From a virus, in IMG/VR virus record IMGVR_UViG_3300010885_019221, positions 1 to 29,312 of that record: a stretch of DNA of 29,312 nt; one strand, given 5' to 3'. The notes beneath the pieces were generated by a model. That model saw only the letters and a list, made by a program, of their open reading frames with translations. It made no database searches and was not told the DNA's origin. Of the stretch, positions 1 to 29,312 are shown one piece after another. Made by a program: the position numbers and the translations under genes. How positions within the stretch are numbered: the stretch's first letter is position 1; every line of letters starts with the position of its first letter.

Positions 1-22
1 CACATGATTGACATTCCATCAT
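1..22 (-). CDS. start of a small gene cut by the window edge
   Basis: An ATG at 22-20 overlaps the TGA stop of the upstream gene in an ATGA arrangement, the usual coupling in this genome. The frame reads on without a stop to the window edge as MMECQSC, so a CxxC pair appears at once, which hints at a small zinc protein. Only seven codons are visible. The call rests on the coupling pattern and not on homology. Confidence 0.35.
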
Positions 23-210
23 AATAACTCTTCCTCTATTTCAATTCTAATATCTTCAATAACTTCAAATTCCTCATTAAGTACCATAACATCATGCTCA
101 ATACCTAACTTAGTAAACCTAATTCTTGAGGCATAAACCCCTTCAGAAACTAGGTATCCATATGAGTCTTCATCTTCTAAGTATACAATAACATGGTGTT
201 CAATTGTCAC
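19..210 (-). CDS. hypothetical acidic protein, 63 aa
   Basis: Unrecognised small protein. It starts at a GTG (210) with a GAGGGG purine stretch 10 nt upstream and overlaps the previous gene by 11 bp. The chain alternates beta-prone hydrophobic residues with acidic ones and ends in an acidic run (IEIEEELL). No membrane segment, cysteine cluster or catalytic motif is visible. It is one of a chain of small overlapping genes following whiB, probably one transcript of early or host-modulating genes. No function is assigned. Confidence 0.6.
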   Translation of the reverse strand: MTIEHHVIVYLEDEDSYGYLVSEGVYASRIRFTKLGIEHDVMVLNEEFEVIEDIRIEIEEELL

Positions 211-451
211 GGTAATTTAACCCCTCAAACTCACATCTAATTCCAAACGATTGAATTATTAATCTAACCTGTTGAAGATATTCCATTATAGAAATTTGTT
301 TTTCAGGACTAAAATTCATAATGACTTCTTCCTTAACTCTCAAACTAACATAATCTTTTCTTTCAACTACATCAAAAGATATACCACGGTATGGAGGTTT
401 TATCTCCCTGACTTTTCTTGCAACTTCTTTAGTGTAAGGTGATTTTGCCAT
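200..451 (-). CDS. hypothetical protein, 83 aa
   Basis: Unrecognised. The ATG at 451 follows a GAGGAAA Shine-Dalgarno with 6-nt spacing and overlaps the end of whiB by 23 bp, so translation is probably coupled. The N-terminus is basic (KSPYTKEVARKVREIKPP), the middle looks like beta strands, and a helix follows around residues 48-70. There is one cysteine. A small alpha/beta fold is plausible, but no family is recognised. Confidence 0.6.
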   Translation of the reverse strand: MAKSPYTKEVARKVREIKPPYRGISFDVVERKDYVSLRVKEEVIMNFSPEKQISIMEYLQQVRLIIQSFGIRCEFEGLNYRDN

Positions 452-794
452 GAATTTTCCTCAACTCTTTCCAAATTTCTGGGGTCTTGTGGCTATTTAA
501 ATCTTTGCTAGGTCTTCCAACATTATCTAAATACACACCTCCCCATACTCCTTGATCTTTATTCTTAACGCCTTCTTTAAAGCATTTAGCAATAACTGGA
601 CATCCTAAACAAATAGAGTCTGCTTGTTCTGCAATGACTTTATCTGATTCATATCCATCAAAGAATGGGTCGTACTTAGCAATATCTTCTAACCCACTTT
701 GTAGCATAGAACTTATAATAGTATTGCATGCTGCTAAGTGATACCACTCAACATCTTTTGGATCAAGACCCAATTGTTCAAGCAGGTTAGACAC
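429..794 (-). CDS. whiB: WhiB-family Fe-S transcriptional regulator
   Basis: WhiB-like protein of about 122 aa. Counting from the GTG at 794, the four cluster cysteines are C23, C62, C65 and C71 (C...C-x2-C-x5-C), followed by the family signature GVWGG at about residues 82-86 and a basic tail. A DPFFD stretch sits where WhiB proteins have their aromatic segment. In Actinobacteria and their phages, WhiB proteins bind a 4Fe-4S cluster and usually act by contacting sigma factor region 4; the phage version probably redirects host transcription. An ATG at 818 would extend the protein, but the GTG has GGAAGG 6 nt upstream and only an 8-bp overlap with the previous stop, so I prefer it. The family is strong evidence for an actinobacterial host. 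Confidence 0.9.
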   Translation of the reverse strand: MSNLLEQLGLDPKDVEWYHLAACNTIISSMLQSGLEDIAKYDPFFDGYESDKVIAEQADSICLGCPVIAKCFKEGVKNKDQGVWGGVYLDNVGRPSKDLNSHKTPEIWKELRKIHGKITLH

Positions 795-996
795 TCTTAA
801 CCTTCCAAGTACCCTCATGTGTTACTTTAGAGCGGAATTCAATTCCCCACTTCTCATTACGAAATACACCGTTCTTCATAGTATATCCATTTTCATTTGG
901 AATCCAACGAACAATGTCCCATCCATCCCAGAAATATCCCTTACGAGCATTATCTGTTACAAATTTATGTGCTTCTCTATAATTTAGTTCAGTCAT
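787..996 (-). CDS. hypothetical protein, 69 aa, Trp-rich
   Basis: Unrecognised small protein rich in aromatic residues, with five tryptophans including FWDGW and DIVRW. Its ATG (996-994) overlaps the TAA of the preceding 47-aa gene in a TAATG arrangement. It looks like a compact beta-rich fold of the kind seen in small phage proteins. It lies directly upstream of whiB and downstream of a strong promoter at 1146-1174, so it is probably co-transcribed with whiB. No function is assigned. Confidence 0.6.
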   Translation of the reverse strand: MTELNYREAHKFVTDNARKGYFWDGWDIVRWIPNENGYTMKNGVFRNEKWGIEFRSKVTHEGTWKVKSV

Positions 997-1139
997 TACT
1001 GTCCTTTAACTAGTCTAATTGATTTTTCGGATTTTGTATTTTCTATTTCTTCTACAACAATACTAAACTTATCATTTAACTGCTTAAGCAATTCAACAAT
1101 AATTGTTAATTGATGTTGTGTTGTGTAACTATCTGACAT
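996..1139 (-). CDS. small protein, 47 aa, first gene after a promoter, leaderless
   Basis: A 47-codon frame beginning MSDSYTTQHQ and ending RLVKGQ. Its ATG lies exactly 6 nt after a TATAAT box, so the transcript should start at or within a base of the start codon; no Shine-Dalgarno exists. Its stop overlaps the next start (TAATG). The protein is a predicted amphipathic helix (QLTIIVELLKQLNDKF...) with no recognised family. It is judged real because of the promoter, the coupling and the lack of any other use for the gap. Confidence 0.6.
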   Translation of the reverse strand: MSDSYTTQHQLTIIVELLKQLNDKFSIVVEEIENTKSEKSIRLVKGQ

Positions 1140-1145
1140 TATATA

Positions 1146-1174
1146 ATTATACCATTTCTATTATTTATAGTCAA
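1146..1174 (-). promoter_or_regulatory. sigma70-type promoter, leaderless whiB-region operon
   Basis: Read on the minus strand: -35 TTGACT (1174-1169), 17-bp spacer, -10 TATAAT (1151-1146) with an upstream TGG making an extended -10. The -35 overlaps the TGA stop of the preceding gene. The predicted start is at about 1139, the A of the ATG. It should drive the 47-aa gene, the 69-aa gene, whiB and the small genes after it. Confidence 0.85.
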
Positions 1175-1569
1175 TGTGTTTTGACTACCTCTGTTTTGAT
1201 TCCATATGCTTCTGATAGTTTAGATAAGGCTTGAGAACGCTTACACTCTCCTCGTTGGAATACCAATACCCTGTCTGCTCCATCTTCAAGCATCTTACTA
1301 TCTCTGGCAATCATTGGATTATTACCCGTAAAAGTTTTGATAGAATAAACTTTCTCCTTAATAGAATATCCATTCTGCTTGACAAGCCTTTCAACTTTTC
1401 CAATAAACTCTGTAACCATATTTTCTGCACCCCTATTTCCAGCATGCACAATAGTCAAAGTTTTATCTTCAGGATTTTGATATACCCAATCTTCCATCAA
1501 GACAGCCATCTTCCTGCTTAATGTTGGGTAGTCCTCCCAATCCTTACTTCCTACTACAATTACTTTCAT
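1171..1569 (-). CDS. SLOG/YspA-like nucleotide-binding protein (DUF2493-like)
   Basis: 132 aa. It opens with a beta strand and glycine turn, MKVIVVGSKDW, and has VHAGNRGAE in the middle, the pattern of SLOG-superfamily proteins (YspA/DUF2493) that bind nucleotide-derived ligands in a Rossmann-like fold. Later, NPMIARDSKMLEDGADRVLVF matches the second conserved block of the family, where the helix is followed by a strand. Cellular SLOG proteins are linked to nucleotide signalling and stress; the phage role is unknown. The start has GAGGAAAA just upstream. It follows a terminator at 1588-1612 and is followed by its own downstream promoter, so it may be expressed at a low level by read-through. 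Confidence 0.7.
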   Translation of the reverse strand: MKVIVVGSKDWEDYPTLSRKMAVLMEDWVYQNPEDKTLTIVHAGNRGAENMVTEFIGKVERLVKQNGYSIKEKVYSIKTFTGNNPMIARDSKMLEDGADRVLVFQRGECKRSQALSKLSEAYGIKTEVVKTH

Positions 1570-1580
1570 TTTTCCTCATC

Positions 1581-1612
1581 TAAATAAAAATAGACTCACC
1601 TAGAGCCTATTT
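1581..1612 (-). terminator. rho-independent terminator after the 334-aa gene
   Basis: Arms 1603-1612 and 1588-1597 form a 10-bp stem with a 5-nt loop. One pair is G-U only when read on the minus strand, which fixes the orientation. A T-rich tract (TTATTTA) follows. It separates the virion-type gene from the SLOG-like gene. Confidence 0.65.
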
Positions 1613-1633
1613 ATATTAAATTAATTTTTTTAA

Positions 1634-2638
1634 TTAATTAGCCTTAAAGAATCCGCCCCAGAAAGACTTTTCCATTTTAGGTTCACCGCTAGAATTTACA
1701 TATGAATCTGGAATAACTGCAAGTCTGCAGATACCATTAAGTTCAATCTGTTGCGAAAGAATCAAACAATTCATTTCATTTTTATGCAATACACAATTTC
1801 CGCACTTAACGCCTATTGACAAATTCTCATTTTCAGATCCACCCTGATATCCAATCCAGATACCGCTAGACTTATCTAGTGGTCCGATATCATTTGTTAG
1901 TTTTAACAATGAATCTGCAAAAGCCTTCTCATCAGATGATAGTTGATTGTAAAGATCTTCTCCATGCCATTCATCAGATTTTTCAATCTTATCTTCATTT
2001 AACAATTCACTTTCTGCTAAATTAGCATAATCATCTTCTGGAAATTCATCAGTATCATCAATTTCATAATTCTTAGAGACTGAATTTAATGTACTTAACT
2101 TATGACCAACATAAGTATCAGTTGGCTTTCCATCTTTATATAATCTAATTAATGCTGCGGGATCATCTGGAGTTCCAGTAATAGTAAAACTAGAATTAGG
2201 AACATCAATCTTTCCATTCCTTACAATTCTTGTAATCTTACCCTCTGCTTTTCCCCCAGATGAATTCCATGAAACCATAGAACCAACACTTGGAGATGAT
2301 GCTTTACTTGTAGACTTTTTCTTTTCTCTATTTACAATAGCACGAGACCAAGAAAATCCTGCATCTCCACCCCATGCATCCCACATAATTCTTCCATTGG
2401 AAGGGAATTTTGGACCTGAACTAAATCCTTCACCCTTCTTATCTACTTCATGGCGTGAAAAAAATGAATACATACGCTTAACAGTATCAAGTGTCAGTGG
2501 CTGACGGCTAGATAATTGACTAGCCCTTCTCCAACCTACAGGAGTTCCAGCACCAGTTGCTTTACCATCCTGCTTCCACTTGATGGCTCTATTGGCTGCT
2601 GAAGCCATAGATTCTGTTGGCTTGTATGTATCAGCCAT
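1634..2638 (-). CDS. multidomain virion-type protein with Tudor-like (Hva1) domain and C-terminal WGGFF tag
   Basis: 334 aa. Residues about 10-100 form a domain common in actinophage proteins: an ANRAIKWK helix, VGWRRASQL, then MYSFFSRHEVDK and MWDAWGGDAGFSW. Residues about 115-185 match the Hva1/Tudor-like module (VGSMVSWNSSGGKAEGKI..., VPNSSFTITGTPDDPAALIRLY, VGHKLSTL). Residues about 260-310 carry a four-cysteine block (CGNC, MNC, GIC) that could hold a zinc or Fe-S site. These modules often appear together in phage structural or maturation proteins; that role is inferred. The last residues are SFWGGFFKAN, which match a motif shared with three other proteins here. The start is 3 nt after the previous stop. 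It is translated together with the acidic 111-aa protein and ends at a terminator. Confidence 0.75.
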   Translation of the reverse strand: MADTYKPTESMASAANRAIKWKQDGKATGAGTPVGWRRASQLSSRQPLTLDTVKRMYSFFSRHEVDKKGEGFSSGPKFPSNGRIMWDAWGGDAGFSWSRAIVNREKKKSTSKASSPSVGSMVSWNSSGGKAEGKITRIVRNGKIDVPNSSFTITGTPDDPAALIRLYKDGKPTDTYVGHKLSTLNSVSKNYEIDDTDEFPEDDYANLAESELLNEDKIEKSDEWHGEDLYNQLSSDEKAFADSLLKLTNDIGPLDKSSGIWIGYQGGSENENLSIGVKCGNCVLHKNEMNCLILSQQIELNGICRLAVIPDSYVNSSGEPKMEKSFWGGFFKAN

Positions 2639-2641
2639 TAG

Positions 2642-2977
2642 TTAAATCTCTTCTCCAACTACTACTTCTGGATCAACCGTAGTGCTAACCAATGGTGCAG
2701 ACGATGCATCTAGTACTGGCTTTGCTGGAGCACTAAAGAAACCTGCCCAATATGACTCTTGCTCAACTACTGGATTAGCAATTTCTGGAAGACCTTCTTC
2801 TGCAAGATCTTCTGATTCAGTTTCTTCTAGGATTACTCCATCTGCTGCTAAGTCCTGCTCTTTATTTGCTTCTAAATCTCTGCCACTTTCAAAGTCTCCT
2901 GCAGAATCAGTTGTACCGCTAATTGGTGTAGGTACATCAAGTTCTGAAACCTCACCCTTTGTTAAATCTTCTGACAT
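2642..2977 (-). CDS. acidic low-complexity protein with internal YWAGFF motif
   Basis: 111 aa, strongly acidic and rich in Glu, Asp, Ser, Val and Pro, with almost no aromatic residues except at 75-81 (SYWAGFF), where a copy of the shared aromatic motif stands out from a disordered background. There is no cysteine or membrane segment. The composition resembles scaffold-like or adaptor proteins. It follows its own promoter (3007-3015) and an AGGAGAT Shine-Dalgarno, and is the first gene of a two-gene unit with the 334-aa protein, which carries the same motif. A disordered adaptor or internal virion protein is possible but not shown. Confidence 0.65.
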   Translation of the reverse strand: MSEDLTKGEVSELDVPTPISGTTDSAGDFESGRDLEANKEQDLAADGVILEETESEDLAEEGLPEIANPVVEQESYWAGFFSAPAKPVLDASSAPLVSTTVDPEVVVGEEI

Positions 2978-3006
2978 TATATCTCCTAAATAAAATATTT
3001 AATTTA

Positions 3007-3015
3007 ATTATACCA
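3007..3015 (-). promoter_or_regulatory. extended -10 promoter for the 111-aa and 334-aa genes
   Basis: TATAAT (3012-3007) preceded by TGG gives an extended -10 just after the thioredoxin stop. No convincing -35 lies at 17 bp. The leader is about 20-25 nt and contains AGGAG, so this unit is leadered. Confidence 0.6.
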
Positions 3016-3020
3016 TAATT

Positions 3021-3332
3021 TTATTGAATTGCATTCTCAATAAACTTACGCATTAGTGCTTTTGGTTTAGCACCATTTTGTGTGGAGACCAACTCTCCAT
3101 CTTTATATACAAGAACAGTTGGAATAGAATTAATTCCAAGTTCTGCTGCTAAGGTGGTATTTGCATCAGCATCTACCTTATAGAATTCTACATTATCAAA
3201 TTCTGAATCTAACTCTTCTAGGATTGGTGTAAGCATTTTGCATGGACCACACCATTCAGCCCAGAAGTCAACCAATGTAAAACCATTTTCTACAGTTGAT
3301 TTAAAATCAACCTCAGATAGTTCCTTCATCAT
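3021..3332 (-). CDS. trxA: thioredoxin
   Basis: 103 aa, the usual thioredoxin length. The active site WCGPCK lies at about residues 27-32, preceded by the typical VDFWAE strand; the cis-proline segment SIPTVLVY and the late glycine of KDGELV are in place. The enzyme is a cytosolic dithiol-disulfide reductant, supporting ribonucleotide reduction and repair of oxidised proteins; phage thioredoxins are common metabolic genes, and the T7 polymerase uses a host one as processivity factor. Here the polymerase is a DnaE type, so that role is unlikely. Two ATGs in tandem (3332, 3329) follow GGGGAC. The start overlaps the previous gene by 20 bp. No partner reductase is present. Confidence 0.93.
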   Translation of the reverse strand: MMKELSEVDFKSTVENGFTLVDFWAEWCGPCKMLTPILEELDSEFDNVEFYKVDADANTTLAAELGINSIPTVLVYKDGELVSTQNGAKPKALMRKFIENAIQ

Positions 3333-3642
3333 AGTCCCCTTCCATATCTAAAATCAAACCACTTTCTTTTAACATTTCTCTACCTTTTTCATTAATGGCA
3401 TAAAGAGGTCCATTTTCATCAAAGGCTACATCAACATAACCTAAATCAAATAGATGGTGAAGTTCTGAATCAAGATCTTCAAGGATCTGGGTGTACATAT
3501 CTGGTAAATGAATTTTCATCAGTTCCATATTGGGCTTTAGAATTCTGTCTCCAGTTTCATCCATACCAACCCATTCAAATACGCCAATATCTTCTAGTTC
3601 ACCGATCATTTGATCAATTTCATCTTCGTAATCGTTTTCCAT
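3313..3642 (-). CDS. hypothetical acidic protein, 109 aa
   Basis: Unrecognised, highly acidic (EDEIDQMIGELEDIGVFEW at the start). Residues about 30-75 look helical, followed by DVAFDENGPLYAINEKGREMLKE, a beta-hairpin and helix reminiscent of the wing region of winged-helix proteins. A DNA-mimic or small regulator is conceivable but only a guess. An AGGAG Shine-Dalgarno lies 10 nt before the ATG, inside the 3' trailer of the tmRNA, so the transcript may run through the tmRNA and be released by processing. Its end overlaps the thioredoxin start. Confidence 0.6.
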   Translation of the reverse strand: MENDYEDEIDQMIGELEDIGVFEWVGMDETGDRILKPNMELMKIHLPDMYTQILEDLDSELHHLFDLGYVDVAFDENGPLYAINEKGREMLKESGLILDMEGDYDEGTI

Positions 3643-3652
3643 ATTTCTCCTG

Positions 3653-3938
3653 TGGAGTAGACGGGAATCGAACCCGTGTCCATCTTATATTCCATTATAC
3701 AGTATTACAGCAATAATTGTCTAGCATTTTCTTGCAATTTTCTTACATACACGACTTTCTGTTCCTAAGTTGTCGTCACTCGGCATATTAAGCAGTTACT
3801 AATGAATTAGAAACAAAACGCTTAACTGCGGAAGCAGTCATAGAGATTGCATTTATTTTTTTTAGATCGTTTAACAAGTCTATCTAACTTGTGCTGCTGT
3901 AGTAATTTCCTACTAAAATGTCGAAGCCTTTCTACCCC
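3653..3938 (-). ncRNA. ssrA: tmRNA (ssrA), phage-encoded
   Basis: Transfer-messenger RNA, which rescues stalled ribosomes and tags the nascent peptide for proteolysis. The 5' end GGGGTAG (3938-3932) pairs with CTACTCC (3660-3654); GGCTTCGAC follows the 5' strand as in other tmRNAs, and the 3' end has the T arm CACGGGTTCGATTCCCGT. The CCA is not fully encoded. The tag frame most likely resumes at GCA (3850) and reads AISMTASAVKRFVSNSLVTA, then TAA at 3790-3788. The 20-residue tag ends LVTA and not the usual LAA. Length is about 286 nt, short but within the known range. A GC-rich hairpin sits 10 nt before the 5' end, and the gene lies between the secreted transglycosylase and an acidic gene, all on the same strand. 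Confidence 0.88.
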
Positions 3939-3947
3939 TTAGTGAAT

Positions 3948-3969
3948 GGTGGGGATTTGACTCCCCACC
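3948..3969 (-). other. GC-rich hairpin between transglycosylase stop and tmRNA
   Basis: A perfect 8-bp stem (GGTGGGGA with TCCCCACC) and 6-nt loop. No U tract follows, so it is a poor intrinsic terminator. It may stabilise the upstream mRNA 3' end or help RNase cleavage that frees the tmRNA 5' end. Confidence 0.6.
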
Positions 3970-3975
3970 ACCCTT

Positions 3976-4509
3976 TTAATACCAACCAGTTCGTTGTGAA
4001 TGTGCCCATGCATTACATGGATTTCCATAACGCTTATCGATATAGTTAGCCCCCCATTTAATTTGAGTGACTGGATTACTATACCAGTCTTTGCCAAACT
4101 TAGCCATCTTAGAACCTGGAAGGGATTGTGGAATCCCATGCGCTCCAGAACTTCTATTATGAGCCTTATGACTCCATCCACTCTCTCTTGTCCAAAGATT
4201 CCCCAGACATACGAACTGTTGTCCTGTCCAGTTATAACTTTGTGCAACATAGAGTTTAGCAAAATTTTTATTTCCTGTAGGGGTTCCTACACGAGATAAT
4301 GCTACTCGGTACTTTGACCTAGATGCAGCCTGTTCCCTATCCCTATAATCTAAACTAATAGATGGTTTAGGACTTGGCTTTGGCTTACCTTTAGTACTTT
4401 CTCTTACTGGTTCTTTAGCGTGACTAATTCCCTGACCCGTTGGTAGCAATATGGAAAATACCATAAGAGGCGCAACGAGGGGGGAAAGTCTTTTCAGAAT
4501 ACCCGTCAT
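3976..4509 (-). CDS. secreted lytic transglycosylase-like protein (SLT fold)
   Basis: 177 aa. A signal peptide is visible: MTGILKR, then a hydrophobic core (residues 10-25) and a SHA cleavage site near residue 31. A Lys/Pro/Ser linker (about 32-52) follows. The C-terminal 80 residues carry the goose-lysozyme-like SLT pattern: LWTRESGWS with likely catalytic E109, then SGAHGIPQSLPGSKMA and IKWGANYIDKRYG. Such proteins cleave the glycan strand of peptidoglycan outside the membrane. A secreted enzyme could act in lysis, superinfection control or wall remodelling. It has its own promoter, with the ATG 6 nt after the -10 and no Shine-Dalgarno, so it should be leaderless. The tail C165-W177 is short compared with longer SLT proteins. 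Confidence 0.85.
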   Translation of the reverse strand: MTGILKRLSPLVAPLMVFSILLPTGQGISHAKEPVRESTKGKPKPSPKPSISLDYRDREQAASRSKYRVALSRVGTPTGNKNFAKLYVAQSYNWTGQQFVCLGNLWTRESGWSHKAHNRSSGAHGIPQSLPGSKMAKFGKDWYSNPVTQIKWGANYIDKRYGNPCNAWAHSQRTGWY

Positions 4510-4515
4510 TATTCT

Positions 4516-4544
4516 AGTATATCAAAAATAATGATATAAGTCAA
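4516..4544 (-). promoter_or_regulatory. sigma70-type promoter, leaderless transglycosylase
   Basis: -35 TTGACT (4544-4539), 17-bp spacer, -10 TATACT (4521-4516) with an upstream TGA (extended -10). Exactly 6 nt separate the -10 from the ATG at 4509. The -35 lies just past the CCA end of tRNA-Gly. Confidence 0.82.
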
Positions 4545-4552
4545 GGGTGAAT

Positions 4553-4626
4553 TGGAGCGAGTGACCAGAATCGAACTGGCACAATCAACTTGGAAGGATG
4601 ATGCACTACCATTATGCAACACTCGC
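4553..4626 (-). tRNA. tRNA-Gly(UCC)
   Basis: Acceptor GCGAGTG/CACTCGC, discriminator T, and CCA is encoded. The anticodon loop is CTTCCAA (anticodon TCC, reads GGA). The T loop is TTCGATT. The anticodon stem has one T-T mismatch in the middle (TCATC/GTTGA). It decodes an A-ending codon that AT-rich phages use heavily. Confidence 0.92.
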
Positions 4627-4638
4627 AGGGATTTTTAG

Positions 4639-4710
4639 AGCCTCTTGTCGGACTTGAACCAACGACATCTTCATTACAAGTGAAGCACTCTACCACTGAG
4701 TTAAAGAGGC
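4639..4710 (-). tRNA. tRNA-Thr(UGU)
   Basis: Acceptor GCCTCTT/AAGAGGC, D arm ACTC/GAGT, anticodon stem CTTCA/TGAAG with loop CTTGTAA (anticodon TGT, reads ACA), T arm GTTGG/CCGAC with loop TTCAAGT. CCA is not encoded (CTA follows the discriminator). It is 12 nt upstream of tRNA-Gly and follows the 74-aa gene by 6 nt, so it is cut out of an mRNA. Confidence 0.92.
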
Positions 4711-4716
4711 ATTATT

Positions 4717-4941
4717 CTAGTTGCTAGATGCACTAGTTTTATTTATAGAGTCTCTTTCATCTATAATCTCATAAGCAAACTTAGTAAGTCCCTCTTCATT
4801 ATTACTAAAATGATGACCGCAGAACATAAGTTCACCTGATACACCTTTAACTAAAACAAATGCTTGTGCTCCACATGAGTCACAACGATCAGCAATCTTT
4901 AAAACTTTGTTTGTAACTTCTTGTTCTTTTTCAGTTAACAT
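4717..4941 (-). CDS. small zinc-binding protein, DUF7455-like, 74 aa
   Basis: The core DRCDSCGAQAFVLVKGVSGELMFCGHH matches a family of tiny proteins widespread in Actinobacteria, usually near sigma factor or helicase genes. C20, C23 and C42 with H44 and H45 probably bind one zinc ion in a zinc-ribbon fold. The rest is a helical tail. Its function is unknown in cells; in a phage it may bind nucleic acid or a host regulator. It starts in a TAATG overlap with the preceding 42-aa gene and runs almost directly into tRNA-Thr. Family assignment is from memory of the pattern. Confidence 0.75.
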   Translation of the reverse strand: MLTEKEQEVTNKVLKIADRCDSCGAQAFVLVKGVSGELMFCGHHFSNNEEGLTKFAYEIIDERDSINKTSASSN

Positions 4942-5069
4942 TATTTTTCCTTTTTTGGATTGACATGGACGAATGGGAACTTATCTTTTTTTGGATTTTG
5001 TTCTGGATACTTTGTTCCAGTATCAGTAGTGGTAACTGTTCCGTTATCACTTGATGGTGTTTCACTCAT
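4941..5069 (-). CDS. hypothetical small protein, 42 aa
   Basis: A 42-codon frame beginning MSETPSSDNG and ending VNPKKEK. The start is supported by an excellent AGGAGG Shine-Dalgarno and the end by a TAATG overlap with the next gene. The N-terminal half is Ser/Thr-rich and likely disordered; the C-terminal half is Lys/Pro-rich (YPEQNPKKDKFPFVHVNP). No family is recognised. It lies between tRNA-Arg and the zinc protein in one transcript. Confidence 0.7.
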   Translation of the reverse strand: MSETPSSDNGTVTTTDTGTKYPEQNPKKDKFPFVHVNPKKEK

Positions 5070-5095
5070 TGTTTCCTCCTGCTTATATTATACAG

Positions 5096-5168
5096 CACCC
5101 CTGGAGGGATTCGAACCCCCGACCTTATCGGTAGAAACGATTTGCGCTATCCACTGCGCTACAGAGGC
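5096..5168 (-). tRNA. tRNA-Arg(UCU)
   Basis: Acceptor GCCTCTG/CAGGGGT (with G-T pairs), D arm GCGC/GCGC, anticodon loop TTTCTAC (anticodon TCT, reads AGA), T arm GGGGG/CCCTC with loop TTCGAAT, discriminator G. CCA is not encoded. The outermost anticodon-stem pair is A-A. It has its own promoter, whose predicted start is only a few nt before the tRNA 5' end. Confidence 0.92.
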
Positions 5169-5171
5169 TTA

Positions 5172-5561
5172 CTATCTAAATATACCATTCCAGATATTCT
5201 TTGTCAAGGTTTTATCTGAAAGTTTATTTGGGTGTATTGATTTAATTCCTTCTGCTGAGTATGCTCGTCTAGCACCTTCATCATTGTCAATTGCTAAAAC
5301 TGCATTATGATACTTTCTTGCCATTTCTGATTTCCACTTGTTAGATTCAGATGTTGAATAGGGATTCATATGTAATGAATCATACTCAACTCCTGCAGCC
5401 TTTAATGCTGCAATTGTTTTTGCACGAGTTGATGCTGGTCTACCAGTTACAATTACAACATTGTATGAAGAATGAGAGTTCAACCAATCAATCGTAGATC
5501 GAATAGGTTGAGTCCCATTTCTCAATAATGTATCATCTATATCACAGATGATAGTAGCCAT
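5172..5561 (-). CDS. HAD-family phosphatase with C-terminal IWNGIF tag
   Basis: 129 aa from the ATG at 5561, two nt after the Dps-like gene stop; a longer frame upstream would only overlap that gene. HAD motif I is CDIDDTLL (D7, D9), motif II VTGRP (T39), a basic residue lies around K75-K77, and motif III/IV is IDNDE (91-95). There is no large cap domain. This resembles the 3'-phosphatase half of T4 polynucleotide kinase and related acid phosphatases, so repair of RNA or DNA 3' ends is possible, though substrate cannot be read from sequence. The final residues NIWNGIFR carry the aromatic motif shared with three other proteins. The promoter for tRNA-Arg lies inside its last codons. Confidence 0.85.
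   Translation of the reverse strand: MATIICDIDDTLLRNGTQPIRSTIDWLNSHSSYNVVIVTGRPASTRAKTIAALKAAGVEYDSLHMNPYSTSESNKWKSEMARKYHNAVLAIDNDEGARRAYSAEGIKSIHPNKLSDKTLTKNIWNGIFR
5179..5207 (-). promoter_or_regulatory. promoter of the tRNA-Arg operon, inside the HAD gene
   Basis: -35 TTGACA (5207-5202), 17-bp spacer, -10 TATATT (5184-5179) preceded by TGG. The whole element lies within the last codons of the HAD phosphatase gene. The predicted start is near 5172, 4 nt before tRNA-Arg. Confidence 0.85.
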
Positions 5562-5563
5562 TT

Positions 5564-6016
5564 TTAGTCTGTTCCCATTTCTGATTTTACAACAGCACTC
5601 AACTGCCAATGCCATTTTGCATGCATGTCTTGACGGTCTGCTAAGAAATTTGCAATACCCTGCTCACGAACTCGTGTGGCAAGATCAAATGCGTCCTTAA
5701 TCTTTTCCGTAACTGCATCATTTGCAGCCAGTAAATCTGCAGACATCATCACAGGATCAGAACTCACATCTGTTTCTGGAATAGATGCTAATTCAACAAA
5801 ACGACTTAACTTAAATGGTGCATAATCACCAAGTTTTCTTACTAATTCTGCAAAGGGGTCGATAGCCCCATCATAATCTTCATAAATTTCTTCAAAGAAT
5901 TCATGGAATTGTGGGAAATCGTCACCCTCAACATTCCAATGATATCCATGTGCTTTAAATTTTAATGTTACTGTATCTGCCAGCAACGACTTTAGTGCAT
6001 TAATTAATTCATCCAT
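5564..6016 (-). CDS. dps: Dps/ferritin-like protein
   Basis: 150 aa, four-helix ferritin-like fold. The Dps ferroxidase segment is clear: KFKAHGYHWNVEGDDFPQFHEFFEEIYEDYDGAIDPFAE, with the histidine, Asp and Glu ligands of the inter-subunit iron site. The length suits Dps, which forms 12-subunit shells that oxidise and store iron and shield DNA from peroxide. The N- and C-termini are short, so DNA binding by a Lys-rich tail is unlikely. It might protect phage or host DNA during infection. A TATAAT lies 6 nt before the ATG and there is no Shine-Dalgarno, so it looks leaderless. The tagged HAD gene follows after 2 nt. Confidence 0.9.
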   Translation of the reverse strand: MDELINALKSLLADTVTLKFKAHGYHWNVEGDDFPQFHEFFEEIYEDYDGAIDPFAELVRKLGDYAPFKLSRFVELASIPETDVSSDPVMMSADLLAANDAVTEKIKDAFDLATRVREQGIANFLADRQDMHAKWHWQLSAVVKSEMGTD

Positions 6017-6022
6017 ATGTTT

Positions 6023-6028
6023 ATTATA
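6023..6028 (-). promoter_or_regulatory. -10 box for a leaderless Dps-like gene
   Basis: TATAAT (6028-6023) lies exactly 6 nt before the ATG at 6016. The -35 region is weak (TTAAGC at an 18-bp spacing) and there is no TGn. A terminator-like hairpin just upstream would make an independent start necessary. Confidence 0.5.
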
Positions 6029-6037
6029 CCCTACTAA

Positions 6038-6061
6038 TTAAAAAAGGCTTAACGACCTTTT
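6038..6061 (-). terminator. likely rho-independent terminator after the 45-aa gene
   Basis: AAAAGG (6061-6056) pairs with CCTTTT (6047-6042) around an 8-nt loop that holds the stop codon of the 45-aa gene, and the T run continues (T6-T7). The stem is short and weak, so read-through to the Dps-like gene is possible. Confidence 0.45.
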
Positions 6062-6186
6062 CCACGCTTTACATAGCCTGTCTTCTTCTTGTTCATAGAC
6101 CCTGGAGTATTAAATCCACCTCGTTGTGGAGTATTCTTAATTCTAATCTCAAGTGCTTCTTTAACTTTGTCGTGATGCTTTCCCAT
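6049..6186 (-). CDS. hypothetical basic small protein, 45 aa
   Basis: Starts MGKHHDKVKE after an AGGAG Shine-Dalgarno and ends in a strongly basic tail (NKKKTGYVKRGKGR). The middle has a Gly/Pro-rich stretch, TPQRGGFNTPGS. The charge suggests nucleic-acid binding. It lies 80 nt downstream of tRNA-Leu in the same transcript and ends in a terminator-like hairpin. No family is recognised. Confidence 0.65.
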   Translation of the reverse strand: MGKHHDKVKEALEIRIKNTPQRGGFNTPGSMNKKKTGYVKRGKGR

Positions 6187-6204
6187 TTTATCTCCTAAAG
6201 TAAA

Positions 6205-6247
6205 CAGTTTGCCACGCCATTACATCGTGTGGGGATATATGCAACTG
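6205..6247 (-). other. possible structured leader of the 45-aa gene
   Basis: CAGTTGC (6247-6241) can pair with GCAAACTG (6212-6205) with one bulged A, enclosing a smaller CCAC/GTGG-type helix. It lies between tRNA-Leu and the Shine-Dalgarno of the 45-aa gene. It may be a processing structure or a leader; the evidence is pairing only. Confidence 0.3.
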
Positions 6248-6265
6248 CTAAACATATAACGCTTG

Positions 6266-6338
6266 TACCCTAAGTCAGATTCGAACTGACACTGTAACGA
6301 TTTTAAGTCGTTTATCTCTGCCATTGGATTACTAGGGC
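6266..6338 (-). tRNA. tRNA-Leu(UAA)-like, with a short variable arm
   Basis: Acceptor GCCCTAG/TTAGGGT (two G-T pairs), anticodon stem AACGA/TCGTT with loop CTTAAAA (anticodon TAA, reads UUA), T arm GTCAG/CTGAC with loop TTCGAAT, discriminator A, no CCA. The D stem has three good pairs. The variable region is only 5 nt, whereas bacterial tRNA-Leu normally has a long variable arm, so charging by leucyl-tRNA synthetase is uncertain. It is the first product of the promoter at 6387-6415. Confidence 0.85.
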
Positions 6339-6348
6339 ATAGAGAAGA

Positions 6349-6371
6349 GGGCTGGTCGTGAGAGACAGCCC
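6349..6371 (-). other. hairpin between promoter and tRNA-Leu
   Basis: GGGCTG (6371-6366) pairs with CAGCCC (6354-6349) across an 11-nt loop. It begins close to the predicted transcript start and lies 10 nt before the tRNA. There is no U tract, so it is probably a leader or processing structure. Confidence 0.5.
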
Positions 6372-6386
6372 CCTGCTCGTAAATTT

Positions 6387-6415
6387 ATTATAGCATTATA
6401 TTTTTTATATGTCTA
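6387..6415 (-). promoter_or_regulatory. promoter for tRNA-Leu and the 45-aa gene
   Basis: -35 TAGACA (6415-6410), 17-bp spacer, -10 TATAAT (6392-6387) with upstream TGC (extended -10). The -35 overlaps the TAG stop of the holin-like gene. Confidence 0.8.
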
Positions 6416-6670
6416 GTTCTTTGCTTTTGGTGTATCTGGATTTGATGCTTCTGTATCTATATTATTAAATGCAGCATTAATTTCACTTCTTGTAAGTTTG
6501 CCATCTTCTACATATGCTCTTGCTAATCTTTCTAAGACTGTGGCTACTCCACCAATTCCTGCCATAGCAGCAGAAAGCCAGAAATTAACACCAACAATTG
6601 CACCTGCACCGATAACAGATAAGGCTGTAGCAATAAATACTGCAAAAATTCTTTTAACTATATCAATCAT
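6413..6670 (-). CDS. holin-like membrane protein, r1t type
   Basis: 85 aa. A membrane hairpin occupies residues about 5-45 (RIFAVFIATALSVIGAGAIVG, then FWLSAAMAGIGGVATVLERLA), followed by the charged segment RAYVEDGKLTRSEINAAFNN. This layout and the end-of-helix motif match r1t-type holins of actinophages. Holins collect in the inner membrane and open it at a set time so that lysins reach the wall. It is downstream of the other small membrane protein (4-bp overlap) and of the lectin protein. The separate wall hydrolases are upstream, past a terminator at 7991-8026. Confidence 0.75.
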   Translation of the reverse strand: MIDIVKRIFAVFIATALSVIGAGAIVGVNFWLSAAMAGIGGVATVLERLARAYVEDGKLTRSEINAAFNNIDTEASNPDTPKAKN

Positions 6671-6855
6671 TCTTTTTCCCCCTTATCATTTTCTCTCAAT
6701 CCCATTGAAAGAAGCCAAATTATCAATGACCATACAATTGCAAAGCCAACGACAGTTTTAGCACTTCCTTCAAGAACTACCCATGCAATAAACATACCCA
6801 AAAGAGTAAATGTTTGGTTAAGTAATTCACGAACTTTATCTAATATCCACTTCAT
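6667..6855 (-). CDS. small membrane protein, possible second holin
   Basis: 62 aa. Residues 1-12 are amphipathic (MKWILDKVRELL), two hydrophobic segments follow at about 15-30 and 33-51, and a charged tail ends in NDKGEKE. A short polar stretch (GSAKT) separates the two segments, so a hairpin with both ends inside is likely. Many actinophages encode two small membrane proteins next to each other that act as holin and antiholin; which is which cannot be told here. Its start abuts the lectin gene stop and its stop overlaps the next start (ATGA). Confidence 0.65.
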   Translation of the reverse strand: MKWILDKVRELLNQTFTLLGMFIAWVVLEGSAKTVVGFAIVWSLIIWLLSMGLRENDKGEKE

Positions 6856-7916
6856 TATTTAATCACCCTCCCTACCACGCTAGTTGTTGATAAAATTTGT
6901 GCAGCAATAACTGACGCAACAACAACTTTTTGAGATTGTTCTCTAACTTTTGGTGTCATGTCTGCACCAACATTTGCCATAGCAGTCAGGGCTTTTCCTG
7001 GATCTGTAAATATTGCAGATACTACTGCTGATGGACTATTAAAAATTTGAATTGCATCTGCAACTTTAGCAGTCAATACAACCCCGTTAGGCAAACTAAC
7101 TGGAGTTTCTGGTGGAAGGTCTGCATATGTTAAGCCTAGTTCTGTTAGGCTTTCTGTTGTTACCGCTTCTCCTGGAACTAGGTTGTCTAATATTGACTGA
7201 ACTTTAACATCTGTGGTATCATTTATGGATGGAATATTTTCAGGAGTTGCGCTATTGGATGGCAAAGGAGTCTCAGGTAAGGTCGGAGATTCCAGTGGAG
7301 TTGGAGTTACTTCTGGAGACGAAACAGATGGCTCAGGAATTACGGTTGGAATTACAATCGGTTCTGGAGTCTTTGAATAGATTGGAGTAGGCGTTGAAGA
7401 AACTTCTGAAGGCGATGGGGACGGCGTTACTTGTATTGTCTCTGATGGTGACGGTTCAGGTGTTGGCTCTGGGCTTGTTGTGGGTGTTGGCTCAATGGTT
7501 TGTGTCGGGCTGGGACTAGGTTCTAAACTAGGACTTGGACTTGGTTCTATAAGATATTCATAGTGTAAATAAACATTTAATCTTTTATATGTACCGCCAC
7601 AGGGATCTCCGAAGATACCATTTGATGCGGGTATTTCAACATAATCATTTCCCAAAACATATTCTTCAACAATAGATTGTGATTCAATTGCGTGACACCA
7701 ACTTTCTTGTAACTGTTCTGGTGTCCCATAACTAGCAAACTCTACATAATCAAAGTATGCATTATCTGGTGCTTGTAAAATCATTGTCCCATTCTCTGGA
7801 ACACTTGCAAAAATCATTTGCGAATCATCTGAAAAAGCAGGAGAAATTGTAAAAAGAAAAATTGTAGCAATAAAAGGTAATACCCCTAAAACATTTAATA
7901 TTTTTTTATTTTTCAA
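6855..7916 (-). CDS. secreted protein with SUEL-type galactose/rhamnose-binding lectin domain and PST-rich stalk
   Basis: 353 aa from a TTG at 7916. That start has GGAG 9 nt upstream and gives a classic signal peptide (KNKK, hydrophobic core, SPAFS). A frame from an upstream TTG adds 11 residues and would spoil it. Residues about 33-121 resemble the SUEL/rhamnose-binding lectin domain: VEFASYGTP, WCHAIES, IPASNGIFGDPCGGTYKRL. Only two of the usual eight cysteines remain (CHA and DPC). Residues about 124-235 are a Pro/Ser/Thr repeat stalk (SPSPS, EPTPEPSPS), and the C-terminal 118 residues are a helical region with no recognised motif. It may bind sugars on the cell surface or act with the holins in lysis; both are inference. 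The extended -10 promoter at 7954-7962 drives it. Confidence 0.75.
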   Translation of the reverse strand: MKNKKILNVLGVLPFIATIFLFTISPAFSDDSQMIFASVPENGTMILQAPDNAYFDYVEFASYGTPEQLQESWCHAIESQSIVEEYVLGNDYVEIPASNGIFGDPCGGTYKRLNVYLHYEYLIEPSPSPSLEPSPSPTQTIEPTPTTSPEPTPEPSPSETIQVTPSPSPSEVSSTPTPIYSKTPEPIVIPTVIPEPSVSSPEVTPTPLESPTLPETPLPSNSATPENIPSINDTTDVKVQSILDNLVPGEAVTTESLTELGLTYADLPPETPVSLPNGVVLTAKVADAIQIFNSPSAVVSAIFTDPGKALTAMANVGADMTPKVREQSQKVVVASVIAAQILSTTSVVGRVIK

Positions 7917-7953
7917 TTCCTTTTTCTCCGAGTCAATTATTATTGACAAGACT

Positions 7954-7962
7954 ATTATATCA
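7954..7962 (-). promoter_or_regulatory. extended -10 promoter of the lectin-holin operon
   Basis: TGA followed by TATAAT (7959-7954) forms an extended -10. No -35 lies at 17 bp. The leader is about 30 nt and carries GGAG. It comes just after the strong terminator at 7991-8026. Confidence 0.65.
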
Positions 7963-7990
7963 CTAATTAATCATAAATACTAGATAATAT

Positions 7991-8026
7991 AAAAAAAAGG
8001 ACAGATAATAATCTGTCCCTTTTTTA
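7991..8026 (-). terminator. strong rho-independent terminator
   Basis: GGACAGAT and ATCTGTCC (8018-8011, 8006-7999) form a perfect 8-bp stem with a 4-nt loop. On the minus strand a run of eight T follows; a run of A precedes the stem, so the element could also work in the other direction. It ends the packaging-lysin transcript. Confidence 0.92.
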
Positions 8027-8033
8027 TATAACT

Positions 8034-8231
8034 TTAAATTTTTGGATCAAATAATCCATTCCAAATAGAATATGATTTAGATGTACTACTTGCTTCTGAT
8101 GCATAAAGGGCTGCTAAATGATTTTTAGCATCTTCTTCTGTTTTATGACATCCAACAATTTCCCCGTTGTCATCTTTGACAACAGCATAACCAGAACACC
8201 CTTCTTTTTTATTTGAAATATGCCAAGGCAT
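8034..8231 (-). CDS. small virion-type protein, with C-terminal IWNGLF tag
   Basis: 65 aa. The body MPWHIS..., CSGYAVVKDDNGEIVGCHKTEEDAKNHLAALYASE is a compact module met often in phage head or protease proteins, either alone or fused to them. It contains the VKD...G...GCH turn and a helix ending in LYAS. The tail SIWNGLFDPKI (aromatic motif at 56-61) is separated from the module by a Ser/Thr-rich linker, which suggests an appended signal. The ATG overlaps the stop of the CHAP-like gene (TAATG), and the terminator lies just beyond. A structural or packaged role is inferred. Confidence 0.75.
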   Translation of the reverse strand: MPWHISNKKEGCSGYAVVKDDNGEIVGCHKTEEDAKNHLAALYASEASSTSKSYSIWNGLFDPKI

Positions 8232-8641
8232 TATTCTGGTAACTTCTTCATAGTTAATTTTACATCATTGTAAACTGAAGCCCAGCCTAATGGCTCTACT
8301 CCCCAATTTTTCTTAAACCAAGTTAATGGTACTTCTCCAACAAAATCTTTTTTTGGAGAATCTGTTCCAATTACAATGCCTTTTTTATCAGACTGAATAA
8401 CTACATGCCCAAACTTTCCAATATTAAAAAAGATGGGAGCACCAATTGGGGCATTTTCAAAATCAGTATGTCGTGCTTCCTTTGGGATATGATTCCATGC
8501 ATCAATTGCAGAAGCATATTTTACTGGAAGACCCCAAGCATTTTGGCAGGTTCGGTGACACCACCCCTGAAAACCAGAAGTACCAAGATGCTTTCTCATA
8601 TTCTTAAGAGCCTGAATACCATTTAATTTACTTGTGGACAT
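8231..8641 (-). CDS. CHAP/NlpC-like cysteine amidase or peptidase
   Basis: 136 aa. A cysteine in the segment GWCHRTCQNAWG (residues about 26-37) and a later histidine in GKFGHVVIQS fit the Cys-His pair of the CHAP/NlpC-P60 superfamily, with the expected strand order around FFNIG and VVIQSD. Such domains cut peptide bonds or amide links in peptidoglycan. There is no binding domain or signal peptide. It is sandwiched between the M23 gene and a virion-type gene with TAATG overlaps on both sides, so it may be a split endolysin partner of the M23 protein or a tail wall-digesting part. The two cysteines are near each other, so the nucleophile needs testing. Confidence 0.6.
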   Translation of the reverse strand: MSTSKLNGIQALKNMRKHLGTSGFQGWCHRTCQNAWGLPVKYASAIDAWNHIPKEARHTDFENAPIGAPIFFNIGKFGHVVIQSDKKGIVIGTDSPKKDFVGEVPLTWFKKNWGVEPLGWASVYNDVKLTMKKLPE

Positions 8642-9066
8642 TAGGCATCCAAAAGAACTTTAGGATCTAAGTGACCATCCCAAGCCCAGTTTGCAGTCTT
8701 TTGTACTTCAAAGTGTAGGTGCTCTCCGAATACATTTCCATCTTCTGGATGTCCTGCACGACCACCTGATTCACCAATATGCTGACCCTTTGTAACCTTG
8801 TCTCCAACCTTAACAAGAGACTTCATTAGATGAGCGTAGATAGCCCAATATTTCTTACCGTTAATTGAAGATTCAACAATAACTGAATGTGCACCAAATG
8901 ATGATCCCCAAGTACCAATTCCCTTTACTGTTCCTCCAACTGCTGCAAGTACATCCGTACCCGCCTTGCATGGAAAGTCTACTCCTTTGTGGATTCCGTG
9001 AGACCAAACATCTCCCTTTTTACCATATGGTGTTCCGATCTTGCCACCTTTAATTGGTAATGCCAT
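8641..9066 (-). CDS. M23-family metallopeptidase, endolysin-like
   Basis: 141 aa, a lone catalytic domain. The zinc ligands are visible: H and D in HGIHKGVDF (about residues 24-32), and the HxH motif in FGEHLHFEV, with GKKYWAIYAHL providing the catalytic histidine. Family members are glycyl-glycine or D,D endopeptidases that cut peptidoglycan cross-bridges. No signal peptide and no cell-wall binding domain are present, so release depends on the holins. It is followed by a CHAP-like domain in an overlapping frame and preceded by the possible nuclease. The start has AAGGAATG context with a Shine-Dalgarno. Confidence 0.9.
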   Translation of the reverse strand: MALPIKGGKIGTPYGKKGDVWSHGIHKGVDFPCKAGTDVLAAVGGTVKGIGTWGSSFGAHSVIVESSINGKKYWAIYAHLMKSLVKVGDKVTKGQHIGESGGRAGHPEDGNVFGEHLHFEVQKTANWAWDGHLDPKVLLDA

Positions 9067-9068
9067 AA

Positions 9069-9761
9069 CTAATCATTCCTTTTCATTTTTAATTTTAGAT
9101 CTTTAATAAATACTTCTGGACTAACTAATCTAGATTTTATACCTTTTATTGTAGCGCAATTTTTGCCACCCCATAAAGGATTAGGACCAAAAGTGTATTC
9201 GATACTACTATCTATTATACCAAACCCTGAATTGGACGCACATATTATGCTTGCCCCTTCTTTTTCAAGGGACTTCCACTTAGATTCACGCACATCAATT
9301 TTGTCTGTCTTACTCCAATACCCCTGTGAATCAAAATAAATATCAAAACTCTTAGTCACTTTACCAACGGTAATTGAAATATCTAAGTCAGACTTAATTC
9401 TACCGCTTGAAAGAAACTCTCTTTCCTTGTCTACACCTGTACGCTCTACATCAAATCCCTGCATCTGTAGGAATTCGATTACAATATCTTCTGCAAACCA
9501 GCCATAAATTAAATCAATAGCATATTCAGTAGCAGTTCTATTGTCACGATTAAATGGAATGTTGCATATTTTTTCTAGTCTATTAGAATGTTTTGTAGAT
9601 ACATCTAAACTGAGAGACTCTTGGGCTAACTGCCTAGTCATAAAATTATCAAAATTAATATCGGGATACATAAAAGGTATGTCATTAAATGACACACCTA
9701 GTAGGTCACACAATGAGATTAAACTATCTCTCTTAGCAGTAAGTTTTTTATTATCTATCAT
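9069..9761 (-). CDS. possible PD-(D/E)XK nuclease, 230 aa
   Basis: No family is recognised with certainty. The middle contains an order of residues that could be a PD-(D/E)XK active site: a helical Glu in GWFAEDIVIEFL, then SDLDISI, and a strand ending in DVRESKW, where E-S-K could be the (D/E)xK. The N-terminal 90 residues look helical. If correct, it would be a restriction-like or Holliday-junction-type endonuclease, with an unusual place between the lysin and the packaging genes. The hydrophobic core and charge pattern fit a soluble enzyme. An alternative is a structural protein. The start is an ATG 4 nt after the previous stop. Confidence 0.4.
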   Translation of the reverse strand: MIDNKKLTAKRDSLISLCDLLGVSFNDIPFMYPDINFDNFMTRQLAQESLSLDVSTKHSNRLEKICNIPFNRDNRTATEYAIDLIYGWFAEDIVIEFLQMQGFDVERTGVDKEREFLSSGRIKSDLDISITVGKVTKSFDIYFDSQGYWSKTDKIDVRESKWKSLEKEGASIICASNSGFGIIDSSIEYTFGPNPLWGGKNCATIKGIKSRLVSPEVFIKDLKLKMKRND

Positions 9762-9764
9762 AAA

Positions 9765-10043
9765 TTAATTATCAAATACTTTAGTGAATGAATCAATTTT
9801 ATCATTGATACTTTTTAATCTTTTCTTAAGATTAGAATTCTCTGTCTTATAGTTTTGTAACTGATTCTTTAAAAATTGATTTTCTTTAAAAGTAATTGAA
9901 AGCACTTCTGATGTCTTTTCATTTAGTTTTTTTTCAATCTCAATTATAGAAACAAGGCATTTATAAAGTTTAGTGAAATGCTTAATTGCAAAAACATGTA
10001 TTAAAATTGTTACACTAATTAGACTTACTACTAGTACTTCCAT
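9765..10043 (-). CDS. membrane-anchored coiled-coil protein, 92 aa
   Basis: Residues 1-22 are hydrophobic (MEVLVVSLISVTILIHVFAI), then HFTKLYK and a long Lys/Glu/Asn-rich helix from about 35 to 90, with heptad-like spacing typical of coiled coils. The N-terminal segment acts as a membrane anchor and the helix would extend on one side. Spanin-like, holin-associated or tail chaperone roles are possible, none shown. It is the first gene after the structured RNA, with a GAGGT Shine-Dalgarno 5 nt before the ATG, so the RNA lies in its leader. Confidence 0.6.
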   Translation of the reverse strand: MEVLVVSLISVTILIHVFAIKHFTKLYKCLVSIIEIEKKLNEKTSEVLSITFKENQFLKNQLQNYKTENSNLKKRLKSINDKIDSFTKVFDN

Positions 10044-10063
10044 TTTTACCTCTTAAAATTAGC

Positions 10064-10178
10064 GTGGTAGATATTCACCTTGTGTCCCCTGCACTGAAAG
10101 CGTAGAATCTTCTAACGCCATTCAACTGGACTCGTAATATGTAACTATTCCACCCTAAGATAAGAATATCTACCACTA
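10064..10178 (-). ncRNA. structured RNA of unknown family beside terL
   Basis: About 115 nt. A perfect 13-bp terminal helix (10176-10164 with 10076-10064) extends by 5 more pairs (AUCUU with AAGGU, past a UU bulge). The interior holds a clear hairpin (GCG-UAGA with UCUA-CGC, one bulge) and a possible GUCC/GGAC helix, giving a rod with a branched head. The promoter at 10185-10213 places the predicted start at about 10178, so the 5' end lies at the base of the helix. No T loop or U tract, and no match to a family I know. It may be a free small RNA or the leader of the gene at 9765-10043. It sits between terL and that gene. Confidence 0.7.
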
Positions 10179-10184
10179 TCTTCT

Positions 10185-10213
10185 ATTGTATTAAATAACC
10201 CTTAAATTGTCAA
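10185..10213 (-). promoter_or_regulatory. strong promoter for the structured RNA
   Basis: -35 TTGACA (10213-10208, full consensus), 17-bp spacer, -10 TACAAT (10190-10185). The predicted start at about 10178 is the beginning of the terminal helix. The -35 and most of the spacer lie in the last codons of terL. Confidence 0.85.
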
Positions 10214-11999
10214 GCGCACTTGCAAGTTCTTCTGGCATAGATCTTTTAGGAGCATCAATTACTCCAGGATTTTGCCTAACATACTTTTCTCTTTCTTTCA
10301 AAATCTCATCTCTATGCATACTAGAATATGTATGGATTTTAACTTCTCTGTCCCCTTTAGTAGTTCTAGAAATAGCATTATATATTGCTCCACAAACAGC
10401 ATCCGCAAGGTCTTTAGAACCCTTTCTTGGGTGATCAACCTTATCACGAACAATTCTAAGTTGCAACAACTCATCAACTAATAACTTAATTGCTGGACCA
10501 TTTACACGCTCTTCAGTCACAAGCATAGCCATATCTTCATAGTGCTTCTTTGCAACAGATAACAACTCAGTATTAATTCCATGAGCCTTAAGTTGTTGCA
10601 TCATATCATGTGAATTCCAACGGTCAAATGTAACCATTTTCAGTCTAAATCCACGCTCACGAAGATGAATTATATAATCTTTAACTTCAGTAAAGTCTAC
10701 AGACTTAGTTGATGTTGGTGTCCAGAACATGACTGCATCTACTACTACTCTAGGAGCAGCATCTGTCATTGTTCCCGCAATTTTCATGCTTACCCAAGAT
10801 TCAACATGCGCTAGTGCAACAGCACAATGGTCATGCTTCTGAGCAAGGTCGACATGTATAAAGTATTCTTTATCCTCATCTGGCTTGAACCATTCAGCAA
10901 ATCTTCCATTTTCTCCAACTGCAATGTCAGATCTGTTAAATGCCATCTCAACTTTTTCACGAGACTTAAAGAAAGCATCTACTGCTTCTGGAGGCATACA
11001 GGCAAAGCGTGACAGTGCATCTACTGGATCGGTATAGAAATCTACGGTAAAATCTTCAATGTGCCTTGTAGGATTAATTTCCCATGTGGGTCTCTTTAGG
11101 GCAAACACTCTAGGAACAGAGTAAGCATTGATATGATCTTCTTCCCATTCAACTGTAAATTTATTTTCTTCAATGTCATCTGGAAGTTCTGGATCAATCT
11201 TGAATTCATGGCTTCTAGTAATTACTTCCTTACTTGCAACTACATCGTTATAACGCTGCTGGATATAGTCATTCTTGAAGCGAGGAAATGAAAGAAGAAT
11301 AATCTTTCCAAAGTCTGGGAAGCGGGATGCAACAGATGCACGATACATCTTGTAAATAGCACTAGCAGTCTTAGCCTGTTCATGTCCCGATGTTGATTCA
11401 AGTTCAAAACCTGAAATCTCATCAAGGATAACTACAAGCACATTGTATCCTTCCCAAGATTCTCTCTGGGAGTGACCTGAGTGAACTGTAATGCCTTTAT
11501 CGAACTCTACGCTAGATGCTTTAGCAAAATATTTTCCCTGAAACCAAGGGGATTTATCAATACGAGTTGTGAAGCCCTTAAAGAAAACTCGTTTTGCCTG
11601 TTCAGCGTTAATAGCAATATTAAGAATATCAATAGCGTCACCTGGAGGCTTGCCATAATATTTTGCTGGATCTTTTAAGGACAAAAGTAAATAAACAATA
11701 TAAGCACAAGCAATAGTTGATGTATAGTCCTTACCAGAACCTTTTCCTAATTGAAGGATTACTTCATTACAGGTTTGTTTCCATCTTTTTGCTGCTTCCT
11801 CTTCATCAAAGAGTTGTTGTAATGTATCTTTACGATAGATTTGTGTCATAGCACGAATCATTGTATATTGATATTCAGACAATGGAGGAAGTCCTAGATA
11901 ATGCTCATCAACAACGAATTGTTCAATTGTTACAGGCTTCTCTTCAAATAAGTCCCCGCTAAGGACTTCCATAAAGTCGGAAAAATCAATATCAGACAT
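10191..11999 (-). CDS. terL: terminase large subunit
   Basis: 602 aa, the DNA-packaging motor and headful nuclease. The ATPase half has Walker A GKGSGKD (about 85-91) and Walker B VVILDE (189-194) followed by SG, as in terminases. The nuclease half has HVDLAQKHDHCA (D384), TFDRWNS (457-463) and KDLADA near residue 530, the three RNase-H-like acidic positions. The length is normal. It acts at the portal with the small subunit. Its start overlaps the end of the small-subunit gene by 8 bp. The final codons carry the promoter of the structured RNA. Confidence 0.95.
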   Translation of the reverse strand: MSDIDFSDFMEVLSGDLFEEKPVTIEQFVVDEHYLGLPPLSEYQYTMIRAMTQIYRKDTLQQLFDEEEAAKRWKQTCNEVILQLGKGSGKDYTSTIACAYIVYLLLSLKDPAKYYGKPPGDAIDILNIAINAEQAKRVFFKGFTTRIDKSPWFQGKYFAKASSVEFDKGITVHSGHSQRESWEGYNVLVVILDEISGFELESTSGHEQAKTASAIYKMYRASVASRFPDFGKIILLSFPRFKNDYIQQRYNDVVASKEVITRSHEFKIDPELPDDIEENKFTVEWEEDHINAYSVPRVFALKRPTWEINPTRHIEDFTVDFYTDPVDALSRFACMPPEAVDAFFKSREKVEMAFNRSDIAVGENGRFAEWFKPDEDKEYFIHVDLAQKHDHCAVALAHVESWVSMKIAGTMTDAAPRVVVDAVMFWTPTSTKSVDFTEVKDYIIHLRERGFRLKMVTFDRWNSHDMMQQLKAHGINTELLSVAKKHYEDMAMLVTEERVNGPAIKLLVDELLQLRIVRDKVDHPRKGSKDLADAVCGAIYNAISRTTKGDREVKIHTYSSMHRDEILKEREKYVRQNPGVIDAPKRSMPEELASALDNLRVI

Positions 12000-12513
12000 C
12001 TACTGGTTCTACTTTACCAGTTACTTGAGAAAGTTTTCTAGCCACTTCAAATTTACAAGAGTCGCAACTTGATGTTACAGACTTAAGAATATCAACAAGA
12101 ATTTCTTGCTTTCTTTCTGTTTCCATCAACTGATCTCCCAATTCATTATTCTCTAATAAACCTGCTTTTTGCAGCATCTCAATTCTTTTTGCTTCAATAT
12201 CAGCAATCAATTTTAATGTCTGTGTCTTAATGCTAAGTTGATCATTTGCATCTGCTTGTTCAACCGTTTCCCACGCTTTTTGTATGAGCATAGCATAATG
12301 TTGATCAGCACCTACTAATGCTTCCTTAGCCCTATCACGAATATGACTATCTGAATGAACAATAGTTCGCCACTCATCAAGAAGCATCAGTACTTCTCCA
12401 CGCTTCATACTCAAATTTCTAGCAATTTGATTTGCGTTATTTCCTTTGAGAAGTTCCTCTACAACTTTATTCATGTTGTCGAATTTCTCAACTAATTCTA
12501 GTTCATTAGACAT
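11992..12513 (-). CDS. terS: terminase small subunit-like DNA-binding protein
   Basis: 173 aa. The N-terminal 60 residues have an HTH-like pattern (NNANQIARNLSMKRGEVLMLLDEW). The middle is a long helical stretch (HYAMLIQKAWETVEQ..., IADIEAKRIEMLQKAGLL) that would form the oligomer. A CDSCKFE pair of cysteines near residue 150 may bind zinc. Small terminase subunits recognise the packaging site and load the large subunit; position directly before terL with an 8-bp overlap is the main argument. Sequence similarity in this family is weak, so the name is an inference. Confidence 0.65.
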   Translation of the reverse strand: MSNELELVEKFDNMNKVVEELLKGNNANQIARNLSMKRGEVLMLLDEWRTIVHSDSHIRDRAKEALVGADQHYAMLIQKAWETVEQADANDQLSIKTQTLKLIADIEAKRIEMLQKAGLLENNELGDQLMETERKQEILVDILKSVTSSCDSCKFEVARKLSQVTGKVEPVDV

Positions 12514-12796
12514 CTGTCTTTTTTCGCCTACTCTTTTTGGGTCTTAATATTCCCTTTAAATTTTCTATAGGTAAGGATCGGAATGTTCCTGCGCCAATTT
12601 CCATGCAGTCTACCCACTGGATATTCTTTTCTATATGATGAACTAATCTGTGAAACTTAAAAGATCCACGCTCACCCTTGAACCTGATTACTTCTCCTGG
12701 TTTAATGATATCCTTCTTGAATGGTAACTCATAGTAACACACAATTTTATCATTTTGAAAATACGGAGTATAATCAATTTTAGATTTCTTAGCCAT
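12506..12796 (-). CDS. hypothetical phage protein, 96 aa
   Basis: A compact beta-rich basic protein. GEVIRFKGERGSFKFHRLVHH is followed by WVDCMEIGAG and a basic end (RPKKSRRKKTDV). This pattern turns up next to terminase genes in other actinophages but has no known role to me. Its ATG is directly after the FmdB-like gene stop (TAGATG) and it overlaps the next gene by 8 bp. The basic tail could bind DNA, for example at the packaging site. Confidence 0.65.
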   Translation of the reverse strand: MAKKSKIDYTPYFQNDKIVCYYELPFKKDIIKPGEVIRFKGERGSFKFHRLVHHIEKNIQWVDCMEIGAGTFRSLPIENLKGILRPKKSRRKKTDV

Positions 12797-12970
12797 CTAT
12801 CCTCCAGTTTTATAAAATCCAGGACCCTTAAAAGTTACTCCGACTGGAGTAAAAATTCTTACAACTTGACCACCACATTCTTCACAAAGTTCGGGATGCG
12901 GTTCAGTAATCTTCTTTTCTAACTCAAATTCATTACTACAATCTTTGCAAGTATAGTCATACTTTGGCAT
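12797..12970 (-). CDS. FmdB-family zinc ribbon protein, 57 aa
   Basis: MPKYDYTCKDCSNEFE opens with the MPxYxYxC pattern of FmdB-type regulatory zinc ribbons. C8 and C11 with C29 and C32 form the four-cysteine site, and the end FKGPGFYKTGG matches the family's GSGFYxTD tail. The family is thought to bind zinc and perhaps regulate transcription, with uncertain partners. The start at 12970 follows a GGAAGGA Shine-Dalgarno; the stop abuts the next start. A promoter lies at 12992-13020. It leads into the packaging genes. Confidence 0.88.
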   Translation of the reverse strand: MPKYDYTCKDCSNEFELEKKITEPHPELCEECGGQVVRIFTPVGVTFKGPGFYKTGG

Positions 12971-12991
12971 TGTATTCCTTCCTACTCTTCT

Positions 12992-13020
12992 ATTATACCA
13001 TTATTCTTCAATATTTTCAA
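12992..13020 (-). promoter_or_regulatory. promoter of the FmdB-terminase operon
   Basis: -35 TTGAAA (13020-13015), 17-bp spacer, -10 TATAAT (12997-12992) with an upstream TGG (extended -10). The -35 lies in the last codons of the Nmad1-like gene. The leader is about 15-16 nt and contains a good Shine-Dalgarno, so this is a leadered start. Confidence 0.82.
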
Positions 13021-13315
13021 TGGCAATTTTTAGAAGGATCAGATAACCAATGGTATCATCTACTGCATCTTTCATTCCCTCATTAGCATAAGACTGATTA
13101 TTCTTAATTCTATTTAACTTATCATCAATTCTTGCTGACAACTGCTCCACTGCTGAACCTTTGGCAAAGATACCGTTTGGATGTAGTGCTGAATCTCCAT
13201 ATGAAATATTCTTTTCAATTAGCATACGAGTAACCTCAAGTGCTGCCTTTAAGATTGGTGCTCCTGATGGGGCTTCTTCTGCTAATTTAACAATACTATT
13301 AATTTCTTTTTGCAT
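13001..13315 (-). CDS. Nmad1/DUF1599-like protein, 104 aa
   Basis: The segment [40 protein letters not shown], followed by [18 protein letters not shown], matches the DUF1599 (nucleotide-modification-associated domain 1) pattern, an all-helical module related to MazG-type folds. In phages, such genes sit with hypermodified-base enzymes, but no modification enzyme other than the IMPDH-like gene is visible here. It overlaps the IMPDH-like gene by 17 bp, so it is translationally linked. Family assignment is moderate. Confidence 0.65.
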
Positions 13316-14333
13316 GTGGCTTACTCTCTCCTAAACTTGAATGTGTTACTTTAATAAATTCTGATTCTTTGTGGAATTGTTCTAGATTATGTGCTCCAGA
13401 ATATGACAAGGCACTACCAAGTCCACCAGACAATTCATCTAAAACATCCTTTACTGAACCACGATATGGCACAAATGTTTTAATTCCTTCAACTACAGAC
13501 ACAATTCCACGACCATTCTCTTGCGCCTCTTTTGAAGCCATCCCACGAAAACTTTTGTATCCATCAATCAAGTTACCTGGAGATTCATCTGTTCCTGCAA
13601 GCATAGATCCGACCATTACAGCATTTGCACCTGCTGCAAGAGCCTTAGCAGCATCTCCTGAATTTCTAATTCCACCGTCTGCAATAATAGATGCCCCATC
13701 AGAATAATTAATTCTCTCTCTAATGTCCATTATGGATGCTAGTGTTGGCATTCCATGACCAGAAACAATTCGGGTAGTACATACTGACCCACCACCAATT
13801 CCCACACGGATAGAATCTGCACCTGCATCCTGAAGCCTTGCAAATCCTTCATATGTAGAAACATTACCAGCCATGATGTGAATTGAATTACTTAAAGTTC
13901 TACGAATCTTTTTTACTGCTTCAATAGCATATTCACTGTGACCATTTGCAGTATCGATTAAGATTACTGATGCTCCTGCAAACGCTAGTTGCCATGCTTC
14001 AGATAAAAATTCTCCAGTTGCACCAACTGCTACACCACAAATTGCTCTGTCGTGTGCCTTAACCATTTTAACCTGACGAATTCTTTCCTCTAAGGTATTG
14101 TACCTATGAATAATCCCTAAGCCACCATTTTTTCTAGTTGCTACTGCAAGTTCATATTCACATACGGTATCCATAGGTGCTGCAATTACTGGAACTTTTA
14201 GTCCAATTCCTCGGCTTCCATTACCAATAGAAGTGTTTAATCTGACATCTTTTCTACTAGAAACATCTGAGTTTTGTGGCACAAGAAGGATATCATCAAA
14301 GCATAACTGCTCTGAATCTTTATATAATTTCAT
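13299..14333 (-). CDS. IMP dehydrogenase / GMP reductase
   Basis: 344 aa, a TIM barrel with no CBS domains. The N-terminus [18 protein letters not shown] is the family's signature. The catalytic loop [11 protein letters not shown] puts the nucleophile at C185. [31 protein letters not shown] is the phosphate-binding region, and [27 protein letters not shown] is the flap region. IMP dehydrogenase makes XMP with NAD, and GMP reductase turns GMP to IMP; CBS-free length alone does not decide between them. The reaction changes the guanine pool, useful for DNA synthesis or base modification. Its ATG abuts the previous stop. Confidence 0.88.
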
Positions 14334-14981
14334 TTACCAATCCCAAATATCTTTAGTCTCATCATTAAATGGTCTTTCAAATACCTCTTGTCCAGGTTGA
14401 CCGCCCCATTTACGAATAAAATACTCTCTAAGTTGTCCAAATTGTTCACCACTGCAGTTAGGATTTGCTGGATCAGCATTTTGAGTAGCAGAACCAACAT
14501 GCCAAGCAACAGCATGTCTAGCAACATACCCTTTTGCTCCCACTAAATTCATTCTCCTATGCATGTCATTATCCTCAAAATACGCTGGGAAAAAGTTTTC
14601 ATCAAAGGATCCACAATTATTAATTAATTTTGGAATATTAATTCCGAAACAGAAGAAGTCTGCTCCAGGAACATATCTTTCATCTCCCTTAAACCACATA
14701 TTTTGATTCGCTGATACCAATGTTGCATCAGTTTCTTTTAAAATACTATAAATTTCTTCAATAGCACCTTTCTCAAAGGTTACATCATCATTAGTAATAA
14801 TTGCATATTCATATCCGTCTGCTAAAGCCCTACGCATACCTTCGTTCCATGCACCAGAAACACCTGTATTATGAACATAATTATCAATTACATATGGTCT
14901 AACATCACAATCAACTGAATACATTAAACGAGTAAATAAATCAAATCTACTAAGTACTGGAATAATTAAAGCGATTGTCAT
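14334..14981 (-). CDS. glycosyltransferase, GT-A fold (family 2-like)
   Basis: 215 aa from the ATG at 14981, which overlaps the dehydratase stop (ATGA); an upstream ATG at 14993 would only lengthen the overlap. ALIIPVLSR begins the fold, SGAWNEGMRRAL is the usual helix after a sugar-nucleotide loop, ITNDDVTF is the DxD-type motif, and FFPAYFEDNDMHRRMNL is the acceptor region (EDxD), typical of GT2 enzymes. There is no membrane segment, so it acts in the cytosol. Donor and acceptor cannot be read. It is the last gene of the sugar cassette. Confidence 0.85.
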   Translation of the reverse strand: MTIALIIPVLSRFDLFTRLMYSVDCDVRPYVIDNYVHNTGVSGAWNEGMRRALADGYEYAIITNDDVTFEKGAIEEIYSILKETDATLVSANQNMWFKGDERYVPGADFFCFGINIPKLINNCGSFDENFFPAYFEDNDMHRRMNLVGAKGYVARHAVAWHVGSATQNADPANPNCSGEQFGQLREYFIRKWGGQPGQEVFERPFNDETKDIWDW

Positions 14982-15988
14982 AGGTTTAACCATTCTGGAT
15001 TAGCCATTGTCCATTCAACAGTTTTTTGGATAGATTCCTTTAAAGGAATTGGCAACTTCCAACCTGTATCGGTAATTTTTTTACCATCAAGCGCATAGCG
15101 GAGATCGTGCCCTGGGCGAGAGGAATGGAAGTCTTCTAGTTCATAATTAAGTGGTTTTCCTACTGCTTCTGCAATCATTTGAGCCATCTCAAGATTATCT
15201 ACTTCACGCTCACCTACAATATGAAAACGCTCTGGCATATCTGCTTCTCCGTAAAGAGGAAAATGTTGATTAAGAACATGAAGTAATCCATCAGCCTGAT
15301 TTCTAGCGTGTAAATAGAATCTACTACCAACTTGACCCTCTGGAGAAGCATGAATCTTCATCAGATCTCCATTGATAACCTTTTTAATTACCATTGGCAT
15401 AAATTTTTCTGGATCTTGAGTTTCACCAATAATATTCATTGTATTAGTAATAGCCAAAGGTATTCCGTATGTGCGCCAGTACGAGAATGCAATATCCTCC
15501 TGCGCTGCTTTAGAAGCAGAATAAGGATTACTTGGGAAATGCTGATCTACCCATTCACGATGTGCATAACCTGCTGGGGCTGGACCGTATACCTCATCAG
15601 TTGATACCTGCAAAAACTTTTCTGGCTGTGCAATTCTAGCCCAATCAAGTAAGTGACACATCAGAGAGACATTATTTATAATAAACGGAGCAGGATACTC
15701 AATGCTACGATCTACATGACTTTCTGATGCAACATTAATTACATAATCAATTTTACCAAATTCATTAGCAGTAACTGCTGAAATTGGTGCGGTAAAGTCA
15801 CATCTAAGCACCTTAATACGCTTATAAGCATCTGGAATATCATCACAGGCTACCCGAATTCTATCTGTAAGCCCCTTATGGGTAAATGTTGTTGGGCATA
15901 CTACAAACCAATCTGTATTGACAAGGATATGTCGTAGCACATGGCTTCCAACAAATCCTGATGCACCTGTTAAAAGTACTCTTTTCAC
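14978..15988 (-). CDS. rmlB: dTDP-glucose 4,6-dehydratase-like (RmlB family)
   Basis: 336 aa from a GTG at 15988; a longer frame begins at a TTG at 16000 but GGAG lies 6 nt before the GTG, and the GTG overlaps the previous stop. Short-chain dehydrogenase fold: GASGFVGSH NAD-binding turn, STDEVYG with the active-site Asp and Glu, YSASK (YxxxK), and a C-terminal SRPGHDLRYALDGKKI close to RmlB's DRPGHDxRYA. Such enzymes convert NDP-glucose to NDP-4-keto-6-deoxyglucose. Together with a DegT aminotransferase and a GNAT, it fits a pathway to an acetylated amino-6-deoxy sugar. Confidence 0.85.
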   Translation of the reverse strand: MKRVLLTGASGFVGSHVLRHILVNTDWFVVCPTTFTHKGLTDRIRVACDDIPDAYKRIKVLRCDFTAPISAVTANEFGKIDYVINVASESHVDRSIEYPAPFIINNVSLMCHLLDWARIAQPEKFLQVSTDEVYGPAPAGYAHREWVDQHFPSNPYSASKAAQEDIAFSYWRTYGIPLAITNTMNIIGETQDPEKFMPMVIKKVINGDLMKIHASPEGQVGSRFYLHARNQADGLLHVLNQHFPLYGEADMPERFHIVGEREVDNLEMAQMIAEAVGKPLNYELEDFHSSRPGHDLRYALDGKKITDTGWKLPIPLKESIQKTVEWTMANPEWLNL

Positions 15989-17064
15989 TAAATTCTCCAA
16001 TTCTTTATTATACTAATAATACTATTTATTTCTTTATCTGTCAACCACCAGCCGACAGGAATATTTAATTGATTTTTATTAAAATGATTTAATCCTAAGA
16101 GTTCTTCTTCCTTGAAGTTAATCATACAGGTATTTTGATCATTTCTATGATGGGCTGGGCTAGAAACAACATCATTGTCAGAAAGATATTTGATAAACTC
16201 ATCCCTATCTATCCCATTAAGAACAATAGGAAATATCCAGTATGAACATGTTTCATCAAATGGGATAACTGTTATATGTTCTAAGTTTGAAAGTTCTTCG
16301 CAAAACTTTTTAGCATTTATTCTACTTTTATTTACAGAGTCATTTGCCAACTTAACATTTGCCAGACCAATAGATGCAGATACATCATTCATATGATACT
16401 TAAATCCAGCCCTCTTGATATCTTGTTTATACCTAAAACTTTCATTGCTAGTTCTATCTAATCCAAACCACCTTAAATTTCTAGCCTCTTTGTCTTTATC
16501 TTCAGGACATATTAATGCCCCTCCATCTGATGTAGTTAAAAATTTAATGGCTTGAAAACTATAGCAAATATAGTCTCCACGCTCAACATTTTCTGGAAGG
16601 CTACCCCAACAATGTGCTGCATCCTCAATGACTGGAATACCAAAAGATTTTAACTCTTTATAATCAGGTAATCTTCCAGCCCAATCCACAGCAATAATAG
16701 CCTTAGTTTTTTCTGTAATTAATTTTTTAACACTATTAATATCAATTAATCCAGTTACTGGGTCTACATCAGCCCATCTGATTTTTGCTCCACGATGAAT
16801 TGCTCCAATTTGTGTGGCAAAGCAGGTCATTGGTGTTGAAATTACTTCATCTCCAGGGTTAACATTACATAATTCTACTGCTAAATCAATAGCACTTGTT
16901 CCAGAATTAACTGTAACGGGTCTTGTTTTTGTTTTAAGAGTTTCCCAAAGTAGATCTTCAAATTCTTCTACTTTTTCTCCTTGAGCAACATACCCAGATT
17001 TTAAGACGGGGGAAATGAAATCCACGACATCATCTGACATAGTTACTTTAAATAAATCTATCAT
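15988..17064 (-). CDS. DegT/DnrJ/EryC1 sugar aminotransferase
   Basis: 358 aa PLP enzyme of the DegT class. TVNSGTSAIDLA is the cofactor phosphate region, VIEDAAH (about 146-151) the aspartate contact, and CYSFQAIKFLTTSDGGAL holds the Schiff-base K174. The substrate would be a keto sugar nucleotide, such as the product of the RmlB-like enzyme. The start overlaps the glycosyltransferase stop (ATGA) and the stop abuts the dehydratase start. A TTGACA-N17-TATTAT promoter sits in its last codons. Glutamate or glutamine as amino donor is expected from the family. Confidence 0.9.
   Translation of the reverse strand: MIDLFKVTMSDDVVDFISPVLKSGYVAQGEKVEEFEDLLWETLKTKTRPVTVNSGTSAIDLAVELCNVNPGDEVISTPMTCFATQIGAIHRGAKIRWADVDPVTGLIDINSVKKLITEKTKAIIAVDWAGRLPDYKELKSFGIPVIEDAAHCWGSLPENVERGDYICYSFQAIKFLTTSDGGALICPEDKDKEARNLRWFGLDRTSNESFRYKQDIKRAGFKYHMNDVSASIGLANVKLANDSVNKSRINAKKFCEELSNLEHITVIPFDETCSYWIFPIVLNGIDRDEFIKYLSDNDVVSSPAHHRNDQNTCMINFKEEELLGLNHFNKNQLNIPVGWWLTDKEINSIISIIKNWRI
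16016..16044 (-). promoter_or_regulatory. probable promoter of the dehydratase gene, inside the aminotransferase gene
   Basis: -35 TTGACA (16044-16039), 17-bp spacer, -10 TATTAT (16021-16016). It lies in the codons for WWLTDKEINS near the end of the aminotransferase gene. The start would be near 16009, giving a leader of about 21 nt with GGAG. No extended -10 is present. Confidence 0.5.
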
Positions 17065-17771
17065 GTTATATCCTTTATATCATACAGGTCATGGTTTCTA
17101 TTTCCCATTTGGTCAAAATGTACACCTTTATACTGTGCAATTGTACCATTATAAGTACAATTACCAAAAGCAAAGAACATAGAGTTGTAAATTGCTGCAT
17201 CTAAATCTGTAGTCTTTGGTGCAGGAAAAATAATATTATTTTCCTTAACTTTATTAATTCTCCATGAAACTTGACTAGCATCTACATTGCAAACTGGATT
17301 TATTTCTTCTGTTTTGTTTAAGGGAGAATTTTTATTTAAACTTAAAGACTCAAAATTCGTAAAACTATTAGGATCAAAAACTGAAACATGACCATAAGAA
17401 TAATTAACTAATTCATTAACAGAATAATATTCAACTAATTTTTCTAAATATTCTGGGTATAATGCATCATCATCACATAGCATTATTGCTATATCAGCAT
17501 CTGAGTCATACAAGGCTTCATTCCAAAATGTTCCAAACATGCTGCCACCATTATTAATTTTATCTTCAGGTGTGTCGTGTGTATTATAAAATTTAATTTT
17601 TTCTAAATCATCTGATAAAATAGTCTTAACTATTTCTTCTCCAGACATCACGCTTCCATCATCTACAAAGGCAAGTTCCCAATTTTTATATGATTGATTC
17701 TTAATTGATATTAAAGGAATTTCAACCATCTTGGGTCTATTACAATAAGCCATTAAAATTAATATTTTCAT
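17061..17771 (-). CDS. glycosyltransferase family 2-like
   Basis: 236 aa. ILILMAYCNRPKM begins the fold, ISIKNQSYKNWELAFVDDGS (with the family's VDDGS near residue 38) binds the nucleotide, and IMLCDDDALYPEYLEKLVEY supplies the metal-binding aspartates. No membrane segment. GT2 enzymes make beta-linked sugar chains on surface polymers or on protein. Start and stop couple with the flanking genes (TAATG and ATGA), in the middle of the sugar cassette. Acceptor unknown. Confidence 0.85.
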   Translation of the reverse strand: MKILILMAYCNRPKMVEIPLISIKNQSYKNWELAFVDDGSVMSGEEIVKTILSDDLEKIKFYNTHDTPEDKINNGGSMFGTFWNEALYDSDADIAIMLCDDDALYPEYLEKLVEYYSVNELVNYSYGHVSVFDPNSFTNFESLSLNKNSPLNKTEEINPVCNVDASQVSWRINKVKENNIIFPAPKTTDLDAAIYNSMFFAFGNCTYNGTIAQYKGVHFDQMGNRNHDLYDIKDIT

Positions 17772-18460
17772 TATTCTGCCCTTATCGGTTCTATTGGGGC
17801 TTTTATTTGTCCCCCATAAGTAATAATTTCAGAATTAAAATTTAAGAAAGGTTTTTCAAATTCCTCTGAAAGTTCTGTTAGTTTTAAGCCCAAAGAATCG
17901 AATAGGGATAGAAAATTTACTTGAGACATTTCCGCATGACCATAACTATCTCCAGAATTTACATCAAAGACTCTACCATAAACTTCAAAAACTTTTTTAG
18001 CATTATTCCCAGGAAGTAATCCATTAGATATTGCTGCATGTAATGGACTTAAAAATAGTTTTGTGCAAACAAAGGATGTATCTTCTTTTACTTGATTGAT
18101 AAATGGAGTGTAAAAATCTTTTCTAGATGGAACATAATCATCTTCAATTAAAAAACTATAGTCATATTGATTAAAAATATTTAACATAAGGGCATGATTC
18201 CATCCTCCGTATGAATATCCAGAATTTTCTCTAAACATTGTCTCAACAGGAATATTTAATGTATATTCAGAAATTATTTGTTTTACATCCACCTCATCGT
18301 GAGTACTAGAAACATTAATAACTAGAGTTGCGTGGATAGGGGAATCACTATCTAGACTTTGTAAAAAATCAAGGTGCTTTTTTAAAAAGTAATGCTTATC
18401 TTGAAGGTTATTTATTCTCCTCTGCCCAAAATAAAAAACTGGTATATAGTTAACTTTCAT
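17771..18460 (-). CDS. glycosyltransferase-like protein
   Basis: 229 aa. Features of a GT-A fold: NINVSSTHDEVD after the first strand, RENSGYSYGGWNHAL (the loop-helix seen in GT2/GT-A enzymes), then SFLIEDDYVPSRKDF as a DxD-type motif. The C-terminal half is less like known enzymes. It could also be a related sugar-binding protein. It is the second gene of the sugar cassette after the acetyltransferase, with an 11-bp overlap. Function is inferred from the neighbours. Confidence 0.6.
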   Translation of the reverse strand: MKVNYIPVFYFGQRRINNLQDKHYFLKKHLDFLQSLDSDSPIHATLVINVSSTHDEVDVKQIISEYTLNIPVETMFRENSGYSYGGWNHALMLNIFNQYDYSFLIEDDYVPSRKDFYTPFINQVKEDTSFVCTKLFLSPLHAAISNGLLPGNNAKKVFEVYGRVFDVNSGDSYGHAEMSQVNFLSLFDSLGLKLTELSEEFEKPFLNFNSEIITYGGQIKAPIEPIRAE

Positions 18461-18896
18461 TTTCCCTTTTCATAAAATAAAGACTATCTGATTCTGCAGT
18501 CACAACAAACCCCATTTTTTCATATAGTTTAAAGGCTCTTGTATTTGTCTTTAAAACTTCTAACTTAATTTCTTTTTTCAGTTTATTTGACTCTAAACAT
18601 AAAGAGTTAAAAAGATTATACCCCAACCCCTTGTTGCGAAAATTTTCTATAAGTCCACCAGTTAATAAGCAATAATCTGATTCAATCCTAATTATTCCAT
18701 ATCCAATTTTATCTGTATCTTGCAGGAAAAGATATGGAATAAGTTTAGTTTTATCAATACTATTATACCACCTTTTTTGTTCCTCTGCCGTAATCACATT
18801 ATTATTTCTAGTCATAAAGTCACGACATTGATTTCTAATTAATCTTAAATCCTCAATGTCAGATAACTGAACCTCTATAAGAGAATAGGAAGTCAT
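18450..18896 (-). CDS. GNAT-family N-acetyltransferase
   Basis: 148 aa from the ATG at 18896, which overlaps the HTH gene stop (ATGA); a GTG three codons upstream is possible. The acetyl-CoA loop FRNKGLGYNLF fits the R/Q-x-x-G-x-G/A motif and ends before a helix; the segment KTNTRAFKLYEKMGFVV is the typical C-terminal hallmark. ITAEEQKRWYNS at the N-terminus is similar to acetyltransferases acting on amino sugars (PseH/WecD type). It probably acetylates the amino group made by the DegT-type enzyme; that is inference from context. Confidence 0.8.
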   Translation of the reverse strand: MTSYSLIEVQLSDIEDLRLIRNQCRDFMTRNNNVITAEEQKRWYNSIDKTKLIPYLFLQDTDKIGYGIIRIESDYCLLTGGLIENFRNKGLGYNLFNSLCLESNKLKKEIKLEVLKTNTRAFKLYEKMGFVVTAESDSLYFMKRENES

Positions 18897-19057
18897 TTTG
18901 TCCACTTTCTTTGATTCTTAATTAAACCATATTTTTCTAAAGCCCTTTGAATAGTCATATGACTACATCCAGCCTCTTTAGCCATGTCAATAACTGTCTT
19001 TTTTTCATTTACATATCGTTTAACTAACCATAATTTTGAATCGTATAACTTACTCAT
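18893..19057 (-). CDS. small HTH DNA-binding protein, 54 aa, leaderless
   Basis: MSKLYDSKLWLVKRYVNEKKTVIDMAKEAGCSHMTIQRALEKYGLIK shows a helix-turn-helix: TVIDMAKEAGC, then SHMTIQRALEKYG as recognition helix, like homeodomain-like HTH proteins. It probably regulates the cassette after it. ATG (19057) lies exactly 6 nt after a TACAAT box without Shine-Dalgarno, so it is leaderless. Its stop overlaps the GNAT start (ATGA). It was too short to be caught by a simple length filter but the promoter and coupling support it. Confidence 0.75.
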   Translation of the reverse strand: MSKLYDSKLWLVKRYVNEKKTVIDMAKEAGCSHMTIQRALEKYGLIKNQRKWTK

Positions 19058-19061
19058 CTAT

Positions 19062-19622
19062 CTATTGTACCAAATTCTTTACCGCATACCAAGCAATTCC
19101 TGCTGCATCTGCAACATTATCGCTGTTAGTTTTAACTCCCATATCAGAAACAAAGTCTAATGTCTTTTGTTTTCTCATTTCACGGATATGGTTTTTAATC
19201 CAATTATCTGATCGATCTGGATTATCTTTTCTTACCTGAGCCTTTTGAACATTTGTAAAATTTTTATTTCCAATGAAACTCTGCCAAGTAATCGGATGAA
19301 CTTCTACAACTTTAGCACCATTTTCAAGGAGTTCTCCCATAATTGCTCCAAAGATATAAGCCATTTTTAAACCAGTATTTGCTGATCTAACCATGACTGC
19401 TGCTTCAATAACAACAAATTCAACGCTGAAGCGGCTTCTAAGGGCTTTAATTTTTCTTTTGGCATCTAATATACGCTTATAAACATCAGATCCTTCAAAC
19501 TTTATTTCTCCATACTCAACAGGATTGTTCCCGTCAAAGATGCAATAGGCAATTGAATTGGTACTTGCATCAATTCCCATAACTCGTTTTGCTGAAGTTT
19601 TAGATAACTTTGCTAGGGACAA
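19062..19622 (-). CDS. RuvC-like Holliday junction resolvase
   Basis: 186 aa, RNase H fold. Catalytic acidic residues: D18 in VMGIDAST, E73 in VVIEAAV, and D168/D172 in SDNVADAAGIA. These match the order D...E...D,D of RuvC/poxvirus-type resolvases, which cut four-way junctions and are used in DNA packaging or recombination. The TTG at 19622 is chosen because AGGAG lies 8 nt upstream; the next ATG is at 19580. It overlaps the zinc protein by 23 bp. The -10 and -35 of the HTH promoter are inside its end. Confidence 0.8.
   Translation of the reverse strand: MSLAKLSKTSAKRVMGIDASTNSIAYCIFDGNNPVEYGEIKFEGSDVYKRILDAKRKIKALRSRFSVEFVVIEAAVMVRSANTGLKMAYIFGAIMGELLENGAKVVEVHPITWQSFIGNKNFTNVQKAQVRKDNPDRSDNWIKNHIREMRKQKTLDFVSDMGVKTNSDNVADAAGIAWYAVKNLVQ
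19064..19092 (-). promoter_or_regulatory. promoter for the leaderless HTH gene and sugar cassette
   Basis: -35 TTGGTA (19092-19087), 17-bp spacer, -10 TACAAT (19069-19064) with TGG upstream (extended -10). Exactly 6 nt separate the -10 from the ATG at 19057. It overlaps the end of the RuvC-like gene. -35 match is moderate. Confidence 0.65.
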
Positions 19623-19896
19623 TTCCTAATCTCCTAAACATTTCATCTTTTTCTTTTTTCTCTGCCTTGGCATCACAATTTCCACATACATTAGTTTCAT
19701 TATATCTACTTAATCTAGTAGAGCATCCACGGCTAGAACAAATTCTTTCTTTACCTGCAAGTCTAGCCTTTTTCTCATAATATGCTTCTTTAATTTTAAT
19801 GTTAGTTGCTGTACGACAACATTCATCAGAGCAATATTTTTGATTATGAGTTTTTGGATTAAAGTCATTATCGCAATCAACATAAGCACAAATCAT
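19600..19896 (-). CDS. zinc-finger protein, 98 aa
   Basis: Two cysteine clusters are visible. The first is MICAYVDCDNDF...KYCSDEC (C3, C8, C22, C26), the second CSSRGC...CGNC. These could each bind one zinc. A basic/helical segment (ATNIKIKEAYYEKKARLA) links them. The pattern resembles HNH-like or MYM-type DNA-binding proteins, but no catalytic HNH histidine is seen. It overlaps the nuclease gene (ATGA-type) and precedes the resolvase. A role in recombination is possible by context. Confidence 0.6.
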   Translation of the reverse strand: MICAYVDCDNDFNPKTHNQKYCSDECCRTATNIKIKEAYYEKKARLAGKERICSSRGCSTRLSRYNETNVCGNCDAKAEKKEKDEMFRRLGIVPSKVI

Positions 19897-20669
19897 TTTG
19901 GTGGCTCCAATGCTGAAATAATCACTTCACCTTCATTAGCATCTTTTGCCCAACAATCTTTCTTTACTGGACAATTCTTGCAAGCCCATTGAGATTTTGT
20001 GAATGCACGATTTGGAATTGTTTTATCTACATAAGCCTTATGAACTTCACGCAACCAATCAAATGTATCATCAATGATCTTTTTATTTCTTTCATTCATG
20101 TTTACAGGAATGACACAGAACTCCTGAGTATTCTTATTTTCATAGAATAAGAATCCTTGATCAGCCCCTTCAATCTTCATGTAAGTAAGAATTTGAAGAA
20201 GATGGTTTCCAGTGGCTTTCATGCCAGCCTGTTTGATAAGATAGTTTGCTTCATTGGTTGTCTTAATTTCACCAATTACCTCTTTGCCATCCCATTCAAG
20301 AATAACATCTGAGAACCCACGAATTGGGGGATCTTCACTCTTAATCTCACGCTCTTTTTCTTTTAATACTCCAGTCTTTTCAATGATTGTTTCAAGTCTT
20401 GTATGAGCATAAGTACCATTAAGCATATTAGCAATAGACATAGCATCATTGTTATCAGCAAAGTCTGCGCCATTAAATGCGATAAACCAATAACGAGCAC
20501 AATTTCCATGACCATATCCAATAGTAGATGGAGCAAATGTTACTTTTTTTGTTCCCTTACCGTCTCTTTTAGTAGACTCATAAGCCTGTTCTACCATCTT
20601 GGCAAATTCATTTGAGTCAAATCCCTCTGACTTTTTGAATTTTAAATTTCCTACAATTGATCTAGCCAT
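19893..20669 (-). CDS. Cas4-like PD-(D/E)XK exonuclease
   Basis: 258 aa. GFSDVILEW (D121), GEIKTT (E134, K136) and HLLQILTYM (Q159) form the PD-(D/E)XK RecB-type active site. Four cysteines, C57 in GHGNCARYW and C230, C233, C239 in the C-terminal CKNCPVKKDCW, match the Fe-S cluster layout of Cas4/AddB-type nucleases. It probably processes DNA ends for recombination together with RecA. No CRISPR array is present, so a phage-type use is favoured. The ATG overlaps the previous stop. Confidence 0.85.
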   Translation of the reverse strand: MARSIVGNLKFKKSEGFDSNEFAKMVEQAYESTKRDGKGTKKVTFAPSTIGYGHGNCARYWFIAFNGADFADNNDAMSIANMLNGTYAHTRLETIIEKTGVLKEKEREIKSEDPPIRGFSDVILEWDGKEVIGEIKTTNEANYLIKQAGMKATGNHLLQILTYMKIEGADQGFLFYENKNTQEFCVIPVNMNERNKKIIDDTFDWLREVHKAYVDKTIPNRAFTKSQWACKNCPVKKDCWAKDANEGEVIISALEPPK

Positions 20670-20995
20670 TAATAATTACCTCTAATCGAATATTTTACTG
20701 CTGCTGCAAGTTTATCAATACTATCTGAAATAGTATAGTATGCGTTCTTCTTCTTTGATGCTTCTGTGCCTTTTTCAAATGTCGTGTAATATCTTGCCAT
20801 GACTGCAAACTTAGCACTGAGGGCTTGCAATAAAATAATAAGTTCTGGAGCCTTTGCAGCAGGGATATCTGGCTTCATAACTAACTTAACAATCAATTCT
20901 AAAGCCTTATCTAAATCTTTGTCATCCATATACTCGGATAATTCATTAAACTCTGACACGGTGCTTACTGCCTCTAGGACTGTTGGTTCCGCCAT
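20669..20995 (-). CDS. hypothetical helical protein, 108 aa
   Basis: Starts at an ATG (20995) preceded by GGAGG with 4-nt spacing; an upstream ATG at 21025 has no comparable site. The chain is almost entirely helical (LDKALELIVKLVM, PELIILLQALSAKFAVMARYYTTF, SDSIDKLAAAVKYSI). No motif. It lies between the recombination nucleases in the same transcript and may be a recombination accessory protein. Overlaps the previous gene by 22 bp. Confidence 0.6.
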   Translation of the reverse strand: MAEPTVLEAVSTVSEFNELSEYMDDKDLDKALELIVKLVMKPDIPAAKAPELIILLQALSAKFAVMARYYTTFEKGTEASKKKNAYYTISDSIDKLAAAVKYSIRGNY

Positions 20996-21282
20996 GCTTC
21001 CTCCATCTCTTCGAACAGTGACCATTCGATTACTGCTAATCTTGTTTTGCTATTATCTTTACCCAGAATAATTTTTAATACTGGGTATTTCTCACGACTT
21101 ACTTTAAATGTATCTGTACAAACCTTTGACCAAATGCTTTGACTAATAGAAATAGATTTTTCGTATTCTTTATAGTCAACCACAAAATCATTCCAGATAG
21201 CATCCCCTTTTTGATATGGACCTCTACCAGAGTTTTTCTGGGCTTTAGCACCATCACGCTTTACTTCTGAACGCTCTGACAT
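20974..21282 (-). CDS. small PD-(D/E)XK-like protein, possible resolvase
   Basis: 102 aa. GRGPYQKGDAIWNDFVVDYKEYEKSISISQSIW has a D, then a D-x-K (VVDYKEY) in a strand, and a downstream RLAVIEWSLFEEM. This arrangement resembles small Holliday-junction-resolvase-type nucleases of actinophages. Basic N-terminus (KRDGAKAQKNSGRG). It is positioned between RecA, the zinc ribbon and a helical gene. The active-site call rests on three residues only. Confidence 0.45.
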   Translation of the reverse strand: MSERSEVKRDGAKAQKNSGRGPYQKGDAIWNDFVVDYKEYEKSISISQSIWSKVCTDTFKVSREKYPVLKIILGKDNSKTRLAVIEWSLFEEMEEAWRNQQS

Positions 21283-21467
21283 TATAAACTCACCTGTGAT
21301 CTATGATTTTCTGAACAATACCAAATAATGATTGCATTATCCTCGTCAAACATTCCTTTTGTAACTATCTCGTTACATTCCTGACAGGTGAAAGAACCAA
21401 TCGTTTCTGGAAAGTTTTCTTTAATGACTTTACCTTTACCCAGAAATTCTTCTAAATTTTCAGGCAT
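21282..21467 (-). CDS. small zinc-ribbon protein, 61 aa
   Basis: TCQECNEIV and WYCSENHRS give a C-x2-C and a C-x3-H (C28, C31, C51, H55), probably a single zinc site. The N-terminal half is acidic/helical. ATG (21467) overlaps the RecA stop by 8 bp; its stop touches the next start. It may be a partner of RecA or simply a small DNA-binding protein. No family is recognised. Confidence 0.6.
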   Translation of the reverse strand: MPENLEEFLGKGKVIKENFPETIGSFTCQECNEIVTKGMFDEDNAIIIWYCSENHRSQVSL

Positions 21468-22458
21468 AAATCTTTTCCCTTATTGCATCTAATACATCTG
21501 GGAATCCACGGAGATATTCAACAGCCTTTGCACGACCCTGGAATCTTTCTCCTTCGATAGTGTACCATGAGCCACCACGAACTACAATGCCCATCATTTC
21601 TGCAACATCAAGAGTCTCTGCTACGGTATCTACACCAACATAGTCCCCTTGATAGTAGAAGTCATATTGTCCACTAAGATTTGGTGGACCAGTTTTATTA
21701 TAATCGATAATCCAATTTACTGGTCTACCAACTTTTTGTTCGATAATTCTATCTCCAACTTGGATCCCAGACTTGATTGCATTTGCTTCAGCCTCTGAAG
21801 ACCATAACTTAATTACGGTACTAGAGAAGAACTTAACAGCCATTCCACCTGTAGGAATATGAGATGCATGCATAGAACCAAACTGGTTTCGTTGCTGAGA
21901 AATTAAAACAAGTAGTGTGTCCTTATTTGCGTAGTTAAGCATCTTAACTGCGTGTGTCATATCTTTTGCTTCTGCACCAATCTGCTTAGTGTCTTGCAGA
22001 TCCTTCAACTCATTACCATCTTTTTCAAAGTAAATGGCTGGGAGTAAGGCTGAGATAGAATCTACAACAATAACATCAACCCCTGCTTCCATAAGTTGAA
22101 CTGCAACATCAACCATATCATTGATAGTTTTAGCAGATGAATAAATTAACTCGCTAGAATTAACACCTAATCGCTCTGCCCATTCTTCTGAATATGATGC
22201 CTCTGCATCAATCCATGCACAAGTCTTTCCATCCTTTTGTGCATCAGCAATCATCTGTAAACAGAATGATGATTTACCTGCTGATTTATTTCCCCATACT
22301 AGAACCTGTCTACCATATCCTAGTCCACCTTTAAGTGCGAGATTTAGTCCTGCGCTGGGTGTTTTCTGCTTTTTTACTTCTACTGCTTGAGCCATTTGTA
22401 CTCTTGCTCTTGTCTTTGGATCTAGTTTTGCTAGTATCTCTTGTACTACGGTTGTCAT
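21460..22458 (-). CDS. recA: RecA/UvsX recombinase
   Basis: 332 aa. Walker A GNKSAGKS (56-63), Walker B VIVVDS (129-134), and VLISQQRNQFG (near 187) corresponding to the RecA glutamine switch. Then TGGMAVKFFSS and GDRIIEQKVGRP match RecA's DNA-binding region. It forms filaments on ssDNA for strand exchange. The first 20 residues carry no motif, and a later ATG at 22395 (M22) is possible. Its 5' region overlaps a 93-aa frame by 128 bp (see that entry). Confidence 0.93.
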   Translation of the reverse strand: MTTVVQEILAKLDPKTRARVQMAQAVEVKKQKTPSAGLNLALKGGLGYGRQVLVWGNKSAGKSSFCLQMIADAQKDGKTCAWIDAEASYSEEWAERLGVNSSELIYSSAKTINDMVDVAVQLMEAGVDVIVVDSISALLPAIYFEKDGNELKDLQDTKQIGAEAKDMTHAVKMLNYANKDTLLVLISQQRNQFGSMHASHIPTGGMAVKFFSSTVIKLWSSEAEANAIKSGIQVGDRIIEQKVGRPVNWIIDYNKTGPPNLSGQYDFYYQGDYVGVDTVAETLDVAEMMGIVVRGGSWYTIEGERFQGRAKAVEYLRGFPDVLDAIREKIYA

Positions 22459-22612
22459 ATAAACTCTTTTCTAATTCCCATGCAAGTTCTTTAACATCTT
22501 TTCTGCGACTTGCTAACATTCTTTCTATAAGGTGAAGAATTTCTTCTTCGTATGTTGATTTTACTACAAGTAGGATTTCTCCATCAGTTCCATGTAGTAC
22601 ATAGCCATCCAT
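22331..22612 (-). CDS. hypothetical protein, 93 aa, tail overlaps recA
   Basis: The N-terminal 48 residues are well composed (MDGYVLHGTDGEILLVVKSTYEEEILHLIERM...). The C-terminal 45 residues are an alternate reading of the recA start and are almost pure Arg/Lys/Ser/Thr, with a net strongly positive charge. The overlap is 128 bp. If translated, it is a dual-coding stretch with a DNA-binding-like tail. It could also be that recA starts later. Start at the MazG stop. No family. Confidence 0.5.
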   Translation of the reverse strand: MDGYVLHGTDGEILLVVKSTYEEEILHLIERMLASRRKDVKELAWELEKSLYDNRSTRDTSKTRSKDKSKSTNGSSSRSKKAENTQRRTKSRT

Positions 22613-22953
22613 TATCCTGCTACACCATGCATTTTAGGTCTGGTAGAATTAAACTGTGCTTTATTCTCAAGAACTTCGTCAAGGGAATCTAGTACATCTC
22701 CGTTTCTCCTCATACCAGCATATAAGTCAAGGACACGGATAATGATGTCTGCCATCTCTTCTACAATTTGATCCTGCCCCTTATCCTTGCGAATTGCTTC
22801 TAGCACTTCTGTTACTTCTGAGTGAACCATTGCTAGTTGCTTTGCATAAAATACAAATGGTTCGCCCTCCATCTTGTGCACAGGATCCCAAAATCCTTTT
22901 TCTCTTGCTGTTTCATGTAGGCTATTCGCCAGTTGATCCAGATTCGTCATCAT
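22612..22953 (-). CDS. MazG-like NTP pyrophosphohydrolase
   Basis: 113 aa. HSEVTEVLEAIRK (E46, E49) and VEEMADIIIRVLDL (E66, D69) are the ExxE...ExxD metal-binding pattern of the MazG/dUTPase helical fold. RPKMHG near the end is typical of phage members. It hydrolyses (d)NTPs or alarmones to monophosphates, changing nucleotide pools or blunting stress signalling. GGAG is 4 nt before the ATGATG start. It overlaps the previous gene by 32 bp. Confidence 0.85.
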   Translation of the reverse strand: MMTNLDQLANSLHETAREKGFWDPVHKMEGEPFVFYAKQLAMVHSEVTEVLEAIRKDKGQDQIVEEMADIIIRVLDLYAGMRRNGDVLDSLDEVLENKAQFNSTRPKMHGVAG

Positions 22954-23131
22954 TCATCTCCTTTAATTCTAATACTAGTAAGTCTGCATCCTCATTAAAA
23001 GTAATTGCTAGTTGTAAATTTTCATACTGTGCAATAGCCATCTCAACGGGGATTTCAAGTTTATTATCATTTAGCAACACTGCTGCTGCTAAAACATTCA
23101 TCAGACTAATGTCTGTAAATTGTTCATTCAT
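22922..23131 (-). CDS. hypothetical acidic protein, 69 aa
   Basis: Unrecognised. Mostly helical, acidic, with a hydrophobic MNVLAAAVLLNDN segment followed by VEMAIAQYENLQLAITFNEDADLLVLELKE, and an acidic end. The ATG overlaps the DnaE stop (TAATG). It might be a partner protein of the polymerase, but no evidence supports a function. Overlaps MazG by 32 bp. Confidence 0.55.
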   Translation of the reverse strand: MNEQFTDISLMNVLAAAVLLNDNKLEIPVEMAIAQYENLQLAITFNEDADLLVLELKEMNDDESGSTGE

Positions 23132-26100
23132 TATATAATTTCCCTAAATGTTCTTGTTCCATCATCCATTTGACCTAATACGGCTTCACACTTAAATCCT
23201 GGCTTTACTTTGCCCAATGCTCTTGTATAAATTGCAGGGAAAGCAATAGCACGAATCAATTCTTTATTTCCCTCGGAAATAATAATATGTGCCATCATCT
23301 TATTAGCCTTTGTTCGATATGGAGTGAAGTCTACAACATGGTACTTGCCCTCTGGGATATCATATCCCTCTGCATACAAGTAATCCACAAATGGATCTTC
23401 TTTTTTATTTACTACATCTTCTATTGTAACATATCTGTGAATTCGATTGTCACCTACTAAGAAGAAATACATATTACCTGTTTCAATCTGTGTATTCTCA
23501 TTATGAAAAATACCAATTGAGCCTGTATCATCTACGAGTTCTACACGACTCCAACCTGTACCCTTTTTAATAGATTTAACCATAGCCATAAGTACGAAGC
23601 AACCCTCTTCAATAAATTCTTCAAGTGGGCTTACCTGTGCCTTAATTTGTGGGGTAATTCCAGCAACATCAAACTTAGGAATATCTAGGTACTCATAATA
23701 GTTCTCATGCTCTTTACCAGTACGAGAATTATCACTAAATGCTGCAGCCCCAATTGCATTGAGTGCATCTAAAGTTCTACTGCTAATACCACTACCCTTT
23801 TTATTGGAAGCAGCCTGTAGTTCTTCATAAGAATGAAACGGTCTAACATCAATAAGTTTCTGTCCAATATTCTCTGAAATAAACTTAACATTAGCCAAAC
23901 CAAATCGGATACAGTTACCCTCAATACTAAAATCAAGTTCTGATTCGTTGATGTGTGGAAGAAGAACCTTTAATCCAAGTCTCTTTGCTTCCAGTAGGTA
24001 CTCTGTTCGTGTGTCTTTATTTTGTTCGTTCTTAAGAAGAGCGAAGATAAACTCAAGCGGATAATAATGCTTGAGCCAAGCAGTCCAATAGCCGAGCATA
24101 GAGTAAGCAACAGCATGGGAACGATTAAAAGAATAGCCAGCATGAGCCTCAAAATCATGCCACAAATGTTCCGCATCTTCTTTGCTGATGTGCTTAGAAG
24201 CACCGTTGACAAACTGTTCTTTATACTGATCAAATTCACGAGCATCCTTTTTCTTTCCAATAATCTTTCTAACTTTATCTGCTTCTGCCCAAGTCATTCC
24301 ACCTAGGTGAACACAGGCTTGCATAACTTGTTCCTGATAGATAATAACGCCATAGGTATTCTTAGTAAACTCCTGCATAATAGGATGAACATATGTTACT
24401 AATGCCCCATCGTTCTTACGAGAAATATAGTCAGCCCCTACAGTATTCATAGCACCTGGGCGTACAAGAGCATTAGATGCAGCAAGGTCTTCAAAGTTAC
24501 TAATACCCATTTTAATCAATAGGTTAGTATATGGGGTTGCTTCTGCTTGGAATACACCCTTCGTAAACCCACTAGACAAATCTTTATAGATAGCCTTATC
24601 GTCCAGAGGGATATCTTTTAGAACAACATCTTTCTTATGGCGGTCTTTGATAATGGATATCGTATCAGAAACAACTGATAGTGTCTTTAGACCCAAGACA
24701 TCTAGTTTAATCAAACCAATTTCAGCAGCCTGATCCATATCATAACCGATAGCAGGGATACGACCTGAAACTTTATCAGAGGGATCACTACGGCTTTCCA
24801 TTGGGGCAAAGTCAGAGATTGGCTTGTTAGCCACAACTACACCTGCAGCATGCATACCATTACCACGAATACGCCCACGCAATTGTGTAGCATACTTTGC
24901 TACTTCTGGATACTTCTCTCTAAACCATGCAGCATTAGGGTTTGACTCAAAGTCTTCAAATGTTTCAATTCCCTTAAGTGCCTTATTAACTTCACCAAGT
25001 GGGATACCAAATACACGAGCAACATCTCGCACAACACCCTTATCCTTAAAATACTGATAGGTAGAGATGGAAGCAACATGCTTAAACTTCTTACGAAGAT
25101 AATCTTTAACTTCACCTCTACGCTTATCCATAAAGTCTGTATCAATATCGGGGAAGTCATTACGCTCAGGATTAATGAAGCGGAAGAACAATAGGTCGTA
25201 TTTAATTGGGTCTACTTGCGTGATACCCATCAAATAACAAACTAGTGATCCAGCAGCAGATCCACGCCCTGGACCCACCATAATACTGTTATCCTTTGCC
25301 CAATTAATCATATCCCCCACAACTAGGAAGTATGAAGCAAAATCTTTATCCTTGATTACCTGAAGTTCTTCATTGAGTCGATCAACATACACTTCATTAT
25401 CGATGAGTCCCCGAACCTGAAGTTCATCCATACACATCTGCTTAAGTTGAGTATGTGCATCTTTCTTTGGCTTTGGTAGAAGTGATAGGTTTTCTAAGTA
25501 ATCATATTCGCCAACTTTGTCAGCAATTTCCAGAGTATTTTCATAAATATCTGTACGAGTAATTCCAGCCTCTTCATACCATGTGCCAATATCCTTGCGA
25601 TTCTGCAGGTATACATCAATGTCTGCAAATGAGATGGGACGATCTGGATATAGGTGATTGAAACGGTCAAAGATATCCTTAATTTTCTTACCAGTTTCAT
25701 ATGTGGCATCTTTATCCATTTTAGGCTTAGTTGAGAGGATAAGCAGAACTTCTTCTACCGCCCTCTGTTCTTCCGTAGCAAAATGGCAATCGGAAGTAGT
25801 TACGGGCTTAACGCCAAATTCATCTGCCAATTCCAGGAGTTTCGTATTCATCTCAACTGGATTATGTGGCTGTACTTCCATATAAAAATCATCAGCAAAT
25901 CGGTCTTTAAACCATTGCACGAGTGATCGTGCCTTATCTTCCTGATTTCGCTCAATTGCCTTACAGATTAATCCATTAAGACATCCTGATAGCACAATCA
26001 ATCCCTCGCCATATTGGTCTAGGACTTCTAAATCAATTCGTGGCTTACGGTAATATCCTTCTGTCCACGCAATTTCTGAAAGTTTCTGTAAATTCTTTAG

Positions 26101-26409
26101 TCCCTGCTGATTCTTAGCAAGTAGGATGATATGATTAAATACAGATGTGTTGTCATCACGCTTCTTGATGTCACGCTTGTCAAAACGGTCTGTTTCAGAG
26201 ATATATGCTTCTACTCCAAGAATGGGTTTCATGCCCAATTCTTTGGCTGCTTTCTGCATATCCCGATGTCCTGATAATGTACCGTGATCTGTAATCGCAA
26301 CGGTTGTCTGACCTAAATCTTTTGCTGCACTAAGCAATTCATGTGGAGAACATAATCCGTCCATAAGACTGTATTGCGAGTGAACATGTAGGTGAACTAA
26401 ATCTGTCAT
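23131..26409 (-). CDS. dnaE: DNA polymerase III alpha subunit (DnaE type)
   Basis: 1092 aa, close to the family's 1,100-1,200. The PHP domain begins HLHVHSQYSLMDGL and AITDHGTLSGH. The palm has GPGRGSAAGSLV (379-390) and PDIDTDF (420-426, catalytic D421 and D423). GMHAAGVVV and the later NRSHAVAYSMLGYWTAWLKHYYP are Pol III landmarks. The C-terminal part has an OB-like domain (VELVDDTGSIGIFHN). A phage with its own alpha subunit does not need the host replicase core; proofreading may come from the PHP domain. AGGA precedes the ATG. The GC-rich hairpin lies just upstream. Confidence 0.97.
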   Translation of the reverse strand: MTDLVHLHVHSQYSLMDGLCSPHELLSAAKDLGQTTVAITDHGTLSGHRDMQKAAKELGMKPILGVEAYISETDRFDKRDIKKRDDNTSVFNHIILLAKNQQGLKNLQKLSEIAWTEGYYRKPRIDLEVLDQYGEGLIVLSGCLNGLICKAIERNQEDKARSLVQWFKDRFADDFYMEVQPHNPVEMNTKLLELADEFGVKPVTTSDCHFATEEQRAVEEVLLILSTKPKMDKDATYETGKKIKDIFDRFNHLYPDRPISFADIDVYLQNRKDIGTWYEEAGITRTDIYENTLEIADKVGEYDYLENLSLLPKPKKDAHTQLKQMCMDELQVRGLIDNEVYVDRLNEELQVIKDKDFASYFLVVGDMINWAKDNSIMVGPGRGSAAGSLVCYLMGITQVDPIKYDLLFFRFINPERNDFPDIDTDFMDKRRGEVKDYLRKKFKHVASISTYQYFKDKGVVRDVARVFGIPLGEVNKALKGIETFEDFESNPNAAWFREKYPEVAKYATQLRGRIRGNGMHAAGVVVANKPISDFAPMESRSDPSDKVSGRIPAIGYDMDQAAEIGLIKLDVLGLKTLSVVSDTISIIKDRHKKDVVLKDIPLDDKAIYKDLSSGFTKGVFQAEATPYTNLLIKMGISNFEDLAASNALVRPGAMNTVGADYISRKNDGALVTYVHPIMQEFTKNTYGVIIYQEQVMQACVHLGGMTWAEADKVRKIIGKKKDAREFDQYKEQFVNGASKHISKEDAEHLWHDFEAHAGYSFNRSHAVAYSMLGYWTAWLKHYYPLEFIFALLKNEQNKDTRTEYLLEAKRLGLKVLLPHINESELDFSIEGNCIRFGLANVKFISENIGQKLIDVRPFHSYEELQAASNKKGSGISSRTLDALNAIGAAAFSDNSRTGKEHENYYEYLDIPKFDVAGITPQIKAQVSPLEEFIEEGCFVLMAMVKSIKKGTGWSRVELVDDTGSIGIFHNENTQIETGNMYFFLVGDNRIHRYVTIEDVVNKKEDPFVDYLYAEGYDIPEGKYHVVDFTPYRTKANKMMAHIIISEGNKELIRAIAFPAIYTRALGKVKPGFKCEAVLGQMDDGTRTFREII

Positions 26410-26428
26410 TATTATCCTTATAAATAGA

Positions 26429-26459
26429 CTAGGGGTGGCTGATTACCAACCACCCCTAG
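26429..26459 (-). other. GC-rich hairpin between the SSB and dnaE genes
   Basis: CTAGGGGTGG and CCACCCCTAG form a perfect 10-bp stem with an 11-nt loop. There is only a weak U-rich stretch afterwards, so it may be an attenuator or mRNA-stability element that lowers dnaE relative to the abundant ssDNA-binding protein. Confidence 0.7.
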
Positions 26460-26470
26460 CATAACATTTA

Positions 26471-27142
26471 TTACCATTCTACGCTAGAGGAAGTGGCACT
26501 TTCTTCTGATGAATCTGATGTAAGACCTAAGTAGAACGGTTCTTGTTCTGCATAAGGTACATCTCGTACTGCTGACTTTTCAAGGTCAAATAGTTCATAT
26601 GATTCCAAATCAACTGGCTTCATATCTGGTGTTGGAAGTGGGATAATGCTGTAAGCAGTATCTGTCTTCTCGCCTGATCGCTTCAAACGCCATGTGACAT
26701 TTGTAATTGAACCAGTTTCTCCTGCGTACTGAATGATTTCTGGAGTAGCAGACTTTGGTCCACCACCCTGAGAAAAGATTGCGACATAAGGGTCTTCCTT
26801 GCCATCATCGACAAGAACATTTACATAAAGACGGCTACGACCCTTCCAGCCAGCCTTCATATCACGGCGGTGCATTTCACAACCATAGCAACGACCTTGG
26901 TCGTCTGCTGAACATAGAGCCTTACGGCGATAGTCCTTTGGATTGGTATGCTCTACGGCAATAAAACCCAGACCTGCTTCTGCGAGGTATTCTGGGGAAT
27001 CAGGATCAAGTTCCTGAAGAAAACGGATCTTAACACTCTGTCCGTCATCCAACTTAAGCCAGCGACCCTTAGATCCTTCTGAACTTCCTGTTGGCTTATC
27101 TAGTGCAGCGTTTAGTGCTGCAAGTCCTTTTACTAGTCCCAT
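26471..27142 (-). CDS. gp32-like single-stranded DNA-binding protein
   Basis: 223 aa. The core has H65, C77, C85 and C88 (ALCSADDQGRCYGCEMHRRD), the same H-C-C-C order as the zinc site in T4 gp32. Conserved aromatic/basic segments (SRLYVNVLV, ITNVTWRLKR) could line the ssDNA groove. The C-terminal end is acidic and Ser-rich and ends in VEW, as in SSBs that recruit partners by an acidic tail. It coats ssDNA and positions polymerase and recombinase. GGAG precedes the ATG. It has its own strong promoter. Confidence 0.8.
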   Translation of the reverse strand: MGLVKGLAALNAALDKPTGSSEGSKGRWLKLDDGQSVKIRFLQELDPDSPEYLAEAGLGFIAVEHTNPKDYRRKALCSADDQGRCYGCEMHRRDMKAGWKGRSRLYVNVLVDDGKEDPYVAIFSQGGGPKSATPEIIQYAGETGSITNVTWRLKRSGEKTDTAYSIIPLPTPDMKPVDLESYELFDLEKSAVRDVPYAEQEPFYLGLTSDSSEESATSSSVEW

Positions 27143-27175
27143 AATATATTCTCCTATATATGTGTTTTTTGTAGT

Positions 27176-27191
27176 GGGCTGTATTTTGCCC
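27176..27191 (-). other. small hairpin in the ssDNA-binding protein leader
   Basis: GGGC and GCCC (27191-27188, 27179-27176) with an 8-nt loop lie at the very start of the predicted mRNA. Such a hairpin at the 5' end can protect the message from decay. Only four pairs support it. Confidence 0.4.
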
Positions 27192-27202
27192 TTGTATATT
27201 CA

Positions 27203-27231
27203 ATTATAGCATACAAATTAATTCTCGTCAA
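27203..27231 (-). promoter_or_regulatory. strong promoter of the ssDNA-binding protein
   Basis: -35 TTGACG (27231-27226), 17-bp spacer, -10 TATAAT (27208-27203) with TGC upstream (extended -10). The -35 is in the last codons of the primase gene and the spacer covers its stop. The mRNA leader is about 54 nt with a small GGGC hairpin and GGAG. Confidence 0.85.
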
Positions 27232-28186
27232 GGTGGTTTGCATACTCGTAATGTGGTATTGCATTGGTGATACATTGAATGATTTCCTCATTAGTCATAT
27301 CCCCCAAATCTTTTGCACCATTAGGATAAATACTTGTTTTATCATACTTAGCCCATAGTATTTCTTTATTCTTTAGTTTATAAGCAATCTGTTTACCTAA
27401 TTGTCTACCTGCTTCATCAGCATCGGTAGCAATAATAATTTTTGAAGCATAACGATTTAAATTCTCAATATTATCTCCAGAGATATGACCACCTAGAGTT
27501 GCAACAGCATTTGGGAATCCAGCATCAAATAGTTTAATTGCATCAAAACTAGATTCTGTAATAATGATTGTTCCACCCTCACGCTTTGCACGATGAATGT
27601 TAAACATAGTCTTACTTCTAGGAAGATTGGTGCTATTTTTAAATCTCTTCCCCTCAATAGATCGACCAACTAATCCAACTGGTAGTCCATCTGGACTATG
27701 AACTGGAACAATTACCATATCCTGACTCTTAGAATAACCTAACTTAAAATGATTAATTGCTTCATCTGAAAATCCACGAGAATGGAAATACGAAATAGAA
27801 CGATCATCATTTGCATTGAATAGTTCATCTAACTTGTTTTGTGGGAATTCTGAGAAATCTGGCTTTTCATCTAGAAGTGCTGCAAGTTCATCTTCAAATG
27901 ATTCTGCTGATTCTTCTTTTAGAGAAAGAATAAGTCTAAGTGCTTCGAAATCATTTCTATGAGTAACATCTTTTACAAGTTCAACAATGTTTCCACTTAC
28001 CCCACATGATGGGTTAAAGCAGATATAAAGCCCCTTAGTATGACTTACAGAGAATGATGGTGTATCTCTATTCCCGTGAAATGGGCATAGACACAAAAAA
28101 TCGTTTGAGGTTTCCCCACGCACATCTAATCCAAGTGTCTTTACAATAGCCCTCATATGGGCTTGACTATACGCTTCCAGCAACAT
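27218..28186 (-). CDS. DnaG-type primase (CHC2 zinc finger and Toprim)
   Basis: 322 aa from the ATG at 28186; a TTG-started frame upstream would overlap the previous gene. The zinc ribbon lies in LCLCPFHGN...YICFNPSCGVSGN, with the CHC2 ligands. The Toprim domain is visible as IIITESSFDAIKLF (catalytic Glu) and IIIATDADEAG (DxD). The enzyme makes RNA primers for the lagging strand with the DnaB-type helicase. The length is short relative to bacterial DnaG, with no helicase-binding C-terminal domain. The downstream SSB promoter overlaps its end. Confidence 0.92.
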   Translation of the reverse strand: MLLEAYSQAHMRAIVKTLGLDVRGETSNDFLCLCPFHGNRDTPSFSVSHTKGLYICFNPSCGVSGNIVELVKDVTHRNDFEALRLILSLKEESAESFEDELAALLDEKPDFSEFPQNKLDELFNANDDRSISYFHSRGFSDEAINHFKLGYSKSQDMVIVPVHSPDGLPVGLVGRSIEGKRFKNSTNLPRSKTMFNIHRAKREGGTIIITESSFDAIKLFDAGFPNAVATLGGHISGDNIENLNRYASKIIIATDADEAGRQLGKQIAYKLKNKEILWAKYDKTSIYPNGAKDLGDMTNEEIIQCITNAIPHYEYANHLDEN

Positions 28187-28196
28187 TTTAATCTTT

Positions 28197-28466
28197 CTAT
28201 ATGAATGTTTGACCAGAAAATCCAATTATTTTCTGAGCCTTTTTCTTACCTACATAAATACCATAAATATAAAATTCAAAGTTGTAAGTATCTTTATCTA
28301 AATTATACGATAAAAAGAATTGTTCGTCAAGATCTAAAACAGGTACATATCCAGAAGTTCTCATCTGATCTTCGATGACTCTTCTATATTTAGTTTTTTC
28401 GATGTCAATTATAGAATCATCTGAAATGATTCCGTCAAAGCCAAACTCTCTGATATGTCTCTTCAT
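28197..28466 (-). CDS. hypothetical protein, 89 aa
   Basis: Unrecognised. The chain has a charged N-terminus (MKRHIREFGFDGIISDDSIIDIEKTKYRR) and then a beta-rich part with many aromatics (FFLSYNLDKDTYNFEFYIYGIYVGKKK). Small proteins like this often sit between phage primase and helicase and may be adaptor proteins. It has a promoter upstream and an internal promoter-like sequence (28302-28330). The stop is 10 nt before the primase start. Confidence 0.6.
   Translation of the reverse strand: MKRHIREFGFDGIISDDSIIDIEKTKYRRVIEDQMRTSGYVPVLDLDEQFFLSYNLDKDTYNFEFYIYGIYVGKKKAQKIIGFSGQTFI
28302..28330 (-). promoter_or_regulatory. possible internal promoter for the primase gene
   Basis: -35 TTGACG (28330-28325), 17-bp spacer, -10 TATAAT (28307-28302). 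It is within the 89-aa gene, whose amino acids LDEQFFLSYNL also explain the bases. The match to the SSB promoter (same two hexamers and spacing) is the argument. The leader would be about 110 nt. Confidence 0.45.
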
Positions 28467-28496
28467 CTCCCTGTTTTCTGGCTAGTATATACATAT

Positions 28497-28525
28497 ATTA
28501 TACCAGTTTACAGGGGCGTGTCATA
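28497..28525 (-). promoter_or_regulatory. promoter upstream of the primase-operon 89-aa gene
   Basis: -10 TATAAT (28502-28497) with TGG upstream (extended -10). The -35 candidate at 17 bp is TATGAC, weak. It overlaps the helicase stop. Leader about 25 nt. Confidence 0.5.
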
Positions 28526-29312
28526 AATTTCTTTAACAATTCCTCGGTCAATATCCCAATCTAGGAAGAAACCAAATTCAGTACCATGTCGATTCTTACG
28601 GGATACAATCTCAATAATATTTGTATCAGGTGTACGATGTACTGCAAATGCCATATCAGCATCATATTCGATAGCCTTTGACCATGCTACCTGTGATAGT
28701 AATGGTGGACCATCCTGATTTGAAATATCATCCATAGTTGCAGCAGTAATATCAATTACAGGAATATTATTTCGTACCGCAAGGTTCTTAAACTCACGAG
28801 AAATATTCATGTTACGCTCTGTTGGAGCCTTTGAGTTATTACTATCTGTAAACAATTGGTGATAGTCAAGGATTACAATATCTGGTTTATGCTGATCAAT
28901 CTTAGCCTGAATAGTTGTTGGAGTTACATTACCTGAACCCTCATTAGATACTAAGATAAAGTTATTTACATCAACAAACTTTTTCTTACCCCATGCATCA
29001 AAATCATCAATATTAACACTACCACGAGAAAAGTCTGAAGCCCTAAATAAACCTGAGCCAAGCATGGTATAGATGCGGTCACGCATATTCTCTGGGGTCA
29101 TTTCTAATGATACAATCATAGGTTTAAATCCCTGTTCCCACGCCTTACAAGCAAGATAAGAACTCATCCAAGTTTTACCACGACCCGCCCAACCAATCAT
29201 AACAATTAAGTGACCTGGAGCCATTCCAGTTGGGTATGCCATATCAATAGCTTTAAATCCAGTCATAATTCCTGGACTTCCACCCATTGCTGCAGAACGC
29301 TCACGCACAGCA
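28508..29312 (-). CDS. dnaB: DnaB-type replicative helicase, C-terminal part (cut by window edge)
   Basis: The last 266 or more codons; the frame is open to the window edge, so the N-terminal domain is off the window. Walker A is GWAGRGKTW, Walker B is IVILDYHQL, and the arginine-finger-type and H4 regions include SRKNRHGTEFGF. MIVSLEMTPENMRDR is the DnaB motif after the P loop. The enzyme unwinds the fork in a hexamer and works with the primase encoded next. The partial GTG start inside the window is not necessarily the real one. A DnaB-type rather than T7-type helicase fits the DnaE-based replisome. Confidence 0.9.
   Translation of the reverse strand, partial: AVRERSAAMGGSPGIMTGFKAIDMAYPTGMAPGHLIVMIGWAGRGKTWMSSYLACKAWEQGFKPMIVSLEMTPENMRDRIYTMLGSGLFRASDFSRGSVNIDDFDAWGKKKFVDVNNFILVSNEGSGNVTPTTIQAKIDQHKPDIVILDYHQLFTDSNNSKAPTERNMNISREFKNLAVRNNIPVIDITAATMDDISNQDGPPLLSQVAWSKAIEYDADMAFAVHRTPDTNIIEIVSRKNRHGTEFGFFLDWDIDRGIVKEIYDTPL

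Follow-up and report, generated by a model that had tools for sequence, protein, structure and literature searches.

Phage-encoded tmRNAs have been reported for the mycobacteriophages Bxz1, Wildcat and others (PMC4131195), which like the phage studied here carry the gene but are different phages, and for the methylophage Melnitz, the tmRNA of which is a permuted two-piece RNA of alphaproteobacterial type with a glutamine riboswitch, unlike the one-piece RNA described below (PMC9004378). An earlier note, made from the sequence of this DNA alone, had called tmRNA rare in phages. This is overstated, as the Melnitz report gives a tmRNA in 402 of 18,146 phage genomes (PMC9004378) and the gene is routinely annotated in the phage family relevant here: tmRNA is a stated feature of the cluster BE1 phages (PMC5764925), Samisti12 of the Stanwilliamsviridae being one of these, and tag-peptide annotations are present in many Stanwilliamsviridae records. 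The commonest tag length given in a tmRNA database paper is 10 (PMC11915505). Our literature search found no paper joining an LVTA end with tmRNA, and a search for Stanwilliamsviridae or tmRNA left the family unnamed among the matches listed.

For the Streptomyces phages of this family and their relative Elmer, ARAGORN predicts the tags ANSKNASAYALAA (Annadreamy, Comrade), ANSRNAFALAA (Muntaha), ANSNVASAYALAA (StarPlatinum, Elmer), ANSNFALAA (Phredrick), DNSNVAFALAA (Tomas) and ANSKFAFALAA (Samisti12), and most Stanwilliamsviridae tags end in ALAA. These phages resemble the one studied here in having an orthologous tmRNA with a shared motif and covarying helices, a likeness based for Samisti12 and Elmer on our model R1, and differ from it in their tags, which have 9-13 residues and end in ALAA.

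The DNA analysed here, called the window, is a linear IMG/VR virus record of 29,312 bases, so that the phage is probably incomplete. ARAGORN identified one tmRNA and four tRNAs in it, all on the minus strand, the tmRNA encoding the tag AISMTASAVKRFVSNSLVTA. We confirmed the region 3652-3938 (minus strand, 287 nt) as a one-piece tmRNA gene (ssrA); of the coordinates 3653-3938 given in the earlier note, the end stands and the start is off by one base. The Infernal search which that note had proposed as a check yielded with Rfam 15 (cmscan) an RF00023 match at 3650-3938 with 91.0 bits, well above the curated cut-off of 47 (E 2.1e-34), covering model positions 1-374 of 374 and thereby placing the RNA among the tmRNAs. 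A hand-typed acceptor/T-arm pattern matched once in the window with one mismatch and in none of 100 shuffles. The CCA end is not encoded, the gene ending in CCAC followed by AGGAG. Together with the covariation shared with ten phage relatives, ARAGORN and the full-length RF00023 match bear out that a phage tmRNA is encoded at this locus.

The covariation was assessed in an alignment of the window tmRNA, nine Streptomyces phage tmRNAs and one IMG/VR relative (n = 11), in which RNAalifold predicted 44 pairs, 29 of them with changes on both sides. In a structure with hand-named helices, including stem 1 of pseudoknot PK1 and both stems of PK2, 94.3% of the cells pair, compared to a mean of 76.2% in shuffled alignments (0/500 shuffles reach 94.3%), and both-sided changes occur in 30 of its 46 pairs. 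Slid versions pair at 38-48%, a control flattering the structure because it was partly derived from the same sequences. The single-sequence fold of the window tmRNA is unremarkable (z -1.87; 12 of 200 shuffles fold equally well). The tRNA-like domain consists of a 7-bp acceptor stem and a T-arm without an anticodon arm. The 5' strand of the acceptor stem (3932-3938, minus strand) pairs with 3654-3660 and holds G3 of a G3-U pair kept in all 11 aligned tmRNAs, and the T-arm together with the 3' strand lies at 3654-3677 (minus strand), as placed by the RF00023 match and the covariation structure; helices 1 and 9 are fully paired in 11/11 tmRNAs.

Pseudoknots are present on both sides of the tag. 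PK1, upstream of the resume codon (3863-3892, minus strand), is formed by ACAAGU/ACUUGU and UAGAU/AUCUA, stem 1 (helix 6) covarying and stem 2 being identified by eye only. PK2, downstream of the tag (3751-3783, minus strand; helices 7 and 8), covaries in both stems and is built around GGAACAGAA, which is invariant in 13/13 tmRNAs, seven of these having been chosen via a pattern (nearly) containing this motif or as kin of such picks. Compared to the typical four pseudoknots, we discerned PK1 and PK2 without PK3 and PK4, in an RNA of 287 nt versus a model of 374 positions. As a separate observation, the tag segment UUUUGUUUCUAA (3807-3818) can pair with UUAGGAACAGAA (3757-3768) over 12 positions, including two G-U pairs. 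UUAGGAACAGAA contains the invariant motif, and this pairing, used in the minimum-energy fold and not noticed by eye in the relatives, would compete with PK2.

The tag reading frame lies at 3788-3850 on the minus strand (gene positions 89-151, ARAGORN). It starts at the resume codon GCA in the context AAUAAAU-GCA and stays open for 20 codons up to a UAA stop; AUA precedes the resume codon in 13/13 aligned tmRNAs, so that the arrangement of AUA, resume codon, open tag frame and stop known from tmRNAs is present. The earlier note had read a tag of 20 residues ending in LVTA, while allowing for a resume codon elsewhere. ARAGORN returned the same length and the same end, and the alignment with the relatives is consistent with this resume codon and frame. 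The end is Thr-Ala and thus not the C-terminal Ala-Ala of an ALAA-type ssrA degron.

The window phage is, judged from sequence comparison, a distant relative of the Stanwilliamsviridae Streptomyces phages, which carry orthologous tmRNAs. Its large terminase subunit (TerL) is 65% identical over the whole length to that of Streptomyces phages and its DnaE 58% identical to those of Wakanda, Muntaha and BillNye, the latter two being classed as Stanwilliamsviridae, and the order DnaE - TerL - tRNAs - tmRNA is common to the window and BillNye. Despite these identities and this order, the window, a 29-kb fragment, forms a separate branch: in quick DnaE trees it groups with the IMG/VR contigs L272 (80% identical) and L270, apart from the Streptomyces clade. 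A pattern for the 3' half shared by these tmRNAs retrieved 21 IMG/VR loci, many with tags identical to Streptomyces phage tags.

Three of the 21 IMG/VR loci (L228, L382, L387), the nearest ones with a shared gene neighbourhood, are like the window in having a one-piece tmRNA with a long tag, a similar 5' half and PK1, and the same neighbours on both sides: a transglycosylase-like gene directly upstream (in the window at 3976-4509, minus strand; PHROG 12661, E 1.6e-40) and a homologue of a conserved 109-aa ORF (ORF109; 3313-3642, minus strand) directly downstream. In two of these records DnaE is 70-71% identical to that of the window, the third being without a match. They differ from it in the resume codon GGC (Gly) and in tags of 23 residues with SVAA or PVAA at the end, the L387 tag being counted from the aligned start, as the ARAGORN start lies earlier. 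Alignment at the DNA level keeps the start of the tag (ISMTASAV in the window versus TLITESAL) and shows a few mid-tag codons missing in the window and an end VTA versus VAA. At the peptide level, the alignment scores with the three tags exceed chance only modestly, being reached by 46, 33 and 90 of 2000 shuffles, respectively, and MAFFT places the window tag otherwise than the DNA-level alignment. The best interpretation of the window tag is a shortened form of these 23-residue sister-phage tags, its end being VAA with one Ala-to-Thr change, and its length looks like a trait of the clade, common to its relatives.

A fourth relative, L350 in record G097 (DnaE 72%), encodes the tag GVSKNTLALAA and has its ORF109 homologue one gene away. 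Its tmRNA (L350:1501-1735) has only 235 nt, no visible PK1 and a T-loop read by eye as UGCAAAU; it was missed by ARAGORN and with 44.8 bits stays just below the Rfam cut-off.

Wilnyevirus BillNye and the related Ankus and Byblos are family-level kin of the window phage and likewise have 20-residue tags, in these cases ending in LVTV, so that LVT is shared, whereas the last residue is V and the remainder of the tag is dissimilar. The score of the BillNye tag peptide against the window tag is reached by 25 of 2000 shuffles. Common descent of LVTA and LVTV is not our first choice, as the quick DnaE trees separate the window from Wilnyevirus and the tmRNAs of the two are no closer to each other (56-59% identity) than the window tmRNA is to others (55-60%). 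Wilnyevirus LVTV is probably independent of the window LVTA because it is nested among ALAA phages.

The window tmRNA is an inherited phage gene and not a recent host capture, which the synteny with other phages makes unnecessary to invoke. A 32-base pattern of the 3' end had no exact match in genome contigs, a brittle test. We could not use TerL to assign a host, since in genome contigs it matched only one cyanobacterial and one Cytophagaceae MAG contig, possibly binning errors; one of these contigs (L250, 109,918 bases, TerL 68% identical), in a cyanobacterial MAG, is either a host clue or such an error. The window tag resembles neither the sampled cyanobacterial nor the sampled Bacteroidota tags.

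Several further features were observed around the gene. A contig (L083) matches the gene adjoining the window tmRNA without any difference over 38 residues and then stops. The records of the nearest relatives, G052 and G003, appear to end before reaching this locus. A strong hairpin GGTGGGGA/TCCCCACC at 3947-3970, in the stretch separating the tmRNA from the transglycosylase gene, has a terminator score on the plus strand and no following T run on the minus strand; it is a possible processing site. Processing of the tmRNA may affect ORF109 because the tmRNA 3' end adjoins AGGAG, a likely ribosome site (3640-3655). Beside the tRNA genes, 5172-5615 matches phage polynucleotide kinase (PHROGs) and HAD hydrolases (Pfam), making RNA end repair possible, and the protein encoded at 5564-6016 is ferritin-like (Dps-type) and has homologues in G179 and G180. 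At 13299-17064, an IMP dehydrogenase/GMP reductase-like gene adjoins glycosyltransferase, GDP-mannose dehydratase-like and DegT aminotransferase genes, forming a sugar or nucleotide module in the phage.

The earlier note had regarded the length of the tag as unusual. This is overstated, as tags of at least 20 residues are ordinary in IMG/VR and in cyanobacteria and occur in the relatives. A T-arm pattern matched at least 120 IMG/VR loci, ARAGORN finding a tmRNA in 76 among the matches listed, with the caveat that these calls likely include misread genes and the contigs may include host DNA; the 75 unique tags among these listed matches include 60 ending in AA, 14 with at least 20 residues, one ending in TA and none in VTA. 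The bacterial comparison covered the phyla, taken from the MAG titles, of two MAGs matched by TerL: 29 cyanobacterial loci gave 27 unique tags (23 ending in AA, 10 with at least 20 residues) and 29 Bacteroidota loci gave 21 (20 ending in AA, 0 with at least 20 residues). According to these counts the length of 20 residues is ordinary and the VTA end uncommon. In three other viral contigs (L199, L230, L138) the tmRNA tags have 24-26 residues, with VLV as the end of one and VAA as that of the other two.

Among related IMG/VR records, many of which are fragments, the gene is sparse. RF00023 gave no match above its cut-off in 47 TerL-relative records chosen from 80 loci, in 50 DnaE-relative records chosen from 80 loci (the closest being G097 with 44.8 bits) or in three related records, two of them also in the TerL set. 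Model R1, which detects 6/6 tmRNAs outside its building set, found a tmRNA in one of 79 DnaE-relative records (of 80 loci), namely G097, one of its own training sequences, suggesting that the gene is dispensable or often lies outside the fragment. The 80 loci are an incomplete sample, as it was a DNA pattern, and not those lists, that yielded the relatives G179-G181.

Our data support a model, which we consider probable, according to which the window encodes a working-type tmRNA, inherited in its lineage together with its neighbours, that would rescue ribosomes and add a weakened ClpXP-type degron. The most likely mechanism is ordinary trans-translation with host SmpB, the degron being read less well by host ClpXP. 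SmpB (PF01668) was found in 0 of 15 phage records (the window and 14 others), with 10 of 14 controls positive, so that it would have to come from the host. We infer charging, rescue, tagging and slower degradation as follows: during infection the host would process the window tmRNA, add CCA, charge it with alanine by AlaRS and load its own SmpB; the charged RNA would enter stalled ribosomes, the mRNA of which is broken or lacks a stop codon; each ribosome would be freed after addition of AISMTASAVKRFVSNSLVTA to the unfinished protein; and the tagged protein would still carry a ClpXP-type degron, a weaker one, for a protease supplied by the host. For E. coli ClpXP it is reported that replacement of the last or the penultimate alanine increases KM while hardly altering Vmax, and that ClpX contacts the methyl group and the carboxylate of the last alanine (PMC7652416). 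As VTA keeps the last alanine and alters the penultimate one, weaker binding rather than loss is expected, and the suggestion of the earlier note that an LVTA end may alter ClpX recognition is reasonable by this analogy. In M. tuberculosis, LacZ-ASV was reported to be as abundant as untagged LacZ and LacZ-LAA to be lower (PMC3613350). The argument presumes that the protease of the window host behaves like those of E. coli and M. tuberculosis.

The same observations bear on other readings. In mycobacteriophage DS6A, a truncated or dominant-negative tmRNA mimic sequestering host SmpB has been reported (PMC4131195; PMC11915505), but the DS6A RNA corresponds approximately to the tRNA-like domain alone, whereas a complete tag frame and both pseudoknots PK1 and PK2 are present in the window RNA, making this role highly improbable here. 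Decay of a formerly useful tmRNA, its tag now drifting and its VTA end without a role, appears quite unlikely to us: the short L350 RNA with its low score, missing PK1 and odd T-loop and the absence of a tmRNA from most related IMG/VR records would fit it, yet the ALAA tag of L350 is still intact, and the window RNA retains acceptor stem, T-arm, PK1, PK2, frame and stop at 91 bits and still adjoins the same genes as its relatives' tmRNAs.

Retargeting of the tag under selection, in which departure from ALAA or VAA would spare rescued proteins from the protease or direct them to a different one, is a possibility to which we give a rather low probability. VT ends appear twice on the DnaE tree, in the window and in Wilnyevirus beside the ALAA-tagged Muntaha, and the 20-residue LVTV tags of Wilnyevirus are kept under mostly synonymous change: seven tag codons differ between BillNye and Byblos, six of them synonymously, with six of seven base changes in third positions (a chance of ~0.007 if positions are equal, by our own arithmetic). 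However, these are two cases only, most tags of the family end in ALAA or VAA, and a hairpin seen by eye over the same Wilnyevirus codons (GUGAC/GUCAC versus GUAAC/GUUAC) could also yield synonymous change, so that part of the pattern may be RNA structure. In L228, L382 and L387 the codon changes are mixed (3+6, 2+4 and 1+6 synonymous plus other changes, respectively). A wider version, which we hold to be doubtful, would make the tmRNA tag a selected phage trait throughout the family, independent moves from ALAA/VAA to VT[AV] giving weak or redirected degrons which free ribosomes while sparing or rerouting unfinished proteins.

The reason for a phage-borne tmRNA becomes testable with orthologues from a single phage family, the tags of which differ in length and end (ALAA, VAA, VTA, VTV), as the tags AISMTASAVKRFVSNSLVTA, GTLITESALRNKLETFVRISVAA, ANNIDAEYEALCAEYALVTV and ANSKNASAYALAA can be compared on a single reporter in one laboratory host, and the VT ends in two lineages of these phages are a point which specialists might want to test. 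The window RNA thus joins the known phage tmRNAs as one of the Stanwilliamsviridae type, with a long-form tag and a penultimate threonine.

Follow-up and report, generated by a model that had tools for sequence, protein, structure and literature searches.

A small RNA family of actinobacterial viruses with two segments antisense to 23S rRNA, a candidate means of acting on the host ribosome

The stretch of viral DNA analysed here (29,312 nt, referred to in full as the window) carries on its minus strand an RNA element of 113 nt at positions 10064-10176, which belongs to a group of related elements that we call family A. Its upstream neighbour is the terminase large subunit gene (10191-11999, minus strand), recognised by PHROG terminase matches and by 63-65% identity to the terminases of Streptomyces phages; by this protein, these members of the Stanwilliamsviridae are the closest relatives in culture. 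The downstream neighbour is an open reading frame (9765-10043, minus strand) for a 92-aa protein with an N-terminal hydrophobic stretch and a coiled coil, which matched no PHROG family and gave one Pfam match below the cut-off; the gap of 20 nt between the element and this small gene, described in the initial annotation, was confirmed. From the phage kinship and a WhiB-like gene we infer an actinobacterial host. This WhiB-like regulator gene (429-818, minus strand) was recognised by eye and supports such a host, and a cluster at 14334-18905 (minus strand) looks sugar-related by eye, with epimerase/dehydratase-, aminotransferase-, glycosyltransferase- and acetyltransferase-like genes. The window also holds a complete phage-borne tmRNA gene (3650-3938, minus strand), whose tag peptide AISMTASAVKRFVSNSLVTA ends in VTA and not in the usual LAA.

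The element is closed by a perfect 13-bp helix (GUGGUAGAUAUUC/GAAUAUCUACCAC at 10176-10164 and 10076-10064) around a branched interior, as had been described from the sequence before; we name this terminal helix P1, with the 5' strand GTGGTAGATATTC at 10164-10176 and the 3' strand GAATATCTACCAC at 10064-10076, both on the minus strand. Folding of the bare element gave -35.9 kcal/mol and a z-score of -3.77, a value equalled by 0 of 200 shuffles, and inclusion of the promoter stretch gave z=-2.68. The plus strand of the element also folds (z=-4.16) because the ends of the element are palindromic, and the minus strand was chosen since the promoter lies there and since neighbouring tRNAs in homologues have the same orientation. 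The predicted sigma-70-type promoter TTGACA-N17-TACAAT was found where it had been claimed, at 10213-10185 on the minus strand, and agrees with the consensus at 11 of 12 positions; from its position the RNA is expected to start at about 10176-10178, near the first base of the helix. No terminator was seen 3' of the element in the window. The five further pairs proposed to extend the helix are present in the minimum-energy fold, but they are absent from the 11 homologues that were folded and use conserved bases of motif 1 (see below), so that an extension as a conserved helix is not supported.

In agreement with the initial annotation, neither ARAGORN nor Rfam recognised tRNA or tmRNA features over the element, and no Rfam family covered it at the gathering threshold or at a permissive E of up to 10. 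Ten homologous loci searched against Rfam at E up to 2 also gave no match, nor did a DNA similarity search of annotated phages with the whole element. Homologues were collected by fetching phage contigs with related terminases and scanning them for a conserved core, and a covariance model made from 38 elements gave, among 91 sources, 59 matches in actinophage contigs; the match in the window (10177-10063) scored 47.5 bits with E=1.3e-9. The dozens of homologues, about 80-130 nt in size, have little in common beyond the core, and nearly all of them are closed by a helix of 11-16 bp. The 13-bp helix clearly exceeds what chance would give, since under an identical search 52 of the 59 homologous loci had a helix that scored 27 or more, compared to 4 of 1,500 random positions. 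The covariance check proposed earlier for this helix revealed compensatory changes throughout: all 12 modelled pairs vary on both sides, and 98.3% of the cells are paired. The covariation score was 0.904, while shuffling gave 0.311 +/- 0.016 and sliding of the partners no more than 0.144; the underlying alignment was fitted to the helix, and pair types counted directly from the element ends agree with it. RNAalifold on a plain MAFFT alignment found no pairs, the 3' strands being misaligned, and the covariance model was used instead.

The element was seen in 28 of 80 terminase loci, many of which are fragments, and an additional search (R1) gave no further copies in the remaining ones. No close motif match was found in the cultured relatives Phredrick, Jay2Jay and Angela (Streptomyces phages) or in two T4-like cyanophages and RB18. 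A motif scan of bacterial genomes gave one match, in an Acidimicrobiales MAG, which we judged to be due to chance since it lies at what are apparently two gene ends and has no evident terminal helix. The permissive scan pattern CTTAGGAN{1,4}TATAGTTAC had chance coding matches among those listed, and its counts were not used as statistics. One divergent member (L036:6382-6508) combines CTTAGGAACATGGATATAGTTAC with GACGCCATTCATAGCAG, a motif 2 of nearly full length, and has its own -10 box upstream.

While the window and some relatives, such as L001-L003, carry the element beside the terminase gene, many actinobacterial viruses carry one copy of it, usually within a tRNA gene cluster. Of 52 distinct elements, 34 have a tRNA whose 3' end lies 0-2 nt before the helix, and 34 have the next tRNA at most 30 nt (mostly 2-10 nt) past their own end. 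In most elements that do not follow a tRNA, a -10 box precedes the helix by 6-10 nt, often with a TTGACA about 17 nt away. Both arrangements would place the 5' end of the RNA at the base of the helix. In 14 of 31 whole phage records, among them several of 100-150 kb, a single copy of the motif was present, while a reversed control pattern was absent from these 31 records. Taken together, the compensatory changes in the helix and the tRNA processing context support well one option of the initial annotation, a free small RNA, and the promoters and positions between tRNAs would fit a discrete transcript made from its own promoter or excised from a tRNA operon. A different RNA-like element was noticed between two tRNA-Pro genes of Streptomyces phage Phredrick (L259:5121-5304); it is closed by TGTGGAATC/GATTCCACA, has no 23S motif and perhaps represents another class of structured RNA in phage tRNA arrays.

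The only invariant sequence of the family is CUUAGGRUG..AUAGUUAC, with a nearly invariant core CUUAGGRUG-N-(U)AUAGUUAC, a feature that had been overlooked in the first reading of the locus. This core is the reverse complement of the loop, the 3' arm and the 3' flank of helix 69 in actinomycete-type 23S rRNA (GUAACUAUAACCAUCCUAAG), i.e. of the helix 69 loop and 3' arm and the CCUAAG that follows. In the window this motif 1 (CUUAGGGUGGAAUAGUUAC, 10141-10159, minus strand) is antisense to 23S rRNA positions 1910-1929 (E. coli numbering); 18 of its 19 bases can pair, with -23.3 kcal/mol, while 300 shuffled cores reached on average -16.6 and at best -23.0 kcal/mol at their best sites anywhere on 23S rRNA. 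Whole-element duplex energies against 23S rRNA were rejected as uninformative, since shuffled elements predict equally good long duplexes, and complementarity was measured by the pile-up of complementary runs and by local-alignment profiles in their place. Runs of at least 8 nt cover 23S positions 1910-1917 in 36 of 39 elements and positions 1921-1929 in 28 of 39, compared to 7 of 39 for the next best 23S site. By simple counting, the chance that about 16 fixed bases match one place in about 9 kb of rRNA strands is about 1e-5. The complementarity looked for in an rRNA-directed antisense RNA was thus found to be extended and statistically significant. Family A avoids full complementarity over the 20 nt and usually leaves a 1-nt bulge at 1918-1921. 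It fits the CA-type of 23S rRNA, one of two types, CA and GG, that both occur in the phylum; since the scan pattern for family A contained RTG, this fit was partly built in, and more independent support comes from a scan for the GG type and from elements with swapped motif order.

The second scan searched for the form fitting GG-type 23S rRNA, whose helix arm has GG where the other type has CA, and returned 40 loci, of which only L168 was identified as rDNA. Outside rDNA, the antisense sequence CUUAGGACYGUUAUAGUUAC occurs, perfect or with G.U pairs tolerated, in the 3'UTRs of capsid genes and in other late operons. At most GG-type loci CUUAGGAC[U/C]GUUAUAGUUAC lies 1-10 nt past the stop codon of a gene for a protein of about 350 aa and is followed by a terminator; at one locus this protein is a relative of the Streptomyces phage major capsid protein. 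The hairpin in these 3'UTRs has the loop UUAUAGUUAC and the outer arm CUUAGGA. Its middle bases covary with its own 3' arm and not with 23S rRNA, and C-to-U changes that preserve G.U pairing with 23S rRNA are common. Hairpins followed by a terminator directly after the gene for the protein of about 350 aa, which was major-capsid-like where tested, were seen at L132:1866-1885, L133:1201-1220, L187:1196-1215, L206:1869-1888 and in relatives, and may possibly give rise to 3'UTR-derived small RNAs of other phages. In head operons of the T4 type (L148:2288-2307, L164:10667-10686, L191:8640-8659 and L218 near the core) the motif precedes a terminator-like hairpin. In the loop of that hairpin lies (U)UCGCUAC, which is complementary to the stretch GUAGCGAA that comes right after helix 69 in 23S rRNA. 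Other GG-type loci lie between terminase and portal-like genes. A profile on the flanks of loci outside family A was discarded because a Salmonella rDNA locus was among the set. We treat the GG-type hairpins, which comprise few loci, as putative analogues of family A, and we lean towards the view that several unrelated phage lineages independently evolved small antisense RNAs against the region of helices 69-71 in 23S rRNA. Such RNAs would form a natural class of viral RNAs that target the ribosome by directly seizing the large subunit of the host.

A second segment of family A, around GUGCAG, is antisense to 23S positions of about 1955-1979 (GUUACGCCAUUCGUGCAGGUCGGAA), comprising helix 71 and the strand after it. 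In the window this motif 2 (UACGCUUUCAGUGCAGG, 10088-10104, minus strand) aligns with small gaps to positions 1961-1977. Local alignment to 23S rRNA of 16 non-redundant element interiors, with the core removed, gave a strongest common site that peaked at position 1962 with a score of 33, while sense, reversed and complement controls reached at most 16. In 200 dinucleotide shuffles the score was 12.5 +/- 2.9 with a maximum of 25, so that 0 of 200 were as high as 33. Most long members show GUGC(AG) at motif 2 with ragged extensions, and the pairing with 23S rRNA is gapped; the 80-nt forms L031, L071, L089 and L105 have little of motif 2. L180 and L213 carry, directly upstream of a tRNA-Asn, an element of 101 nt whose 13-bp helix is unrelated and in which motif 2 is placed 5' of motif 1, and the best site for the segment before their core, in all of 23S rRNA, is again 1979-1962. 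Such a swapped order is predicted by two independent rRNA contacts and not by simple descent. L177 looks like a second swapped case, with GUGCAG before the core around 3466-3484; like L180 and L213 it would be a circular permutation closed by an unrelated terminal helix.

Both target stretches lie in domain IV at the subunit interface. Helix 69 forms a main bridge to the 30S subunit. Based on these complementarities, we think it rather probable that the RNA acts in trans and controls translation by pairing with the 23S rRNA of host 50S subunits that are free or under assembly. The RNA, started from its own promoter or excised from a tRNA operon and with its ends locked by the covarying helix, would offer two segments, unpaired or in hairpin loops, to two stretches of 23S rRNA that lie close together. 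The hairpin loop of the RNA would first touch the loop of helix 69 on such a 50S subunit, and pairing would then extend to the 3' flank and to positions 1955-1979. As an outcome, formation of 70S ribosomes (bridge B2a) or maturation of 50S subunits could be blocked or delayed during infection. In B. subtilis, methylation of helix 69 is required for proper 70S assembly (PMC12805891), and a synthetic PNA against helix 69 inhibits growth of E. coli, according to the account of Kulik et al. (2017) given in a review (PMC7038079). Given the helix-69 bridge, the need for its methylation and the inhibition by PNA, a contact with the 50S subunit would be the simplest mechanism. The RNA family, its helix, its genomic setting and the statistically strong complementarity at two sites are shown by the present data, while we infer expression, actual pairing and the effect on the ribosome from sequence comparisons; least certain of all is the direction in which the ribosome would be affected.

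In the 70S ribosome helix 69 is buried, and it is modified, which counts against the pairing model. The incomplete complementarity of motif 1, the gapped pairing of motif 2, the 80-nt forms with little of motif 2 and the lack of the motif in the three Streptomyces phages point in the same direction. In addition, a plain inhibitor would not be obviously useful since phages need ribosomes. The main rival is therefore a protective or reserve-keeping role, in which the RNA pairs with 23S rRNA without inhibiting translation and shields helix 69-71 from a host nuclease or toxin, reserves 50S subunits or helps rRNA to fold. The same complementarity speaks for this reading, as do the need of the phage for working ribosomes to survive and the location of the element near genes that support translation, namely the tRNA genes in homologues and the tmRNA gene in the window. 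However, no toxin or nuclease partner that would fit a shielding role was identified, and a duplex of 20 bp over helix 69 is hard to square with an active 70S ribosome, and we consider a non-inhibitory role unlikely. It is quite improbable that the conserved hairpin is a binding signal for a host or phage protein and matches 23S rRNA by coincidence or as a by-product. The hairpin CUUAGGA-loop-UCCUAAG is indeed conserved beyond the needs of its own pairing, and in the capsid 3'UTRs the middle bases follow self-pairing. On the other hand, such a signal would not account for about 16 fixed bases that match a single 20-nt stretch of 23S rRNA, for a second segment that independently picks the neighbouring stretch, for an exchangeable order of the two motifs, or for the frequent C-to-U changes by which G.U pairing with 23S rRNA is kept.

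Further options raised for the locus gain little from the homologues, whose neighbours vary, which argues against both a gene leader and a tie to packaging. A cis-acting leader of the downstream gene (riboswitch or attenuator) would suit the position 20 nt before a start codon and the missing terminator in the window, but the next feature is a tRNA in most homologues and the downstream genes differ, making this option very improbable. A packaging RNA like the phi29 pRNA, which the element resembles as a phage RNA with paired ends and, in the window and in relatives such as L001-L003, with a packaging gene close by, or a 6S-like decoy of RNA polymerase, is hardly credible, since neither Rfam family was matched, most copies reside in tRNA arrays and not beside a terminase gene, and the element was seen in only about a third of the terminase loci, many of which are fragments.

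Pairing of family A with 23S rRNA on the 50S subunit, the reading we prefer, would resemble the action of trans-acting antisense RNAs of bacteria and plasmids, such as the kissing hairpins of RNAI/RNAII, in that a hairpin loop and arm are complementary to a target hairpin and that the small RNA would be a discrete one with its own, here predicted, promoter. While RNAI/RNAII-type RNAs target an mRNA or a replication primer, family A would target 23S rRNA at two separate sites and is placed in tRNA operons. The helix-69 PNA oligomers share the rRNA target and antisense pairing with family A, but they are synthetic growth inhibitors and not natural RNAs. The C/D and H/ACA guide RNAs known from archaea and eukaryotes are likewise small and structured, and parts of them are complementary to rRNA. 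No C/D or H/ACA boxes were recognised in the element, no guide RNA family matched the transcribed strand, and the only Rfam match was below threshold (16.2 vs 40 bits) and on the opposite strand; to our knowledge, bacteria do not have the partner enzymes of these guides. GOLLD and ROOL are structured non-coding RNAs that also accompany tRNA genes of phages, yet they are several hundred nt long and form large homo-oligomers, whereas family A RNAs are far shorter and have no Rfam match.

The RNA thus belongs to no family tested, and for its proposed target we found no natural precedent. Among open-access papers, which are weak evidence in this respect, none reported a phage RNA paired with 23S rRNA or helix 69, and the ways known to us by which phages control host translation involve proteins, tRNAs or tRNA cleavage. 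The family probably represents an unreported phage tool that acts on the host ribosome. Since the sequence itself gives the target site and the mismatches and shows which mutations would compensate, the proposal is directly testable. If it is true, phages would take over the host in a new way, through an RNA that base-pairs with the part of 23S rRNA that bears the heaviest functional load, and this would help to account for the non-coding gaps in phage tRNA arrays. The RNA would then also be a design, shaped by natural selection, for antisense agents against the bacterial ribosome.
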